From an uncultured Collinsella sp. (GTDB lineage: Bacteria > Actinomycetota > Coriobacteriia > Coriobacteriales > Coriobacteriaceae): a stretch of 64,000 bases of DNA. The stretch spans positions 124,001 to 188,000 of the forward strand of contig CAKUFD010000002.1 in NCBI GenBank assembly GCA_934647195.1, read 5' to 3'. Positions 1-64,000 of the stretch are shown here, piece by piece. The notes under the pieces were generated by a model. It saw only the letters and a list, made by a program, of their open reading frames with translations, ran no database searches and was not told the origin of the DNA. The position numbers and the translations under genes were made by a program. Numbering within the stretch: the stretch's first letter is position 1; every line of letters begins with the position of its first letter.

Positions 1-194
1 AAATGGTAACGGTAGATTTCGATGCCGATGATCAGCATGTGGGCATGACCTTCGATATGGGCGAAGCACCGCTTGTCGACGGTGATGATTCGGCATGCAC
101 GTATGCCGATCTTATTTTGACCTCTGTTTGTGATTCGTATGAAAAGCTCAGTTATCCCACTCGTCTCGTACTCGATATGAAGGCGGATGTTTAA
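1..194 (+). CDS. C-terminal end of a probable anti-sigma factor (RsbW/SpoIIAB-like), truncated by window start
   Basis: Only the last 63 or so codons are visible, and the reading frame is open at the left edge. The stop codon overlaps the start of the following sigma factor by one base (TAATG at 192-196), so the two are translationally coupled. In SigB/SigF-type loci the gene just before the sigma factor is normally its antagonist, a serine kinase of the GHKL ATPase fold, and the visible tail has the alternating hydrophobic strand pattern expected at the end of such a domain. No ATP-binding motif is in view, so the assignment rests mainly on position. An anti-anti-sigma factor or an unrelated protein remains possible. 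Confidence 0.4.
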   Translation, partial: MVTVDFDADDQHVGMTFDMGEAPLVDGDDSACTYADLILTSVCDSYEKLSYPTRLVLDMKADV

Positions 195-985
195 TGGCCG
201 AAAAGTCCTCTTCGGGCAAGGTCGCATGGGATAAGGAGCGTACCCGCGAGCTCTTTCGTCGTCTTAAGGAAGATGGCGACATGGATGCCCGCGAGAAGCT
301 TGTCATGTCCCATATGAACCTTGTTCGGTTCCTTGCCAATAAATTCAAGAATCGCGGCGAGCCCCTCGATGACCTGATTCAGGTTGGTTATCTGGGTTTG
401 CTCAAGGCTATCGATCGATTCGATCCCGACCGCGGTCTTGAGTTCACAACGTATGCGACCCCTACCATCTTGGGCGAAATCAAGCGCCACTTTAGGGATA
501 AGGGTTGGAGCGTGCGCGTCCCGCGCCGTCTTCAGGAGCTTTCTGCCAAGGTGAACCAAGCAACCGATGCCCTGACCATACAGCTTCAGCGTTCTCCGAA
601 GGTTGAGGAAATCGCCGAGTATCTCGATGCCACGGTCGATGAGGTCCTGGAGGCTATGGAGTCATCCAGCGCCTACAGCTCCGTTTCGCTTGAGGCTCCC
701 GCCGGCGGTGCCGATTCTGAGGACGCGCCTTCTGTTCTCGATCGATACGCCACCGAAGATTCCGAGCTTGATTTCACTGACGATCGGTTGATTTTGGAAG
801 AGGCTCTGCGTGACTTTACTCCGCGTGAGAAAGAGATCATCGAGATGCGCTTCCTTAAGGGGATGACCCAAATCGAGATCGCCAAGGAGTTGGGAATCTC
901 CCAGGTTCAAGTGTCGCGTTTGCTGCGTCGCACCCTCAAGAAGGTCCAGGATAAGATCGACCCCGAAGGAGTGATGGGGAAGTAA
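194..985 (+). CDS. RNA polymerase sigma factor of the SigB/SigF/SigG family
   Basis: The 263-residue protein has the full group 3 sigma-70 layout. Region 2 (about residues 35-110) includes DLIQVGYLGLLKAIDRFD and the -10 recognition segment with FTTYATPTILGEIKRHFRD. Region 3 (about 120-165) follows, and region 4 at the C-terminus contains LTPREKEIIEMRF-like residues and a helix-turn-helix ending in GISQVQVSRLLRR. This architecture is typical of general-stress or sporulation sigma factors; no sporulation genes are visible, so a stress role is the better inference. The ATG overlaps the preceding stop by one base, and its own stop overlaps the next ATG by one base (985), so the three genes form a tight operon. 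Its promoter specificity cannot be told from this window. Confidence 0.93.
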   Translation: MAEKSSSGKVAWDKERTRELFRRLKEDGDMDAREKLVMSHMNLVRFLANKFKNRGEPLDDLIQVGYLGLLKAIDRFDPDRGLEFTTYATPTILGEIKRHFRDKGWSVRVPRRLQELSAKVNQATDALTIQLQRSPKVEEIAEYLDATVDEVLEAMESSSAYSSVSLEAPAGGADSEDAPSVLDRYATEDSELDFTDDRLILEEALRDFTPREKEIIEMRFLKGMTQIEIAKELGISQVQVSRLLRRTLKKVQDKIDPEGVMGK

Positions 986-2424
986 TGGCACGGGATACCT
1001 CTGCGCGACGTCGTGAAGCTGCCGAGCTGCGGCTTCCCGCTGCCCGTTTGACGCTCATTCGCATTTGGTCCGTTGTGGGTGCCATTGTCATCGCCGCAAC
1101 GATACTCAATGTCTTGGGCATCCTCTCTCCCGTCATCGAGTTTCTAGCCGTCGGATCGCTCATCGCCTTTGTCGAGTCGCCCATCGTCAACGGCCTTGAG
1201 CATCGTGGCGTTCCGCGCGGGCTTGGTGCCTTTATCGGCTTAATCGTGGTCATTGCTGTTGTCGCGTGCGTCGTCATGGTTATCGCCCCCATGCTCTTTG
1301 AGCAGTGTTTGGAGATCTTGTCCAACCTGCCTGCGCAGCTGCGTGAGCTCGGTACACTTATCACCTCTGCTTTGCAGCGTTTTCGTTCCTTCTCGCAAGG
1401 TTCTTGGGCGCTTGACATCGACTCCGTTTTCGCTTCGCTTGCAAATATCGTTCAGGTGTATGGCAAGCAGATCGCCGGTGACCTTGGCAAAGGAATGTTC
1501 CCCTTCATCACCGCCATCGCCTCGCAGTTTTTTGTTGTCTTCTTGGGCCTGGTGCTCGCGTATTGGCTTGCTTGCGACTATCCGCGCATCCATCGCGAGG
1601 TCAGTACGATCGTGGGCGAGGAGAAAGAGACGAGCTACCGATTTATGGTTGCCATTCTCTCGCGTTCGATTGGCGGATACATGCGCGGCATGGTTATCAC
1701 GTCGATCGTTGGCGGTTTCCTTGCCTTTATCGGCTTTTTGCTCATCGGTCACCCGTATGCTTCGCTTATGGGTGTTTTGACGGGCATCATGCATCTTGTC
1801 CCCGTTGTCGGACCGTGGGTTTCCGCTGCTGCGGCAACGATTTTGGCGTTCTTTATCAACCCCTTCTTGGCGCTTTGGACGCTGCTGGTGACGGTCGTTG
1901 CGCAAAATATCACCGATAATGTCGTTTCGCCTAAGGTGATGCAGTCTGCCGTGCAGGTTCATCCGGCCATGAGTCTTGCGGCGCTTGTCGTGGGCAGTGC
2001 CCTTATGGGTCCGCTCGGCATGGTCGTCGCCATTCCCCTCTGCGCCGCTTTGAAGGGTCTGTTCATCTTTTATTTTGAGAACGACACGAATCGACAGATC
2101 GTCTCTTACGACGGAGCCCTTTTTAAAGGCACGCCTTTTGTCGATAACGAGGGCTTGCCGGTCCCCGCGTTCGACGCGCTGGGTGACGATAAGTTCGCCT
2201 CGGATTCCGAGATCATTAGGAATGATCACATGCCCGACGCGCAGGCAAAGCCGCGTCCCGATCTGGATAATCCCTGGTCGGCCCTGTCCATATTGCAAAC
2301 GGGCGTGCGTCCTTCGCAGACGGGCATCTTCCGTATGTCTCGGGCAGATGAAGGTCATGCCGAGAGCGATGCGGGCGAACGGGCCGCTGCACAACATACG
2401 GAGAATCGTGAGGATGGCGAATAG
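985..2424 (+). CDS. AI-2E family transporter (PerM/YhhT-type membrane protein)
   Basis: The 479-residue protein has several long hydrophobic segments: two near residues 25-65, one near 75-100, then a cluster between about 170 and 360. That is the usual 7-8 helix pattern of the AI-2E exporter superfamily, and the GxxHLVPVVGP-type segment and GPLGMVVAIPL near the last helices are characteristic. The roughly 100 residues after the last helix are hydrophilic and probably cytoplasmic and disordered, longer than in many relatives. Members are proposed to be secondary transporters or sodium/proton antiporters; the substrate here is unknown. Translation is coupled to the upstream sigma factor through a one-base stop/start overlap, which suggests co-regulation with the stress sigma system. 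Confidence 0.85.
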   Translation: MARDTSARRREAAELRLPAARLTLIRIWSVVGAIVIAATILNVLGILSPVIEFLAVGSLIAFVESPIVNGLEHRGVPRGLGAFIGLIVVIAVVACVVMVIAPMLFEQCLEILSNLPAQLRELGTLITSALQRFRSFSQGSWALDIDSVFASLANIVQVYGKQIAGDLGKGMFPFITAIASQFFVVFLGLVLAYWLACDYPRIHREVSTIVGEEKETSYRFMVAILSRSIGGYMRGMVITSIVGGFLAFIGFLLIGHPYASLMGVLTGIMHLVPVVGPWVSAAAATILAFFINPFLALWTLLVTVVAQNITDNVVSPKVMQSAVQVHPAMSLAALVVGSALMGPLGMVVAIPLCAALKGLFIFYFENDTNRQIVSYDGALFKGTPFVDNEGLPVPAFDALGDDKFASDSEIIRNDHMPDAQAKPRPDLDNPWSALSILQTGVRPSQTGIFRMSRADEGHAESDAGERAAAQHTENREDGE

Positions 2425-2601
2425 GGGAGCGCATCCACTGCCTGATTGCCTCCTTTTCTGCTTCTCTGTGTCGATTTGACCCTTGCTGTGCGCCTTCGCT
2501 TTTCGACGGCGTACATGCTGCTTGTTAGCTGCTACAATCACTCTGTTTGAACAGAGGCACCCGACGACGGTGCCCGATACTGATCGAGGAGTTTTCTTAC
2601 C

Positions 2602-5256
2602 ATGGCTGTAGACTTCCCTACGATGACCACCGCTGAGATTCGCTCAGCCTTCCTTAAGTTTTTTGAGGAGCGCGGGCTTAAGCTCTATCCCTCGTCGAGC
2701 TTGGTGCCCGATGACCCTTCTTTGTTGCTTGCCAATGCGGGTATGAACCAGTTCAAGGAGTACTACCAGGGCAAGAAGACCATGAAGGAGATCGGCGCAT
2801 GCTCCTGCCAGAAGTGCGTGCGCACCAATGACATCGATGTCATCGGCGAGGATGGCCGTCACCTTTCCTTCTTCGAGATGCTCGGCGATTTCTCTTTTGG
2901 CGGCGTCTCCAAGGAGCAGGCTTGCGCTTGGGCCTTCGAGCTCATTACCGATGTCTTCAAGCTTCCGCTCGACCGTCTGTATTTCACTGTCTTCACCGAT
3001 GACGACGAGACGCATGATATCTGGCGTTCGCTTGGCGTTCCCGAGGATCACATTTCCCGTCTGGGCGAGGATGACAACTTCTGGGCGGCAGGCCCCACCG
3101 GTCCGTGCGGCCCGTGCTCCGAGATCTATTTCGATCAGGGCGAGGAAGTTGGTTGCGGCAACCCCGATTGTGCTCCGGGCTGCGACTGCGACCGATTCCT
3201 TGAGTTCTGGAATCTCGTGTTCACGCAGTTCGATCGCCAGGAAGACGGCTCTATGCCCGAGCTTCCGCATCGCAACCTCGATACCGGTATGGGTCTCGAG
3301 CGCATGGCTGCAATCATGCAGCACAAGAGTGCTAACTATGATGGCGACCTTATGCAGGGTCTGATCGCGCTCGGCGAGAAGATCTCGGGTAAGACGTATG
3401 ATCCCGAGAGCTATGAGGGCGCGTCGCGTTCTTTGCGCATCATCGCCGACCATGCCCGTGCGGTCGATTTCATGATTTCCGACGGTGTTCTTCCTGGCAA
3501 CGAGGGCAGGGAGTATGTCCTTCGCCGTCTTCTGCGCCGTGCCGTCTTCCATGGCCGCCTGCTGGGTATCGAGGGGGCATTCCTCAACAAGTTCATCGAC
3601 GCCGTAAACGAGCTCATGGGCGAGGCCTATCCCGAGCTTCTGAAGAACGTCACGCTTGTGCGCGGTATCGTCGCTGCCGAGGAGGAGCGTTTCTCCACTA
3701 CGCTCGATAATGGTCGCGTGTACCTGGACGAGGCGCTTTCCAAGCTCGAGAACGGTGCCGTTCTCGACGGTGAGACTGCCTTTAAGCTGCACGATACGTT
3801 TGGTTTCCCCATCGATCTGACGGTTGAGATTGCTCGTTCTGCCGGCCATGAGGTTGATATGGATGGCTTCAACGCCGCCATGGCTGCTCAGAAGGATCGC
3901 GCCCGTGCTGCCGCAAAGGGCGATGCGTGGGGTTCGTTCAACGATGTTTGGGTCGAGCTTTCCGATGAGCACGCCGCTACCGAGTTCTGCGGCTACGATG
4001 ACTGCACCCTCGACGGCGCCCGTGTGGTCGCTCTTGTGATGGACGGCGCTTCCGTAGACGTTGCCGCTGCTGGTTCTGACGTCGAGGTCGTCCTTGATCG
4101 CACACCGTTCTATGCCGAGATGGGCGGTCAGATGGGCGACGCAGGCTCGATTACCGGTCCTGCCGAGCTTGAGGTTTCCGACACCAAGAATCACAACGGT
4201 CTGTATGCCCATGTCTCCCATGTGTCGTCTGGCGAGATCCATGTTGGCGATACCGTTTGCGCCTCCGTTTGCAACCATCGCCGTGAGCTCCTTCGTCGTA
4301 ACCACACTGCAACCCATCTGCTCGATGCGGCCCTGAAGGCTGTTCTGGGCGAGCATGTTTCGCAGGCGGGCTCCCTTGTTGCACCCGAGCATCTGCGTTT
4401 TGACTTTACGCACTTCGAGGCACTTGATGCCGAGCAGCTCAAGCGCGTCGAGGATCTGGTCAATGAGCAGATTTTTGCCGCCAAGCCCGTTATCACTGCC
4501 GAGATGGTTATCGAAGAGGCCAAGGCTTCCGGTGCCGTTGCCCTGTTTGGCGAGAAGTACGGCGATGTCGTGCGCGTTGTCTCCGTGGGGGCAGAGGATA
4601 AGCCCTTCTCCCGCGAACTCTGCGGTGGCACGCATGCTCGCAATACCGCCGAGCTCGGTTTCTTCAAGATTGTGAACGAGTCTTCCACCGGCTCGAATGT
4701 TCGTCGCATCGAGGCTGTTACCTCTGAGGGTGTCGTTGCCTATCTCAGCGCTCGCGCTTCTCTTGTCGACGCGGTTGCTGCAACGCTTAAGTGCCGTGCC
4801 GAGGAGGTGCCCGCCCGCGTTGAGGCGCTGAATCATGACCTGCGTGAGACAAACGCCAAGCTCAAGAAGGCATTGACCGGCGGTTCTTCCGATGCAATCG
4901 GCTCTGCCATCGACGCAGCCATCGATGCAGGAGGCTATAAGCTCGTAATTGCCGAGGTGCCTGGTCTCGAAGCAGCGGATCTTCGCAACGTTTGGGATAC
5001 CATTCACACCAAGTTTGGCACTCAGGCAGCTTGTGTCGTTGCCACGGTTACCGAGAAGGGCACGCCCGCGCTTCTCGCCGCCGGCGCCGAAGATGCCGTT
5101 GCCGCGGGATTCCATGCTGGCAACCTGATCAAGAAGATCGCGCCCGCTGTTGATGGTCGCGGCGGCGGTCGTCCTAACATGGCTCAGGCTGGTGGCAAGA
5201 ATGCCGAGGGTGTTTCTGCTGCACTCGATCTTGTCCGCGCTGAGCTTGGTGCCTAA
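2602..5256 (+). CDS. alaS: alanyl-tRNA synthetase
   Basis: The 884-residue protein has the usual AlaRS length and order. The class II catalytic domain comes first (motif 2 region with FFEMLGDFSFGG and motif 3 GLERMA). A tRNA-recognition region follows, then the editing domain with the zinc-binding HTATHLL and CGGTHA motifs (about residues 565 and 670), and a C-terminal DHHA1-like domain rich in glycine (RGGGRPNMAQAGG). It charges tRNA-Ala with alanine in the cytoplasm. The ATG at 2602 follows GAGG with good spacing. A TACAAT -10-like box lies at 2533-2538 without a clear -35. I looked for a T-box leader in the 177-base gap upstream and did not see one. ruvX follows 11 bases downstream. Confidence 0.98.
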   Translation: MAVDFPTMTTAEIRSAFLKFFEERGLKLYPSSSLVPDDPSLLLANAGMNQFKEYYQGKKTMKEIGACSCQKCVRTNDIDVIGEDGRHLSFFEMLGDFSFGGVSKEQACAWAFELITDVFKLPLDRLYFTVFTDDDETHDIWRSLGVPEDHISRLGEDDNFWAAGPTGPCGPCSEIYFDQGEEVGCGNPDCAPGCDCDRFLEFWNLVFTQFDRQEDGSMPELPHRNLDTGMGLERMAAIMQHKSANYDGDLMQGLIALGEKISGKTYDPESYEGASRSLRIIADHARAVDFMISDGVLPGNEGREYVLRRLLRRAVFHGRLLGIEGAFLNKFIDAVNELMGEAYPELLKNVTLVRGIVAAEEERFSTTLDNGRVYLDEALSKLENGAVLDGETAFKLHDTFGFPIDLTVEIARSAGHEVDMDGFNAAMAAQKDRARAAAKGDAWGSFNDVWVELSDEHAATEFCGYDDCTLDGARVVALVMDGASVDVAAAGSDVEVVLDRTPFYAEMGGQMGDAGSITGPAELEVSDTKNHNGLYAHVSHVSSGEIHVGDTVCASVCNHRRELLRRNHTATHLLDAALKAVLGEHVSQAGSLVAPEHLRFDFTHFEALDAEQLKRVEDLVNEQIFAAKPVITAEMVIEEAKASGAVALFGEKYGDVVRVVSVGAEDKPFSRELCGGTHARNTAELGFFKIVNESSTGSNVRRIEAVTSEGVVAYLSARASLVDAVAATLKCRAEEVPARVEALNHDLRETNAKLKKALTGGSSDAIGSAIDAAIDAGGYKLVIAEVPGLEAADLRNVWDTIHTKFGTQAACVVATVTEKGTPALLAAGAEDAVAAGFHAGNLIKKIAPAVDGRGGGRPNMAQAGGKNAEGVSAALDLVRAELGA

Positions 5257-5267
5257 AGGTCGTCATC

Positions 5268-5696
5268 GTGGTTGCTTTGGCTCTTGATATCGGCGAGACG
5301 CGCATCGGCATTGCGGTTTCCGATCGCAGCGGCCGCGTTGCCTCGCCGGTCAAGGTGCTTCCGGCAGCTGAGGTTATCGGGCTCTCAAAGTCTTTTCGCT
5401 ATATCGTTGAGGACTACGAGCCTGATGTTTTGGTGTCGGGACGCCCCATGACCATGGCGGGGGAGCGTGGGCCACAGGCCGAGCGTGTCGAGGCGCAGGC
5501 ACAAAAAATCGCCGATTCCCTCGACCTCCCCTTATACTTTGAAGATGAGCGCTTGAGTTCGGCTGAAGCGAAGCGCATCTTGCGTGAGCAGGGGCTTTCG
5601 GAAAAGCAGATGCGCGGCAAGGTGGATATGATCGCCGCTTCGCTTTTCTTGCAATCATGGCTCGATTCTCGTCAGGAAAGGGATGAACGTGGCTAA
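5268..5696 (+). CDS. ruvX: Putative pre-16S rRNA nuclease / Holliday junction resolvase RuvX (YqgF)
   Basis: The 142-residue protein starts with the RNase H-fold strand ALDIGETRIGIAVSD, which carries the first acidic catalytic residue. It continues with VSGRPM and the YFEDERLSS motif around residues 95-103, and ends with the helix containing KVDMIAASLFLQ with the last acidic residue. All are hallmarks of the YqgF/RuvX family, which trims the 5' end of pre-16S rRNA in E. coli. The GTG at 5268 is preceded by AAAGG. The position between alaS and mltG is a widely conserved gene order in Firmicutes and Actinobacteria. It overlaps the next gene by a few bases. Confidence 0.95.
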   Translation: MVALALDIGETRIGIAVSDRSGRVASPVKVLPAAEVIGLSKSFRYIVEDYEPDVLVSGRPMTMAGERGPQAERVEAQAQKIADSLDLPLYFEDERLSSAEAKRILREQGLSEKQMRGKVDMIAASLFLQSWLDSRQERDERG

Positions 5697-6948
5697 TACC
5701 CCTAAAGGACCTTCGCCTCGCGATGGCCGTCGTACGGCAGCGCCCGCTCGTCGTACCGCCTCGCCTGCGCATCGACCGGCGCCTCAGGCACGGTCTGCTT
5801 CGCATGCGTCCCGAGGGGTTTATTCACCGCGCCCCTATGCGCCTTCGTCTTATTCGGGTGCCACGCATTCTCGAGGCGCGTCGCGTCGTCGCCCCCAGCA
5901 GCAGCGTCGTTCAAAGGCTCCGGCGATTGCTGCAATCGTTGCCGTTATTGCTGTTGCTGCCGTCGCTTATTTCTTTGTGGTGCCAGCTGTCCAATCGATG
6001 TTTGTGCCTCAGCAGGAGCAGGCGGTTCCGGCTGGTCAGGATGTGACCATTACGATCCCCGAGGGTGCTTCGGGCGATGATATCGCTTCCATTCTTTCAA
6101 AGAATCATGTCATCGAGAATCCGAAGGACTATTATGCCGCCGTTGCCAAGGAGGGGGCGGAGATGTCCCTCAAACCGGGTGATTATGCGCTCAAGACCGG
6201 TATGAATGCCGTCGATGTCGTAAAGCAACTCGTTGCGGGCCCCAATGCTGGCGTTGTTCTTACCATTCAGGAAGGCCTGACATTGGAACAGACTGCCGAG
6301 CGCGTCGAAGCGGTCTATGGAATTTCTAAAGATGAGTTCCTCGCACAGGCTAAAGCATCGAAGTATATGGACGACTATCCGTTTTTAGAGGGCGCTTATA
6401 ACGATTCCCTCGAGGGATATCTCTATCCGAAGACCTATACGTTCACGGGTACCCCTACGGCCGACGATATCATTCGCAAGCTTCTCGATCAATTTGTGTC
6501 GGAGACCGCATCTCTCGATTTGGATAAGGGTGCAAACGGCCTTTCTGCACAGCAGATCGTGACCCTGGCATCTCTTATCGAACGCGAGACCGCGGTCGAA
6601 TCTGAACGCCCGACTGTCGCAAGCGTCATTTACAATCGCTTGGAAGCCGATATGCCGCTCCAAATCGACGCCGCCATTGTCTATGCGCGCGGCGGCGGTA
6701 GCCAAGCTGTGACCTACAGTGACCTTGAGATCGATTCGCCCTACAACGTGTACAAGAACTATGGTCTTACTCCGGGTCCCATTTGCAGTCCGAGTATCTC
6801 GTCGATCAAGGCTGCGCTCAACCCCGATTCAACCGACTACCTGTATTACGTTGCTTCGGCGGCGGGCGATGGCACCCATAAATTCTCTTCTGATTACGAA
6901 CAGTTTGAAAAAGACAGCCAAGAGTACTCGGAGTCCTTATCATCATGA
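5689..6948 (+). CDS. mltG: Endolytic murein transglycosylase MltG
   Basis: About the first 80 residues are basic, Pro/Arg/Ser-rich and probably cytoplasmic and disordered. A single transmembrane segment follows near residues 82-102 (AIAAIVAVIAVAAVAYF). After it comes a LysM-like segment (TIPEGASGDDIASIL and the related region) and then the YceG/MltG catalytic domain. The catalytic glutamate is in SLIERETA, near residue 298, followed by ASVIYNRL and the LTPGPICSPS motif. MltG cuts nascent glycan strands at the membrane and sets their length. I prefer the GTG at 5689, seven to eight bases after AAAGGG; an in-frame ATG at 5683 lies too close to that site but would add only two residues. It overlaps ruvX by eight bases and yqeG by four. 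Confidence 0.95.
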   Translation: MANTPKGPSPRDGRRTAAPARRTASPAHRPAPQARSASHASRGVYSPRPYAPSSYSGATHSRGASRRRPQQQRRSKAPAIAAIVAVIAVAAVAYFFVVPAVQSMFVPQQEQAVPAGQDVTITIPEGASGDDIASILSKNHVIENPKDYYAAVAKEGAEMSLKPGDYALKTGMNAVDVVKQLVAGPNAGVVLTIQEGLTLEQTAERVEAVYGISKDEFLAQAKASKYMDDYPFLEGAYNDSLEGYLYPKTYTFTGTPTADDIIRKLLDQFVSETASLDLDKGANGLSAQQIVTLASLIERETAVESERPTVASVIYNRLEADMPLQIDAAIVYARGGGSQAVTYSDLEIDSPYNVYKNYGLTPGPICSPSISSIKAALNPDSTDYLYYVASAAGDGTHKFSSDYEQFEKDSQEYSESLSS

Positions 6949-7442
6949 GTTGGTTTTCTCCCACCCGATACGTTTCCTGCGTCGAGCGCATTGATCTCGA
7001 TGAGCTTTGGGCTCAAGGGAAGCGCGCCATTATGCTTGACCGCGACAACACGCTGGTTCCGCGCGATATGAAAAGTGCTCCCGAATCGGTTGCTGCTTGG
7101 TTGGATCATGCGCGTGAGCTCGGGTTTTCCCTTTATATGGTGTCCAACAATTGGCATAAAAACCAGGTTGCGCGTTCCAGTCGCGAGCTGGGCATGACGG
7201 CTATCTGCTTTGCCTGTAAGCCGCTTCCTTTTGCCATTCACCACGCTCTCGACCGTATGGGCGTGCCGCATGAGCAGGCGGTTATGATTGGCGACCAGCT
7301 CTATACAGATGTCTGGGCCGGTAATTTTGCCGGGGTCGATAGCATCCTCGTGAAACCTCAGACGCATGTCGACCTTTGGTACACCCAGATCTTTCGTATT
7401 TTCGAGCGCCGTGCTCTCGCACATGTTCCCTGCGAGGAGTAG
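6945..7442 (+). CDS. YqeG family HAD-IIIA phosphatase
   Basis: The 165-residue protein carries the HAD motifs. Motif I is MLDRDNTLVP (nucleophile Asp and second Asp), motif II is MVSNN, and motif IV is GDQLYTDVWAGN. Length and order match the YqeG family, whose substrate is unknown; yeast and Firmicutes relatives are linked to phosphatidylglycerophosphate or mitochondrial/plastid-type phosphatase activity, but that is not shown for this gene. The ATG overlaps the mltG stop by four bases. In Bacillus, yqeG lies beside aroE; here it occupies the place between mltG and aroK where many relatives carry aroE and aroC. Confidence 0.9.
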   Translation: MSWFSPTRYVSCVERIDLDELWAQGKRAIMLDRDNTLVPRDMKSAPESVAAWLDHARELGFSLYMVSNNWHKNQVARSSRELGMTAICFACKPLPFAIHHALDRMGVPHEQAVMIGDQLYTDVWAGNFAGVDSILVKPQTHVDLWYTQIFRIFERRALAHVPCEE

Positions 7443-7447
7443 CCGGG

Positions 7448-7981
7448 ATGCCATCGCTTGAAAAACGAGGCTGCGACCATATCTTCTTTGTCGGTTTCCT
7501 CGGTGCGGGAAAATCTACCCTGGCTCGAAATCTCGGCCATATGTTTAATCGGCGCTATGTTGACACCGACCGCTTGGTGGAGCGTCGGGCAGGAAAAACC
7601 GTCACCCAGATTTTCGAATCTGATGGGGAAGCGGCGTTTCGCATTCTCGAGACCAAGGCTTTGGAATCGCTCTCTTCCGGTCGCAGCTTGCTGGTTTCCT
7701 GCGGCGGCGGCATTGTGGAGACCCCGCGCAATATCGAACTCATACATGAGCTCGGCTACTGCGTTTATCTCGATGGTGACATCGACGACTCCCTGCGTCA
7801 GATTAGACGAAGCGATACGCGTCCCGATTTTCGCTCGGAATCCCATGCTGCGGACCTCTTGCGTCATCGTCGGCCCCTCTATCAGCAAGCGGCGGATCTG
7901 ACGCTCGATATCCGTGGAAAGACCTTTTCGGAAGTCGGCTTTGAATGTGCTGAACTCTTGCTAGAAAGTGGGTTGTTGTAA
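7448..7981 (+). CDS. aroK: Shikimate kinase (stand-alone copy)
   Basis: The 177-residue protein is a full shikimate kinase. It has a Walker A loop (GFLGAGKST), the DTD magnesium/shikimate motif, FR within DGEAAFRILE for shikimate binding, CGGG at the substrate site and a C-terminal RRPLYQQAAD segment with the lid-side arginine. I chose the ATG at 7448, five bases after the yqeG stop and placed where the family normally begins; the open frame extends further upstream only through the end of yqeG. The stop overlaps the next ATG by one base (TAATG at 7979-7983). A second shikimate kinase domain is fused to shikimate dehydrogenase at 19230-20468, so the genome has at least two. Both look catalytically intact. 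Confidence 0.93.
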   Translation: MPSLEKRGCDHIFFVGFLGAGKSTLARNLGHMFNRRYVDTDRLVERRAGKTVTQIFESDGEAAFRILETKALESLSSGRSLLVSCGGGIVETPRNIELIHELGYCVYLDGDIDDSLRQIRRSDTRPDFRSESHAADLLRHRRPLYQQAADLTLDIRGKTFSEVGFECAELLLESGLL

Positions 7982-9081
7982 TGATTCGTCGTCAACTTGT
8001 GAACCTCGGCGGCTTCGGTTGCGACTATCGAATTGGCTGCGGCGCCCTTGGGGACTTTTCGCGTTTTGCCTCCAATGTCGTGACCACTCCCAAACGCGCC
8101 GTTCTTGTCATGGAGTATGGTGTTGCAGATTCGACGCAGACACTTGTCAACCGCGGTCTTGTGGATGCCGGCTTCCGCGTTAGCACGATGCAGCTTGCGG
8201 CTGACGATTCGGTTTGCACGGTCGATTGCGCCCAGCGGATTCAGGAGTTCTGCGCTGAGTCGCAACTCACCAGCGATGACGTTATCGTCTCGCTCGGTGG
8301 CATGGATGTGGTATCGGTTGTCGATTATGTTGCCGTGAGCTGGTGCGGCGGTTGCGCTTGTGCTCATGTGCCCACGACGTTTGACGCCATGTGTCTCGCC
8401 GCTACACGCATGCGGCCCCTCGGTCTTTCTTCGGCTCAAGGTCTCGTTTCTTTTCATCCCCGGGTTTCGCTCGTTGTTTGCGATCTTGACCTCGTGATGG
8501 GGCAGAGCGCTGACGATAAAAAGCTCGGTTTGGTTTATCTCGTTGCCGCCGCAATGACCGAATCCACTCGTTCTTGGGACAATTTTGCCAAGAAGATCCC
8601 CGGTTATCTTGCGGGCGAAGAGGTTGCCTATATCGATATGCTCGGCATGGCGCAAACCGCCTGGAGCGGTGTTCTCAAGGCTTCTAATCCTTCTGCGCGC
8701 AAAGCCTTCAATTACGGTCAGCCTACGGCGCGTGCGCTTGCAACGTGCCTCAAGGATGCGTTTACCCCTGCCCAGTATCTTGCAGAAGGCCTTCGCTTCG
8801 AGGCCCGTCTTGCTCATGAGGTCTTCGGTCTTGATCTTGATACGGTTTTTGACCAAGATGATCGTTTGGATGATTTGGGAATCGAGGAAATTGCCTTCGA
8901 TTTGGATCTCGATGTCTTCCTCGCTGCCTTGAAAGATGAAACATACCGACTGACCAATCGTTTCATGCTTTCTATCCCCAAGGCTTCCGGCACCATTCGC
9001 CTTGCAACGGTAGACGATGATGTTCTCGAACGCCACGCGAAGGCGTATCTGTCCTCGCGTGCAGAATTGATCGATAAGTAG
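7981..9081 (+). CDS. 3-dehydroquinate synthase-like protein lacking the active-site motifs (probable pseudoenzyme)
   Basis: The 366-residue protein aligns end to end with the canonical AroB encoded at 24117-25190. Shared framework segments include DVIVSLGG (DVVVALGG in AroB), the PTTFDAM segment (PTSLLAM), FHPRVSLVVCDLD and NYGQPTARAL (NLGHTIGHAV). The catalytic features are gone. The glycine-rich VVGDLAGF is replaced, the SSVGGKT phosphate-binding loop reads LAATRMR, the HGKN lysine is absent, and the zinc-ligand histidines in LGHTIGH and in the following LGHG are replaced. It therefore probably does not make 3-dehydroquinate. The frame is intact and the start is coupled to aroK, so it is probably expressed. 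An alternative reading is a divergent DHQS-fold enzyme with another substrate. Confidence 0.8.
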   Translation: MIRRQLVNLGGFGCDYRIGCGALGDFSRFASNVVTTPKRAVLVMEYGVADSTQTLVNRGLVDAGFRVSTMQLAADDSVCTVDCAQRIQEFCAESQLTSDDVIVSLGGMDVVSVVDYVAVSWCGGCACAHVPTTFDAMCLAATRMRPLGLSSAQGLVSFHPRVSLVVCDLDLVMGQSADDKKLGLVYLVAAAMTESTRSWDNFAKKIPGYLAGEEVAYIDMLGMAQTAWSGVLKASNPSARKAFNYGQPTARALATCLKDAFTPAQYLAEGLRFEARLAHEVFGLDLDTVFDQDDRLDDLGIEEIAFDLDLDVFLAALKDETYRLTNRFMLSIPKASGTIRLATVDDDVLERHAKAYLSSRAELIDK

Positions 9082-9112
9082 ATTCAACCTCGTTTTGGAA
9101 AGGTGATTGTTG

Positions 9113-10243
9113 ATGGAAAACAAGCTTAATGGACCTGCGGGTCGTATTGCGCGTGTACGCAAGATGATGGAGGAGCGCGGCTACGATGCTGTGGTCATTC
9201 GCGACGAAGCCAACCTGCGCTGGCTCACGGGCGCTAAGGGTACGTTCGACTATACCTTCGAGTTCCCGCACGTTACCTTTATCACGGCCGACGAGTGCTT
9301 TTTCCACACCGATTCGCGCTACTTCAACACTTTCCAGGAGAATCTCCCGGCAGACTCTCCTTGGAAGCTCGACATGGATGAGGGTACCATGCCCCGTTGG
9401 GTTGCCGAGCGCGCCCGCGATACGCGTTCTCGCGTGATTGCCGTTGAAGATGATATGCAGATCTCTTTCTATTTTGGAATCATGCGCGCCCTCGAGGACC
9501 TTTCCATCACGGCAAGCCTGCCGCAGCTCCATCACGACCTTCAGCGCATGCGCGCCGTGAAGGATGATGAGGAGATCGCTCTCATGCGCCATGCGCAGTC
9601 GATCACCGACGCTGCTTTCCAGCACATGCTCACCTTCATCAAGCCCGGCTTGACCGAGAAGGAAATCCGTACCGAGCTCGAGAACTTCATGTTCAGCAAC
9701 GGTGCCGATTCCCTTGCGTTCGGTTCCATCGTGGCCTCTGGCCCCAATACGGCCAACCCGCATGCAGTTCCTTCCGATCGCGTTGTTCAACGCGGCGACT
9801 TCGTGCTGATGGATTACGGCGCGGGCTATTGTGACTACCGCAGCGATATGACCCGTACCGTGGTTGTTGGCGAGCCTACGCCCGAGCAGCTTGATCTGTA
9901 CGCTCTCGTGCGTCGTACGCACGAGGAGTGCGCCGCGGCAGTACACGCCGGCGTCGAGGGCAATGATATCTTCAAGCTTTCGCGTAAGATTATCGGCGAT
10001 GCCGGCTATGGCGATTATTACAATCATGGTCTCGGCCACGGCGTGGGTATCGATATCCATGAGATGCCGAACTTCAACCGTTCGATGAATATCATCGAGG
10101 CAGGCTCCGTCATCACCATCGAGCCTGGTGTCTATCTGCCCGGCATCGGCGGTGTGCGCCTTGAAGACTACGGCGTGGTGACTGAGGACGGCTACGAGCC
10201 GTTCACCAAGTCCACGCACGAGCTTCAGGTCATCGACTGTTAA
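9113..10243 (+). CDS. M24 family Xaa-Pro aminopeptidase/dipeptidase
   Basis: The 376-residue protein has the N-terminal creatinase-like domain (residues 1-130) and the C-terminal pita-bread metallopeptidase domain. The five metal ligands are visible: two Asp in MDYGAGYCDYRSDMTRT, His in GHGVGIDIHEMP, Glu in TIEPGVYLPG and Glu in VRLEDYGV. It releases N-terminal residues before proline in cytoplasmic peptide turnover. The ATG at 9113 follows GGAAAGG at good spacing; a TTG six bases upstream is less likely. It sits just before efp, as in Bacillus (yqhT-efp) and many actinobacteria. Confidence 0.93.
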   Translation: MENKLNGPAGRIARVRKMMEERGYDAVVIRDEANLRWLTGAKGTFDYTFEFPHVTFITADECFFHTDSRYFNTFQENLPADSPWKLDMDEGTMPRWVAERARDTRSRVIAVEDDMQISFYFGIMRALEDLSITASLPQLHHDLQRMRAVKDDEEIALMRHAQSITDAAFQHMLTFIKPGLTEKEIRTELENFMFSNGADSLAFGSIVASGPNTANPHAVPSDRVVQRGDFVLMDYGAGYCDYRSDMTRTVVVGEPTPEQLDLYALVRRTHEECAAAVHAGVEGNDIFKLSRKIIGDAGYGDYYNHGLGHGVGIDIHEMPNFNRSMNIIEAGSVITIEPGVYLPGIGGVRLEDYGVVTEDGYEPFTKSTHELQVIDC

Positions 10244-10284
10244 CGTCGAAACAAACCTGCAACACGTCGTGTTTCCTTCCGTAC

Positions 10285-10316
10285 TTTACCGTGGAAAACT
10301 AAGAAACGTGTATACT
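10285..10316 (+). promoter_or_regulatory. Possible promoter of efp
   Basis: A TATACT -10 box lies at 10311-10316, immediately preceded by TG. The best -35 (TTTACC, 10285-10290) is 20 bases away, which is long, so the promoter is only tentative. It would give a leader of about 45 bases before efp. Confidence 0.4.
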
Positions 10317-10367
10317 TTTAAGCTGTCTGTATAGAGCGCTTCGTCGCTCAGTGTTAGAAAGGTAATC

Positions 10368-10931
10368 ATGGCTAGCATCACCACCGCCGATTTTAAGAAC
10401 GGCCTCGGTCTCAAGATTAAGGACAAGATCTGCACCATCGTCGAGTTCCAGCATGTCAAGCCGGGCAAGGGCGGTGCCTTCGTTCGCTATAAGACCAAGG
10501 ACCTCAAGACGGGTCGTGTTGTCGAGCAGACCTGCAACGCTGGTTCTAAGTTCGAGAGCGTTACCCTTACCACCACTGAGATGCAGTATCTCTATAACGA
10601 TGGTGACAACTATTACTTCATGAACATGGAGACCTACGATCAGATTCCCGTTCCTGCCGATTTCATCGGTGAAAACGAGAAGTGGCTGCGCGAGAACGAC
10701 GTTTGCCAGCTTCTGTACGCAGACGAGGAGCTCATGGGCGTTAATCCCCCCATGTTCATCGAGGCCGAGATCACCGAGACTGACCCCGGTTTCAAGGGCG
10801 ATACCGTTCAGGGCGGTTCTAAGCCTGCAACCATCGACACCGGTGCTGTCGTTCAGGTGCCCATGTATCTCAACGTGGGCGAGAGGATCAAGGTTGATAC
10901 GCGCGACGGCAAGTTCGTTTCCCGCGTCTAA
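10368..10931 (+). CDS. efp: Elongation factor P
   Basis: The 187-residue protein has the three-domain EF-P layout. The N-terminal KOW-like domain carries the loop HVKPGKGGAFVR with Lys34, which meets the P-site tRNA and is post-translationally modified in many bacteria. Two OB-fold domains follow, ending in the family signature region near GERIKVDTRDGKFVSRV. EF-P relieves ribosome stalling at polyproline. The ATG is preceded by GAAAGG. No epmA, epmB or ymfI-type modification gene is visible in the window. A strong terminator follows at 10957. Confidence 0.98.
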   Translation: MASITTADFKNGLGLKIKDKICTIVEFQHVKPGKGGAFVRYKTKDLKTGRVVEQTCNAGSKFESVTLTTTEMQYLYNDGDNYYFMNMETYDQIPVPADFIGENEKWLRENDVCQLLYADEELMGVNPPMFIEAEITETDPGFKGDTVQGGSKPATIDTGAVVQVPMYLNVGERIKVDTRDGKFVSRV

Positions 10932-10956
10932 TTTCGGCGTACATCGATTCCGCATC

Positions 10957-10984
10957 GGGCGGGGGAATTTACCCCGCCCTTTTT
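10957..10984 (+). terminator. Rho-independent terminator after efp
   Basis: An eight-base-pair stem, GGGCGGGG (10957-10964) with CCCCGCCC (10972-10979), encloses a seven-base loop and is followed by five T residues. It separates efp from the carboxylase gene. Confidence 0.9.
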
Positions 10985-11013
10985 ATACCGAGAGCACGTA
11001 GATTGGGGTTCAC

Positions 11014-12885
11014 ATGGCTGATAAACGCCTCCGCGTGATGGACACGACCATCCGCGATGGACAGCAGTCGCTTTGGGCGACGCGCATGACTATCGGCGAT
11101 ATCCTTCCTATCCTGCCCAAGATGGATGAGGTTGGATATTGGGCCATTGAGGCGTGGGGCGGCGCCACATTCGATTCGTGCCTGAGGTTTCTTGACGAGA
11201 ACCCTTGGGACCGCCTTCGCCAGATCAAGGCCGCTACGCCCAAGACGCCGCTCGCGATGCTCGTGCGCGGCCAGAATCTCGTTGGGTATCGTCATTATTC
11301 TTCCGATGTCGTCGATCGCTTCATCGCTTGCGCGCACAAGAACGGCATCGACGTCTTCCGCGTGTTCGACGCCTTGAACGATATCGACAACATGCGCGAT
11401 TGCGCTCGTGCCGTGAAGGCCTGCGGTGCTCATTTCGAGGCTGCTATTTCGTACACGACCAGCCCGGTGCATACGCTCGATTCCTATGTCGACTATGCCT
11501 GTAAGCTCGCCGAGCTTGGTGCAGACACCATTTGCATCAAAGACATGGCCGGGCTGCTCACGCCGTACCGTACCGAAAAGCTCGTGAATGCTCTGCGTGC
11601 TGCCGTTGACGTGCCTATCCACCTGCATAGCCACTATGTTGGTGGCATGGCGCCTTCGTGCTTTATCAAGGGTGCCGAAGCCGGCGCTTCGATTGTCGAT
11701 ACCGCTTCTGCCCCGCTCGCTTCGGGCAATTCCCATCCCGCGGTCGAGATGATTGCGGCTTCTTTCAAGGAGTCTGCATTCGATACAGGGTTCGATCTTA
11801 ACCTTCTCTTCGAGATTGCGAACTACTGGGAGGAAGTGCGCCGCCGCGGCCATTACAAGCGCGGCGTCTCCTCGCTCATTCATATGCAGGTCTATAAGCA
11901 TCAGATCCCTGGCGGCATGATGAGTAACCTCATGAGTCAGCTCGAGGTTCAGCATGCGACCGACCGTCTGGAAGACGTCGTTGCCGAGATCCCTCGTGTT
12001 CGCGCCGAGGTCGGTTTTCCGCCGCTCGTTACTCCCATGAGTCAAATCGTCGGTACGCAGGCCGTCATGAACGTGCTTACCGGCAAGCGTTGGAGCATCG
12101 TGTCCAAGGAGATGCGTGACTATCTGCTTGGCGCTTACGGTCATGCTCCCGCGCCGTTCAATTCCGAGATCATGCATAAGGTCTTTGGCGAAAACGTCGA
12201 CCTTGCCACGATTGGAAATGAGCTGGCGCTTGACGAGCCGCCGACCTTTGCCCAATGCGCCGAGGAGATCGGCGAGCTTGCGCATAGCGACGAAGACGTC
12301 TTGATGTACGCGATGTTCCCGGTGGAGGCTAGGGCCTTCTTGTCCAAGCACCCCTCGAACGAATCGGTTGAGTTTTTGCACGATGAGGACGCAAGTCAGA
12401 CCAAGGAGGATGATTACGTGGATATGAATCAGATTCGCGAACTTATTCGCGCTGTTGAGGAGAGCAAGATCGGCGAGATCAGCATCAAGGATGCTGGTAG
12501 CGAGATCACCGTTCGCAAGCCCGAGGTCGCTCTTGCGGCTAACCTTGCTGCTGCGCAAGCCGCGCCGGCAGCGCCCGTCGCGGCTGCAGCTCCCGCCGCC
12601 GAGTCCGAGGCCGATGACGCTAAGCGTCCCTTGAGCTGGAAGCCGGTCAAGAGCCCCATGGTCGGTACGTTCTATTCGGCGCCCAGCCCGGACGATCCAG
12701 ACTTCGTTGCCGTGGGCGATGAGGTTATGGCCGGTTCCACCTTGTGCATCGTCGAAGCTATGAAGCTTATGAATGAGATTGCTGCCGACGAGATGGGCAC
12801 GATTCGCGAGGTGTGCGTCGAGAACGGCGATGCCGTCGAGTACGGCCAGGTGCTGTTCTATCTGGAGCCCATTACTTCGAAATAG
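11014..12885 (+). CDS. Pyruvate/oxaloacetate carboxyltransferase fused to an acetyl-CoA-carboxylase-type biotin carboxyl carrier protein
   Basis: The 623-residue protein has two parts. Residues 1 to about 455 form a PYC/OadA-type carboxyltransferase TIM barrel, with [16 protein letters not shown] at the start, the carbamylated-lysine motif CIKDMAGLL and metal histidines in HLHSHYVGG. Residues 469-623 form an entire AccB-like carrier: an N-terminal helix ([14 protein letters not shown]), an Ala/Pro linker, the thumb segment [11 protein letters not shown] that is typical of ACC carriers rather than pyruvate carboxylase, and the biotin site EAMKLMN with Lys584. With the following AccC it would make a two-subunit pyruvate carboxylase (or a decarboxylase-type relative). 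Its position after efp and before accC is the classical accB site. An internal start may also yield free carrier (see 12403-12420). Confidence 0.88.
12403..12420 (+). promoter_or_regulatory. Internal ribosome binding site and GTG start for a free biotin carrier protein
   Basis: AAGGAGG at 12403-12409 is a near-perfect Shine-Dalgarno sequence, followed eight bases later by an in-frame GTG (12418-12420) and a second in-frame start, ATG, at 12424. Translation from the GTG would give 155 residues with biotinyl Lys116. That closely matches stand-alone AccB proteins (about 156 in E. coli), and the N-terminal helix begins right at the start as in AccB. Whether it is used is not known. Confidence 0.55.
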
Positions 12886-12933
12886 GATTCTATTCGCCCC
12901 GTTCTGCCCGCATCACGAAAGGCCGATATCCGG

Positions 12934-14289
12934 ATGTTCAAGAAGATTCTGATCGCCAACCGCGGCGAGATTGCGTTGCGTATCGTTCGCGCCTGCAAAG
13001 ACTTGGGTGTGGAAAGCTGCATTGCCTATTCCGAGGCGGATGCGAACACTACCGCTGTTCGCGAGGCTGACGAGCGCGTTTGCATCGGACCCGCTCCTTC
13101 TGCAAAAAGCTATCTCGATTATGCTCGCATTATCGGTGCCGCCGTCTCGCGCGGATGTGAAGCTGTTCACCCCGGGTATGGCTTTTTGTCCGAGAACGCC
13201 GAATTTGCACGTGCCTGCGCCGATAACGATCTGGTGTTCATCGGTCCATCCCCCGAGGTTATCGACGCGATGGGCGAGAAGAGCAACGCCAAGCAGACCA
13301 TGAAGGCTGCAGGCGTTCCCACCGTCCCCGGAAGCGACGGTCCTGTTGAGTCCGTCGAGCAGGCGTGCGCCTTCGCCGATGCGGTCGGGTATCCCGTCCT
13401 CATTAAGGCTTCTGCTGGTGGCGGTGGTAAAGGTATGCGCGAGGTGCATGATCCGGCCGATTTGCAGAAGGAGTTCGACGCCGCTCGCTCCGAGGCGCGT
13501 GTTGCCTTTGGCAACGACGAGGTGTATCTCGAGAAGCTCATCTTGCGTCCTCGCCACGTTGAGATTCAGGTCCTGGCCGATTCTTTCGGCCATGTTGCAG
13601 CCCTCTGCGAGCGCGACTGCTCCGTTCAGCGCCGTCACCAAAAGCTCGTTGAGGAGGCTCCGAGCCCGGCGCTTTCCGATGAGCAACGAGCTCAGATGTG
13701 CAAGGTCGCCATTACGGCTGTGCGCGAGGTGGGCTACGTTAACGCCGGTACCATCGAGTTCCTTCTTGACGAGGATGGTAGCTTCTACTTCATGGAGATG
13801 AACACCCGTATCCAGGTTGAACATCCGGTGACCGAGGAGATTACGCGTACCGATCTTGTATGCGAGCAGCTGCGCATTGCATCTGGTGAGCCCATGACGG
13901 TTCCTGATGGGGGTATTACGGTGCCTTCCGGTCATGCGTTCGAGTTTCGAATCAACGCCGAGGATCCCGAGCATGGATTCAGGCCTTGTCCCGGCACCAT
14001 CAAGCATCTTCGTCTGCCGGGCGGCCCCGGTGTACGTGTGGAAACGCATGTATATGAGGGCTATACGATTCCGCCCACGTACGATTCCCTCGTAGCTAAG
14101 ATTATCGTTTGGGGCGCCGACCGCACGCAAGCACTTGCCCGCGCGCGCCGCGCCCTTGATGAGTGCGAGATTGAAGGAATCGCCACAACGCTTCCATTCC
14201 ATCGGGATGTTGTGCGAAACGCTCAGTTTGCCTCTGGAATCGTGTACACTGATTTCATTCCTGAGCATATGCCCGAGTATCTTTGCTAG
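12934..14289 (+). CDS. accC: Biotin carboxylase
   Basis: The 451-residue protein has the standard three-domain biotin carboxylase layout. The N-terminal fold begins MFKKILIANRGEIALRI. The ATP-grasp domain has the glycine-rich loop GGGGKGMRE and ends with the EMNTRIQVEHPVTE signature. The C-terminal part contains RINAEDP and YDSLVAKI. It carboxylates the biotin of the carrier protein with bicarbonate and ATP. The neighbour upstream supplies both carrier and carboxyltransferase; AccC could also serve acetyl-CoA carboxylase, whose accA/accD genes are not in this window. The ATG follows AAAGG. It is co-oriented with the Asp23 gene 15 bases downstream. Confidence 0.96.
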   Translation: MFKKILIANRGEIALRIVRACKDLGVESCIAYSEADANTTAVREADERVCIGPAPSAKSYLDYARIIGAAVSRGCEAVHPGYGFLSENAEFARACADNDLVFIGPSPEVIDAMGEKSNAKQTMKAAGVPTVPGSDGPVESVEQACAFADAVGYPVLIKASAGGGGKGMREVHDPADLQKEFDAARSEARVAFGNDEVYLEKLILRPRHVEIQVLADSFGHVAALCERDCSVQRRHQKLVEEAPSPALSDEQRAQMCKVAITAVREVGYVNAGTIEFLLDEDGSFYFMEMNTRIQVEHPVTEEITRTDLVCEQLRIASGEPMTVPDGGITVPSGHAFEFRINAEDPEHGFRPCPGTIKHLRLPGGPGVRVETHVYEGYTIPPTYDSLVAKIIVWGADRTQALARARRALDECEIEGIATTLPFHRDVVRNAQFASGIVYTDFIPEHMPEYLC

Positions 14290-14304
14290 AAATGGGTGAG
14301 TCAT

Positions 14305-14667
14305 ATGAGCCAAGAGATCAAGATTGATGGCATCGCTATTGCACCGGACGTTTTGACTACGATCGTCGTTCGTTCGCTTGCCGACGTTGAAGGTGTTGCA
14401 TCGGTTGGCAATAACGACCTTGCCGCAAACCTCGTTTCGATGTTCTCGTCTAAGACTTCTTCTCCGTCTTTTCCTGCGGTCGAGGCTACGGTCGAAGACG
14501 ATGCCCTCCACATCGTCGTTCGCTTGACCGTATTTTTCGGCTATCCGTTTAAAAAGCTCGCCGAGGCTGTTCGTACCGCTGTTTCCAAGGCGATCGATGC
14601 ACAGGTTGGCGTAGCTGTTTGTGCTGTCGATGTTTGCATCGACAACCTGGTATTTCCCAAGGAGTAG
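14305..14667 (+). CDS. Asp23/Gls24 family envelope stress response protein
   Basis: The 120-residue protein matches the compact Asp23 (DUF322) fold. It begins with a short strand (IKIDGIAIAPDVLTTIV), then the ADVEGVASV segment, the central hydrophobic strand with LTVFFGYPF and a closing helix-strand pair. Relatives (YqhY, Asp23) are cell-envelope-associated and YqhY is linked to acetyl-CoA carboxylase control in Bacillus. Here too it follows accC and precedes nusB, exactly as yqhY does. I prefer the ATG at 14305, five bases after GGGTGA, over the GTG at 14296. Confidence 0.88.
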   Translation: MSQEIKIDGIAIAPDVLTTIVVRSLADVEGVASVGNNDLAANLVSMFSSKTSSPSFPAVEATVEDDALHIVVRLTVFFGYPFKKLAEAVRTAVSKAIDAQVGVAVCAVDVCIDNLVFPKE

Positions 14668-14670
14668 CTC

Positions 14671-15216
14671 TTGAGCTCTAAAGTCAATCGCGGCCGTACG
14701 CTTGCGCGTAGCCAGGCGCTTCAGATTCTGTTTCAGGCCGAGGCTCTCGATAAGCCCGTAGACGCCGTTCTTGCCGGTGACTATCTTTTGTCCAAGGGTC
14801 CCCTGGACGATTATGCCATCGAGCTTGCTCGCGGAGCTTATGAGCATATCGACGAGATCGACTCCGCTCTTGTCGCGTGCTCTAAAAACTGGGATCTTAA
14901 CCGCATGCCGGCTTCTGATAGGAACCTGCTGCGCATCGCTGTTTTCGAGTTGCGTTGTGCCGATCCGAGCGATCGCCTCGATACCGCCGTTGTGATCAAT
15001 GAAGCCGTCGAGATTGCCAAGGCATACGGCACCGATGAGTCTGCCAAGTTCGTTAACGGCGTGCTTGGCCGTATCGCTCGTCAGGATCAGCTGCCTGCCG
15101 ACGCCGCCTTCGATGCGGCTCTTTCTCCGCGCGATGACGAGTCGAATGAAGAGTCGAGCGATGATGCCGACGCCGATGAGCCTATCGTTCTCGATACGAC
15201 GGATGTGGATGACTAG
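14671..15216 (+). CDS. nusB: Transcription antitermination factor NusB
   Basis: Residues 1-145 form the all-helical NusB domain, with the arginine-rich start (RGRTLARSQALQILFQ) used for boxA RNA binding and the closing AVEIAKAYGTDESAKFVNGV motif. About 35 residues of acidic, low-complexity tail follow, so the total of 181 is longer than the usual 130-150. NusB with NusE binds boxA in rRNA leaders and promotes processive rRNA transcription. The start is TTG at 14671, preceded by AAGGAG at ideal spacing. xseB begins three bases after the stop. Confidence 0.95.
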   Translation: MSSKVNRGRTLARSQALQILFQAEALDKPVDAVLAGDYLLSKGPLDDYAIELARGAYEHIDEIDSALVACSKNWDLNRMPASDRNLLRIAVFELRCADPSDRLDTAVVINEAVEIAKAYGTDESAKFVNGVLGRIARQDQLPADAAFDAALSPRDDESNEESSDDADADEPIVLDTTDVDD

Positions 15217-15218
15217 AC

Positions 15219-15461
15219 ATGTCCGAGACGACGGTCCATACGTTCGATGACGTCATGGCGCGCATGGATGATATCGTAGCCGCCGTGCGTGCAAAAGATG
15301 CTTCTCTTGAGCATAGCCTCGATCTTTTTGACGAGGCTATTGCTCTTGGCTCTAAGGCGGTTGAGATGGTAGATAACTTCGAGTTATCCGACCGCGAGGC
15401 TGCTCAGCTTGAAGAGACGTCGACGAAGGATGATTCGAATTCCGAATCCACAGTAGAATAG
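15219..15461 (+). CDS. xseB: Exodeoxyribonuclease VII small subunit
   Basis: The 80-residue protein shows the XseB pattern: an N-terminal FDDVMARMDDIVAAV helix, a loop, then the SLEHSLDLFDEAIAL helix and an acidic tail. XseB coats the coiled coil of XseA in exonuclease VII. In the corresponding cluster of many bacteria xseA lies directly before xseB; here nusB ends two bases before this ATG, so xseA is absent from that place. Confidence 0.88.
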   Translation: MSETTVHTFDDVMARMDDIVAAVRAKDASLEHSLDLFDEAIALGSKAVEMVDNFELSDREAAQLEETSTKDDSNSESTVE

Positions 15462-15469
15462 GTGCTCGC

Positions 15470-16273
15470 ATGAAGCGGCGCCGTTTAGATGACGAGATGA
15501 TTGCGCAGGGTATTTGCCAAACGCGCGATGACGCTCTGCGTATGTGCATGGCTGGTCTTGTGTCTTGTGCCGGGGAGCGTTTTTCTTCCCCTGCAGTGCG
15601 AGTCGAGGTTGGATGCGACTTGCATGTTAAGGGCCGTATTCCTTACGTGAGCCGTGGTGGCCTCAAGCTCTCCGGGGCCCTGGACGCCTTCTCTGTCGAT
15701 GTGACGGGACTATATTGCCTCGATATCGGTTGTTCTTCCGGCGGTTTTACCGATTGCTTGCTCAAGCGCGGTGCCCGTGGTGTTGTTTCGGTCGATGTCG
15801 GTCATGCGCAGTTCGATTGGTCGCTTCGAAACGATGAGCGTGTCGATTTGCATGAACGAACCAACATCGTGGATCTTCCTGCCCAAGGCTTTAATTCCTC
15901 ATTTGACCTCGCTGTTTGCGATGTTTCCTTTACGAGCATTCGGACCATTCTGCCTGCAACGCTTGAATTGCTTGCACCGCATGGTGCATTTGTATCGCTC
16001 GTGAAGCCTCAATTCGAGGCGGAAGCCCATGAGGTGGGGGAGGGCGGTATCGTTCGCGACCCACGGGTCCATACTCGAGTTCTCGCTCAAACTATCGACC
16101 TTTTTGCTGATCGCGGTCTCTATCCGGTCGATATTTGCGTATCGCCTATCCATGGAGCGAAGGGCAATCGTGAGTTTTTCATTTATGGCGATCGCGTTCG
16201 CTTTATCGATAGTTCGTCTGACGATGTGAGGTTCCAGATTTCGCGGCTCAAGGAGAAGGCTGAGGAGCTATGA
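15470..16273 (+). CDS. tlyA: TlyA family rRNA (cytidine-2'-O)-methyltransferase / hemolysin-like protein
   Basis: The 267-residue protein has an N-terminal S4 RNA-binding domain (about residues 1-60) with IPYVSRGGLKLSGALDAF at its junction. It is followed by an FtsJ-like Rossmann methyltransferase domain with CLDIGCSSGGFTDCLL for SAM binding, VDVGHAQFDW and the LVKPQFE motif bearing the catalytic lysine. Actinobacterial TlyA methylates C1409 of 16S and C1920 of 23S rRNA and confers capreomycin sensitivity. The neighbours (xseB, nadK, recN) match the widely conserved cluster. The ATG follows GGTGCTCGC without a strong Shine-Dalgarno. Confidence 0.93.
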   Translation: MKRRRLDDEMIAQGICQTRDDALRMCMAGLVSCAGERFSSPAVRVEVGCDLHVKGRIPYVSRGGLKLSGALDAFSVDVTGLYCLDIGCSSGGFTDCLLKRGARGVVSVDVGHAQFDWSLRNDERVDLHERTNIVDLPAQGFNSSFDLAVCDVSFTSIRTILPATLELLAPHGAFVSLVKPQFEAEAHEVGEGGIVRDPRVHTRVLAQTIDLFADRGLYPVDICVSPIHGAKGNREFFIYGDRVRFIDSSSDDVRFQISRLKEKAEEL

Positions 16274-17127
16274 AAGTCTTTTTGGTTCCCAATTACTATA
16301 AGGACGAGGCGATTCAAAGCGGCTTGACGCTTGAGCTTTGGCTTACACGTCAGGGTGTCGAGGTTGCCTGGGCGGTAGATCAGCGCTCTGGCATTAAGGA
16401 TGAAACGGATATCTCCGATTTCGATCTTGTCATCTCGCTTGGTGGCGATGGTACGTTGCTGCGAGCGGCTCATCTTGTGGGCGTAAATGAGATTCCCATC
16501 CTAGGTCTTTCCTATGGTCACGTTGGCTTTCTGACGGCCGCGAACCCCGAAGAAGGCGACATCTTGCGCGTCGTTTCCGATGCGCTTGCAGACGAGATGC
16601 ACGTAAGCCGTCGCGCCACGCTTTGCTGCGAGGTGCACAGCGTTTTGGCAAATGGCGAGGAGCGAATCATCACCGCTCAAGCCCTCAATGATTTGGCGCT
16701 TACGCGTGGACCGCTTTCCGACATGGTCGAGTTTGACATTTCTGTCTCCGGCCATCATATCGATCGACTGCGCGGCGATGGCGTCGTTGTGTCCACGGCA
16801 ACGGGCTCTACGGGCTATGCGCTTTCTGCTGGAGGGCCTATCGTCAGTCCCGATTTTTCCGGCATGGTTTGTGTTCCCATCGCACCCCATACCATTCAGG
16901 CCCGCGCGTTTCTCACCTCGCCATCCGATATTGTGGAAATTGCCATGTCGCATGATCGCCCCTCCGTTCCCGCCATCGCGGTGGATGGGCAGTTTTTGAA
17001 TCCTGAGGGTGAAGTGGAATACGTGGCCGTTAGGCGCGGTGACGCAGACGTCCTGTTGCTCGATTATGGCCCCGAGAGCTTCTACAATTCTGTTTCACGC
17101 GTTTTTTACGGTGTTCGCCATGATTGA
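16270..17127 (+). CDS. nadK: NAD kinase
   Basis: The 285-residue protein has the NAD kinase signature. GGDGTLL (about residue 58) carries the catalytic Asp; NEIPILGLSYGHVGFLT follows, and TATGSTGYALSAGGP marks the NAD-binding domain. It phosphorylates NAD to NADP in the cytoplasm. The ATG overlaps the tlyA stop by four bases (ATGA). The tlyA-nadK-recN order is common in Actinobacteria. Confidence 0.96.
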   Translation: MKVFLVPNYYKDEAIQSGLTLELWLTRQGVEVAWAVDQRSGIKDETDISDFDLVISLGGDGTLLRAAHLVGVNEIPILGLSYGHVGFLTAANPEEGDILRVVSDALADEMHVSRRATLCCEVHSVLANGEERIITAQALNDLALTRGPLSDMVEFDISVSGHHIDRLRGDGVVVSTATGSTGYALSAGGPIVSPDFSGMVCVPIAPHTIQARAFLTSPSDIVEIAMSHDRPSVPAIAVDGQFLNPEGEVEYVAVRRGDADVLLLDYGPESFYNSVSRVFYGVRHD

Positions 17128-18757
17128 TGAGTTGGTTGTCCACAATATCGCTCTGATTAGCGACGCGCAGATTTCGTTTGCCCCTGGTCTTACGGTCCTT
17201 ACCGGTGAAACGGGAGCTGGCAAGACGGCGCTTCTTTCTGCTCTCAAGTTATTGATGGGCGAGCGCGCAGATTCCTCGTGTGTTCGTGAGGGCGAGGCAG
17301 GAGCTCTTGTTCAAGGCCGGCTCTATCGCAGTGATGTGGATGCTGAGGGTTTTGTTGTTGAGCGCCGGCTTTCCGCTGATGGCCGCAGCCGCGTGAAAAT
17401 CAATGGCTCTTTGGCAAGCGTATCGGAGCTTGCGTCTCGGGTGAGCCCTCTTGTTGATATTTGCGGCCAGCATGAGCATCAACGGCTGCTCGACAACTCA
17501 TATCATTTGACCATGGTCGATACCTGGTCGCGTGATACGATTGCCCCCGCTCAAACTGCGTATATTGCTGCTTTTCGCGAACACAAGCGCCTTATGAGGG
17601 AGTATGACGAACTTGAGCGGGCTGCGCGTACCCAGGGTTCTCGTCTCGAGGAAGCTCGTTTTTGTGTTGAGAGGATCGAAGAGGTCGATCCTAAGCCCGG
17701 AGAGCTCGAAGAACTGGAAGAGATTCTTCCTCGCGCAGAACATGCAGAGGCGCTTGCCACCTGTGCAAACGATACACAGGAGTATCTGTCTGGCGAAGGG
17801 GGAGCGCTTGATGCTCTTAACAGCGCTATTGCCGAGCTTTCTCGTATGGGAAGTGTCGATGCGGCTCTCGCTGGATTTGCGGATGAGCTGAGCGGTGCTG
17901 CCATCACCATGGAAGACGCTGCTGCTGAGCTCCGTCGCTATCGTGATTCCGTCGATTTTGATCCTGCCGATCTTGCTCGTAAGCATGAGCGTCTGGGCGC
18001 GCTCAATGCTCTAAAACGCCAATTTGGACCATCGATGGATGATGTCTTCGAGCGCTATCGTCAAAGTTCCGAACTTTTGGGCCTTGTAAATGATTCTGAT
18101 GCGCGCCTTGCCCAGGCTCAGCGTCGCCTGGACGAGGCCGAGGCTGTCCTTCAAGAAGCTGCGAAAAAGCTAGCACGTCGTCGTGCGGCTGCTGGCCCTC
18201 GATTCTGTCGTGAGGTGGGAAAGCAGCTTTCCCGTCTCGAGATGGGCAACGCCGAGCTTGTCTGGCAGGTTCGCGACCTCGACCGCAAGGCTTGGACTGA
18301 ATCGGGCTCTTGCTCGTATGAACTGCTGTATCGCAGCGGTGCTGGCTTAACGCCGCGTCCTTTGCGTCGCATCGCTTCGGGAGGCGAGCTTTCGCGTGTC
18401 ATGCTTGCCTGCAGCGTTGTCCTCGGCGAGGCCGACGGTGTTTCGACGATGGTTTTTGATGAAATCGATGCTGGCGTGGGCGGTGCAACCGCTCGCTCCC
18501 TTGCGGCGGTTCTTTCCGATCTTGCGCGCACGCACCAGGTGATTGTAGTCACGCATACCGCGCAGATTGCCGTTGCAGCATCGCGCCACTATCTTGTCAC
18601 CAAGAATACCGATACGGAAGTTCCCATTACCTCCATCGCTCCGATTGCGGGAGCTGACCGCGTCAGTGAAATCTCGCGCATGCTTTCGGGAGACACCGAG
18701 CAGGTTTCGATCGATCATGCTCGAGCCCTTTTGGAAGAAGCGGGCACCTTGGATTAA
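17120..18757 (+). CDS. recN: DNA repair protein RecN
   Basis: The 545-residue SMC-like ATPase has Walker A (GETGAGKT, about residues 28-35) at the N-terminus, then long charged coiled-coil helices (about 145-365). The C-terminal lobe holds the signature LRRIASGGELSRVMLA and Walker B MVFDEIDAGVGG, and ends with TVVTHT-like residues. RecN acts early in double-strand-break repair. The open frame begins upstream at 17009 within nadK, but the family start (MIDELVVHNIAL) lies at the ATG at 17120, which overlaps the nadK stop by eight bases. It is the last gene of the forward cluster and faces the aro operon. Confidence 0.96.
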   Translation: MIDELVVHNIALISDAQISFAPGLTVLTGETGAGKTALLSALKLLMGERADSSCVREGEAGALVQGRLYRSDVDAEGFVVERRLSADGRSRVKINGSLASVSELASRVSPLVDICGQHEHQRLLDNSYHLTMVDTWSRDTIAPAQTAYIAAFREHKRLMREYDELERAARTQGSRLEEARFCVERIEEVDPKPGELEELEEILPRAEHAEALATCANDTQEYLSGEGGALDALNSAIAELSRMGSVDAALAGFADELSGAAITMEDAAAELRRYRDSVDFDPADLARKHERLGALNALKRQFGPSMDDVFERYRQSSELLGLVNDSDARLAQAQRRLDEAEAVLQEAAKKLARRRAAAGPRFCREVGKQLSRLEMGNAELVWQVRDLDRKAWTESGSCSYELLYRSGAGLTPRPLRRIASGGELSRVMLACSVVLGEADGVSTMVFDEIDAGVGGATARSLAAVLSDLARTHQVIVVTHTAQIAVAASRHYLVTKNTDTEVPITSIAPIAGADRVSEISRMLSGDTEQVSIDHARALLEEAGTLD

Positions 18758-18769
18758 CCCGATGCCCGC
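18740..18769. terminator. Possible bidirectional terminator between recN and aroQ
   Basis: An inverted repeat GCGGGCA (18740-18746) / TGCCCGC (18763-18769) spans the recN stop and the 19-base gap between the convergent recN and aroQ genes. Loop of 16 bases, no clear T tract on either side, so the call is weak. Confidence 0.35.
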
Positions 18770-18776
18770 CATCTAC

Positions 18777-19214
18777 TTATCGCGATAGGTGCTCTTTGAG
18801 AATGTGCAGCGCGTGGGCGTAGCCCACAAGGCCCTCTCCGACCACACGGTCAAAGCAGGCCATGCCCGCATAGGATAGTTGTCGGAAACCCTCGCGCTCA
18901 TCGACTGCCGAGATGTGTATCTCGACCGCAGGAATCTGAACTGCCTTGAGTGCATCGAGAATACCGACGCTCGTGTGCGTATAGGCGGCAGGATTGATGA
19001 CGATGCCATCGTAGACTCCAAGGGCTTGCTGAATCGTGTCGATCAGGTCTCCCTCGTGATTTGACTGGTAGACGTCAACCGTGTCAAAGCCTTCGTTTTG
19101 TCCGGCGACTCGACATAGCTCGACAAGGTCGTCATAGGTTTGGCGACCGTAGATGTCAGGCTCTCGGATGCCGAGCATATTGAGGTTCGGCCCGTTGATA
19201 ACAAGTGCATTCAT
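18777..19214 (-). CDS. aroQ: Type II 3-dehydroquinate dehydratase
   Basis: The 145-residue protein has the type II dehydroquinase motifs. INGPNLNMLGIREPDIYG holds the flexible-lid arginine and catalytic tyrosine, QSNHEGDLID is the second motif, NPAAYTHTSVGI the substrate pocket, and VEIHISAVDERE holds the catalytic histidine. It dehydrates 3-dehydroquinate to 3-dehydroshikimate. The start ATG at 19214 follows GAAGG. It is the last gene of the reverse-strand aro operon. Confidence 0.96.
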   Translation of the reverse strand: MNALVINGPNLNMLGIREPDIYGRQTYDDLVELCRVAGQNEGFDTVDVYQSNHEGDLIDTIQQALGVYDGIVINPAAYTHTSVGILDALKAVQIPAVEIHISAVDEREGFRQLSYAGMACFDRVVGEGLVGYAHALHILKEHLSR

Positions 19215-19229
19215 GGTTACAACCTTCTG

Positions 19230-20468
19230 CTAAATCATGGGCGGCAGGGTGTCGCGAATCAGCGATGCTGTGCGCATCGGGGAGTCCTGGGATGCGACTT
19301 CATAGTCGGCCCAAGCGTGATAGATCGGCATGCGAGCAGAGGCCAGTGCCTGGATGCCGTCTCGAGCTGTAATGGGGCGACCATGGGTCGCGAGCTGCGA
19401 GAGTGCACGATCAATCATGACAATCGCGCTGTTCTGATGTAGAAGCGGGTAGTTTTCGGGGCGTGTGACCACTCCTCCTCCGCAGGAGATGACCTGTCCG
19501 CTGCGCTTGGAGACGTCGGCCAGGCAAGCGGTCTCTTGCTGGCGGAATGCCTCTTCTCCCTGCTGTTCGATATATTCTGAGCAACTGCAGCCTAGGCGCG
19601 ATTCAAGTTCTTGATCGATATCAACAAAGGGTCTATCAAGAAGCGAGGCCAAGGCTTTACCGCCGCGCGTCTTGCCGCATCCGGGCATGCCGATGATTGC
19701 GACGTTTTGCTCAGTAGCCGCTAAGCGCCTGGTCACGTCATATGTGCGAGCCAACTCGATGGGTTTGCCGGTGTAGCGCTCGACCGCTTGCGCCGCTTGA
19801 GCGACAAGCATCAATAGACCGCTTGTGCAAGGGATGCCGCGCTTCTCTGCTTCGAGGATGATCCCGGTGCGCGCTGGGTTGTAGACGATGTCGACAACAG
19901 CCTTGAGGTCGGGTAGGTCATCGAGGCTGCACGGCGAATCGGGGCAATTGGGATACATGCCTACGGGCGTGCAGTTGACGGCAAGTTCAATTTCGGCAAG
20001 ATTTTTGAGGTTGTCGTAGGTATGCTCCCCATGTCGGCTGATGGAAATCGCTTCGACATCCATATCGGCCAGTACTGCCATGACGGTTGCGCCGGCGCCT
20101 CCCGTTCCGCCGAAGACCGCGGCTCGCATACCTGTGACATCGATGCCAAGGGATTCGACGAGGCACTTGAATCCATAGTAATCGGTGTTGTCACCATAGA
20201 GCGTACCGTCTTCGCGGCGCGTGATGGTGTTGACGTTGCCCAGACGACGAGCGATATCGCTCATGTCGGCGAGGTGGGGGATGACTGCGCGCTTATAAGG
20301 GATGGTAACGTTGACGCCTTCCCATTCATCGCCCTTCAGAAAGGCCTCAAGTTCTTCGGGTTCTCGCTCAAAGCGTCGGTAGTCAAGTCCCGCAAGCTCT
20401 CTGTAGATGGTGGGGGTGTAGGAATGTCCTAGCACTCGTCCCAAAACGCCATATGGTCTCGTTGCCAT
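19230..20468 (-). CDS. aroE: Bifunctional shikimate dehydrogenase-shikimate kinase fusion
   Basis: The 412-residue protein has AroE in the first about 240 residues: VLGRVLGHSYTPTIYREL for the substrate-binding start, the catalytic lysine in NVTIPYK, the aspartate in GDNTDYYGF and a Rossmann loop FGGTGGAGAT. A second complete shikimate kinase follows from about residue 250: Walker A GMPGCGKT, VDID, EAFRQQE, CGGG and RMPIYHAW near the end. Both halves look active, so it would turn dehydroshikimate into shikimate-3-phosphate. The ATG overlaps the pheA stop by one base. A separate shikimate kinase gene exists at 7448. Confidence 0.92.
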   Translation of the reverse strand: MATRPYGVLGRVLGHSYTPTIYRELAGLDYRRFEREPEELEAFLKGDEWEGVNVTIPYKRAVIPHLADMSDIARRLGNVNTITRREDGTLYGDNTDYYGFKCLVESLGIDVTGMRAAVFGGTGGAGATVMAVLADMDVEAISISRHGEHTYDNLKNLAEIELAVNCTPVGMYPNCPDSPCSLDDLPDLKAVVDIVYNPARTGIILEAEKRGIPCTSGLLMLVAQAAQAVERYTGKPIELARTYDVTRRLAATEQNVAIIGMPGCGKTRGGKALASLLDRPFVDIDQELESRLGCSCSEYIEQQGEEAFRQQETACLADVSKRSGQVISCGGGVVTRPENYPLLHQNSAIVMIDRALSQLATHGRPITARDGIQALASARMPIYHAWADYEVASQDSPMRTASLIRDTLPPMI

Positions 20469-21613
20469 TACAGCACCTCCGTATATGTACCGAAGTAGAC
20501 ATAGGAATCGCAGATGTCGTCTAAAGAATCCAGGAGCGTATCGAGCTCATTGCTCGCTGCGGGGGCTTCAAGATCGAAATAGAAGACAAACTCGAAATCG
20601 CGTCCCGGTATGGGTCGGCTTTCAAGTTTGACCATATTGATTCCCAGAGCATAGAAGCGCTCAAGCATTCGATAGAGCGAACCGGGCTCATGCTTGAGGG
20701 TAACCATCAGAGATGTCCTGTTGGCGCCGGGATAGATTTTAGGCTCTGCGGAAATGACGACGAACCTTGTGTAATTGGAGTCGGCATTTTGGACATCGCG
20801 GGCGGCCACTTCGAGCCCGTAGAGCTCAGCACAGCTTCGAGACGAGATTGCGGCGATATCGTCTCGATCGGATTCAGCAACCATTTGAGCGGCCATTGCC
20901 GTGTTTTCTGTAACGGTCACCTGAGCACCAAGGCGCTCGATGATATCGGAGCATTGAGCGATTGCCTGTTGATGGGAGCAGATTTCAGTAATGTTCTCAA
21001 GATCGGTTCCCGGTGTTACCAGAAGCTGATGGTCGATCTTTTGTCGCAAGCTCTTGACGATGGACACACGGTACTGTGCCATGAGGTCATAAACCTGGTT
21101 GACCGAGCCTGCCGTGGAGTTTTCGATGGGCAGCACGCCATACTCGCAAAGACCGCTTTGAACGGCGCGAAAGACGCCTTCGAATGTGGTGAAATACGAT
21201 ATGACGGGCACGCGGAACAGGCGGCATGCGGCAATTTGGCTATAGGCCCCCTCAACGCCCTGGCAGGCAACGTGCGCGGTGCTGGGGAAGGCTTCCGAAG
21301 ACGGAAGAAGTGAAGCACGTGCTCGTGAGGAAAGACTTTCGGCGTCGTTGGCATGAAGGATCTTTTGCTGTTCCGCCTTGTTCATGGTCATGAGAAGTGA
21401 GAAAAGCGAGACGGCTTGCGAGGCGTAGCGCTCGGGCGCGCGGTCCATGATGTCGGCGAGTTTGGCACGCTCGCGGGCAGGGTCGAAGACCGCCTTCTTC
21501 ATGCCTTTTTTCGCAGCGGCGACTTCTTGAGCCAGGTCCATGCGACGACAAAAGAGGTCAAGCAGCTGCGTATCGATCGAATCGATTTGAGTTCTGACGT
21601 CGGTGAGTTCCAT
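20468..21613 (-). CDS. pheA: Bifunctional chorismate mutase / prephenate dehydratase (P-protein)
   Basis: The 381-residue protein has three domains. Residues 1-90 are an AroQ-class chorismate mutase (RTQIDSIDTQLLDLFCRRM). Residues about 110-290 are prephenate dehydratase (GVEGAYSQIA, VLPIENSTAGSVNQVYDL, and the Thr-Arg-Phe motif NYTRFVVIS). The C-terminal ACT domain has the ESRP phenylalanine-binding motif, so feedback inhibition by phenylalanine is likely. I chose the ATG at 21613 with AGGAAG upstream; the open frame runs back to 21730 but the extra 39 residues overlap aroC and lack family similarity. Confidence 0.94.
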   Translation of the reverse strand: MELTDVRTQIDSIDTQLLDLFCRRMDLAQEVAAAKKGMKKAVFDPARERAKLADIMDRAPERYASQAVSLFSLLMTMNKAEQQKILHANDAESLSSRARASLLPSSEAFPSTAHVACQGVEGAYSQIAACRLFRVPVISYFTTFEGVFRAVQSGLCEYGVLPIENSTAGSVNQVYDLMAQYRVSIVKSLRQKIDHQLLVTPGTDLENITEICSHQQAIAQCSDIIERLGAQVTVTENTAMAAQMVAESDRDDIAAISSRSCAELYGLEVAARDVQNADSNYTRFVVISAEPKIYPGANRTSLMVTLKHEPGSLYRMLERFYALGINMVKLESRPIPGRDFEFVFYFDLEAPAASNELDTLLDSLDDICDSYVYFGTYTEVL

Positions 21614-21644
21614 CGGGCTTCCTTGTGCGAGTAGTGATGATCGG

Positions 21645-22778
21645 TTACTGTCCGCAACGCTCTGGGCGAAAAGCGGGCGAGGGAGGGACGTTAAAGCGGC
21701 CGTCTTCAAGAAGTGCGTCGAGCACGGCAAGGGCAGCTGCTGCTTCTACAACCGGCACCGCGCGCGCGACGATACAAGGATCATGCCTTCCCTTGACGGA
21801 TAGGGGCGCATTCGTTCCATCCGGCAAGTTGACGCTTTGCTGCTCCTGCGCGATAGACGGAGTTGGTTTGAGCGCGAGGCGAAAGACGATCGGCGCACCG
21901 GTGGTGATGCCGCCGAGAGCGCCGCCAGCGTGATTGGTCTGGCAGCAAACTCGGCCGTTATCCATGTGATAGGCATCGTTGTTTTGGCTTCCGAACATCG
22001 ACGCCACCTTGAAGCCCGCGCCGAATTCGAGGCCCTTGACGGCAGGAATGCCAAATGCGATTTGTGCGATACGATTTTCGATGCCATCAAACATGGGGTC
22101 ACCGATGCCCGCGGGCACACCGTATACCGCACACTCCACCGCGCCGCCCACGGAGTCAAGGCGCTCTTTAGCGGAAAGAATGGTCTTACGCATCAAAGCC
22201 GCAGCTTGAGGGTCGATGCAGGGGAGTTCGTTTTGAAGGATTGCCGTTGTCTGAGAGCTGTCGCAGGACAGGTCGTTAAGATGCACATCTGTGACGTCGC
22301 CGACCTGCTGCATATGGGCGCAGACGGTGATACCGACCTGTGCGAGTGCTTGCAGGGCAAGGCCGCCTGCAATGCAGAGCGGGGCGGTGAGTCGCCCTGA
22401 GAAATGTCCGCCGCCAGCGACATCATGCCAGTTGCCGTAGCGTACATATGCGGGCCAATCGGCATGACCGGGGCGAGGGATGCGGCGCAGTTCGCTGTAA
22501 TCTTTGGAACGCGTGTTGGTGTTTTCGATAACGGCGGCAAAAGGCGCTCCGCACGTGTGGCCATCGGTGATTCCGCTTAGCACATGGACGGTGTCTGCTT
22601 CGCGTCGCGGCGTCGAGGTGTCATTTTTGCCCGGCGCGCGGCGGTCGCAAAACGCCTGAAGCGCCTCTACGTCAACAGGGATGCCTGCCGGCAAGCCGTC
22701 CAACGAGCACCCGATAGCGGTAGAGTGCGATTGGCCGAAAATGCTCAGGTGAATGCGATTTCCGAAGGTCGAAGACAT
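21645..22778 (-). CDS. aroC: Chorismate synthase
   Basis: The 377-residue protein carries the chorismate synthase signatures: GNRIHLSIFGQSHS at the start, an arginine-rich RRIPRPGHADW segment, GGGHFSGRLTAPL, and the region around NQTNHAGGALGGI. It uses reduced FMN to make chorismate from EPSP. The ATG is preceded by GGAG inside the end of aroA; the spacing between aroA and aroC is three bases. Confidence 0.96.
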   Translation of the reverse strand: MSSTFGNRIHLSIFGQSHSTAIGCSLDGLPAGIPVDVEALQAFCDRRAPGKNDTSTPRREADTVHVLSGITDGHTCGAPFAAVIENTNTRSKDYSELRRIPRPGHADWPAYVRYGNWHDVAGGGHFSGRLTAPLCIAGGLALQALAQVGITVCAHMQQVGDVTDVHLNDLSCDSSQTTAILQNELPCIDPQAAALMRKTILSAKERLDSVGGAVECAVYGVPAGIGDPMFDGIENRIAQIAFGIPAVKGLEFGAGFKVASMFGSQNNDAYHMDNGRVCCQTNHAGGALGGITTGAPIVFRLALKPTPSIAQEQQSVNLPDGTNAPLSVKGRHDPCIVARAVPVVEAAAALAVLDALLEDGRFNVPPSPAFRPERCGQ

Positions 22779-22781
22779 GCG

Positions 22782-24101
22782 TTACTCCTCAATGAGCGCT
22801 ACATCGCCGCCCAGAAGTCGGTAGTGATCAAAGAAATCGGGATAGGATTTGTTAACCGCCTCGGCTCCGTTGATGAGTACCTGAGAAGTGCAGCGTGAGG
22901 CGGCAACTGCTGCCATCATGGCGATGCGGTGGTCGTTATGGGAATCAACGGTGCCGCCGTTGAGCTCGGCCGTGCCCTGAATAATCAAGCTGTCGCCGTC
23001 AACTTCAACATGGGCGCCCAAGGCATTGAGCTCGGAGGCGGTAGTAGCAAGTCGATCGGACTCTTTGATGCGCAGGCGCGCACAATCGCGAATCACGGTT
23101 GTTCCCTGCGCGCAGGAGGCTACAGCCGAGATAACGGGAACGAGGTCGGGGATATCCTGCGCGCTCATCTCAAAACCGTTGAGCGCGTCGGGCTGGGCAG
23201 TCGCACACTTCGGTGCGCGCTGGATACGTGCACCGAAGCGTGAAAGAGCCGCCATCACGTTCCTATCTCCTTGGGCGGAGTTGAGGGAGACTCCTTCGAC
23301 GGCGATCGGGGCGTCGCTCAGGGCTCCCGCACAGAGCCAGAATGCTGCATTAGACCAATCGCCTTCTACCTGAACGGTGCCGGGGGAGCGGTAGCCACGG
23401 GCATTGACTGAAAACGTCGTTGTTTCGGGTTGGGAGGGCGTTGCGTCCGTGTGGCGAACGGCCACCTCAACGCCGAATTCCTTCATCGCTTGAATCGTGA
23501 GATTGATATAGGGGCGACTCTCGATCTTTCCCATGACGGCAACTTCGCTTGCCCCGTCAAGGAGAGGGAAGGAGAGCAAAAGGCCGGAGATGTACTGTGA
23601 GCTTACATTTCCAGGAAGAACGAAGCGGCCAGCGCGCATGCGCCCCGAGGTCTTGAGCGGAAAGCCTCCGAGGCCATCGAGATCGCATCCCGCAGCGATG
23701 ATTTCGTCGGATAGCGGGGCCAGGGGACGGGAACCGAGCCTGCCCGCTCCGACGAAGGATGCCTCGGCGCCTAGGGCACAGGCTACGGGAAGCATGAAGC
23801 GGAGGGTGGAGCCCGACTCCCCACAATCCAACGAGCCGCCATGAAGGGCTTTGAGCAGACCGAACTCAACGCTTCTTGGAGCGGGGCGTACCGAGAATCC
23901 GTCTTCCGTGTTCTCAATCTTGGCCCCAAGCGCCTCAAGACAGCGAACGGTTGCCTCGATATCAGCGCAGGTCGTGTTGCATGTCACGTGAGTAACGTCG
24001 TTTGAAAGCGCCGCAGCGATGATGAGGCGATGTGCCATGGATTTCGACGCGATTGCGGGTACGGTGCCGGCGAGAGGGCGCGGATTGATGATAGCTTTCA
24101 T
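22782..24101 (-). CDS. aroA: 3-phosphoshikimate 1-carboxyvinyltransferase (EPSP synthase)
   Basis: The 439-residue protein begins with the lysine/serine start SKSMAHRLIIAAALS and has the GESGSTLRFMLPVA loop, the SSQYISGLLLSFPL segment and the C-terminal NDHRIAMMAAVAA motif, all characteristic of EPSP synthase. The phosphate-site loop and Lys-Ser residues look intact. It joins PEP to shikimate-3-phosphate. The ATG follows GGCAGGAAC. Confidence 0.96.
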   Translation of the reverse strand: MKAIINPRPLAGTVPAIASKSMAHRLIIAAALSNDVTHVTCNTTCADIEATVRCLEALGAKIENTEDGFSVRPAPRSVEFGLLKALHGGSLDCGESGSTLRFMLPVACALGAEASFVGAGRLGSRPLAPLSDEIIAAGCDLDGLGGFPLKTSGRMRAGRFVLPGNVSSQYISGLLLSFPLLDGASEVAVMGKIESRPYINLTIQAMKEFGVEVAVRHTDATPSQPETTTFSVNARGYRSPGTVQVEGDWSNAAFWLCAGALSDAPIAVEGVSLNSAQGDRNVMAALSRFGARIQRAPKCATAQPDALNGFEMSAQDIPDLVPVISAVASCAQGTTVIRDCARLRIKESDRLATTASELNALGAHVEVDGDSLIIQGTAELNGGTVDSHNDHRIAMMAAVAASRCTSQVLINGAEAVNKSYPDFFDHYRLLGGDVALIEE

Positions 24102-24116
24102 GTTCCTGCCTTGTGG

Positions 24117-25190
24117 TTACAGTCCCTGTTCGATGAGCTTGCGGAAGTCATCAAGGGATAGGTTTTTGATGTTTACGGATCCAATCGCCTCTATCGCGAC
24201 GATGTTCAAGGTGTCTCCATGGCGTTTTTTATCTGCCTTGGCATGCTTGAAGAGCGTGTCGACATCGAATTCGGTCGAGATGGGGAGACCGTGGGCCGCG
24301 ACGACCGCCTCGATGCGGCGGGCGGTCTCCCCGTCGCACCAGCCTCGCTTTGCGCATGCGCGCGCCATGATGCACATGCCTGCGGCCACGGATGAACCGT
24401 GGCCAAGGCGATACTCGTTTGCGCTTTCCACGGCATGTCCAATGGTATGTCCGAGGTTGAGCGTCTGGCGAAGCCCACGTTCGCATTCGTCGTTCGAAAC
24501 GACGTCACGTTTGATTTCAACGCAGCGGGCGATAACGCTCCCGAGTCGCTCGTGGTCATCGCGCGACTCGGTGAGCGGAGTTTTTTCGAGCGAGGCGAAC
24601 AGGTCGGGGTCGCACATCACGCCGTATTTGATTACTTCCCCGCAGCTATCTGCAAATAAGGTTGGGGCAATGGTGTCGAGCGCTTCAACGCTGGCTACCA
24701 CTGCGCGCGGCTGAAAGAAAGCGCCTGCAAGATTTTTGCCGTGCACAAGGTCGACGGCGGTCTTTCCGCCAACAGAAGAGTCGACCATGGCGAGGAGGCT
24801 TGTCGGTACCTGTACGAGCTTGCAGCCGCGCATATAAGTTGCTGCGGCAAAGCCAGCGAGGTCGCCGACGACGCCGCCGCCGAGCGCTACCACTACGTCG
24901 TCACGGGTGAGTTCGGCTTCGGCGCAGTGCTCGAGCAGTCGTGCCAGCTCGGCCATGTTCTTAACGGTTTCGCTCGACTCGACAACATGGATATGGACGT
25001 CGTATCCGGCATCCCGAAGCGATGCGAGAACGGTATCGGAGTAGAGTGGAGCCACGTCGGTGTTCGACACGACCATAGCTCGGGAGCCGCCGGCGGTACT
25101 GCGCGCAATCTCGCCTACACGTGGCAAAAGCTCGCATGCGATGTGGACATCGTATGTCCTCGATGAGGTGGCAACTTCAATCGTCTGCAC
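24117..25190 (-). CDS. aroB: 3-dehydroquinate synthase (canonical)
   Basis: The 357-residue protein has an intact active site: LGGGVVGDLAGFAAA for NAD, PTSLLAMVDSSVGGKTAVD and HGKN for substrate, the metal-ligand glutamate in SCGEVIKYG, and the two metal histidines in NLGHTIGHAVE and LGHGSSVAAGM. It turns DAHP into 3-dehydroquinate. The start is a GTG (25188-25190 on the complement) preceded by AGGAAG. This gene is the reference for judging the degenerate paralogue at 7981-9081. Confidence 0.96.
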   Translation of the reverse strand: MQTIEVATSSRTYDVHIACELLPRVGEIARSTAGGSRAMVVSNTDVAPLYSDTVLASLRDAGYDVHIHVVESSETVKNMAELARLLEHCAEAELTRDDVVVALGGGVVGDLAGFAAATYMRGCKLVQVPTSLLAMVDSSVGGKTAVDLVHGKNLAGAFFQPRAVVASVEALDTIAPTLFADSCGEVIKYGVMCDPDLFASLEKTPLTESRDDHERLGSVIARCVEIKRDVVSNDECERGLRQTLNLGHTIGHAVESANEYRLGHGSSVAAGMCIMARACAKRGWCDGETARRIEAVVAAHGLPISTEFDVDTLFKHAKADKKRHGDTLNIVAIEAIGSVNIKNLSLDDFRKLIEQGL

Positions 25191-25208
25191 GAGGCTTCCT
25201 CCTGGTGA

Positions 25209-26129
25209 CTAGTCGTTATCGGGGGTGTTGGCGTCGAGAGCGCGCTTGATTCGATCTCCCTCGGCAAGCAGTTCTTCGAGGCGATTTTCGTCTTTCTTGT
25301 CGAGCGCGTCGCGGTAAGCCGCGAGCGAATCAATAAGGCAGGTTATCTCGTGGCTGAGATTTTGCGCGTTATCGGTCATGAGCTCTGCCCACATGGGCGC
25401 ATTGAGGTGCGCGACGCGTGTGAGGTCGCGATAGCTTCCTGCCGAGAAGCCATGGTGTTCTTGGGCGGTTGGGCTCTTTACATAGGCGTTGGACACCACG
25501 TGCGCGAGCTGACTCGTAAAAGCGATCATTCGATCATGCCCATCGGCGTCGGTAACGCTAAAGTTTTCAAAGCCCAGGGGGCGCACCATCTCGCGTACCT
25601 GACCTAAGAGCTCAAGCTTAAGGGAATCGTCTACAGCAGGCGGTACGAGTACCAGCGGCGCACCTTTGAATAGGTCGACGCGGGAGTGCGCGTAGCCCGA
25701 GAACTGCGTGCCTGCCATGGGGTGCGCGCCCACAAAGTAAAAGCCATTCTCGCGTGCCAGCTCAAAGGCGCGCTCGCACACGATGCCTTTGATGCCCACG
25801 GTGTCGATCACCACGGGTCCCATGATGGCCTCGGTGTCAGTGGCGTCGGCAAGCGCCCGGGCATGAAGCTCGAGCCATTCGATACAGGCTTCGGGGTAGC
25901 AGGCGAGGACGATGATGTCGCACTCGCCGAGCGTCTCGTCGTTAAGCTCGCCGGCGACGGTGCCCATGCTGGCGGCGGTCATGACGTCTTCATCAGGATC
26001 CCAGGCCAGCACGCGAACGCCTGCCTGTGCATAGCCGCGGGCAAAGCTGCCGCCGATAAGACCCAGCCCCACAATGCCGGCGCATTTGGGTCCGCCTTGG
26101 TTAACGCGCGCGTTTCTCACCGTTCCCAT
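25209..26129 (-). CDS. tyrA: Prephenate dehydrogenase
   Basis: The 306-residue protein has an N-terminal NAD-binding fold (GIVGLGLIGGSFARGYAQAG), DTVGIKG, then the dehydrogenase signature GAHPMAGTQFSGYAH and a helical C-terminal domain. It has no C-terminal ACT domain, so any tyrosine feedback would need another site. The ATG follows GGAG that overlaps the aroF end. It supplies 4-hydroxyphenylpyruvate for tyrosine. Confidence 0.94.
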   Translation of the reverse strand: MGTVRNARVNQGGPKCAGIVGLGLIGGSFARGYAQAGVRVLAWDPDEDVMTAASMGTVAGELNDETLGECDIIVLACYPEACIEWLELHARALADATDTEAIMGPVVIDTVGIKGIVCERAFELARENGFYFVGAHPMAGTQFSGYAHSRVDLFKGAPLVLVPPAVDDSLKLELLGQVREMVRPLGFENFSVTDADGHDRMIAFTSQLAHVVSNAYVKSPTAQEHHGFSAGSYRDLTRVAHLNAPMWAELMTDNAQNLSHEITCLIDSLAAYRDALDKKDENRLEELLAEGDRIKRALDANTPDND

Positions 26130-26132
26130 GAA

Positions 26133-27158
26133 CTACTCCTGCACGGTCTCTTGGCAGACAACCTCGCGAATCGCCTGGATGCGACGCATAGTGTCGTCGA
26201 ATTGATCGGGCGTGAGCGCTTGAGCGCCGTCCGACCATGCCTTGCTCGGGTTGTCGTGAACCTCGATCTCCAAGCCGTCGGCGCCGGCTGCCGTGGCAGC
26301 CAATGCCGTGGGCTCAACATAGCGGGTGTAGCCCGTGGCGTGGCTGGGATCGGCCACAACGGGAAGATGCGAGAGGTGATGGAGCACGGGCACGGCGTTG
26401 AGGTCGAAGGTGTTGCGCGTGCGCGTCTCGAAGGTGCGAATGCCGCGCTCGCAAAGAATAACGTTCTCGTTGCCTTCGCTCATGATGTACTCGGCAGCCA
26501 TGAGAAGCTCATCGAGGGTACCGGACATTCCGCGTTTGAGCAGGATGGGGGTATTGGTTTTGCCAACCTCTTTGAGGAGGGGGAAGTTTTGCGCATTGCG
26601 CGCGCCGATCTGCATGACCTCGATATTCTTGTCCAGGAAGAGCTGGACGTCACGGGGGTCCATGATTTCGGTGACGATAGGCATGTCGAGCTCATCGGCT
26701 GCTTCGCGCAGCAGATCGAGGCCCTCGGCACCCATTCCCTGGTAAGCGTACGGAGAGGTACGGGGCTTGAAAGCACCGCCGCGCAGCATGGTTGCGCCGG
26801 CTTTCTTGACACGCCGGGCAATGCGAATGAGGTTTTCGCCCTCGACGGAGCAGGGGCCCGCGATAACCTGGAACTGACCGGCTCCGATTTTCACCCCATG
26901 CCCGCAGTCAACGCAGGTATCTTCGGGATGAAATTTGCGGTTGGCTTTCTTGAAGGGCTCGGAGACACGCTTGACTTGGTCCACGATATCCATGGATTCA
27001 AGCAGAAACGGATCGATTCGGCTCGTGTCGCCCACGAGTCCGATAATCGTCTCCTCCTTGCCGCGGCTGATGTGCGTGTCGAGGCCTTTTTTGTGAATCC
27101 AGCTCACGAGGTGGGAGACGGACTGATCCGAGGCGCCCTTTTTAAGAATGGCAATCAT
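26133..27158 (-). CDS. aroF: 3-deoxy-7-phosphoheptulonate (DAHP) synthase, type I-beta
   Basis: The 341-residue protein starts with an ACT/FL-like N-terminal domain (about residues 1-70, with the pattern IKKGLDTHISRGKEE). The KDSA/DAHP barrel follows, with AGPCSVEGE, LRGGAFKPRTSPYAYQG, the metal and phosphate residues in LLKRGMSGTLDE and DPSHATGY. It commits PEP and erythrose-4-phosphate to the pathway and is probably feedback-inhibited through the N-terminal domain. I use the ATG at 27158 (AGGAAA upstream); the frame extends 20 codons further. It leads the aro operon. Confidence 0.94.
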   Translation of the reverse strand: MIAILKKGASDQSVSHLVSWIHKKGLDTHISRGKEETIIGLVGDTSRIDPFLLESMDIVDQVKRVSEPFKKANRKFHPEDTCVDCGHGVKIGAGQFQVIAGPCSVEGENLIRIARRVKKAGATMLRGGAFKPRTSPYAYQGMGAEGLDLLREAADELDMPIVTEIMDPRDVQLFLDKNIEVMQIGARNAQNFPLLKEVGKTNTPILLKRGMSGTLDELLMAAEYIMSEGNENVILCERGIRTFETRTRNTFDLNAVPVLHHLSHLPVVADPSHATGYTRYVEPTALAATAAGADGLEIEVHDNPSKAWSDGAQALTPDQFDDTMRRIQAIREVVCQETVQE

Positions 27159-27208
27159 GTCGTCGGTTTCCTGTTCTGTAATAATTCGTTCAATGCGTAG
27201 CACTCGAG

Positions 27209-27214
27209 TGTATA
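27209..27214 (-). promoter_or_regulatory. Possible -10 box of the aro operon promoter
   Basis: On the complement a TATACA box lies about 50 bases before the aroF start. No good -35 is at 16-18 bases; CTGACC at 27235-27240 is 20 bases away. Tentative only. Confidence 0.3.
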
Positions 27215-27285
27215 CCAAATAAGCGTATGTATCAGGTCAGATGAACAAGTTATGCAATCTGTAACGTGGCGCTGTCGTAAGCTCG

Positions 27286-27312
27286 TTAACAATGGGGTAA
27301 CCGTTGTATACT
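27286..27312 (+). promoter_or_regulatory. Promoter of tRNA-Arg(CCG)
   Basis: TTAACA (27286-27291) and TATACT (27307-27312) are separated by 15 bases, short but with good hexamers, ending 12 bases before the tRNA. The aro operon diverges on the other side. Confidence 0.6.
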
Positions 27313-27324
27313 ATCTGCTCGTTG

Positions 27325-27401
27325 GCCCCATTAGCTCAGGGGATTAGAGCGTCTGCCTCCGGAGCAGAAGGCCGTTGGTTCGAACCCAACATGGGGCGCC
27401 A
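27325..27401 (+). tRNA. tRNA-Arg (anticodon CCG)
   Basis: The 77-base sequence folds as a cloverleaf. Acceptor GCCCCAT pairs with ATGGGGC, the D-arm is GCTC/GAGC, the anticodon stem TCTGC/GCAGA has loop CTCCGGA (anticodon CCG, reads CGG), and the T-arm GTTGG/CCAAC has loop TTCGAAC. The discriminator is G and the CCA tail is encoded. It lies inside an upstream extension of the following open frame, which is therefore not used. Confidence 0.97.
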
Positions 27402-27412
27402 CCTGCGTATGC

Positions 27413-27450
27413 GAGGATCGATTGAGGTACGCCTCGTCGATCCTCTTTTT
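27413..27450 (+). terminator. Rho-independent terminator after tRNA-Arg
   Basis: The stem GAGGATCGA (27413-27421) / TCGATCCTC (27437-27445) has a further GAGG/CCTC pairing inside and is followed by TTTTT. It closes the single-gene tRNA transcript 28 bases before the ATPase start. Confidence 0.92.
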
Positions 27451-27477
27451 ATATGCCTCGATCGAATGGCGGTAACC

Positions 27478-30249
27478 ATGAGCGATAAAACCGTGAACGT
27501 CTCCGAAGCAGAAGGAGCCGCGGCAACTTCCTCCATGGCAGTAGCAGAACCCCTGTTGGGCTTGTCGAGCGCTGAGGTTTCGGAGCGAATCGCTGCGGGC
27601 AAGGTCAATGTCAACACCGACTTAAAATCCAAGTCGGTCAAAGAGCTGATCATCGAAAATCTTTGTACGCTGTTCAACCTCATCAATCTTGTTCTTGCCA
27701 TTCTTGTCATCCTTACCGGATCCATCAAGAATCTGAGCTTCCTTTGCATTGTCGTGCTCAATACCGGCATCGGCATCATTCAGTCATGGCGCTCAAAACG
27801 CATGGTCGATAAGCTTACGCTCCTTGCAAGTAAGCGCGCGACGGTGGTTCGCGACGGCTCCGAGCTCGAGGTGGATTTGGATCAAATCGTTCTCGACGAT
27901 GTCGTTCGTCTGGGCCGAGGTGACCAGATTCCCGCCGACGCCGTTGTTGTCTCGGGCGATGCCCAGGTTAACGAAAGCCTTCTTACCGGTGAAAGCAACC
28001 TCATTCGTAAGCAACCCGGTGCCGAGCTCATGAGCGGCAGCTTTGTCGATTCCGGCCTGATCTATGCTCGCGTGATCCATGTGGGCGCCGATAACTATGT
28101 TGCAAAGATCAACAACGAGGCGAAGTACGTCAAAAAGGTCAATTCCGAGATCATGAAGGCGCTGAATGCTATCGTGCGTTTCGCGAGCGTCATCATGCTG
28201 CCTTTGGGCATCGCCCTGTTCTATTCGAGCGTGCATGTGGCATTTGAGCAAGATGGCGGCTCGATGACGTTTTGGGCATGGGTCTTCTCGGGCTCTCAAG
28301 CATGGTCTGACGTCTCGGCTGCGATTCTTTCGACCGTAGGCGCGCTTCTGGGTATGATTCCGCAGGGGCTCGTCTTGCTCACCTCATCGGTTCTTGCTAT
28401 CGCGACGATTCGATTGGCTCGACGACGCGTTTTAGCGCAGCAGCTGTATTGCATCGAAACGCTTGCTCGCGTCGACGTGCTCTGTTTGGACAAGACCGGC
28501 ACTATTACCTCCGGAAAAATGCAGGTTGCTGGTGTGTATACCGCTTCGGATGAAGGCGATGCCGTCTTGCTTGGCGACTCGGATTCCGAATCCGCTGCGC
28601 TGGTCGATTTTGCGCTCGCAAATATCGCCAAGGCAACGTCTGCGGATGCCAATGAGACGTGCCAGGCTGTCATTTCGTACTATGCCGGTACCGACATTTC
28701 ATTTGGCCAGCCTCTTGCCGTGGTTCCTTTCTCCTCTGCCAAGAAATGGAGCGGTGCTTCTTTCGAACAGGGTTCCTATGTGATGGGGGCGGCGCAATTC
28801 GTTTTGGCCCCCGATGTATATAAAATGTTTGAGAAGGTTGTAAATGCCCTTGCGGATACGTGCCGCGTTCTCGTCATTGCGTCTGTTGACGGTTTTACCG
28901 ATGAGGGCGATATGGAAGGCGAGGCAAAGCCTCTTGGTTTCGTGACCATCCGCGACGAGATTCGATCTTCCGCTGCCGATACCATCGCGTATTTCTGCGA
29001 GCAGGGCGTTGCGCTCAACGTTATCTCGGGCGATGACCCGCGCACAGTTTCGTCTATCGCAAAGGTGGTCGGTATTCCCGGCGCCGAAGCGTTTGTGGAT
29101 GCAACCACGCTCGATACGCCTTCGAAGATTGATGCTGCGGTCGATAAATACCATGTCTTCGGTCGCGTAACGCCTCAGCAGAAGCGCGAGCTCGTCGTCG
29201 CGCTTAAATCGCGCGGCCACACCGTTGCCATGACGGGCGACGGCGTAAACGACGTGCTGGCTCTAAAAGAAGCGGACTGCTCTGTTGCCATGGCTGCCGG
29301 CTCCGATGCCGCGCGCAACGTGGCCGAGATCGTCTTGATCGACAACGACTTCGCTTCTATGCCGGCCGTTGTTGCGGAGGGACGACGCTCCATCAATAAC
29401 CTGCAGCGTTCCGCTTCGCTCTTTTTGACGAAGACGCTGTTTTCCATGGGGCTGGCTGCGCTCTGCATCTTCTTCCCGCCCTATCCCTTCCAGCCCATCA
29501 CAATGACGCTCATCAACTTCTTCTGCATCGGTTTTCCAAGCTTCGTGCTTGCGCTTGAACCTAATAAATCGCGTATCAAGGGCAGCTTTCTCGTCAACGT
29601 TCTCAGGCGCGCTGTTCCCGCTTCGGCGGCTGTGCTCATCGCTTCGTGTTTGTGCATGTTTGCTGCTTCCGTTTTTGGGTTCAGCAAACCCGTGCTTTCC
29701 ACGATGTGCCTCATCTCCACCAGCGCGATTGGCTGTAGCCTGATCTGGCGCATCTCCTTCCCGTTCTCGCCGTTGCGATTGGCGGTGTTCATCTTTGTCA
29801 CCGCGGGACTCGTGGTGGGTGTCGTCTTTTTCCCAACGTTTTTCTCTATTGCGGCTCTTGGCATAGGGCAGCTTATCGGATCGGTTGTCGTGGCGGTTCT
29901 TGGTTGCCTCCTCTTCTTCCTGCTTGCAGACGTATTCGATAAGGTTCCGCAGCGTGTAACCAAGCGCGCTACTGGATTCGGACGCGGAGTGCGGATGTCT
30001 CTTCGCGGCGGAAAGCGCACCGTGAGCTCGACCGGCTCCTCGTTTGAGAGAAAGGCGGGCGCGATTGCGCGAAGGGTGTCGCGTGCTCACGAAGAGCGTG
30101 AGCTTTCTCGGGCCCAGGCGTCCGCGCGGCGTGCGGTTGATGATGCGACTCCTACCACACGGGTTCTCAAGCGCGTCACCAAGGCCGGCGGTGGAATCCG
30201 CGTCGCTATGCCCTCCTCTAAAAAAAGAAAACCTGATACCAAACGGTAA
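27478..30249 (+). CDS. HAD-IC family P-type cation-transporting ATPase (CtpE-like)
   Basis: The 923-residue protein has the P-type ATPase order. Two early membrane helices come first, then the actuator TGES loop (LLTGESNLI), two helices with PQGLVLLTS in place of the usual PEGL, and the phosphorylation site DKTGTITSG with Asp338. The nucleotide domain and the hinge motif GDGVNDVLALKEADC follow, then six C-terminal helices. The pattern around the helix before DKTGT resembles mycobacterial CtpE (calcium), but the ion is not certain. About 100 Arg/Lys/Ser-rich residues after the last helix are unusual. I use the ATG at 27478; an earlier frame would run through the tRNA. No partner gene is apparent. 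Confidence 0.9.
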   Translation: MSDKTVNVSEAEGAAATSSMAVAEPLLGLSSAEVSERIAAGKVNVNTDLKSKSVKELIIENLCTLFNLINLVLAILVILTGSIKNLSFLCIVVLNTGIGIIQSWRSKRMVDKLTLLASKRATVVRDGSELEVDLDQIVLDDVVRLGRGDQIPADAVVVSGDAQVNESLLTGESNLIRKQPGAELMSGSFVDSGLIYARVIHVGADNYVAKINNEAKYVKKVNSEIMKALNAIVRFASVIMLPLGIALFYSSVHVAFEQDGGSMTFWAWVFSGSQAWSDVSAAILSTVGALLGMIPQGLVLLTSSVLAIATIRLARRRVLAQQLYCIETLARVDVLCLDKTGTITSGKMQVAGVYTASDEGDAVLLGDSDSESAALVDFALANIAKATSADANETCQAVISYYAGTDISFGQPLAVVPFSSAKKWSGASFEQGSYVMGAAQFVLAPDVYKMFEKVVNALADTCRVLVIASVDGFTDEGDMEGEAKPLGFVTIRDEIRSSAADTIAYFCEQGVALNVISGDDPRTVSSIAKVVGIPGAEAFVDATTLDTPSKIDAAVDKYHVFGRVTPQQKRELVVALKSRGHTVAMTGDGVNDVLALKEADCSVAMAAGSDAARNVAEIVLIDNDFASMPAVVAEGRRSINNLQRSASLFLTKTLFSMGLAALCIFFPPYPFQPITMTLINFFCIGFPSFVLALEPNKSRIKGSFLVNVLRRAVPASAAVLIASCLCMFAASVFGFSKPVLSTMCLISTSAIGCSLIWRISFPFSPLRLAVFIFVTAGLVVGVVFFPTFFSIAALGIGQLIGSVVVAVLGCLLFFLLADVFDKVPQRVTKRATGFGRGVRMSLRGGKRTVSSTGSSFERKAGAIARRVSRAHEERELSRAQASARRAVDDATPTTRVLKRVTKAGGGIRVAMPSSKKRKPDTKR

Positions 30250-30301
30250 CAAACAGCACGTAGTATCGACGATTACCACCAACGACCAGAGAGGGTTGAA
30301 C

Positions 30302-32965
30302 ATGAGCAAAGAGGGGATGCGCATTGGTTATGCGCGCAATGAGTTTTCCTGCGGGGGCGAATCGATCGCGTATGCGCGCGTTCTGGATATTCCCGGCGCG
30401 GACCGTCTTCCCGTTTGTTTGCGTGTCTTGCTCGAAAACGTCTTGAGGCGTGCGGAAACCGAGCAGCAGGCCCAGGCTTCCGCCCAACGCATTGTCGATG
30501 CTGGCCTTGCTGGCGAGGCTGGCGGCGAGATCGAATTCATGCCTGCCCGTGTTCTCTTTCAAGACTTTACGGGTGTTCCGGTATTTGTCGATTTTGCTGC
30601 CATGCGTGATGCCGCTTCGGATAGGGGCGGCGATGCCGACCGCATCAACCCGCAGATTCCCTGCACGCTCGTAGTCGATCATTCCGTGGCCGCCGATGTC
30701 GTTTCGTGCTCCTGTGCTGCCCTCGAAAATGCTCGTATCGAGGCCGAGCGCAACGCAGAGCGTTTCTCCTTCCTCAAATGGAGCGCTAAGAGCTTCGATA
30801 ACGTACAAATCGTGCCGCCTGGTGTCGGCATTTGCCATCAGCTGAATATCGAGCGCTTTTGTCAGGTTGCGGTAAGCGATGGTGACGAGATTCCTGTCAT
30901 GTATTTCGATTCGCTCGTGGGTACCGATTCCCATACCACGACAGCAAACGGCATGGGCGTGCTCGGGTGGGGCGTTGGCGGTATCGAAGCGGAGGCCGCG
31001 GCTTTGGGCCAGCCGATCACGATGCTCGTTCCCCCTGTTGTGGGCGTTCGACTCACCGGTTCGCTTTCTGCCGGCGTCACCGCAATGGATCTTGCCTTGA
31101 CCTTTGCCGAGCGCCTTCGTTCGGTGGGCGTCGTTGGCAAGCTTGTCGAGTGCTTTGGCGAGGGCGTGTCCACGCTTACTGCCACCCAGCGTGCGACGGT
31201 CGCTAACATGACTCCGGAGTACGGCTGCACCTCGACGTTCTTCCCTGCGGATGAGAAGACGTTTGCTCAGCTTGAGCTTTCCGGCACGGATAAGGCCTCT
31301 ATCGAACGAGTGCAGGCTTACTTGCGCGTTCAAGGTGTCGATGCCGAATCGCTCGTCGGCGCCGATATCGTTTACTCTCAGGTCATCGACATCGATCTTT
31401 CCGAGATCGAGCCTTCGCTGGCGGGTCCCTCGCGCCCGCATAATCGCGTCGTGGTTTCCGGTCTGCAACAGCGCTTCCGCGATTCGTTGGCGCAGCATGG
31501 ACGTGCTCCGCAGGATACCGTCAAGACCGTCTCTTTTGATGGTGATGACTTTGAGCTAACGCACGGCGCGCTTGGTATCGCTGCCGTGACGAGCTGCACC
31601 ACGGCAACCGATCCGGCCATGATGATCGCTGCCGGCCTTGTGGCAAAGAAGGCCCAAGAGCTTGGATGCACCCCGCTTCCTTGGGTTAAGAAGGTCTTGG
31701 CACCCGGCTCCCACAGCACTACCGAGATTCTTTCTCGTGCCGGACTTGTCGAGCCGCTGGCGCAAATGGGCTTTTCCGTTTGCGGTTGGGGCTGCATGAG
31801 CTGCATCGGTAACTCCGGTCCGCTTTTCGACCCCATGCATGAGGTCGCCGAAGATCTTGAGCTTACGAGTATCCTTTCGGGCAATCGCAATTTTGATGGG
31901 CGCATTAGTCCCGATGTGGCTCAAAACTATCTTGCTGCACCTGCATTTGTGGTGGCTTATTCCCTTGCCGGTACACTCGATATCGACCTTTCAAATGAGC
32001 CTGTGTGTACGGGAGCTGCCGGTCCGATCTACCTTGCCGACCTGCTTCCGCAAGACCAGGAGGTCGAGGCGCTTCTGCGCGAGGTCGTTTCCGCCGATCT
32101 ATTTGCTGAAACGGGAAAGACGCTGTTTGACGGCGATGAGCATTGGCGCTCTCTGTCCGTGAATGCCACTTCTACGTTCGAGTGGGGCGATGAATCGACC
32201 TACGTTCGCCGTCCTCCCTATTTCGAAGATGCCGTGACGAGTGACTCTTTTGAGCTTTCCGGTGCCCGTGCGCTCGCTAACCTTGGCGACTTTGTGACAA
32301 CCGACCATCTTTCTCCCGCAGGGGCTATCGCGCCGGATTCACCTGCTGCGCGTTACCTGCGCGAGCGCGGTATCGAGGAGTCTCAATTTAACACCTATGG
32401 CTCGCGCCGCGGTAACCATGAGGTCATGATGCGCGGTTGCCTTGCCAATGTGAAGCTTGTCAACAAGCTCGCGGAAGGTAAGGTCGGCGGGTACACGTGG
32501 GACCACTGGGACGCAAGCGTCTCCACTATTTTTGATGTTTCCCAGCGTGCTGCTGCCGAAAAGACTCCTCTGGTTATTTTGGCCGGTAAGATGTACGGTT
32601 CAGGCTCTTCCCGCGACTGGGCGGCCAAGGCCCCTCAGCTTTTGGGCGTACGCGCGGTCATAGCGCAGAGCTTCGAGAGGATCCATCGTTCCAATCTGGT
32701 GGGCATGGGCATCCTGCCGCTTCAGTTTAAGGAAGGCGAGAGTGCCGACTCCTTGGGGTTGAACGGCCACGAGGTTTTTGACATCGCTCCCGTGGATTTT
32801 TCGCAGGGTCTTCCTTCTCCGTCGTATGCTCAAATCACGGCATTGCGTGAAGACGGCTCCACCGTCAAGTTTGAGGCCGAGGTTCGTGTGGATACTCCGA
32901 CAGAAGGCGCGTATTTCCGCGCTGGCGGAATCCTGCCTTTCGTTTTCGATACGCTGATGGCGTAG
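30302..32965 (+). CDS. acnA: Aconitate hydratase (AcnA type)
   Basis: The 887-residue protein is a full AcnA/IRP-type aconitase. The Fe-S cysteines are in VTSCTTATDPAM and in GWGCMSCIGNSGP, and the remaining active-site segments are GTDSHTTTANGMGVLGWGVG near the N-terminal half and the swivelling C-terminal domain with YGSGSSRDWAAK. It interconverts citrate and isocitrate. The open frame extends upstream through the ATPase tail; I use the ATG at 30302 after GAGAGGG. Citrate synthase and isocitrate dehydrogenase are not in this window, so it may feed glutamate synthesis rather than a full TCA cycle. Confidence 0.96.
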   Translation: MSKEGMRIGYARNEFSCGGESIAYARVLDIPGADRLPVCLRVLLENVLRRAETEQQAQASAQRIVDAGLAGEAGGEIEFMPARVLFQDFTGVPVFVDFAAMRDAASDRGGDADRINPQIPCTLVVDHSVAADVVSCSCAALENARIEAERNAERFSFLKWSAKSFDNVQIVPPGVGICHQLNIERFCQVAVSDGDEIPVMYFDSLVGTDSHTTTANGMGVLGWGVGGIEAEAAALGQPITMLVPPVVGVRLTGSLSAGVTAMDLALTFAERLRSVGVVGKLVECFGEGVSTLTATQRATVANMTPEYGCTSTFFPADEKTFAQLELSGTDKASIERVQAYLRVQGVDAESLVGADIVYSQVIDIDLSEIEPSLAGPSRPHNRVVVSGLQQRFRDSLAQHGRAPQDTVKTVSFDGDDFELTHGALGIAAVTSCTTATDPAMMIAAGLVAKKAQELGCTPLPWVKKVLAPGSHSTTEILSRAGLVEPLAQMGFSVCGWGCMSCIGNSGPLFDPMHEVAEDLELTSILSGNRNFDGRISPDVAQNYLAAPAFVVAYSLAGTLDIDLSNEPVCTGAAGPIYLADLLPQDQEVEALLREVVSADLFAETGKTLFDGDEHWRSLSVNATSTFEWGDESTYVRRPPYFEDAVTSDSFELSGARALANLGDFVTTDHLSPAGAIAPDSPAARYLRERGIEESQFNTYGSRRGNHEVMMRGCLANVKLVNKLAEGKVGGYTWDHWDASVSTIFDVSQRAAAEKTPLVILAGKMYGSGSSRDWAAKAPQLLGVRAVIAQSFERIHRSNLVGMGILPLQFKEGESADSLGLNGHEVFDIAPVDFSQGLPSPSYAQITALREDGSTVKFEAEVRVDTPTEGAYFRAGGILPFVFDTLMA

Positions 32966-32995
32966 TTGTTTGTTCGTTTTTGAATGGAGTTGTGC

Positions 32996-34096
32996 GTGAT
33001 CTGCCCGAACTGCCTCAAGACTGTTGAAGACGGAACCACGTTTTGCCCTCACTGTCATGCCTATGTGGGCAGTGAGGCAGGGGGGGACCGTTCTGACTTC
33101 GTCTTTTGCGAGGGTTGCGGAGCACGCCTCTCCATTCATGATCGAACATGCCCAAAATGCGGCAGGCCGGCCCCTGGCATTCTCTCTGTGGAATCGGCCT
33201 CTTCAGATCTCGCTGCAGGGAGAACCGCCAGCTTCCCTCGCCTCACTCCCGACCTCATTAATACGGAGAGCTCCCGTCCATCTTCGGTTTCGGTTGCCGA
33301 GGTTCTGAACGATACGATGAGTCCTGCTGAGACCTCGGTTTTGCGTGCGGCCGATCTTGAGCAGCAGGCAAGAAAGTTTGCTCCCGCATCTTCGCAAGAA
33401 GATCCCTATCATTCTCGACGTCGTCCCCGTAAGGGGCTTATTGTTGCGCTCATCTCCCTTCTTGTTGTGGGCGGAGCTGCGAGTTTTGTCTATTTTGATC
33501 CCATGCATGTCATGCCGGGGTTCTACGAGTCTTTCCAAAATGCCGCGCACGAGATGTTCCCGAGTCGACAGCTCCCTGAAGATCCGGACACCTCGGCTGT
33601 GACGCCGGCGGAGTCGGACAATGAGGAGGAAAAGCAGAACTCCCGGCCCCTTACCGATGACCAGGTATTCGATAAGTTGACAACCATCTATCAGCAGATT
33701 GTCGATTATGGTTCCGCCGACCAATTTGGTTCTTGTGTCGATGCTTTTAATAGCGCATATCTTGCCAAGTCGCATGCCGATCGCGAAGAAGCTTCTGCCT
33801 CGGCATACGAGCTTCGCGACAGTGTTCAAAAGACGATAGACGAGCTTGATTCGCTGCAAGCGCCCGACGATACGGTTTACGCCGAGGATATCGATCATAT
33901 GAAGCAGTTAGCCCAGTGGATGTACGGTCGTATCGATCAGATCTGTGCTTCTTGGGATGTCTCCCTTTCCTATGAAGACGGCGATCTGCCGCGCGATCAT
34001 CAGGATGAGATTTTGGCGCCCATGCGTCGGGCTGGCAGCAGCGATTACGATTCCTACTATGAGAATATCGAGGCATGGGAACCTCAGCGTAAATAG
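32996..34096 (+). CDS. Zinc-ribbon membrane protein of unknown function
   Basis: The 366-residue protein begins with two zinc ribbons: ICPNC...FCPHCH, then FCEGCG...TCPKCG, eight potential metal cysteines/histidines in the first 65 residues. A disordered Ser/Glu-rich stretch and a basic segment (RRRPRKG) lead to one transmembrane helix near residues 146-166. About 200 hydrophilic residues follow, so the C-terminus is probably outside. I prefer the GTG at 32996, six bases after GGAG, over the ATG at 32984. The extracellular part matches no family I can name. It sits between aconitase and a cyclophilin. Confidence 0.7.
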   Translation: MICPNCLKTVEDGTTFCPHCHAYVGSEAGGDRSDFVFCEGCGARLSIHDRTCPKCGRPAPGILSVESASSDLAAGRTASFPRLTPDLINTESSRPSSVSVAEVLNDTMSPAETSVLRAADLEQQARKFAPASSQEDPYHSRRRPRKGLIVALISLLVVGGAASFVYFDPMHVMPGFYESFQNAAHEMFPSRQLPEDPDTSAVTPAESDNEEEKQNSRPLTDDQVFDKLTTIYQQIVDYGSADQFGSCVDAFNSAYLAKSHADREEASASAYELRDSVQKTIDELDSLQAPDDTVYAEDIDHMKQLAQWMYGRIDQICASWDVSLSYEDGDLPRDHQDEILAPMRRAGSSDYDSYYENIEAWEPQRK

Positions 34097-34115
34097 CACC
34101 TCGTTGCATGCCGAA

Positions 34116-34145
34116 TTGATGAATGGCTCCCCTTCTTGCTACACT
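34116..34145 (+). promoter_or_regulatory. Promoter of the cyclophilin-TPR gene pair
   Basis: TTGATG (34116-34121), an 18-base spacer and TACACT (34140-34145) lie about 40 bases before the cyclophilin start. Both hexamers are reasonable matches to the main sigma factor consensus. Confidence 0.5.
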
Positions 34146-34185
34146 AGGAGGGATATATCCAACTTCATGTCCAAGGGGTTTTAAT

Positions 34186-34728
34186 ATGTTCGGTATCGAG
34201 CTGTATACACCTGAATATAAGGTTGCTGGCGATGAAGTGGCGATCGTCGAGACTTCTAAAGGCACTATCAAGGTTGAACTTGACGGCGCCGGCGCTCCGA
34301 TTCATGTTGCCAACTTCTGTGAGCTTTCCACCATGGGTTTTTACGATGGTCTCAAGTTCCATCGCTATGTTCCCGGTTTCGTGATTCAGGGTGGAGATCC
34401 CAATACGCGCGATATGACAGGCGAACAGGTTGCGGCCGGGGTTCCCGGTCCCGACGGCATGCCCGGTACCGGTGGACCCGGTTATTGCATCAAGGGTGAG
34501 TTCAATACCAACCCCCGCAATAGCCATGATGACGGTGCACTCGCCATGGCTCGTTCCATGAACCCCGATTCTGCAGGTTCTCAATTCTATTTCTGCCTTG
34601 GCGCCCAGCATAATCTCGATTCTGGGTATACCGTCTTTGGTCAGACCCTTGAGGGTAAGGATGTTATCGCCGCGCTTCGCGCTGGTGACGAAATCGTCCA
34701 CATCGACATCGTCCATAAGGAGCAATAG
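34186..34728 (+). CDS. Peptidyl-prolyl cis-trans isomerase (cyclophilin)
   Basis: The 180-residue protein has the cyclophilin core. FYDGLKFHRYVPGFVIQGGDP holds the catalytic arginine/phenylalanine segment, a loop of about 20 residues follows, then GALAMARSMNPDSAGSQFYFCL and the closing GYTVFGQTLEG. It speeds proline isomerisation. No signal peptide is seen, so it is probably cytoplasmic. The ATG at 34186 follows AAGGGG. Its stop overlaps the next gene's GTG by one base, so it is coupled to the TPR protein. Confidence 0.92.
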   Translation: MFGIELYTPEYKVAGDEVAIVETSKGTIKVELDGAGAPIHVANFCELSTMGFYDGLKFHRYVPGFVIQGGDPNTRDMTGEQVAAGVPGPDGMPGTGGPGYCIKGEFNTNPRNSHDDGALAMARSMNPDSAGSQFYFCLGAQHNLDSGYTVFGQTLEGKDVIAALRAGDEIVHIDIVHKEQ

Positions 34729-36200
34729 TGAACGCTCAGTATCTTGAACAGGCACGCGCGGCGTATCGTGCCGGCGACTTCTCGACTGCCTCTAGCATGT
34801 TTCTTGCTTCCAAGGATCCCGGCGAGTTGCTCGGTGAGGCCGATCACCTCCGCGGCAACTGCCTGATGAGGCTCGGTCTGTATGCCGATGCGGCGTCGGC
34901 ATATGCCGACGCGCTGCAGGACACTTCCTACGGCAAGCAGGGCGCTCTTTTGACGAACCAAGGTAAAGCGCTCTCCGCTGCAGGAGATTTGAACGGCGCG
35001 GTTCAGGCGTTCTCCGCCGCGACGCGTGACGCCTCTTACGCTACACCCTATAAGGCCTATCTTGGCCTTGGTAATGCTTTGCTCACCTTGGGCAATGTTA
35101 CCGAGGCTGGGGTTGCATTCCGTTCCGCCGCAATTGATGGAACGAATCCGGCTCCCGCTTCGGCCCTTTCCAGTCTCGGATCCTGCTTTTTGAAGCTTGG
35201 CCGTCCTGCCGACGCCATCGAAGCGTATCGCACTGCCTTGGATTATGTTGGTCCGCATGACGACACCCGTTCCATCAATGCGGGTCTAGGTGAGTCTCTT
35301 GTCGCCGATGGCAAGATTGTCGATGCCATCGATGCGTTCCAAAGGGCTACGGCCGATGGTCTGTATGAGCTGACTGCCGATCAACAGGCTGCGTTCGATA
35401 GTGCGCGCGAGGCCGTTTCCTCGCAGGGCGCCATTGCCCCCACGGAGGCGGGAGAGGTTGCCTTCGATACCGGTACCGACCCCTTGGATCCTCTGGGCAA
35501 ATCCGGCAACTTCATGCCCGATCCTTCTGATACGGGTTTCTTTACCCTGTCTGAATCCGAGATGATTCAGCAGGACAAGAAGGACATGAAGGTTCGCCGC
35601 AAGCATCGCCATACCGGCCTTAAGGTGTTCCTCGTCATCCTTATCGTTTTGCTTCTTGTTGTTGGTGGCCTTGGATTTGTCTATACGCGCGGTTTCGGTT
35701 TTCCCTCGCAGCAGGATGCCGTGAACGGTCTGTTCCAGGCAGTGACCGATGGGTCTGATGCCTCTGCTTACCTTTCGCCGTCGCTTTCTGAGGATGCAAA
35801 GTCTGCCATCGTTTCGTCCATCCCGTCTGGGGCCACCGTGACGATTTCGGCAATGGATCAGAATATGACGACCTCCACCGCTAAGGTTACGGCTCAGCTC
35901 TCTAAGGGTGCGACCGTTGTCTATCAGGTTGAGTTCGATCGTTCTTCCAACCACATCGGCTGGGCCGTCAAGTCGATTTCGGCAGATTTCGGCACGGCCG
36001 GCACGGGTGGATCGGCTACGGGCGAGGCGGCTGTTTCTTCCGACGATTCGGGCACACCTGATTCAGGAACATCCGATTCTTCAACGGACGGTTCTTCTGA
36101 TGATTCTGCTGACCAGGATCAGGTTTCTTCGGATAGCGCGTCCGAGCAGTCTTCAGATGCCGACTCCGAGGTTTCTTCGACGACCGATTCTGCACAGTAA
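34728..36200 (+). CDS. Tetratricopeptide repeat membrane protein with a Ser/Asp-rich C-terminus
   Basis: The 490-residue protein has about five TPR-like repeats in the first 230 residues (for example the A-x3-Y-x2-AL helix pairs around ADAASAYADAL and PADAIEAYRTAL). A linker and a basic patch (RRKHRHTG) are followed by one transmembrane helix near residues 298-316. An about 100-residue extracytoplasmic domain comes next, then a low-complexity tail of Ser, Asp, Gly and Glu from about residue 424. Topology is therefore N-in, C-out. TPRs bind partner proteins; the function is unknown. It begins with a GTG that overlaps the cyclophilin stop. Confidence 0.75.
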   Translation: MNAQYLEQARAAYRAGDFSTASSMFLASKDPGELLGEADHLRGNCLMRLGLYADAASAYADALQDTSYGKQGALLTNQGKALSAAGDLNGAVQAFSAATRDASYATPYKAYLGLGNALLTLGNVTEAGVAFRSAAIDGTNPAPASALSSLGSCFLKLGRPADAIEAYRTALDYVGPHDDTRSINAGLGESLVADGKIVDAIDAFQRATADGLYELTADQQAAFDSAREAVSSQGAIAPTEAGEVAFDTGTDPLDPLGKSGNFMPDPSDTGFFTLSESEMIQQDKKDMKVRRKHRHTGLKVFLVILIVLLLVVGGLGFVYTRGFGFPSQQDAVNGLFQAVTDGSDASAYLSPSLSEDAKSAIVSSIPSGATVTISAMDQNMTTSTAKVTAQLSKGATVVYQVEFDRSSNHIGWAVKSISADFGTAGTGGSATGEAAVSSDDSGTPDSGTSDSSTDGSSDDSADQDQVSSDSASEQSSDADSEVSSTTDSAQ

Positions 36201-36228
36201 CGTGTGGCTGCTTGATATGTTCTTTTGT

Positions 36229-36260
36229 GCGGAGGCGCCTCTGGCACCTCCGCTCGCTTT
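36229..36260 (+). terminator. Terminator-like hairpin after the TPR gene
   Basis: GCGGAGG (36229-36235) pairs with CCTCCGC (36247-36253), with three further pairs inside around a TCT loop. The T tract is weak (TCGCTTTA), so efficiency is doubtful. Confidence 0.5.
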
Positions 36261-36263
36261 ATA

Positions 36264-36291
36264 GTGACGTAAACTTTCTCACGAGTATGCT
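36264..36291 (+). promoter_or_regulatory. Possible promoter of the mre operon
   Basis: GTGACG (36264-36269) and TATGCT (36286-36291) with a 16-base spacer lie between the hairpin and mreB. Only four of six bases match in each box. Confidence 0.35.
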
Positions 36292-36323
36292 TCGTCTTCA
36301 CGACGATTATCGTAGGAGTCGAC

Positions 36324-37367
36324 TTGTTTTCTTTCATGGATATGTTCTTCGGTCAGTACGGGGGAGACCTCGCTATCGACCTGGGTACGGCCAACACGCT
36401 TGTTTCCGTTCGCGGCAAGGGCATCGTAATCCGCGAGCCGTCCGTTGTCGCTATCGATAAGAACGATGAGCGCATTTTGGCTGTCGGTATCGAGGCCAAG
36501 CGCATGCTTGGCAGGACGCCGGGCAATATCGTTGCCGTCCGTCCTCTCAAAGATGGCGTCATCGCCGATTTCGATGTTACCGAGGCCATGCTTCGTTACT
36601 TTATCGACAAGGCGAGCGATAAACGCTATCCGTGGACGCCTCGTCCGCGTGTTGTCGTTTGCGTTCCTTCCGGCGTGACGAGCGTTGAGAAGCGTGCCGT
36701 CTTCGAGGCGACGATTTCTGCCGGTGCGCGTCAGGCCTACCTTATCGAGGAGCCGATGGCTGCAGCTATCGGTGCCGATCTTCCCGTTGAAGAGCCCACC
36801 GGTTCCATGGTTATCGATATCGGCGGTGGCACTACCGAGGTTGCCGTTATCGCCATGGGCGGTATCGTTGTCTCCCAGTCCATTCGTATTGCTGGCGATG
36901 AGTTTGACCAGGCGATTCTCACGCATGTTCGCGATGCCTACAATCTCGCAATTGGCGAGCGTACAGCCGAGGACATCAAGATCAAGGTCGGTTCCGCCGT
37001 GCCGCTGCGCGACGAGCTTGATGTTGAGGTCAACGGTCGCGATGTGATCAGCGGTCTTCCTAAGACGGTTCGCATCGAGAGCGAAGAGATTCGACGTGCG
37101 CTCAATAAGCCTCTCGATGAGATGACCAAGGCCGTCAAGGACGCTCTTGATGCAACGCCGCCCGATTTGGCTTCCGATCTTATGTATTACGGCATCCTTC
37201 TTACCGGCGGCGGCGCGCTGTTGCGCGGTTTGGATGTTCGTCTTCGTGACGAGACTGGTGTTGCCGTTAACGTGAGCCCCACCGCGCTCGACAACGTTGT
37301 CAATGGTTGCGCGCGTGTGCTCGAGGCCAATGCTTTCGATGGCGGATTTGTCCAGAGCAACGCCTAG
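36324..37367 (+). CDS. mreB: Rod-shape-determining protein MreB
   Basis: The 347-residue protein is a bacterial actin homologue with the phosphate-1 loop DLGTANT, the phosphate-2 loop IDIGGGTTEVAV and the adenosine motif GGGALLRG. The N-terminal SFMDMFFG is an amphipathic membrane-binding stretch. MreB filaments position the cell-wall elongation machinery. The TTG at 36324 is preceded by AGGAG at a five-base spacing, better than the ATG at 36336. It opens an operon of five shape genes. Confidence 0.96.
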   Translation: MFSFMDMFFGQYGGDLAIDLGTANTLVSVRGKGIVIREPSVVAIDKNDERILAVGIEAKRMLGRTPGNIVAVRPLKDGVIADFDVTEAMLRYFIDKASDKRYPWTPRPRVVVCVPSGVTSVEKRAVFEATISAGARQAYLIEEPMAAAIGADLPVEEPTGSMVIDIGGGTTEVAVIAMGGIVVSQSIRIAGDEFDQAILTHVRDAYNLAIGERTAEDIKIKVGSAVPLRDELDVEVNGRDVISGLPKTVRIESEEIRRALNKPLDEMTKAVKDALDATPPDLASDLMYYGILLTGGGALLRGLDVRLRDETGVAVNVSPTALDNVVNGCARVLEANAFDGGFVQSNA

Positions 37368-37388
37368 CTCGATGTAGAAGGGTAATCT

Positions 37389-38354
37389 TTGCCGAAGTCT
37401 AAAGGGTTTTCGTCACATTTGAATACGCAGCGACAATCAACGGGGGTTCGCCCGTTGATTGTTTTCTGCTTGGTCTCGATTCTGCTCCTCACGTTTTATA
37501 TTCGTGAGGGCGAAAGCGGCCCTATTCACTCGGTGCGCGGTGCTGTCTCCGTGGTGACTATCCCTGTTCGCGTGCTCGGCTCCCTTGTTGCCACGCCTTT
37601 TAATGCTGTGGGTAACGTTGCCAGCAATCTCACCGCTTCGCAGGAGACGCTCTCCGAGCTTAAAGAGCAAAACGCGCAGCTTACTGCCCAGGTTGCCGAG
37701 CTTTCGGAATCTAAGAAGACGTCCGAGCGCTTGGAGTCTCTGCTCAATCTTCAGTCTACGTATAGCCTGACTTCGACCGCTGCGCGCATCATTGGCAATT
37801 CTTCTGATGCCTGGTCGCGTGCCGTCACCATCGACAAGGGCACTGCTGCCGGTTTTTCCTGTGGAATGGCGGTGTGCAATTCCGGCGGTGTCATTGGGCA
37901 AATCGTGGAGGTTTCGGCTACAACTTCTACGGTCCAGCTCATCACTGATGAGGCTTCCGGCGTCTCGGCGATGATTCAGAGCACGCGTGCCCAGGGCATG
38001 CTGCAGGGTCAACCCGATGGCTCTCTGCGTCTCTCGTATGTCTCGACCGATTCGGACGTGAAGGTGGGGGATATCGTCATCACGTCTGGTATCGGCGGTG
38101 TGTATCCCAAGGGTTTGCCGCTTGGTACCGTCTCCTCCGTCGAGAAATCCGACAATGACGTGTATTACACCATTGTGGTACGGGCTCAATCTACCGCTGA
38201 GAATAACGAGGAGGTACTGGTGATCACGTCCCTCACGGATGATCAGATAGCCTCCGATCAAGATGTCGCTAGCGCCAACAAGAGCGGTGCCATCACATCG
38301 ACGACCACTAAAGATGACGATTCTTCCGACGATTCGTCCGATGATTCCGAGTAG
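37389..38354 (+). CDS. mreC: Rod-shape-determining protein MreC
   Basis: The 321-residue protein has an N-terminal membrane anchor near residues 19-37, then a coiled coil (about 70-115, TLSELKEQNAQLTAQVAEL) and the MreC beta-barrel domain with GLPLGTVSSV. A Ser/Asp-rich tail (last about 40 residues) closes it. MreC links MreB to the periplasmic synthases. The start is TTG at 37389 with AGAAGGG upstream. It lies 21 bases after mreB. Confidence 0.93.
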   Translation: MPKSKGFSSHLNTQRQSTGVRPLIVFCLVSILLLTFYIREGESGPIHSVRGAVSVVTIPVRVLGSLVATPFNAVGNVASNLTASQETLSELKEQNAQLTAQVAELSESKKTSERLESLLNLQSTYSLTSTAARIIGNSSDAWSRAVTIDKGTAAGFSCGMAVCNSGGVIGQIVEVSATTSTVQLITDEASGVSAMIQSTRAQGMLQGQPDGSLRLSYVSTDSDVKVGDIVITSGIGGVYPKGLPLGTVSSVEKSDNDVYYTIVVRAQSTAENNEEVLVITSLTDDQIASDQDVASANKSGAITSTTTKDDDSSDDSSDDSE

Positions 38355-38369
38355 GGAGGGGACGTATAC

Positions 38370-38915
38370 ATGCAGCTTAAAGATACGGGAAAAACTCGTT
38401 CGGCGACCGTTGCCCTTTGCGTTGCTTCCGTTGCCTTCCAAATCGGTTTTGCCCCTCAAATCGAGGTCATGGGTGGCAGGATCAATTTCATGCTTATCCT
38501 TGCGTGCGTTTTTATCTTGAGTGGCGATACGCATCGTGCGACAATCGCCGGTTTCCTGTGCGGCCTTGCATATGATTTGACAGCACCGGTCCCCGTGGGC
38601 CTCATGTCTCTAATTTTGACGGTGACATGCTTCATCTCGAGCGGCATGTTTCGTGGTGTTCAGATTGGCCTCAATCCAAATGCGCTGCGTTGTACCGCTA
38701 TCGTGATGCTCGTCGTCAACATTCTCTATGGTCTGCTTCTCTTCTTTATGCATGTGCAGACCGATCTATTCTGGGCAATTATCGGTCATGGCTTTTCGAG
38801 TACCCTTCTTTCGCTTTTTGTTGCTATACCGGTGTATGTTCTCGCCGGTAATGTGTTTTCACAAGGCGGCTTTTCCGCGCGCTCTCGTGGAACGCGCTAT
38901 AAGGGCCTTCGCTAG
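38370..38915 (+). CDS. mreD: Rod-shape-determining protein MreD
   Basis: The 181-residue protein is almost wholly hydrophobic, with five predicted membrane helices, as in MreD. It contains the FLCGLAYDLTAPVPVGLMSL segment typical of the family. The ATG follows AGGGAGGGG. It is co-transcribed with mreC and PBP2. Confidence 0.88.
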   Translation: MQLKDTGKTRSATVALCVASVAFQIGFAPQIEVMGGRINFMLILACVFILSGDTHRATIAGFLCGLAYDLTAPVPVGLMSLILTVTCFISSGMFRGVQIGLNPNALRCTAIVMLVVNILYGLLLFFMHVQTDLFWAIIGHGFSSTLLSLFVAIPVYVLAGNVFSQGGFSARSRGTRYKGLR

Positions 38916-38926
38916 GGGCTCATATC

Positions 38927-40972
38927 GTGGATGCTAAAATTCTTGTCATCATCACCGGCGCTATCCTGGTGATTGCCATTCTGGTTTCGCTTGCGATGAT
39001 GCGACGCAATCCAAATCGATTTACATACGACACTGCTCATGGCACGCGTCCTCGCGCCTCTGAAGGGGAGGGCAATACTTCTCAGGTTGCCTTCAAGGGT
39101 CGTTTTACTATGCTGACGGCTGGCGTCGGCGCGGTCTTTGCTGCGATTTTCGCCAAGCTCTGGAGCATGCAGATGGTCTCCTCGGATTATTACGAGGAGC
39201 TCTCCAATCAGAATCAAACTCGTACGGTAACGACTCCTGCGCCGCGCGGCCGTATTCTCGATCGAAACGGTACTCCTCTTGTTACCAATCGTCCGTGTTT
39301 GACCGTCGCTGCTTACCGCTCGCTTGCTGATGACAGCGTCACCGTTCGCCATCTTGCAAACGTACTCGGTATGCCCTATATCGCCGTCAAGCGCAATATT
39401 CAAAACTACAACGAGAGCGCCCAGAGCCTCCATACCGTTGCCTCTGATGTTCGCCGCTCGACGGTCGCCTATATTCAGGAGCATGCCTCTCTTTTCAATA
39501 ATGTCGAGGTTGTCGAGCGCACGGAGCGTTACTACCCGTATGGCTCGCTTGCCGGCCATCTCCTTGGGTACACGGGTACCATTACAAGTGAACAGCTCGA
39601 AAAGCAAAATGATGATGAGGACACAAACGCTGGGGCGATCGTCTACAAATCGGGCGATATCGTGGGCCAGACCGGTGTCGAGCTGCAGTATGAACGCTTG
39701 CTTCAGGGTATTCGCGGTGAGCAGACTGTTCAGGTGAACGCTGCGGGAACGGTGACCGGTCGTTCTGGCGCCGTGCCGGCAGAACCGGGCAGTGACGTTA
39801 AATTGACCATCGATCTTACGATTCAACAGGCTTGCGAGGACGGTCTCGCCCATGCAATCCAGATTGCACAGCAAAATGGCCATGATACGAATCGCGGTGC
39901 CTGCGTGTGCCTCGATTGCACCAATGGCGATATCTTGGGAATGGCGAGCGCTCCCCAGCTTGATCCTTCTGTCTTTATCGGTGGCGTTTCAAACGACGTA
40001 TGGAGCGAGCTCAACAGCGAAGATAGCGGGTTGCCCATGATCAATCGCGCAATCTCCGGTCAGTATATGTCCGCATCAACCATCAAGCCCCTCTCTGCCC
40101 TCGCTGCTCTCAAACATGGTATTTTTACCGAGACGCAAACAACGGTATGCAGTGGCTGGTGGACTGGATTTGGCGAGGCGGACGGCAAGTGGTGCTGGCT
40201 TCATTCCGGCCATGGAACCATGACTCTTCGCAACGGCATCGTCCATTCTTGCGACCCCGTGTTTTACGACATCGGAAAGGGCTTTTTCTACGATAAGGAT
40301 AATCCCGAAGGGTTGCAGGAAATGTATCGCAGCTGGGGTCTTGGCTCTTCTACGGGCGTTGACCTGGGCGGTGAGGCTTCGGGTCGAGTTCCGGATGCTG
40401 AGTGGAAATCGGAGTATTTCTCCAGTTGGAGTGAGTCTGATCGCACATGGAACGGCGGCGATATGACCAATATCGCAATTGGTCAGGGCGATATCCTCGT
40501 TACTCCTCTTCAGATGGCTTGTGTATACGCGGGCATTGCGAACGGCGGTAAGGAGTACGTGCCACACGTTTTCCTCTCGGCGGTCTCTCGAGACGGAGAG
40601 GGAGATGCCGTGACCTACAAGCCCAAAGAGCGCCTAAAAGGTGATTTCGCAAAAGAGTCCCATTTGGATCTTGTAAGAGATGGACTGAAGGGCGTTATCT
40701 ACGAAGAATCTTCAGACCAAGCTTCGCATTTTACGAGTTTGAGCACGACGGTGGCGGGCAAGTCCGGTACCGGCCAGAAATCGAACGAGGATGACTATTC
40801 CTGGTTTGTTGTCTATGCGCCCTATGATGACCCTAAATACGTTGTCGCCTCGCTTGTCGAGGAGGGCGGCTATGGCGCTACGGCTTCGCTATATGCCGTG
40901 CGTGATGTTCTCGGTGCAATTTACGGTGAGCCCGATACGGTTGGCACCACTGCAGGCGATGGGGCGCGATAA
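38927..40972 (+). CDS. mrdA: Penicillin-binding protein 2 (elongation transpeptidase)
   Basis: The 681-residue protein has an N-terminal membrane segment (residues 5-25) plus a second hydrophobic stretch (about 62-85), then the PBP dimerisation domain (RGRILDRNGTPL). The transpeptidase domain follows, with the active-site serine in SASTIKP near residue 384, the second motif SCD in HSCDPVFYDIGKGF and the third KSGTGQ. It cross-links peptidoglycan during rod elongation with RodA. The GTG at 38927 follows AGGGG. Confidence 0.95.
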   Translation: MDAKILVIITGAILVIAILVSLAMMRRNPNRFTYDTAHGTRPRASEGEGNTSQVAFKGRFTMLTAGVGAVFAAIFAKLWSMQMVSSDYYEELSNQNQTRTVTTPAPRGRILDRNGTPLVTNRPCLTVAAYRSLADDSVTVRHLANVLGMPYIAVKRNIQNYNESAQSLHTVASDVRRSTVAYIQEHASLFNNVEVVERTERYYPYGSLAGHLLGYTGTITSEQLEKQNDDEDTNAGAIVYKSGDIVGQTGVELQYERLLQGIRGEQTVQVNAAGTVTGRSGAVPAEPGSDVKLTIDLTIQQACEDGLAHAIQIAQQNGHDTNRGACVCLDCTNGDILGMASAPQLDPSVFIGGVSNDVWSELNSEDSGLPMINRAISGQYMSASTIKPLSALAALKHGIFTETQTTVCSGWWTGFGEADGKWCWLHSGHGTMTLRNGIVHSCDPVFYDIGKGFFYDKDNPEGLQEMYRSWGLGSSTGVDLGGEASGRVPDAEWKSEYFSSWSESDRTWNGGDMTNIAIGQGDILVTPLQMACVYAGIANGGKEYVPHVFLSAVSRDGEGDAVTYKPKERLKGDFAKESHLDLVRDGLKGVIYEESSDQASHFTSLSTTVAGKSGTGQKSNEDDYSWFVVYAPYDDPKYVVASLVEEGGYGATASLYAVRDVLGAIYGEPDTVGTTAGDGAR

Positions 40973-40989
40973 GGAAGGGGGAGAGACGC

Positions 40990-42189
40990 ATGGCTCAACG
41001 TGCAGTTTCGACAAAAGAAGCATTAAAGCATGTTAATAAGCGAATAGGCCAGGCACGCGGGTCGTTGCGTCGTCAGGTTAGCCTCCCCGTTCTCCTTGGT
41101 GCTGCGGGCCTTGTTGCGTTTGGCTGCCTTATTATCTGGACCGCCTCTCTCACCATCTCTGCCGCATCTTTTTCTCGACACCTGGTAGGCATCGGCTTGG
41201 GTACCATCCTTGCCATATTCTGCTGGAAGACCGATTTCCGCGGGCTCTCCAATATCACGACCGTACTTATGGTCATAGATATCATTGTTATTTTCTTGCC
41301 ATATGTTCCGGGCCTTTCTTATAGCGCTAAAGGCATGACGGGATGGATTCAGGTTCCCCTTACCCACTTGACGTTTCAGCCGGTCGAGCTTGCGAAAATC
41401 ATCACCGTATTTATCGTGGCGGCGCTTGGGGCGCAATATAACGGGCGCATCGATTCCGTTCGCAATTACGTGAAGCTCTGCGGCATGCTCGCTATTCCGT
41501 TTTGCTGCGTCGTTATCGCTGGCGACCTTGGCAGTGGCCTCGTTGTCTTTTTCTCTGGTGCCATCATCATTATGATGAGCGGTCCACGTAAGGAATGGGT
41601 GCTATCAACCATTGCCATCCTGATCGGTCTCGTTGCTCTGCTTCTTGCCGCGGATTCGCTGGTGGATAGTATTGTTGGGCGCGATGTTCTGATTAAGGCG
41701 TATCAGATGAACCGTCTGCTGGTTTTCCTCGATCCAACGGCAGATACCACGGGTTCTGGCTACAACCTGATGCAATCGCTTATCGCTGTTGGATCCGGTG
41801 GGTTCTTTGGCAAAGGCATCGGCAATGCAACACAGTCTGCTTCGGGTTTTCTCCCAGAGGCGCATACCGACTTCATCTTCGCTCTTACGTCCGAAGAGTT
41901 CGGTTTTGTCGGGGATATGCTGCTGCTTTCCCTGTTTGCCCTCTTGATTTTCTCGACGATTCGCGTTGCCTACAAGAGTGACTCTCTATTCTTGCGCCTC
42001 GTTGCCGTTGGCATTGTGGGCATTTGGACGTTCCAGGTTCTAGAAAATGTCGGCATGTGCATCGGTCTTATGCCAATTACCGGTATCCCCTTGCCCTTTA
42101 TCAGCTTTGGCTCGAGTTCGATGCTGATGCAGCTTGCCAACGTAGGTATCGTACAATCCGTATGGAGACATCGCTCGCAGGCTCGGTAG
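40990..42189 (+). CDS. rodA: Rod-shape-determining SEDS glycosyltransferase RodA
   Basis: The 399-residue protein has about ten membrane helices and the SEDS family hallmarks. WIQVPLTHLTFQPVELAKI is the family motif, a large loop carries the conserved GSGYNLMQSLIAVGSGG region, and LPEAHTDFIFAL is near the catalytic aspartate, followed by GIPLPFISFGSSS. It polymerises lipid II with PBP2. It follows mrdA by 17 bases, and the ATG is preceded by GGAAGGGGGAGAG. Confidence 0.95.
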   Translation: MAQRAVSTKEALKHVNKRIGQARGSLRRQVSLPVLLGAAGLVAFGCLIIWTASLTISAASFSRHLVGIGLGTILAIFCWKTDFRGLSNITTVLMVIDIIVIFLPYVPGLSYSAKGMTGWIQVPLTHLTFQPVELAKIITVFIVAALGAQYNGRIDSVRNYVKLCGMLAIPFCCVVIAGDLGSGLVVFFSGAIIIMMSGPRKEWVLSTIAILIGLVALLLAADSLVDSIVGRDVLIKAYQMNRLLVFLDPTADTTGSGYNLMQSLIAVGSGGFFGKGIGNATQSASGFLPEAHTDFIFALTSEEFGFVGDMLLLSLFALLIFSTIRVAYKSDSLFLRLVAVGIVGIWTFQVLENVGMCIGLMPITGIPLPFISFGSSSMLMQLANVGIVQSVWRHRSQAR

Positions 42190-42201
42190 AAAGGAGCGCC
42201 C

Positions 42202-43110
42202 ATGCGCATTCCCTTGAATAAAATTGCCGATACGGCAAAGCTTGGTGCCACAACGGTTAAGCAATCAGACGATCCCGTTCGCGTCGCCGTTGTCGTTGAC
42301 GATACGGCTACGCCTTTTCTTATCGAGACGGTGCGCGACGCGTTTGTTCCGCAAACCACGTCTGCCATCGTCCGCGTTTCGCGCATTCATGATTTTGACG
42401 TCGCCTGCAAGCGCGATACCGACATTGTGCTTGTTTTGACGTGCGGATCCGATGTGCTGCAGGATGCTGTACAGCGTATCGTTATCGCTGGTGCCCCCGT
42501 GGCAGTCCTTTGCGAATCGAGCGTAGAAGTGCCATTTATCGAGCAGGATACGAAGATGCTCGGGCTTGTTTCGGCAACGGATAAAACAACGCTTCTCGAG
42601 ACCCTTGCCCGCTGGATTCTCGATCATACGGAAAAGCAGACGGCATTTGCCGCAAACTTCCCCTTTATGCGCATTGCTGCCGCGAATCGCGTCCTCACCT
42701 CCAGTATGCTCACCAATATGGCGACCGGCGCTCTTGTCTTCGTTCCAGGGGCTGATTATCCCGTTATGGCAGCCGCCCAGATTGGTATGATGATTCAGCT
42801 GGCTTCGATTTTTGGCAAGCCGCTTTCTTTTGATCGCGCCTACGATGCGGCGGGTATTCTCGTATCTGGTTTGGGTATGCGTGCTGTTACACGCCAGCTT
42901 TGTCGTGGTGCCGGCCATTATGCCTTCATTATCAAGGCTCTTGTGGCTGCTGGCGGCACCTACGCTATGGGCCGCGCCCTTTGCTCCCTGTATGAAAGCG
43001 ATATCGATTACTCACGCGCAAATGACGCGGTGTCTTCGTTCGCTTCGTTTGTTAAACGTAACGTTTCGACCAAAGATGCTCAGCCAGACGTGGTCGACAT
43101 GACCGCTTAG
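42202..43110 (+). CDS. DUF697-like membrane-associated protein with a nucleotide-binding-like N-terminus
   Basis: The 302-residue protein has two parts. The first half (about residues 25-150) alternates strands and helices like a P-loop GTPase or Rossmann fold (VRVAVVVDDTATPF, DIVLVLTCGSDVL, APVAVLCESS), but there is no GxxxxGK[ST] or NKxD motif. The second half (about 155-275) is helical and hydrophobic, with the MAAAQIGMMIQLASIFG and GLGMRAVTRQL pattern that resembles DUF697, as in YcjF. The gene follows rodA by 12 bases and precedes the radical SAM pair. Its function is unknown. Confidence 0.75.
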   Translation: MRIPLNKIADTAKLGATTVKQSDDPVRVAVVVDDTATPFLIETVRDAFVPQTTSAIVRVSRIHDFDVACKRDTDIVLVLTCGSDVLQDAVQRIVIAGAPVAVLCESSVEVPFIEQDTKMLGLVSATDKTTLLETLARWILDHTEKQTAFAANFPFMRIAAANRVLTSSMLTNMATGALVFVPGADYPVMAAAQIGMMIQLASIFGKPLSFDRAYDAAGILVSGLGMRAVTRQLCRGAGHYAFIIKALVAAGGTYAMGRALCSLYESDIDYSRANDAVSSFASFVKRNVSTKDAQPDVVDMTA

Positions 43111-43121
43111 AGGATTTAATC

Positions 43122-44999
43122 GTGCGAATTCCATACGAAGACAGATTTAGCGACTTGGAGCCGCTCCTTGCTCGCGTTGAAAAGCCAAGTCGCTATATCG
43201 ATCATGAGTGGGGCACACTGAGCTCCGCCGATGCCGATTACCGCGCCTGCTTGATCTACCCCGATGTCTATGAGGTCGGCTTGCCCAACCAGGGTCTCAC
43301 CATCCTCTATAACATCTTGAATCACCAAAAGGGCATTTCCTGCGAACGCGCTTATTTGCCCTGGATTGACATGGCCGATGCCATGCGCGAGGCCAACGTG
43401 CCCTTCCTCTCGCTTGAGGGGGCGGCACCGCTTGCTTCGTTCGATGTCGTAGGTTTCCATATTCCGCATGAGATGGCGTGTACAAACTATCCCGAAGCGC
43501 TTGATCTGGCTGGTATTCCGCTCTATGCAAAAGATCGCGACGAAGAGGACCCTCTTGTTATTGCGGGTGGCCCTTCTGTTTACAACCCTGAGCCTGTTGC
43601 GGCGTTTTTCGATGCTATCTTGATCGGTGAGGGCGAGGAGTCCTTAGTTGAGGTCTGTCGCACACATCAGCGATTGAGGGGCGCGGGCGCATCTCGTATC
43701 GAGATTCTTCGCGCGCTTGCTCTCGTGCCCGGCACCTATGTGCCGGCACTCTATGAGGAGTGCCACGAGGGTCCCTGCACGGAGCATGGATATGTGATTC
43801 CCAAGCAGGGGGAGGATGTTCCACCCGTTGTCTACAAGCGCGTTATCGCCGACTTCGCCTCGACTAATCCGGTTCCGCAGACGGTCATGCCGTATGCGCA
43901 GCTCGTTCACGACCGTTTGTCTGTTGAAGTCCTGCGCGGTTGCGCCCGCGGATGTCGTTTTTGCCAGGCGGGCATCACGTATCGACCCGTCCGCGAACGC
44001 ACTCCCGATCAGGTTGTCTCTGCTGTCATGGGGGGCCTTAAGGATACCGGCTACGACGAGGTTTCCCTTACTTCGCTTTCCACGACCGATCACTCCTGTT
44101 GCTCGCAGATTCTGGCGCGCCTCAATCGTCGTCTTGCCGATACCGGCATCCGCGTGTCTATCCCTTCCCAGCGCCTCGATTCCTTTGGCGTGGATATGGC
44201 GCTGCAGGTAGCGGGGGAGAAGAAGGGTGGTCTCACCTTTGCTCCCGAGGCGGGAAGCCAGCGCCTTCGCGATGTCATCAATAAAAATGTGACCGAGGAC
44301 GACCTCGAACGCGCGACCCGCGCTGCCTTTGAGGCTGGCTGGCGTCGTGTCAAACTTTATTTCATGATGGGCCTGCCCGGAGAGCGCGACGAGGATATCA
44401 TCGCTATCGCAAATCTCGCCGATAAGACCTACGAGCTCGCTCGCGAGGTCGTCCCTAAGGCACAGCGTGGCAATGTTTCCGTCTCCATTTCCTGCTCCGT
44501 CTTTATCCCTAAGGCACAGACCCCGTTCCAGTGGTGCGCCCAGACGCCAGATGAAGAGGTTAAGCGCCGGCAGCAGCTGCTGCTCGCGAGCGTGAAAAAC
44601 CGTGCCGTTCGCGTGCATTATCACGATGCGGACACTTCGCTCCTCGAGGCGGTTCTTTCCCGCGGCGGCAGGGACATCACGCCGCTTATCGTCGGGGCCT
44701 GGAAGCGTGGTGCACGCTTTGACGCCTGGACCGAGCAGTTCGATCTATCGCGTTGGGATGATGCAGCGGCCGAGCTCGGTATCGACCTTCGCGCCGTGGC
44801 CTCGACTCCTTTTGATCTGGGCATGCGCCTTCCGTGGGAGCACGTAAGCCCTGGTATCAAGCGCGGATTCCTTGAGCGCGAGTACCGTAAATCCTTGGAG
44901 GGCGAGACCACTCCCGACTGCACGCGCACCTCGTGCACCGGTTGCGGAATCTGCCCCACGATCCACGCTGCGAATGTTTTGGTGGGTGAGCGCGGATGA
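43122..44999 (+). CDS. TIGR03960-family radical SAM protein
   Basis: The 625-residue protein has an N-terminal B12-binding-like region (residues 1-220), then the radical SAM core with CARGCRFC (CxxxCxxC) near residue 273, the LTSLSTTDHS segment and GLPGERDED. The C-terminus has an additional Cys cluster, CTRTSCTGCGIC, which may hold a second Fe-S or zinc site. The GTG start at 43122 follows AGAGG. The family's substrate is unknown. It overlaps its partner by four bases. Confidence 0.88.
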   Translation: MRIPYEDRFSDLEPLLARVEKPSRYIDHEWGTLSSADADYRACLIYPDVYEVGLPNQGLTILYNILNHQKGISCERAYLPWIDMADAMREANVPFLSLEGAAPLASFDVVGFHIPHEMACTNYPEALDLAGIPLYAKDRDEEDPLVIAGGPSVYNPEPVAAFFDAILIGEGEESLVEVCRTHQRLRGAGASRIEILRALALVPGTYVPALYEECHEGPCTEHGYVIPKQGEDVPPVVYKRVIADFASTNPVPQTVMPYAQLVHDRLSVEVLRGCARGCRFCQAGITYRPVRERTPDQVVSAVMGGLKDTGYDEVSLTSLSTTDHSCCSQILARLNRRLADTGIRVSIPSQRLDSFGVDMALQVAGEKKGGLTFAPEAGSQRLRDVINKNVTEDDLERATRAAFEAGWRRVKLYFMMGLPGERDEDIIAIANLADKTYELAREVVPKAQRGNVSVSISCSVFIPKAQTPFQWCAQTPDEEVKRRQQLLLASVKNRAVRVHYHDADTSLLEAVLSRGGRDITPLIVGAWKRGARFDAWTEQFDLSRWDDAAAELGIDLRAVASTPFDLGMRLPWEHVSPGIKRGFLEREYRKSLEGETTPDCTRTSCTGCGICPTIHAANVLVGERG

Positions 45000-45814
45000 G
45001 CGACCCTAATGCACAGTCTTTGTTCCGCCTGCGCGTGCGCTATCGCAAGGCAGGTCGCTTGGCCTATCTGGGCCATCTGGAGGTCATTCACACCATCGAA
45101 CGCATCGTTCGCAGGGCTGGCCTTCCCTATGCTGTCACGCAGGGCTTCTCGCCTCATATGCGCGTCGGATTCTCTTCGGCACTTCCCGTGGGCACGAGCT
45201 CGACCTGTGAGTGGTATGACCTATTCTTAACCGATCTGATTCCGGCTCCCGAGGCATTCGAGCGTCTCCTCGCAGCCTCTCCGGCCGATTTGGCGCCCGA
45301 CCTTGCTGCATACATCGATGTCAAGACGCCTGCCCTCACGGCGCAGATTACCCGTTGCGAATATCGCGTTATGCTGCATATGGCTTCCGGTTATGAATCG
45401 CGTGGCGAATCGATTTCCGGCCTTATAGACGATCTGCTTGCGGAGGGTCCCATCGAGTATCAGCGCGGGCGCAAGTTCAAGAAGCTCGATCTTGCAGGTA
45501 CCATCGTTTCCTTTAACGCCATCCGTGCGGATGATAAGACGATGGCGCTTACGTTGGATACACGCGTGTCCAACGAGGGTGCGCTTAGGCCCGAGATCTT
45601 CCTGGCGGCGCTCGATCGACGTATCGTTGGGGGAGCGTTCGCATCCGAACCGATCGTCTCAACAGGAATTCAAGACCTTATTTCCGTCGAACGATATGAT
45701 GTTTGTCGGATTTCTCAGCATATTGAGGATGAAAACGCTACACTGAGACCCGTACTCGAGGTGTTCGATGTGCCGTCCAGACCCGTCGCGGCAACGCATG
45801 TGCCGTCCTTGTGA
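44996..45814 (+). CDS. TIGR03936-family (DUF2344) radical SAM-associated protein
   Basis: The 272-residue protein starts with FRLRVRYRKAGRLAYLGHLEV, a family marker, and continues with FSPHMRVGFSSALPVGTSS. It is the usual partner of the TIGR03960 radical SAM gene; in some bacteria the two are fused. It overlaps the previous gene by four bases (ATGA). A promoter and the r-protein operon follow. In many bacteria ribonuclease G is between these genes and rplU; here it is not. Confidence 0.88.
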   Translation: MSDPNAQSLFRLRVRYRKAGRLAYLGHLEVIHTIERIVRRAGLPYAVTQGFSPHMRVGFSSALPVGTSSTCEWYDLFLTDLIPAPEAFERLLAASPADLAPDLAAYIDVKTPALTAQITRCEYRVMLHMASGYESRGESISGLIDDLLAEGPIEYQRGRKFKKLDLAGTIVSFNAIRADDKTMALTLDTRVSNEGALRPEIFLAALDRRIVGGAFASEPIVSTGIQDLISVERYDVCRISQHIEDENATLRPVLEVFDVPSRPVAATHVPSL

Positions 45815-45843
45815 ATTAGCAGGGAATTCTTTCTCTCAATTCG

Positions 45844-45872
45844 TTGACGGGTGCATACGCACCTGTTACTAT
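45844..45872 (+). promoter_or_regulatory. Promoter of the rplU-rpmA operon
   Basis: TTGACG (45844-45849), a 17-base spacer and TACTAT (45867-45872) form a good promoter. The spacer holds an inverted repeat, GGTGC-ATAC-GCACC (45850-45863), which could be a regulator site. The leader to the rplU ATG is about 35 bases. Confidence 0.75.
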
Positions 45873-45912
45873 ATTCGGCTGTTGCACTAACTGATGCATG
45901 AAGGGCAAAATA

Positions 45913-46284
45913 ATGTACGCAATCGTTACAACTGGCGGCAAGCAGTATAAGGTCGCCACCGATGATGTTCTGAACGTCGAGAAGATCGACGGCGAGGTTG
46001 GTACCAAGGTCACCCTGCCGGTCGTTTTCCTGAATGACGGCAAGAAGATCGTCACCGATCCTGCCAAGCTTGCGAAGGCTAAGGTCACTGCTGAGATCGT
46101 CGAGCAGTTCAAGGGCGAGAAGCAGCTCGTCTTCAAGTTCCACAAGCGTAAGCGCTATCGTCGCCTCAAGGGCCATCGTCAGCAGCTTACCCGTCTGAAG
46201 ATCACTAAGGTCCAGGCCACGACGCGTGCCCGCAAGGCCGCTGCCACCACCGAGGCAGCTGCTGAGGCTCCCGCGGCCGAGTAG
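45913..46284 (+). CDS. rplU: 50S ribosomal protein L21
   Basis: The 123-residue protein begins MYAIVTTGGKQYKV and includes the family signature FHKRKRYRRLKGHRQ, which contacts 23S rRNA. An Ala/Glu-rich tail of about 20 residues follows. I take the ATG at 45913 because GAAGGGC lies seven bases upstream; the ATG at 45898 overlaps that ribosome site. Confidence 0.97.
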   Translation: MYAIVTTGGKQYKVATDDVLNVEKIDGEVGTKVTLPVVFLNDGKKIVTDPAKLAKAKVTAEIVEQFKGEKQLVFKFHKRKRYRRLKGHRQQLTRLKITKVQATTRARKAAATTEAAAEAPAAE

Positions 46285-46320
46285 TCTCGCACGAGAACTG
46301 TAAGAAAGTAGGTAATAGAC

Positions 46321-46578
46321 ATGGCACACAAAAAAGGTCTTGGCTCGTCTCGTAACGGCCGCGACTCCCGTGGTCAGCGTCTGGGCTGCAAGCGCTTTGC
46401 CGGTCAGACCGTGACCACCGGTACTATCCTCGTCCGTCAGCGCGGTACGCACATCCACCCCGGCGCCAATGTCGGTCGTGGCAAGGATGACACCCTGTTT
46501 GCTCTCGTCGACGGTACCGTTGAGTACTCGCATGGCGTTAAGCATCGCGTCAGCGTTCTTCCGCTGGTCGAGGCTTAA
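46321..46578 (+). CDS. rpmA: 50S ribosomal protein L27
   Basis: The 85-residue protein begins [16 protein letters not shown] and continues with [15 protein letters not shown] and [12 protein letters not shown], the L27 signatures. The N-terminal tail reaches the peptidyl transferase centre. Unlike Firmicutes there is no cleavable N-terminal extension, and no ysxB protease gene lies between rplU and rpmA, which is consistent. The ATG follows AGTAGG. Confidence 0.97.
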
Positions 46579-46607
46579 TCGCACCCTTCATCTCAAGCAT
46601 CTATGGG

Positions 46608-46643
46608 AGACCCTTGCCCGAACAGGACAAGGGTCTTTCTTTT
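46608..46643 (+). terminator. Rho-independent terminator after rpmA
   Basis: AGACCCTTG (46608-46616) pairs with CAAGGGTCT (46628-46636) across an 11-base loop and is followed by TTCTTTT. It separates the r-protein operon from obgE, which may be reached by partial read-through. Confidence 0.9.
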
Positions 46644-46647
46644 ATGA

Positions 46648-48748
<2,101 letters not shown>

Positions 48749-49375
48749 GTGATCATATCTGATATCCAGAATGCGACCAAAGGCGAAAAGGCTTCTTATT
48801 TAACTCGTATGCGCGAGCTTTTGAGTGTTCGCATGGAGGAGGTTAAGCCTCGTCGTTATAAGCACTCGCTTGGTGTTGCGCGAACTGCTGCGCACCTTGC
48901 TGAAGTGTACGGAATCGATCCTTTCTTGGCTGAGGCCGCTGGCCTTGTTCACGACTGGGACAAAGTGCTTGATGATAGCGAGCTATTGGCGCGGGCGGCA
49001 CAATACCGCATTCGGCTTGCAGGCTCGCCTACGTATAGCACCCCTTTGCTGCATGGCCTTGTTGCGGCTGTTGAGCTGCCCCATCTGTTCCCTGAGCTTC
49101 CTCAAGATGTATGGCAGGCGGTTGCGCGCCATACCGTGGCCGCTGTCGACATGACGCCGCTCGATATGGTCGTCTTCATCGCCGATGCCATTGAGCCCAT
49201 GCGTCAGGGGGACTATGCCGATGAGCTTCGGACGCTTGTGGGCAAAATCTCTCTCGAAAGCCTCTTCTTCAAGTGCTTTTCCCAGGGCCTCTCGTTTGTT
49301 ATCTCCACCGGCCGCTACCTTTATCCCACGGCTATTACCATCTACAATGCCTATGCTACGAAAGGACTCGCATGA
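48749..49375 (+). CDS. yqeK: HD-domain hydrolase YqeK (Ap4A hydrolase family)
   Basis: The 208-residue protein carries the HD pattern: KHSLGVARTAAHLAE, then AGLVHDWDK with the HD pair, then LLHG and ARHT. YqeK of Bacillus cleaves diadenosine tetraphosphate symmetrically. The start is a GTG at 48749 directly after the nadD stop with GGAGAGGGG upstream. It overlaps rsfS by four bases. Confidence 0.93.
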   Translation: MIISDIQNATKGEKASYLTRMRELLSVRMEEVKPRRYKHSLGVARTAAHLAEVYGIDPFLAEAAGLVHDWDKVLDDSELLARAAQYRIRLAGSPTYSTPLLHGLVAAVELPHLFPELPQDVWQAVARHTVAAVDMTPLDMVVFIADAIEPMRQGDYADELRTLVGKISLESLFFKCFSQGLSFVISTGRYLYPTAITIYNAYATKGLA

Positions 49376-49818
49376 CCGATTCGATCGATATGTCTGCTCC
49401 CATTGCCGACGCTGACCAGTTTTCTGTAGACTCCGAGCGCTCTGCGGCATCGCTATCGTCTTCTGGCGTCGATGCTGCCTCTGTTGCGCGTCGTGCCGCA
49501 CAGGCGGCTTATGATAAGAAGGCGGAGGATGTGTGCGTCCTTGACCTCACCGAGCTTTCCGATGTCTGCGATTACTTTGTTATCGCTACGGGTGCGAACG
49601 CCCGTCAGTGCGATTCGGTGATTGATGAGATTGAGGAGAAGGTTGCCGAAGCTTTTGGTGAGCATCCCTTCTCCATTGAGGGTCGCGACGAGAAGACCTG
49701 GATTCTCATGGACTACGGCTCGGTCGTCGTTCATATCTTCACGCCTGAGGTCCGCGACTTCTATCGCCTTGAAAAGCTTTGGGGAGATGCTCCTCAGCTC
49801 GACGTAGAGCTCGTTTAA
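49372..49818 (+). CDS. rsfS: Ribosomal silencing factor RsfS
   Basis: The 148-residue protein has about 35 extra N-terminal residues that are Ser/Asp-rich, then the RsfS domain: AAYDKKAEDVCVLDL, SDVCDYFVIATGANARQ and WILMDYGSVVVHIFTPEVRDFY. RsfS binds L14 and blocks subunit joining during starvation. I use the ATG at 49372, which overlaps the yqeK stop (ATGA). Its stop codon interlocks with the dinB stop on the other strand. Confidence 0.93.
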   Translation: MTDSIDMSAPIADADQFSVDSERSAASLSSSGVDAASVARRAAQAAYDKKAEDVCVLDLTELSDVCDYFVIATGANARQCDSVIDEIEEKVAEAFGEHPFSIEGRDEKTWILMDYGSVVVHIFTPEVRDFYRLEKLWGDAPQLDVELV

Positions 49819-51104
49819 TCCCTCTTTTGCGGATACTTATCTTTTCGGACGACATCGCCATCGAAGCGGGCGGCTCGGCCAAAGCCTACCGCCCCTTCGC
49901 CGAATTTTTCGCGCACCTGGTCTATCGTCACCGATAGTTTGCGGCGTTCGGTGGTTTGCGCTCCACGCTCGTCAAGCGTACAAAACAGGTCGGTCTGGAC
50001 TTCTTTTGGGCTGTCGAAATCGCTCATGCCAAGGCCTGCTAGTCGTACATGCATGCCTTCAGACCAAATCGATGGAAGCAGCTCGAGGGCAACGGGTACA
50101 AAGACGTTCTCGTCATCGGTGGGATGGGGGAGTCTTCTCTGTATCGTTTTTCCCGTGCCCCAGCTGTATTTTAGTTTTAAGGTGACTGTGCTGCCCAACA
50201 AGGCCTTTTGGCGCATGCGACGTGCAATCGATTCGCCAAGCAACGCAATGGCCGCCTCTATGTCCGCCTGTTCGGTAAGGTCATGGGGGAAGGTTCGTTC
50301 GTTGCTCACAGATTTGACGTTTTCAGGTGCATCGATGGGGGAGACCTCGCTCAGCTCCTCGCCTTGCGCGCGCTGGCGCATAAGGTCGGCATTTACTCCA
50401 AACACCGCAACTAAATCACTTTGCCGCGCTGACGCGATAGCCCCAAGCGTTCGAATGCCGCGATCGTTAAGCATGCGTTCTGCTGCGGCTCCGATGCCGC
50501 TCATCGCACGTACCGGCAGAGGGCTTAAAAACGCTCGCTCGGTTCCCGGCAACACGATTGTCAGGCCGTGAGGCTTGTCGCGCTCGCTTGCGATCTTGGC
50601 GACCGTTTTGCTCGATCCCAGGCCGATGGAGCACGTGATCCCTAATTCGGAAACGCGCGATGAGATGCGTTTGCAGATTTCGACAGGGTTTTCGGTGTTG
50701 AATCTACCGGGTGTGACATCGAAGAATGCCTCGTCGATCGATACCTGGTCAACATAGGGTGTCTCATCGGCGAGAATCGCCATGACACGGGCGCTCATCT
50801 CCCGATATCGGGTGAAATTTCCTTTTGTCCAAAAGGCATTTGGGCAGAGTCGTTGGGCCTGAGCCGACGACATCGCTGAATGCACGCCAAACTTCCGCGC
50901 CTCATACGATGCGGTGGAGACCACGCCGCGTGACTCGGGGGAGCCGCCTACGATAACAGGTTTGCCACGCCATTCGGGATGGTCTAGCTGCTCGACGCTC
51001 GCAAAGAAGGCGTCGAGGTCCAGAAGTCCGATAGCGGGCCCATCCCATACGCCGAATAGCGAATAGAATGCCTGGTTCAAATCGTATGTATGTTCGGTAT
51101 CCAT
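49815..51104 (-). CDS. dinB: DNA polymerase IV (Y-family)
   Basis: The 429-residue protein has the palm motif LLDLDAFFASVEQ (metal Asp), the finger region YEARKFGVHSAM, and QVSIDEAFFDVT with the second metal residues. The little-finger domain ends with QTDLF, a beta-clamp binding motif. About 24 residues precede the usual family start. No Shine-Dalgarno sequence is seen; the ATG lies six bases after a TATACT box. It does translesion synthesis. It is convergent with rsfS. Confidence 0.94.
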   Translation of the reverse strand: MDTEHTYDLNQAFYSLFGVWDGPAIGLLDLDAFFASVEQLDHPEWRGKPVIVGGSPESRGVVSTASYEARKFGVHSAMSSAQAQRLCPNAFWTKGNFTRYREMSARVMAILADETPYVDQVSIDEAFFDVTPGRFNTENPVEICKRISSRVSELGITCSIGLGSSKTVAKIASERDKPHGLTIVLPGTERAFLSPLPVRAMSGIGAAAERMLNDRGIRTLGAIASARQSDLVAVFGVNADLMRQRAQGEELSEVSPIDAPENVKSVSNERTFPHDLTEQADIEAAIALLGESIARRMRQKALLGSTVTLKLKYSWGTGKTIQRRLPHPTDDENVFVPVALELLPSIWSEGMHVRLAGLGMSDFDSPKEVQTDLFCTLDERGAQTTERRKLSVTIDQVREKFGEGAVGFGRAARFDGDVVRKDKYPQKRD

Positions 51105-51110
51105 GATGCA

Positions 51111-51116
51111 AGTATA
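51111..51116 (-). promoter_or_regulatory. -10 box directly before dinB
   Basis: TATACT on the complement ends only six bases before the dinB ATG, so the transcript would start at or next to the ATG (leaderless). No good -35 is at 16-18 bases. Tentative. Confidence 0.4.
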
Positions 51117-51208
51117 ACGCGATTACGTGGAAACCCTTGCATTTTGCCAATTCATGGTTAAGATATGAAAACGCTGTTGTTCATACCGAAGAAGTTTCTC
51201 TCACGACT

Positions 51209-51237
51209 TCACCTGCTCCGAACGATGGCGTATCATT
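51209..51237 (+). promoter_or_regulatory. Promoter of the rpsP-khpA-rimM-trmD operon
   Basis: TTCACC (51209-51214), a 17-base spacer and TATCAT (51232-51237) fit the main sigma factor, giving a leader of about 45 bases before the rpsP TTG. Confidence 0.55.
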
Positions 51238-51290
51238 ACAAATCGTTTGTTTGTTGTTGCAGCTCAGCTGCTTGGTTGGAGGAGTTTTCA

Positions 51291-51635
51291 TTGGCAGTCA
51301 AAATCCGCCTCGCTCGTCATGGTTCTAAAAAGCGTCCGTACTACCGCGTAGTCGTTGCTGATTCCCGCAGCCCGCGCGATGGTCGTCTGATCGAGGAGGT
51401 CGGCCGTTACAATCCGCTGACCACGCCTAAGACCATCAATCTTGATCTCGAGAAGATCGCTGACTGGCAGACCAAGGGCGCTCAGCTCACCGACGCCGTT
51501 GCTGCTCTGGTGAAGGCCGCCAACGAGGGCGAGAAGGCCGCTGCCGCTCCCAAGAAGTCCAAGAAGCAGCTCGCTCGCGAGGCTGAGGAGGCCAAGAAGG
51601 CCGCCGAGGCTGCCGCTGAGGCTACCGAGGAGTAA
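51291..51635 (+). CDS. rpsP: 30S ribosomal protein S16
   Basis: The 114-residue protein begins (L/M)[18 protein letters not shown] and contains [12 protein letters not shown] and [10 protein letters not shown], the S16 signatures. About 35 Ala/Lys/Glu-rich residues form a C-terminal extension. The start is TTG at 51291, six bases after a strong GGAGGAG; the open frame upstream has no S16 similarity. Confidence 0.96.
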
Positions 51636-51637
51636 CG

Positions 51638-51943
51638 TTGTCCGAGGAGCTCAACGCAATCGAGGATGAGCTTGAGGTTTCGAGCGCTGACGAGGAGATG
51701 GTCTCCGATCGCATTGCCGATTTGGTGGAGTATCTCGTTGTCAACATCGTTGATGATGCCGATTCCGTGAGCCTTGAGGTTATCGACGGCGAGGATTCCT
51801 CCACGATTGAAGTTAGCGTTGCCGAGCTTGATGTCGCGAAGGTGATTGGCCGTCATGGTCGCACCATCAAGGCGGTTCGCACGCTCGCACGCGCTCTTGC
51901 GGCGCGTCTTGGAACGTCAGTCGAAGTCGAAGTCTTGGGATAA
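51638..51943 (+). CDS. khpA: KH-domain RNA-binding protein KhpA-like
   Basis: The 101-residue protein has an acidic N-terminus and a KH domain with the GxxG loop GRHGRT near residue 75. The position between rpsP and rimM is the conserved place for KhpA in Firmicutes and Actinobacteria. It binds small RNAs and mRNA. Start is TTG at 51638, two bases after the rpsP stop; the ribosome site is GAGGAG within the rpsP end. Confidence 0.9.
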   Translation: MSEELNAIEDELEVSSADEEMVSDRIADLVEYLVVNIVDDADSVSLEVIDGEDSSTIEVSVAELDVAKVIGRHGRTIKAVRTLARALAARLGTSVEVEVLG

Positions 51944-51947
51944 AGCC

Positions 51948-52481
51948 TTGACTGTTCGTTATCGCAACATTGCCTGTGTGGTGCGTCCGCACGGGTCTAA
52001 AGGGGAGGTTCTTGTAGCACCGCTACGAGGCCTTCCTTTCCTTTTGGAAAAAGGGCTCACGTGTGCCTTGACGCCGCCCGCGCTCGATCGCGATCGATTC
52101 TGTTTGATTACCTCTCTTTCGTTCGGTGGCTCCGAGGCACTCGTTTCATTTAGCGGTGTCGATTCGCTCGATGCTGCTGAGGCTATTGCCGGATGCTATG
52201 TTCTTGTAGCCGAAGACGACCTGAATCTTTCGCCTCTCGATCACGCTGTAGACGATCTGATCGGAAGAAGGGTTCAAGACGCTCGTTATGGCTATCTTGG
52301 AGTGATTACCGAAGTCATCTGTACGCCGGCAAATGACGTCTGGACTATCGACGAGGGTCCTTTTGGGGAACTCCTCATTCCTGTCATCGATGAGGTGATC
52401 GATTCGATTCCCGATGACGGCCCCATCCATACATCTATCATGGACGGTATCGTTACCGAGAGCGAACGCGAGGACGCCTGA
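51948..52481 (+). CDS. rimM: Ribosome maturation factor RimM
   Basis: The 177-residue protein starts VRYRNIACVVRPHGSKGEV, the RimM N-terminal domain, followed by a C-terminal PRC barrel with LIGRRVQDARYGYLGVITEV and ELLIPVIDEVI. It assists 30S assembly with S19. I use the TTG at 51948, the only start that fits both the family and the end of khpA. Its stop overlaps trmD by one base. Support from the ribosome site (GGGA) is weak. Confidence 0.9.
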   Translation: MTVRYRNIACVVRPHGSKGEVLVAPLRGLPFLLEKGLTCALTPPALDRDRFCLITSLSFGGSEALVSFSGVDSLDAAEAIAGCYVLVAEDDLNLSPLDHAVDDLIGRRVQDARYGYLGVITEVICTPANDVWTIDEGPFGELLIPVIDEVIDSIPDDGPIHTSIMDGIVTESEREDA

Positions 52482-53239
52482 TGATCATCGAAACCCTTTC
52501 CGTTTTCCCTGAGATGTTCGACACCGTGATGTCGACATCCATTTTGGGCCGCGCTAAGGCATCCGGGCTTTTTCACTTTCATGCCTATAACCTTCGCGAT
52601 TGGACGCACGATCGCCACCGTACCGTCGACGATGAGCCTTATGGCGGCGGACAGGGCATGCTCATGAAAGTCGAGCCCCTGGCCACTGCCATCGAGGATA
52701 TCTCCTCTACGGGCCCGCGCCCCCATGTCATCTTCTTCACACCATGCGGTGCTCCGTTCAACCAGCACGTGGCCGAGCGACTCTCGCATGAGGAGCGAAT
52801 CTTGATGGTTTGCGGTCGCTATGAAGGTATGGACGAGCGCGCATATGACTATGCCGATGAGCGCTTGAGTATCGGCGATTACGTTTTGACCGGCGGCGAG
52901 CTTCCCGCAATGGTTGTCGCCGACTCGGTTGTCCGCCTTTTGCCAGGTGCACTTGGCGATGAGATGTCCAATGTCGATGAGTCGTTTGCGACGCGGGCTG
53001 GTGGCGGGCTTTTGGAGTATGAGCAGTACACGCGTCCCGCAACCTTTAATGGCAATAGCGTTCCCGACGTTCTCCTCTCTGGCGATCACGCCAAGGTCGA
53101 CGCATGGAGGCGGAAAAATGCTATCGAGCGCACCTGTCGCTGGCGTCCCGATCTTATCGAAACCGCCGATCTTTTACCCGAAGAAGCCGATTTTGCCCGT
53201 GAACTTATCGAGCGATATCAAGGTATTCCCCTTGAATAA
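52481..53239 (+). CDS. trmD: tRNA (guanine-N1)-methyltransferase TrmD
   Basis: The 252-residue protein begins with MIIETLSVFPEMFDTVM, has YGGGQGMLMK, and the trefoil-knot SAM site around CGRYEGMDERAYDY and SIGDYVLTGGELP. It methylates G37 of tRNAs to prevent frameshifting. One-base overlap with rimM. Unlike many operons rplS does not follow; it lies 8 kb downstream. Confidence 0.97.
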   Translation: MIIETLSVFPEMFDTVMSTSILGRAKASGLFHFHAYNLRDWTHDRHRTVDDEPYGGGQGMLMKVEPLATAIEDISSTGPRPHVIFFTPCGAPFNQHVAERLSHEERILMVCGRYEGMDERAYDYADERLSIGDYVLTGGELPAMVVADSVVRLLPGALGDEMSNVDESFATRAGGGLLEYEQYTRPATFNGNSVPDVLLSGDHAKVDAWRRKNAIERTCRWRPDLIETADLLPEEADFARELIERYQGIPLE

Positions 53240-53256
53240 CGAGAATTGGAGCCATC

Positions 53257-53817
53257 GTGACGCCGCATAACGGTTCTTTCTTTCGAGGTCTTGCTGAGTG
53301 GGCAATCGTCATCGCGATTGCTTGCGTTGCAACGTTTGTCATCCGCTCTTTTATCATCGAGCCGTATGTTGTTCCCACCGGATCCATGGAGTCCACCATT
53401 GAGATCGGCGACCAGGTTCTTGCCGAAAAGGTAACTGTCGAGCTAGGTCGGGGAGTGCGCGCCGGCGATATCATCGTCTTTCATAACCCCGATTCAAGTT
53501 CAGAGCATGATGTGCTGGTCAAACGTGTCATTGCGCTTGGCGGACAGATTGTTGATATGAAGGATGGAGTCCTTTATGTTGATGGCGAGGCGCTCGATGA
53601 ACCGTATGCGACAGGGGAGTCATGGCCGCTTGCCGCGCAGGCAACGGGAACCACGGTGGCATTTCCGTATACGGTGCCTGAGGGCAGCGTTTGGGTTATG
53701 GGCGATAACCGAGAGAACTCCGCCGACTCTCGCTACTTTGGAGCGGTGAGCCAGGAGAACATCATCGGCGTGGCCGTTTTGCGCTACTGGCCTCTGAATC
53801 GCTTTGGCACCCTGTAG
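53257..53817 (+). CDS. lepB: Type I signal peptidase
   Basis: The 186-residue protein has one N-terminal membrane helix (residues 9-30), the catalytic serine in PTGSMESTI (Ser43), the general-base lysine in VLVKRVIALGG (Lys89) and the closing GDNRENSADSRYFG. It removes signal peptides outside the membrane. The GTG at 53257 follows TTGGAG. It lies 17 bases after trmD. Confidence 0.95.
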   Translation: MTPHNGSFFRGLAEWAIVIAIACVATFVIRSFIIEPYVVPTGSMESTIEIGDQVLAEKVTVELGRGVRAGDIIVFHNPDSSSEHDVLVKRVIALGGQIVDMKDGVLYVDGEALDEPYATGESWPLAAQATGTTVAFPYTVPEGSVWVMGDNRENSADSRYFGAVSQENIIGVAVLRYWPLNRFGTL

Positions 53818-53926
53818 AAATAGCGCAGCATCTTAAAACTTTCGCCTGAGCCGTACGCATTAGCTCTGCACTTGGGCTACCATAGCAAACCGTATGAACC
53901 GATCGCGAATCGAGGGGATCTAGGGC

Positions 53927-54838
53927 ATGGAGAAAAACGCTCTTACGTTCCAAGAAATCATTTTGCGTCTCCAACAATATTGGGGAAAACAGGGCTGCGT
54001 CATCATGCAGCCGTATGACTCGGAGGTCGGTGCAGGCACCTTCCATACCGCAACCCTGCTGCGTTCTCTGGGCAAAGATTCTTGGAGGGCTTGCTATGCG
54101 CAGCCGTGCCGTCGTCCTGCCGATGGTCGTTATGGCGAGAACCCCAACCGCATGCAGCACTACTACCAATTCCAGGTGCTTATCAAGCCTTCGCCCGTTA
54201 ACAGCCAGGAACTCTATCTTGATTCTTTGGCGGCTATCGGTCTGGACCCGAACGAGCACGATGTTCGTTTCGTCGAAGACGACTGGGAGAGCCCGACGCT
54301 CGGTGCCTGGGGTCTTGGCTGGGAGGTCTGGCTCAATGGCATGGAGGTTACCCAGTTCACGTATTTCCAGCAGGTGGGCGGTATCGAGGTCAATCCCGTT
54401 CCTGTCGAGATCACGTATGGCCTTGAGCGCATCGCAATGTACGTTCAGGGCGTGAATTCCGTGTACGATATCGTGTGGAGCTACCTGCCCGACGGAACTC
54501 CCATGACCTACGGAAATGTCTTCCTCGAAAACGAGCGTGAATTCTCGGCTTATAACTTTGAAGTCGCGAACATCGACATGATGCGTCAGAAGTTCGACGA
54601 TTATGAGGCAGAGTGCCATTCCTGCCTCGATCGCAAGCTTCCGCTTCCTGCTTACGATTGCGTCATGAAGTGCAGCCATGCATTTAACATTCTTGACGCC
54701 CGTGGCGCTTTGTCCGCTGTCGAGCGTGCGAATTACATTCTCCGCGTTCGTGCCGTCGCAAAAGCCTGCTGTGAGTCCTATCTCGCCGAGGTTGCCGATG
54801 GGTCGAACGGTACCGCTCCGTCTCAGAAGGAGGCATAG
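53927..54838 (+). CDS. glyQ: Glycyl-tRNA synthetase alpha subunit
   Basis: The 303-residue protein has the class II GlyRS alpha pattern: [34 protein letters not shown] and the [22 protein letters not shown] motif 2. It forms an alpha2-beta2 enzyme with GlyS. The ATG is at 53927 and GlyS follows five bases after its stop. I looked for a T-box upstream and saw none. Confidence 0.97.
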
Positions 54839-54843
54839 AGACG

Positions 54844-56937
54844 ATGTCTGAAAAGAAAGACTTCCTGCTCGAGATTGGAACCGAGGAGATGCCCTCGGCA
54901 CCTTTGATCCATGCTTCCAAGCAGTATCGCGAGCTTTTGGCAAAGGGCCTCGATGACGCTGGCCTGGCTCACGGGGATATCAAGATCATCACCTCTCCGC
55001 GCAGGCTCGGTGCGGTTATCGCCGACGTTGCAACCGAGACCGAAGAGGTGCATGAGGTCAAGCGAGGCCCCGCGGCGAACATCGCTTTCGATGAGTCCGG
55101 CGTTCCCACCAAGGCTGCTTGCGGCTTTGCGCGCAAGTGCGGCGTTGAAGCCTCCGAGCTTGTGCGCCGTGAGGACACCGATGGACGCGAGTATGTTTTT
55201 GCCGAGCGTTTCGTTCCCGCCGCTCCTGCCCAGCCTATTTTGACTGCACTTGCCGAAAACGTGATTTCGTCTCTCGAGTGGCCCAACTATCGTTCCCAGC
55301 GCTGGGGTGCCGAGACCGCGACGTTCGTCCGTCCGATTCGCTGGATTTGTTCTCTCCTAGGCAACCAGGTCGTTCCGGTGCACTATGCAGATGTCGAAAG
55401 CTCCAACAAAACTCGTGGTCATCGCGTTTTAGGCCCCGGCGATCATGTTGTCGCTTCTCCTGCCGACTATGAGCGCGTTCTTGAGGAGAACGGCGTTCTG
55501 TCTGCTGAGCGCCGCCGCAGTGTTATTCTGGATGGCATTGCTAAGATCGAGGCAGAGCGCGCGGGCGCTCATGTGGATACTCCCAAGAAGGTCTTTGACG
55601 AGGTCGTTAATCTTTGTGAGTGGCCCACGGTCCTCGTTGGCGTTTTCGATGAGGAATTCCTTGCTGTTCCGCATGAGATTATCTGCGAATCGATGCTCTC
55701 CAATCAGCGCTATTTCCCCATTTACGATGCGGATGGAAAGCTGACGCGCGAGTTTGTCGTCGTCTCCAATACCAAGCCCGAGAACAACGAGAGTGTCATC
55801 GACGGCAACGAGCGCGTTGTCCGTGCTCGTCTCTACGATGCTAAGTTCTTCTACGACGAGGATCTTAAGGTTTCGCTCGAGACCTTCCGCTCCCGCCTCG
55901 CCAGCGTTGCCTTCCAAGAGAAGCTCGGAAACGTCTTGCAGAAAACGGAGCGCATCGAGTCTCTTTCTTTGGCGATTTGCCGTGAGGCGCACATTGGCGC
56001 CCATGTTGCATCCGATGCCCAACGTGCCGCTCATTTTGCCAAGGCGGACCTCGTTTCCTCTGCCGTTGTTGAGTTTACTAACCAGCAGGGCGTCATGGGC
56101 GGCTATTACGCGAAGGCTTCCGGCGAATCCGACGAGGTGGCCGAGGCAATTCGCGATCACTATCGCCCGCGTTTTGCCGGCGACGAACTTCCCTGCGGCC
56201 TTGCTGGCTGCGTTGTCGCTGTTGCCGATAAGCTCGATACCATCACCGGTATGTTTGCTATTGGCGAGCCTCCAACCGGTTCTAAGGATCCGTTTGCGCT
56301 GCGTCGTTCCGCCATTGGCGTTATCAACATCTTGGCAGACCGCCTGCGCTGTGGTTATGGCGCTTTGGTCGATGCCGCTCTCGATGCCTATCTTGAGCAG
56401 GGTCTCTCATTTGATAAAACTGAGGTAGCAAAGGATATTTGCGCATTTATCAAGGGTCGTATGGAGCAGATTGCTCGCGATGCGAAGATCAAGTCCGACA
56501 CTGTCGCTGCTGTTTCTCGCGGAACCATCGAGGCGCCCGTCGACTTCTTTGCGCTCGCTCATGCGCTCGACGACGCTCGTGCTAACGATGCCGAGACGTT
56601 TGACAACCTGGCTACAGCTTATGCTCGTGCAAGCCATCTGGCAGATTCGTCGCTTGGTGTCGATGTAGACAAAGCGTCTCTCCTGCCCGTCGAGCACAAT
56701 CTTCTTCTCGCCACCGATGCTGCGCAAGAAAAGGTTCATGCTGCGATTGACTCCTCTTCCTATGCTGAGGTCATCTCCGCTCTTGCCGAACTGCGCGAGC
56801 CTATCGACCGCTTCTTTGATGATGTTCTGGTAATGGACAAAGACGAATCGATTAAAAACAACCGCCTGCGTCTGCTCAATCGCTTTGTTGCCGTATTCCA
56901 CGATGTCGCCGACATGGGAGAACTTGCTCGAAAGTAA
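54844..56937 (+). CDS. glyS: Glycyl-tRNA synthetase beta subunit
   Basis: The 697-residue protein has the family start LLEIGTEEMPSAPL, a body with the HD-like region and DKLDTITGMFAIGEPPTGSKDPFALRR-type segment (about residue 470), and the DALR-type anticodon domain at the end. It supplies tRNA recognition. The ATG follows GGAGG. A perfect 16-base-pair terminator closes the glyQS operon. Confidence 0.97.
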   Translation: MSEKKDFLLEIGTEEMPSAPLIHASKQYRELLAKGLDDAGLAHGDIKIITSPRRLGAVIADVATETEEVHEVKRGPAANIAFDESGVPTKAACGFARKCGVEASELVRREDTDGREYVFAERFVPAAPAQPILTALAENVISSLEWPNYRSQRWGAETATFVRPIRWICSLLGNQVVPVHYADVESSNKTRGHRVLGPGDHVVASPADYERVLEENGVLSAERRRSVILDGIAKIEAERAGAHVDTPKKVFDEVVNLCEWPTVLVGVFDEEFLAVPHEIICESMLSNQRYFPIYDADGKLTREFVVVSNTKPENNESVIDGNERVVRARLYDAKFFYDEDLKVSLETFRSRLASVAFQEKLGNVLQKTERIESLSLAICREAHIGAHVASDAQRAAHFAKADLVSSAVVEFTNQQGVMGGYYAKASGESDEVAEAIRDHYRPRFAGDELPCGLAGCVVAVADKLDTITGMFAIGEPPTGSKDPFALRRSAIGVINILADRLRCGYGALVDAALDAYLEQGLSFDKTEVAKDICAFIKGRMEQIARDAKIKSDTVAAVSRGTIEAPVDFFALAHALDDARANDAETFDNLATAYARASHLADSSLGVDVDKASLLPVEHNLLLATDAAQEKVHAAIDSSSYAEVISALAELREPIDRFFDDVLVMDKDESIKNNRLRLLNRFVAVFHDVADMGELARK

Positions 56938-56959
56938 TTACTTTCGACATATTTTGATT

Positions 56960-57005
56960 CGAAAGCGAATTGCTCTTCTTCTGAGCAATTCGCTTTCGTT
57001 TTATT
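56960..57005 (+). terminator. Rho-independent terminator after glyS
   Basis: A perfect 16-base-pair stem (56960-56975 with 56983-56998), a seven-base loop and a T tract (TTTTATT). It is the strongest terminator of the window. Confidence 0.96.
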
Positions 57006-57091
57006 CCGGTCAATTGAACTTACCCCATTGTGGCGCCTTAAAGCGGGGTACTATGAGAGCTGTACCCACCAAGAGGACAAAGGGGGCAATA

Positions 57092-57961
57092 ATGCCGGAG
57101 AGCTTTAATGAGACAACGCCTATCGTTCATGTCATATCCGATTCTCTTGGCGACACGGCTTGTGAGGTCGTGCTTGCAGCTGCGGGACAGTTTGACGAAG
57201 GTTGTATTCGCATTTCCCGCCTGCCCAAAGTCACGGATATCTCGCAGGTGATCTCTTATCTCGATATGCATTCAATGCATAATGTGAAGTGCGCCGTATT
57301 CCATACGATCGTTAATACCGCCCTTCGTCATGCGGTAATGCAAGAATGCATGAACAGGAATATTCCCAACGTTGACCTGATGGGTCCTGCTAGTTGCATC
57401 ATCTCCCAGCTCACCGGCAAAGAGCCCCATGGTATCCCCGGCACGATTCACCGAACAGACCAACGATATTTCAAACGCATCGAGGCCATGGAGTACTTTG
57501 TTGAGCACGATGACGGCAGGGGAGCCGATGACATTCGTGATGCTGACATTGTCTTGCTTGGCATTTCGCGAACTTCTAAAACTCCGCTTTCCATGTATCT
57601 TGCCTTTCAGGGATACCGTGTTGCCAACATTCCCCTTGCGCTCGAGATGGAGCCCCCGCAATCCATTTTTGAGGTTGATCCCATGAGGCTTTTCGGTCTT
57701 CTCTCCACAACGGATGTCATCGCAGATATTCGCGATCGTCGATTGGGGGATGACTATTCGCGTGCCTGGGCTTCTTCTTATTCTGACCCGGAGTCAATCA
57801 CTCAGGAGATGGAAGAGGCCCATAAATTGATGAAACGTCTTGGTTGTTTTGTCATTCGTACCGACCGAAAGGCAATCGAAGAATCTGCTGCGGAAATCAT
57901 CAACCATCTTGAGACAGTTCAAGCAGCTCGAGCCGCTAGAGCAAAGAGGAATTCAAAATAG
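57092..57961 (+). CDS. Pyruvate, phosphate dikinase regulatory protein (PDRP/DUF299)
   Basis: The 289-residue protein starts IVHVISDSLGDTACEV and holds the P-loop-like GISRTSKTPLSMYLA motif near residue 155, typical of DUF299. These bifunctional enzymes use ADP to phosphorylate, and phosphate to reactivate, the catalytic threonine of PPDK (or PEP synthase). The gene directly before ppdK supports PPDK as target. I use the ATG at 57092 after AAGGGGG; the open frame extends upstream through the terminator. Confidence 0.93.
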   Translation: MPESFNETTPIVHVISDSLGDTACEVVLAAAGQFDEGCIRISRLPKVTDISQVISYLDMHSMHNVKCAVFHTIVNTALRHAVMQECMNRNIPNVDLMGPASCIISQLTGKEPHGIPGTIHRTDQRYFKRIEAMEYFVEHDDGRGADDIRDADIVLLGISRTSKTPLSMYLAFQGYRVANIPLALEMEPPQSIFEVDPMRLFGLLSTTDVIADIRDRRLGDDYSRAWASSYSDPESITQEMEEAHKLMKRLGCFVIRTDRKAIEESAAEIINHLETVQAARAARAKRNSK

Positions 57962-57994
57962 GTATCTACATCAAGTAACCACATGTGTAGCCGT

Positions 57995-58016
57995 TTACGG
58001 TAACTTTCGTTACGGT
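57995..58016 (+). repeat. Direct repeat in the ppdK leader region
   Basis: TTACGGT occurs twice (57995-58001 and 58010-58016), 15 bases apart, with a related CACGGGT right after. Between them GTAAC and GTTAC form a small inverted repeat. It may be a regulator site for ppdK; nothing more can be said from sequence. Confidence 0.4.
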
Positions 58017-58074
58017 CACGGGTCATGTAAGGTAATACGAAAGATTCCGTAGGTTTTTGCCTATGATGCTAATT

Positions 58075-58105
58075 GCCCGGACTCCAACTGAGGTCCGGGC
58101 TTTTC
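58075..58105 (+). terminator. Terminator between the PPDK regulator and ppdK
   Basis: GCCCGGAC (58075-58082) pairs with GTCCGGGC (58093-58100) and is followed by TTTTC. It lies 47 bases before ppdK and either ends the regulator's transcript or acts in the ppdK leader. Confidence 0.8.
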
Positions 58106-58118
58106 ATACCACGATAGT

Positions 58119-58134
58119 GCATCCGTGTGGATGC
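58119..58134 (+). other. Small hairpin before the ppdK ribosome binding site
   Basis: GCATCC (58119-58124) pairs with GGATGC (58129-58134) around GTGT, three bases before the GAAAGGGG ribosome site (58138-58145). Possibly affects mRNA stability or translation. Confidence 0.4.
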
Positions 58135-58151
58135 GATGAAAGGGGATTATC

Positions 58152-60890
58152 GTGAGCACACAGCAGCGCGTCTACCGTTTTGGCGTTGACGAGCACGGGA
58201 ACGATGTGACAGAAGGCGCATCGAGCATGAATTACACCCTTGGTGGCAAGGGTGCTAATCTTGCCGAGATGGCACGTATCGGCCTTCCTGTTCCTCCGGG
58301 ATTCACCATCACCTGCCAGACTTGCGTCGAGTACTCGGGTGCCAACAACACGTGGCCCGAAGGCGCTCTTGACGAGATCGCTCAAGCAGAGGATGACCTT
58401 GAGCGCCGCATGGGCAAGAAGCTCGGAGATGCCAACGATCCGCTTCTTGTTTCCGTTCGCTCCGGTGCCCCGTTCTCCATGCCCGGCATGATGGACACCG
58501 TCTTGAACCTCGGCCTTAACGACGAGTCTGTCCAGGGTTTGATCAAGCAGACGGAAAACCCCCGTTTCGCCTGGGATTCCTATCGCCGTTTCATTCAGAT
58601 GTTCTCGAACGTCGTTTTGAATGTCGATGCAGATCTTTTTGAAAATGCCATTACGAAGAAGAAGGTCATCGCCGGCGTTCGCAACGACTCCGATCTTTCC
58701 GCCGAGGACCTTGAGGAGCTCGTTGCCGAGTTCAAGGAGATTTTCTCTACGCATGTTTCCGCCGAAAGTCATCCGGAGCTCGTCGTCGATGGCGAGGTGC
58801 GCTTCCCGAACGACCCGAGCCTCCAGCTTCGCCTTGCCATCCAGGCTGTTTTCGGCAGCTGGATGAACGAGCGCGCCATCCTGTATCGCAAGCAGCATGC
58901 AATCTCCGACGACCTGGGCACCGCTGTCAACGTGCAGGTCATGGTCTTCGGCAACAAGGGCGAGACCTCCGCTACCGGCGTTGCCTTCACGCGCAACCCG
59001 GCCGATGGAACCAAGGAGTTTTACGGTGACTTCCTTGTCAACGCTCAGGGCGAAGACGTTGTTGCCGGCATCCGCAACACCGAGCCCATCACCGACCTCA
59101 AGAAGACTCCTGGTCTCGAGGAGGCCGGAGCGGAGCTCGAGCAGGTTTTCGTGACCCTCGAAAACCACTATCGCGATATGTGCGACATCGAGTTCACTAT
59201 CGAGCAGGGCAAGCTTTGGATGCTCCAGACTCGCGTGGGCAAGCGTACCGCCACGGCAGCTTTGCGCATCGCCATTGAAATGGTCGAGGAGGGCCTTATC
59301 ACGCGCGATGAGGCTGTCTCGCGTATCGATCCAGCCCAGCTCGACCAGCTGCTCCATCCGCAGTTTGACACCACTGCCAAGGTGAACGTTCTTGCTCGCG
59401 GCCTCAATGCGAGCCCCGGCGCCGCAGTGGGCAGGGTCGTTTTCTCTTCCGACGACGCTGTCGCTAGTGCCGAGGCGGGGGAGCCTTGCATCCTTGTCCG
59501 CTGGGAGACTAACCCCGACGACCTTAAGGGTATGGTCGCTGCCGAGGGCATTCTCACAAGCCATGGCGGCAAGACCAGCCATGCGGCCGTTATCGCACGC
59601 GGCATGGGCACGCCGTGCGTCTGCGGCGTCGAGGCCTTCCGCATCGATGCGGCTAAGAAGGAGGTGCGTGTCGAGGGTACCGATACCGTTCTCCACGAGG
59701 GCGATATGATCTCCATCGATGGTGCACAGGGAATCGTTGTCTTGGGTGCTGTGCCGCTGGTTTCCGCTGAGCTTTCGGGTGATCTGGACACGATTTTGTC
59801 CTGGGCCGACGAGATTCGTCTTGATGAGACCGACGGTCACGCCAACCATGTTCGCGTGAATGCAGATAATCCCGAAGATGCCGCGCTTGCCCTTGAATTT
59901 GGTGCCGAGGCCATTGGCCTTTGCCGTACCGAGCACATGTTCCTCGGTGATCGCAAGAACATCATCCAAAGCTTCATTCTTTCTGACGATGAGGCTGTAA
60001 GGCAGCAGGCTCTAAACGATCTGCTGAAGGTGCAGACCGAAGATTTTCTTGCTATGTTCAAGACCATGACCGGTCGCGACGTTGTTGTCCGTCTGATTGA
60101 CCCACCGCTGCATGAGTTCCTGGATGATCCTCGAGAACTCGAGATTTCCATCATTAAGAAAGAGGCTGCCGGGGCCAGCCGGGAGGAGCTCGATACTCTC
60201 CGTGCGCGCCTGCGTCGTATCGACGCTATGGCTGAGTCCAACCCCATGTTGGGCCTGCGCGGTGTGCGCCTGTCGGTCGTTTTCGGCGATCTGCCGCTTA
60301 TGCAGGTGCGTGCCGTTGCCACCGCTGCTGCTCGCCTTATCAAAGAGGGTTTCGACCCACGTCCGGAAATCATGGTGCCGCTTGTCTCCATTACGGCAGA
60401 GCACGTTCAGACTCGTGAAGTCATTGAGCGCGTGATCGCCGAGGTCTCCGCAGAAGAAGGCGTAAAGCTTGATATCCCCGTGGGCACTATGCTCGAGCTG
60501 CCCCGTGCCTGCATCGTTGCCGACGAAATCGCTCGCCACGCAGATTTCTTCTGCTTTGGCACGAACGACCTCACCCAGACGACGTTTGGTTTCTCTCGCG
60601 ATGACGCAGAGTCCAAGTTCATTCCGCTGTACCTTCACAAGAATATTCTGAAGGTCAATCCGTTCGAAACGATTGATTCTGCCGTACTTGAACTTGTTCG
60701 CATGGCAGTAGAGAAGGGCCGTTCCACCAATCCCACCATGCACTTTGGTGTATGCGGTGAGCACGGCGGCGATCCCAAATCTATCAAGAGCTTGTTCAAT
60801 GTCGCGAATGTCGACTACGTGTCCTGCTCGCCCTATCGTGTGCCGCTCGCTCGACTCGCCGCGGCGCAAGCTAAGCTTGCTAATAAATAA
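58152..60890 (+). CDS. ppdK: Pyruvate, phosphate dikinase
   Basis: The 912-residue protein has an N-terminal ATP-grasp domain (LGGKGANLAEMARIGLPVPPG start), the phosphohistidine domain with GGKTSHAAVIARGMG, in which the threonine before the histidine is the target of the regulator, and the C-terminal PEP/pyruvate TIM barrel with FGTNDLTQTTFGFSRDD and CGEHGGDP. It interconverts pyruvate and PEP with ATP and phosphate. The GTG at 58152 follows AAAGGGG. Confidence 0.97.
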   Translation: MSTQQRVYRFGVDEHGNDVTEGASSMNYTLGGKGANLAEMARIGLPVPPGFTITCQTCVEYSGANNTWPEGALDEIAQAEDDLERRMGKKLGDANDPLLVSVRSGAPFSMPGMMDTVLNLGLNDESVQGLIKQTENPRFAWDSYRRFIQMFSNVVLNVDADLFENAITKKKVIAGVRNDSDLSAEDLEELVAEFKEIFSTHVSAESHPELVVDGEVRFPNDPSLQLRLAIQAVFGSWMNERAILYRKQHAISDDLGTAVNVQVMVFGNKGETSATGVAFTRNPADGTKEFYGDFLVNAQGEDVVAGIRNTEPITDLKKTPGLEEAGAELEQVFVTLENHYRDMCDIEFTIEQGKLWMLQTRVGKRTATAALRIAIEMVEEGLITRDEAVSRIDPAQLDQLLHPQFDTTAKVNVLARGLNASPGAAVGRVVFSSDDAVASAEAGEPCILVRWETNPDDLKGMVAAEGILTSHGGKTSHAAVIARGMGTPCVCGVEAFRIDAAKKEVRVEGTDTVLHEGDMISIDGAQGIVVLGAVPLVSAELSGDLDTILSWADEIRLDETDGHANHVRVNADNPEDAALALEFGAEAIGLCRTEHMFLGDRKNIIQSFILSDDEAVRQQALNDLLKVQTEDFLAMFKTMTGRDVVVRLIDPPLHEFLDDPRELEISIIKKEAAGASREELDTLRARLRRIDAMAESNPMLGLRGVRLSVVFGDLPLMQVRAVATAAARLIKEGFDPRPEIMVPLVSITAEHVQTREVIERVIAEVSAEEGVKLDIPVGTMLELPRACIVADEIARHADFFCFGTNDLTQTTFGFSRDDAESKFIPLYLHKNILKVNPFETIDSAVLELVRMAVEKGRSTNPTMHFGVCGEHGGDPKSIKSLFNVANVDYVSCSPYRVPLARLAAAQAKLANK

Positions 60891-60930
60891 TTGCATGTAG
60901 CATCGCGTTGCGATAATTGCGTCCCCCTTT

Positions 60931-60965
60931 CGCGCCCCTTCCTCCAGGAGGGGGCGCGTTGCTTT
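60931..60965 (+). terminator. Terminator after ppdK
   Basis: CGCGCCCC (60931-60938) pairs with GGGGCGCG (60951-60958), with extra TCCT/AGGA pairing possible in the loop, followed by TTGCTTT. Confidence 0.7.
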
Positions 60966-61005
60966 AAGGAACCTCCACAAACTCAGGTTTTGTTGCCATT
61001 TCATC

Positions 61006-61033
61006 TTGCTTCACGCAGGTACTTGCGTATAAT
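61006..61033 (+). promoter_or_regulatory. Promoter of rplS
   Basis: TTGCTT (61006-61011), a 16-base spacer and a perfect TATAAT (61028-61033). The spacer holds ACGCA-GGTACT-TGCGT, a dyad reaching into the -10 box. Confidence 0.75.
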
Positions 61034-61100
61034 TACTTTCGTTTGTTCAACTACGTGTCGACATTCGTGTGCGGCACCTCTAGAAGAGTAAGGAAATAAC

Positions 61101-61442
61101 ATGGACTACATCCGCGCAATTGAGCGCCAGCAGATCCGCGAGGACATCCCCCAGGTTCGCGTCGGCGACAACGTCAAGGTGCATTACCGCATTAAGGAAG
61201 GCGATCGCGAGCGCATCCAGGTCTTCCAGGGCGACGTTATCCGCATGAGCGGTGCCGGTGCTCGCGAGACCTTCACCGTCCGCAAGATCTCCTTCGGCAT
61301 TGGTGTCGAGCGTACTTTCCCGCTGCACAGCCCCAAGATCGGTAAGCTCGAGGTCGTTCGCCACGGTCGTGTTCGTCGCGCCAAGCTTTACTACCTGCGC
61401 GACAAGGTGGGCAAGGCTGCTCGCATTCCCGAGAAGCGCTAA
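61101..61442 (+). CDS. rplS: 50S ribosomal protein L19
   Basis: The 113-residue protein has [29 protein letters not shown] start and the C-terminal [17 protein letters not shown] and RAKLYYLR signatures of L19. It lies at the 30S-50S interface. It is transcribed alone between its own promoter and a strong terminator. The ATG follows AAGGAA. Confidence 0.97.
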
Positions 61443-61477
61443 GCACAACTGCGAGTCGGTTGTTAATTGCATGGTAA

Positions 61478-61504
61478 GGGACCGCCTCCGGGCGGTCCCT
61501 TTTT
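61478..61504 (+). terminator. Rho-independent terminator after rplS
   Basis: GGGACCGCC (61478-61486) pairs with GGCGGTCCC (61491-61499) around TCCG and is followed by TTTTT. rnhB begins 16 bases further on. Confidence 0.96.
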
Positions 61505-61520
61505 AATGATAGGAAGTCCT

Positions 61521-62309
61521 ATGGCCAATATGACAAGTTCCGCTCCTGCAGCCGTCATCTCCGCAGAGCTTGCTTCAGCTCAAATCGAGGAACTTGCAAC
61601 GCTTATCGAACGCTATCGGGACGACCCGCGACAGCAGGTTAAAAAAGCCTGCGATCGTGCCGCTCGCCGCCTGGAAAAGGAGCATCGCGAACAAGAACGC
61701 GTTCGCGAGATGTATAAACAGATGGTCGAGCTGGGCGGCAATGGCATTGTTGTTGGCGTTGACGAGGTGGGCAGAGGGTCTGTTGCCGGCCCGCTTACCG
61801 TGTGCGCCGTTTGCCTTCCTGCAGAACCTATCATTTGGGGTATCAATGACAGCAAGCAGCTTACGCCGGCGCGTCGCGAATTGTTGGCGGTCAAGATTGC
61901 AGATGTTGCCACAGCTGTCGGCATCTGTCATATCGCACCGGAAGTGATTGATGAGATTGGAATGGCCGCGGCTCTCAGGCGCGCTGTCGCCGGAGCGGTT
62001 GAGGATACTGGGCTTGTGCCGGATTGCGTCTTGATGGATGGCAACCCGCTAGGGGCGGTTCCTCGCGAGCGAAACGTCGTGCATGGCGACGCACATGTTG
62101 CCTGCATTGCAGCTGCATCCATCGTGGCAAAGGTAACTCGTGACGAGATGATGGTCGAACTTGATGCTGAATACCCCGGGTATCATTTTGCACAATCAAA
62201 AGGCTACGCATCTGCAGAGCATATCCAGGCCATCAAGGATCAAGGTCTCTCGCCGGTGCATCGTGTGTCGTTTTGTGGCAATTTCCTAGAAACAGAGACT
62301 CTTTTCTAG
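61521..62309 (+). CDS. rnhB: Ribonuclease HII
   Basis: The 262-residue protein has an about 75-residue helical N-terminal extension, then GVDEVGRGSVAGPL with the first two catalytic acidic residues, NDSKQLTPARR, VLMDGNPL with the third, and ASIVAKVTRDEMM with the fourth. The extension is also seen in Firmicutes RNase HII. It removes ribonucleotides from DNA. I use the ATG at 61521, after AGGAAG; the ATG at 61506 is also in frame. It probably relies on read-through of the rplS terminator or a promoter not recognised here. Confidence 0.95.
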   Translation: MANMTSSAPAAVISAELASAQIEELATLIERYRDDPRQQVKKACDRAARRLEKEHREQERVREMYKQMVELGGNGIVVGVDEVGRGSVAGPLTVCAVCLPAEPIIWGINDSKQLTPARRELLAVKIADVATAVGICHIAPEVIDEIGMAAALRRAVAGAVEDTGLVPDCVLMDGNPLGAVPRERNVVHGDAHVACIAAASIVAKVTRDEMMVELDAEYPGYHFAQSKGYASAEHIQAIKDQGLSPVHRVSFCGNFLETETLF

Positions 62310-62482
62310 GCGGCAATTGAACGAAATCTCTTTTCTGAACTTACTTTCAGCCTATTTACCTGCGTTGTTAGATTTAGGAGAGAAACAGGGGCTATTTAAA
62401 TAAGCTTCCTGTGAGCTTCTGCGGTTAGTTTAGGCACTCGTGCCGTCGATACTTCCTCCAACACGGAAAGGAAGTGATCGTT

Positions 62483-62971
62483 ATGTCTACAACGGATCGG
62501 CAGGCTGAGCGAATCAGCAACTCAAGGCGCGTCGCGGAAGAAGCCCTTAAGAGCGGCGATGATTTCCCTGAGTTCATCGAAACGCTTACACCCAAGGAGC
62601 TTGGTTATCTCGGAGAGGCGCTCGCTTGCTCGTATCTTGAGGAGCGGGGACTCGAGATAGTCGAGAGGCAGTACCGCTGTCGCGAAGGCGAGGCGGACAT
62701 CATCGCCCATGACCTTGATTCGGATGAAATCGTACTTGTCGAGGTTAAGACAAGGCGCACTGCAAGATCTTCTACGATTAATATTTATCCTGAAGAAGCG
62801 GTCGATGAGCGCAAACGTCTTCGGTACGCCCGCATTGCTTCTTGTTATGTGATGGAGCATTACCCAGTCACGTCTCTGCGTTTTGACATCATCGCCATTA
62901 CCCTGCTGAGCGGAGGCGCCGCGCGCATCACCCATGTTCAGGATGCATTTGAATGGGATGCTCAACGATGA
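62483..62971 (+). CDS. yraN: YraN family (UPF0102) endonuclease-like protein
   Basis: The 162-residue protein starts with a helical extension of about 35 residues, then the nuclease-like core LGYLGEALACSYLEERG, GEADIIA and VLVEVKTRR, which match the ExK and D positions of restriction-endonuclease folds. The function is unproven. I use the ATG at 62483, nine bases after AAGGAA; a GTG at 62474 is too close. The 173-base gap before it has a TATTTAAATA palindrome and no clear promoter. Confidence 0.9.
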   Translation: MSTTDRQAERISNSRRVAEEALKSGDDFPEFIETLTPKELGYLGEALACSYLEERGLEIVERQYRCREGEADIIAHDLDSDEIVLVEVKTRRTARSSTINIYPEEAVDERKRLRYARIASCYVMEHYPVTSLRFDIIAITLLSGGAARITHVQDAFEWDAQR

Positions 62972-64000
62972 GCGGACGCGAAGTCTATGCGATTCATGCT
63001 GCCTGCATTCGTGGCGTCGAAGCCTTTCCCGTGACTGTGGAGGTTTCGATGGCGGAGGGGATTCCCGGGATCACAATCGTCGGAATGCCCGATTCGACTG
63101 TTTTGGAAGCTCGAAGCAGGATTCGTTGCGCGCTACGTTCAACCAGTTTCGAAATCCCTCGCAAGAGCATTACCGTCAATCTATCTCCAAGCGATATAAG
63201 AAAGACGGGGTCAAGCCTCGATTTACCCATTGCTGTAGCGATATTGGCGCTTTCAAAGCAAATTCCGCGCGAAGGCCTTGAAGAGTACCTCTTCTTTGGA
63301 GAGATCGCACTCGATGGCAGCGTTCTCGCGACGCGAGGGGAAGTGCCCTATCAAATTCTCGCCCGAGAGATGGGACTGGATCTTGTTGGGGGAGAGATGG
63401 GCGAGGCGGTCTCGCTTGCAGGTGTTAACCGCTATCTCGTTCAAAGTATCAGTGCCTTTCGCGGTGGGAAAGATTCTTGGGCGGGCTTTCACGTTCAGGA
63501 TAAATACTCGCCGAAAACGTCGCCGCCTACTCTTGACTACGCCGATGTCGTTGGCCAGGAAATTGCGAAGCGCGGGATGGTCATCGCTGCTGCAGGCGAA
63601 CATGGTCTGATGATGATCGGAACGCCCGGTGCGGGAAAAAGCATGCTTGCCCAGCGGCTATGCGGCATATTGCCGCCCATCGACGATGCGGAACTTCAGG
63701 AGGCCTTATGCATTCATTCGGTTGTCGGAGAACCGATGGAGGCGCTCCTCTGCGGCCAGAGACCGTTTCGTCGCCCTCACCACAGCATTTCCGCCGCAGG
63801 TCTTTTGGGCGGCAATCGTCCCGTCCGCCCTGGGGAGGCGAGTTTAGCTCATGGGGGAGTGCTCTTTCTGGAAGAGATGGGGGAGTGGCCCTCTCATGTA
63901 CTGCAGATGCTCAGGCAGCCCATTGAAGAAGGAACTGTTCGCATTATCCGGGCGGACGGTTCGTATCTCTTTCCTGCGCGTTTTCAGCTGCTCGCCGCAA
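62968..64000 (+). CDS. comM: YifB/ComM family Mg-chelatase-like AAA+ ATPase, truncated by window end
   Basis: The frame opens with ATG at 62968, overlapping the yraN stop by four bases, and runs to the window edge. The first 344 residues show the Lon-like N-terminal domain (VEVSMAEGIPGITIVGMPD) and a Walker A loop GTPGAGKS near residue 218, with FRRPHHSISAAGLLGG and the Walker B-like GGVLFLEEMGEW. In Vibrio and Haemophilus ComM is a branch-migration helicase in natural transformation. The order rplS-rnhB-yraN-comM is widely conserved and dprA would be expected next. Confidence 0.95.
   Translation, partial: MSGREVYAIHAACIRGVEAFPVTVEVSMAEGIPGITIVGMPDSTVLEARSRIRCALRSTSFEIPRKSITVNLSPSDIRKTGSSLDLPIAVAILALSKQIPREGLEEYLFFGEIALDGSVLATRGEVPYQILAREMGLDLVGGEMGEAVSLAGVNRYLVQSISAFRGGKDSWAGFHVQDKYSPKTSPPTLDYADVVGQEIAKRGMVIAAAGEHGLMMIGTPGAGKSMLAQRLCGILPPIDDAELQEALCIHSVVGEPMEALLCGQRPFRRPHHSISAAGLLGGNRPVRPGEASLAHGGVLFLEEMGEWPSHVLQMLRQPIEEGTVRIIRADGSYLFPARFQLLAA

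Follow-up and report, generated by a model that had tools for sequence, protein, structure and literature searches.

Collinsella and related Coriobacteriia encode, in the operon position where other members of the class carry the shikimate-pathway enzyme 3-dehydroquinate synthase (DHQS, AroB), a homologue, here called psB, that has lost most of the active site of the enzyme and keeps an intact, selected reading frame. An earlier note on the window, a stretch of 64,000 nucleotides from an uncultured Collinsella sp., had described one such gene as a pseudoenzyme, and that claim is supported by wide retention, by a median omega of 0.10 and by the lack of a full metal set in all 97 degenerate rows aligned; the observation stands and is larger in extent than first described. 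The pseudoenzyme reading is likely: with a probability of about two in three, psB is kept for a non-catalytic role, most likely the binding of an anionic ligand or of a protein partner.

The psB gene and its homology to DHQS

The features of the window are given in Table 1. The intact frame and the TAATG overlap reported in the earlier note were both recovered: psB starts with ATG and contains zero internal stops, and the final A of the aroK1 stop codon (TAA, 7979-7981) is the first base of that ATG. The aroK1 product matches shikimate kinases in the PDB (best E 5.5e-27), and the AroE-AroK fusion is the second shikimate kinase of the organism, beside this stand-alone gene. The canonical AroB encoded on the opposite strand is likely its working DHQS.

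Table 1. Positions of psB and associated genes in the window. The names pepP-like (M24 type) and efp are those of the earlier note and, like yqeG-like HAD, are presumed.
Feature	Position	Strand	Basis or context
yqeG-like HAD gene	6945..7442	+	5' of aroK1
aroK1, stand-alone shikimate kinase family gene	7448..7981	+	PF01202, 129 bits
psB, AroB-fold protein of 366 aa, degenerate in its catalytic residues	7981..9081	+	ORF, Pfam, predicted fold, active-site columns
pepP-like gene, M24 type	9107..10243	+	Directly 3' of psB
efp	10368..10931	+	Often next gene beyond pepP
AroE-AroK fusion	19230..20468	-	PF01202, 108.7 bits; Shikimate_dh_N, 47.3 bits
Canonical AroB, "slot 2"	24117..25190	-	TIGR01357, 335.6 bits (cut-off 305)

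The homology of psB to DHQS is beyond chance. The protein scores 31.1 bits against the Pfam DHQ_synthase domain (gathering score 24.2) and 45.6 bits (E 5.2e-12) against TIGR01357, far under the 305-bit equivalog cut-off, and the Pfam search returned no PF24621 match for the window psB. By sequence, the nearest solved relative is AroB of M. tuberculosis (3qbd, E 2.8e-7, psB residues 40-309), and the predicted model has the DHQS fold, with a match that, among the matches listed, spans residues 1-361. The earlier note had aligned psB along its full length with the canonical AroB of the window; the homology holds, but BLASTP is significant for 123 N-terminal residues only (33% identity, E 4e-9), so an end-to-end alignment requires profiles or the fold. 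A chance or annotation-only ORF is ruled out by the conservation of psB across genomes. With AroB (TIGR01357; PF01761 plus PF24621), psB has in common the whole fold, the size, the N-terminal Pfam domain, the operon slot of the canonical AroB of other Coriobacteriia and the AEGMRF helix of these slot-1 proteins, whereas the metal ligands, the NAD glycines and most substrate residues are lost.

Active-site loss under purifying selection

DHQS coordinates its divalent metal through Glu194, His271 and His287 (A. nidulans numbering), binds NAD through a GGGxxxD loop, and contacts the substrate through K152, N162, K197, N268, H275 and K356. To compare these sites, 19 active-site columns, named by what we take to be the A. 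nidulans numbering, were examined in a first alignment of 86 psB and 36 canonical rows, with two L060 fragments set aside, and in a larger one of 97 degenerate and 47 canonical rows, with artefact loci removed. The reference row is the slot-2 AroB of the window, whose 19/19 holds by construction; all 19 sites are present in 36/36 and 47/47 canonical rows. The loss of motifs described in the earlier note is confirmed, as the window psB retains four of the 19 positions and its metal ligands E/H/H read Y/Q/P. Among the 97 degenerate rows, 96 retain one to five sites and L178 retains eight. At least one metal letter persists in 11 of these rows (two in L038, L039 and L178), and the intact metal site that the earlier note had named as evidence against its reading is found in none (0/97 with all three ligands).

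In the first alignment, the canonical letter of the metal columns occurs in 6 (E194), 5 (H271) and 0 (H287) of the 86 psB rows. Along the NAD loop, G114 is kept in 86/86, G115 in 29/86, and G116 and D119 in 1/86 each, while the substrate columns retain K152 in 18/86, N268 in 6/86, H275 in 5/86, and N162, K197 and K356 in 0/86; two further columns, K84 and K250, stand at 1/86 and 0/86. R264 survives in 83/86 rows, K250 is replaced by arginine in 82/86 and H275 by arginine in 66/86, the window psB having a tryptophan at the K250 position. By its metal ligands, NAD loop, substrate residues and equivalog score psB falls outside AroB, although its predicted model has the DHQS fold. Other sugar phosphate cyclases (2-deoxy-scyllo-inosose synthase, EEVS/ValA and desmethyl-4-deoxygadusol synthase) carry NAD and metal in their entry titles, and by these titles they are set apart from psB, which is without the DHQS residues for either.

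Such a pocket could have been rebuilt for a reaction that dispenses with both NAD and a divalent metal and in which arginines hold an anionic substrate; an enzyme with a new substrate was among the readings offered in the earlier note. The three arginine-bearing columns would suit a new enzyme, as would several derived and nearly fixed residues (W121 in 92/92, R327 in 90/92, R340 in 87/92, N326 in 81/92), but orthologues differ at the former catalytic positions K152, E194, H271 and H287 and the omega of psB lies above that of neighbouring genes, and we regard this explanation as unlikely. For a pseudoenzyme, the same arginine-rich pocket, with R264 kept, K250 and H275 mostly arginine and R327 new, could hold a carboxylate or a phosphate.

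Omega was estimated from 119 pairs among 29 Coriobacteriaceae loci, drawn from L001-L053 and L056 only, with psB dS of 0.1-0.6; these pairs replace an earlier set of 404, drawn from those loci too, with dS up to 1.2 (median omega 0.45). The dN/dS comparison proposed in the earlier note gives psB a median omega of 0.102 between close relatives (highest single pair 1.03), which indicates purifying selection. The neighbours have medians of 0.034 (aroK1), 0.025 (pepP), 0.043 (efp), 0.043 (yqeG) and 0.037 (ruvX). By these values psB evolves at about 2.4 to 4.1 times their rate; it is constrained, though less than neighbouring genes. This faster evolution and the clean absence of psB from one genome (G307, below) would fit a slowly decaying relic, or a frame that merely links aroK and pepP in translation. 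That reading is hardly credible against the median omega, the intact frames in two families and an arginine, R272, present in 99/99 degenerate rows, and the conserved protein sequence argues against a mere spacer frame. The earlier note had rejected a decaying relic, and wide retention together with the same omega and intact frames supports this. A homologous predicted fold, lost catalytic residues, an intact frame and purifying selection, a combination expected of a pseudoenzyme, are all found in psB.

Descent within the operon and distribution

In other Coriobacteriia a canonical AroB is encoded in aroC-aroK-aroB-pepP (slot 1), and a second AroB position (slot 2) is the aroF-tyrA-aroB-aroA cluster; psB sits in slot 1. 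The canonical slot-1 helix is mostly HGxAVAEGMRFAARL, of which psB retains AEGMRFxxRL, the histidine being lost. The AroB tree (91 rows) unites all degenerate slot-1 rows in a single clade (100/99), which lies within the canonical proteins of slot 1 and apart from those of slot 2. Four genomes with an older aroC-aroK-X-pepP layout (G213, G041, G360 and G180) have a degenerate slot-1 protein too, and each encodes a canonical AroB elsewhere (L187, L189, L190 and L171). A neighbour tree was built from PepP and AroK1 (69 rows, those without aroK1 placed by PepP alone). In it, these four genomes and six canonical slot-1 genomes form a 10-row clade (100/100), and the 56 rows from Coriobacteriaceae, Atopobiaceae and L062 group separately (100/100); the bootstrap of the tree is not fully settled and three rows are long-branched. 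Parsimony on this tree gives three changes to active-site loss, two of them forced by well-supported branches. The active site was probably lost independently at least two, probably three times, and the single degenerate clade of the AroB tree would reflect long-branch attraction. G373, with a canonical AroB in both slots (L169 and L184), is the intermediate expected before such a loss. psB thus probably arose where it now stands, from the working AroB of an ancestral aroC-aroK-aroB-pepP-efp operon of Coriobacteriia: where a slot-2 AroB carries out catalysis, the NAD loop, metal site and most substrate contacts of the slot-1 protein were lost, and purifying selection held its fold.

A scan of genome contigs gave at least 62 psB loci, from Collinsella, Enorma and related Coriobacteriaceae, besides six from Atopobiaceae and one from a deeper MAG (L062), with a largely constant gene order (alaS-ruvX-mltG-yqeG-aroK-psB-pepP-efp). 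The association with the M24 peptidase, for which the earlier note had suggested a search of other genomes, recurs: pepP lies directly downstream in 89 of 92 distinct psB loci. Of 58 genomes in the family of G001, the genome with the Collinsella stercoris locus L013, 57 have a full-length psB, and G322 has a split copy beside N positions. The family of G291, which we call Atopobiaceae and which includes G005 (the genome of L054), was sampled as 101 genomes from a larger group, with 90% completeness asked. One full-length match was found in 97 of them, and a 98th, G159, has an intact frame that the profile model splits. Fourteen of the 97 matches are flagged with one stop; because all 14 frames stay open at least as far as model position 360, this is the C-terminal stop. 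That leaves three genomes: in G355 the copy is split beside N positions, in G239 it is very divergent, and in G128 the search found no psB and nothing beyond a canonical AroB and a match that resembles glycerol dehydrogenase. In G239 (L205), a 1.0-Mb genome, the divergent copy is the sole psB; the pepP next to it is divergent too, and efp lies several kilobases off.

The split copies of G322 and G355, and that of L060, the Collinsella vaginalis locus that corresponds to G322, lie beside N positions on rearranged scaffolds and are taken for assembly artefacts; L060, L166, L170, L173 and L175 were removed before the AroB tree, the residue-conservation counts and the metal-site counts. Weak second TIGR01357 matches appear, from their sequences, to be other proteins (L215 of G128, glycerol-dehydrogenase-like; L214 of G387, an unassigned relative). 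P0129, a psB protein with 66% identity to L143, an Olsenella-like query, is labelled Acidobacteriota; its metagenome contig was probably misbinned.

Some genomes have neither gene: 12 lack a TIGR01357 match and 11 lack an A3 match. EF-P was inspected in those 12 plus G095, G326 and G364, with a match in 12 of the 15. Ten of these EF-Ps are 57-63% identical to that of the window, as in canonical slot-1 AroB lineages, and by this identity, the sole basis of their placement, nine of the ten appear to have lost the normal enzyme. The tenth, G307 (L204), has an aroK1 and a pepP that closely resemble their counterparts in psB genomes; there aroK1 adjoins pepP directly, and neither psB nor any AroB match was found. 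G307 is a natural loss of psB and counts against universal retention.

Retention outside the pathway and candidate roles

Three psB genomes were searched for AroC, AroA, AroB, PF00793 and PF01202. G161, a single contig of 2,115,681 bases, gave no AroC match, no PF00793 DAHP synthase, no AroB over the cut-off, and only a weak EPSP-synthase-family match, sized like the second copy in four reference genomes; it encodes an intact aroK1 and a 379-residue psB. In the drafts G369 and G387, AroC, PF00793 DAHP synthase, and AroA or AroB over the cut-off were not found, and psB is retained. In G161 or G369, psB is the only AroB-like match. The same pathway genes are absent from G006, a 1.4-Mb metagenome assembly. 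Two further candidates were discounted, G391 for a cluster that ends at the contig edge and G234 because it has a DAHP synthase and an unusual, very large frame. Retention at the same spot even without an apparent aromatic pathway implies that psB probably has a second job.

DHQS is a dimer, and most psB genomes have a second AroB-like match, as would be expected if psB paired with the canonical slot-2 AroB and activated it. Dead paralogues that activate a partner have precedent in the AdoMetDC prozyme of T. brucei (PMC5201418). psB is likewise a catalytically dead paralogue but, unlike the trypanosomatid prozyme, it survives where an active AroB is not found, being intact in G161, G369 and G387 without AroB over the cut-off, which makes such an activator very improbable.

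The earlier note had also suggested that psB might act on shikimate kinase, as its scaffold or regulator. The two genes adjoin in 84 of the 92 distinct loci (78 by script plus L003, L035, L042, L043, L050 and L146), their stop and start codons overlap, and the pair persists in G161 and G369, where most of the pathway genes searched are absent. However, aroK1 is missing from the slot in the other eight (L054, L055, L057-L059, L061, L140 and L165), PF01202 searches found no shikimate kinase in psB-bearing G387 or in the fragmented draft G332, and G307 has aroK1 without psB. The co-occurrence with aroK1 expected of an AroK-dependent regulator is thus not consistently seen; as a conserved role the kinase partnership is weak and poorly supported, and we consider it improbable. 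A short GxGDxK frame, presumably an A24 prepilin-peptidase-like membrane protein, lies between yqeG and psB or aroK in L054 (7393-7866), L057 (7436-7942) and L062 (446-931). Stand-alone aroK1 is itself retained in G161, G369 and G307, where AroA, AroC or AroB was not found; it may have a second role as well, and beside psB in apparently pathway-less genomes its product may share a non-aromatic one.

The non-catalytic role favoured here for psB would need neither the shikimate pathway nor the adjacent AroK1. Residues that could serve it were sought as those present in at least 80% of slot-1 canonical AroBs (20 rows) and at least 90% of psB (92 rows) and rare in slot 2 (27 rows). Five emerged, R17, E269, R272, F273 and D293; D99 is a sixth, less clean, as it is present in 12 of the 27 slot-2 rows. 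The four degenerate copies outside both families, together with L062, have R17, R272, F273 and D293 in 5/5, and position 269 is either E or D in 5/5. The five residues are features of the slot-1 lineage, conserved in intact slot-1 AroBs and retained after active-site loss. The spacing of E269, R272, F273 and R276 fits one face of helix 263-282 of the predicted model, and this face, with R17 and D293, is a candidate working surface; the retained residues could instead be buried structural salt bridges. It is conceivable, at about one chance in three, that the operon-encoded AroB of Coriobacteriia always had a non-catalytic function beside its catalytic one. psB would then expose this conserved moonlighting role where a second AroB relieved it of catalysis and its active site was erased with the frame kept, at least twice and probably three times.

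Shikimate-pathway proteins have been turned to other uses in fungi, where the quinate regulators QutR and QA-1S derive from AROM and QutA from its DHQS and EPSPS half. PMC10512348 presents QutR as shikimate-pathway domains turned regulator. psB is likewise derived from the shikimate pathway; it differs in having no detected DNA-binding domain or fusion and in persisting without most of the pathway genes searched. Among open-licence papers, we found no report of a catalytically dead bacterial DHQS branch, the DHQS-pseudoenzyme match concerning an alga, and nothing on shikimate aroB of Coriobacteriia, the matches for Collinsella and dehydroquinate synthase being unrelated by title.

In public records, Olsenella orthologues of psB are named 3-dehydroquinate synthase, a label that would mislead metabolic models, above all for G161 or G369. 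If the same active site was repeatedly lost while the gene stayed, this would be a natural experiment that separates the catalytic from the non-catalytic role of an enzyme.
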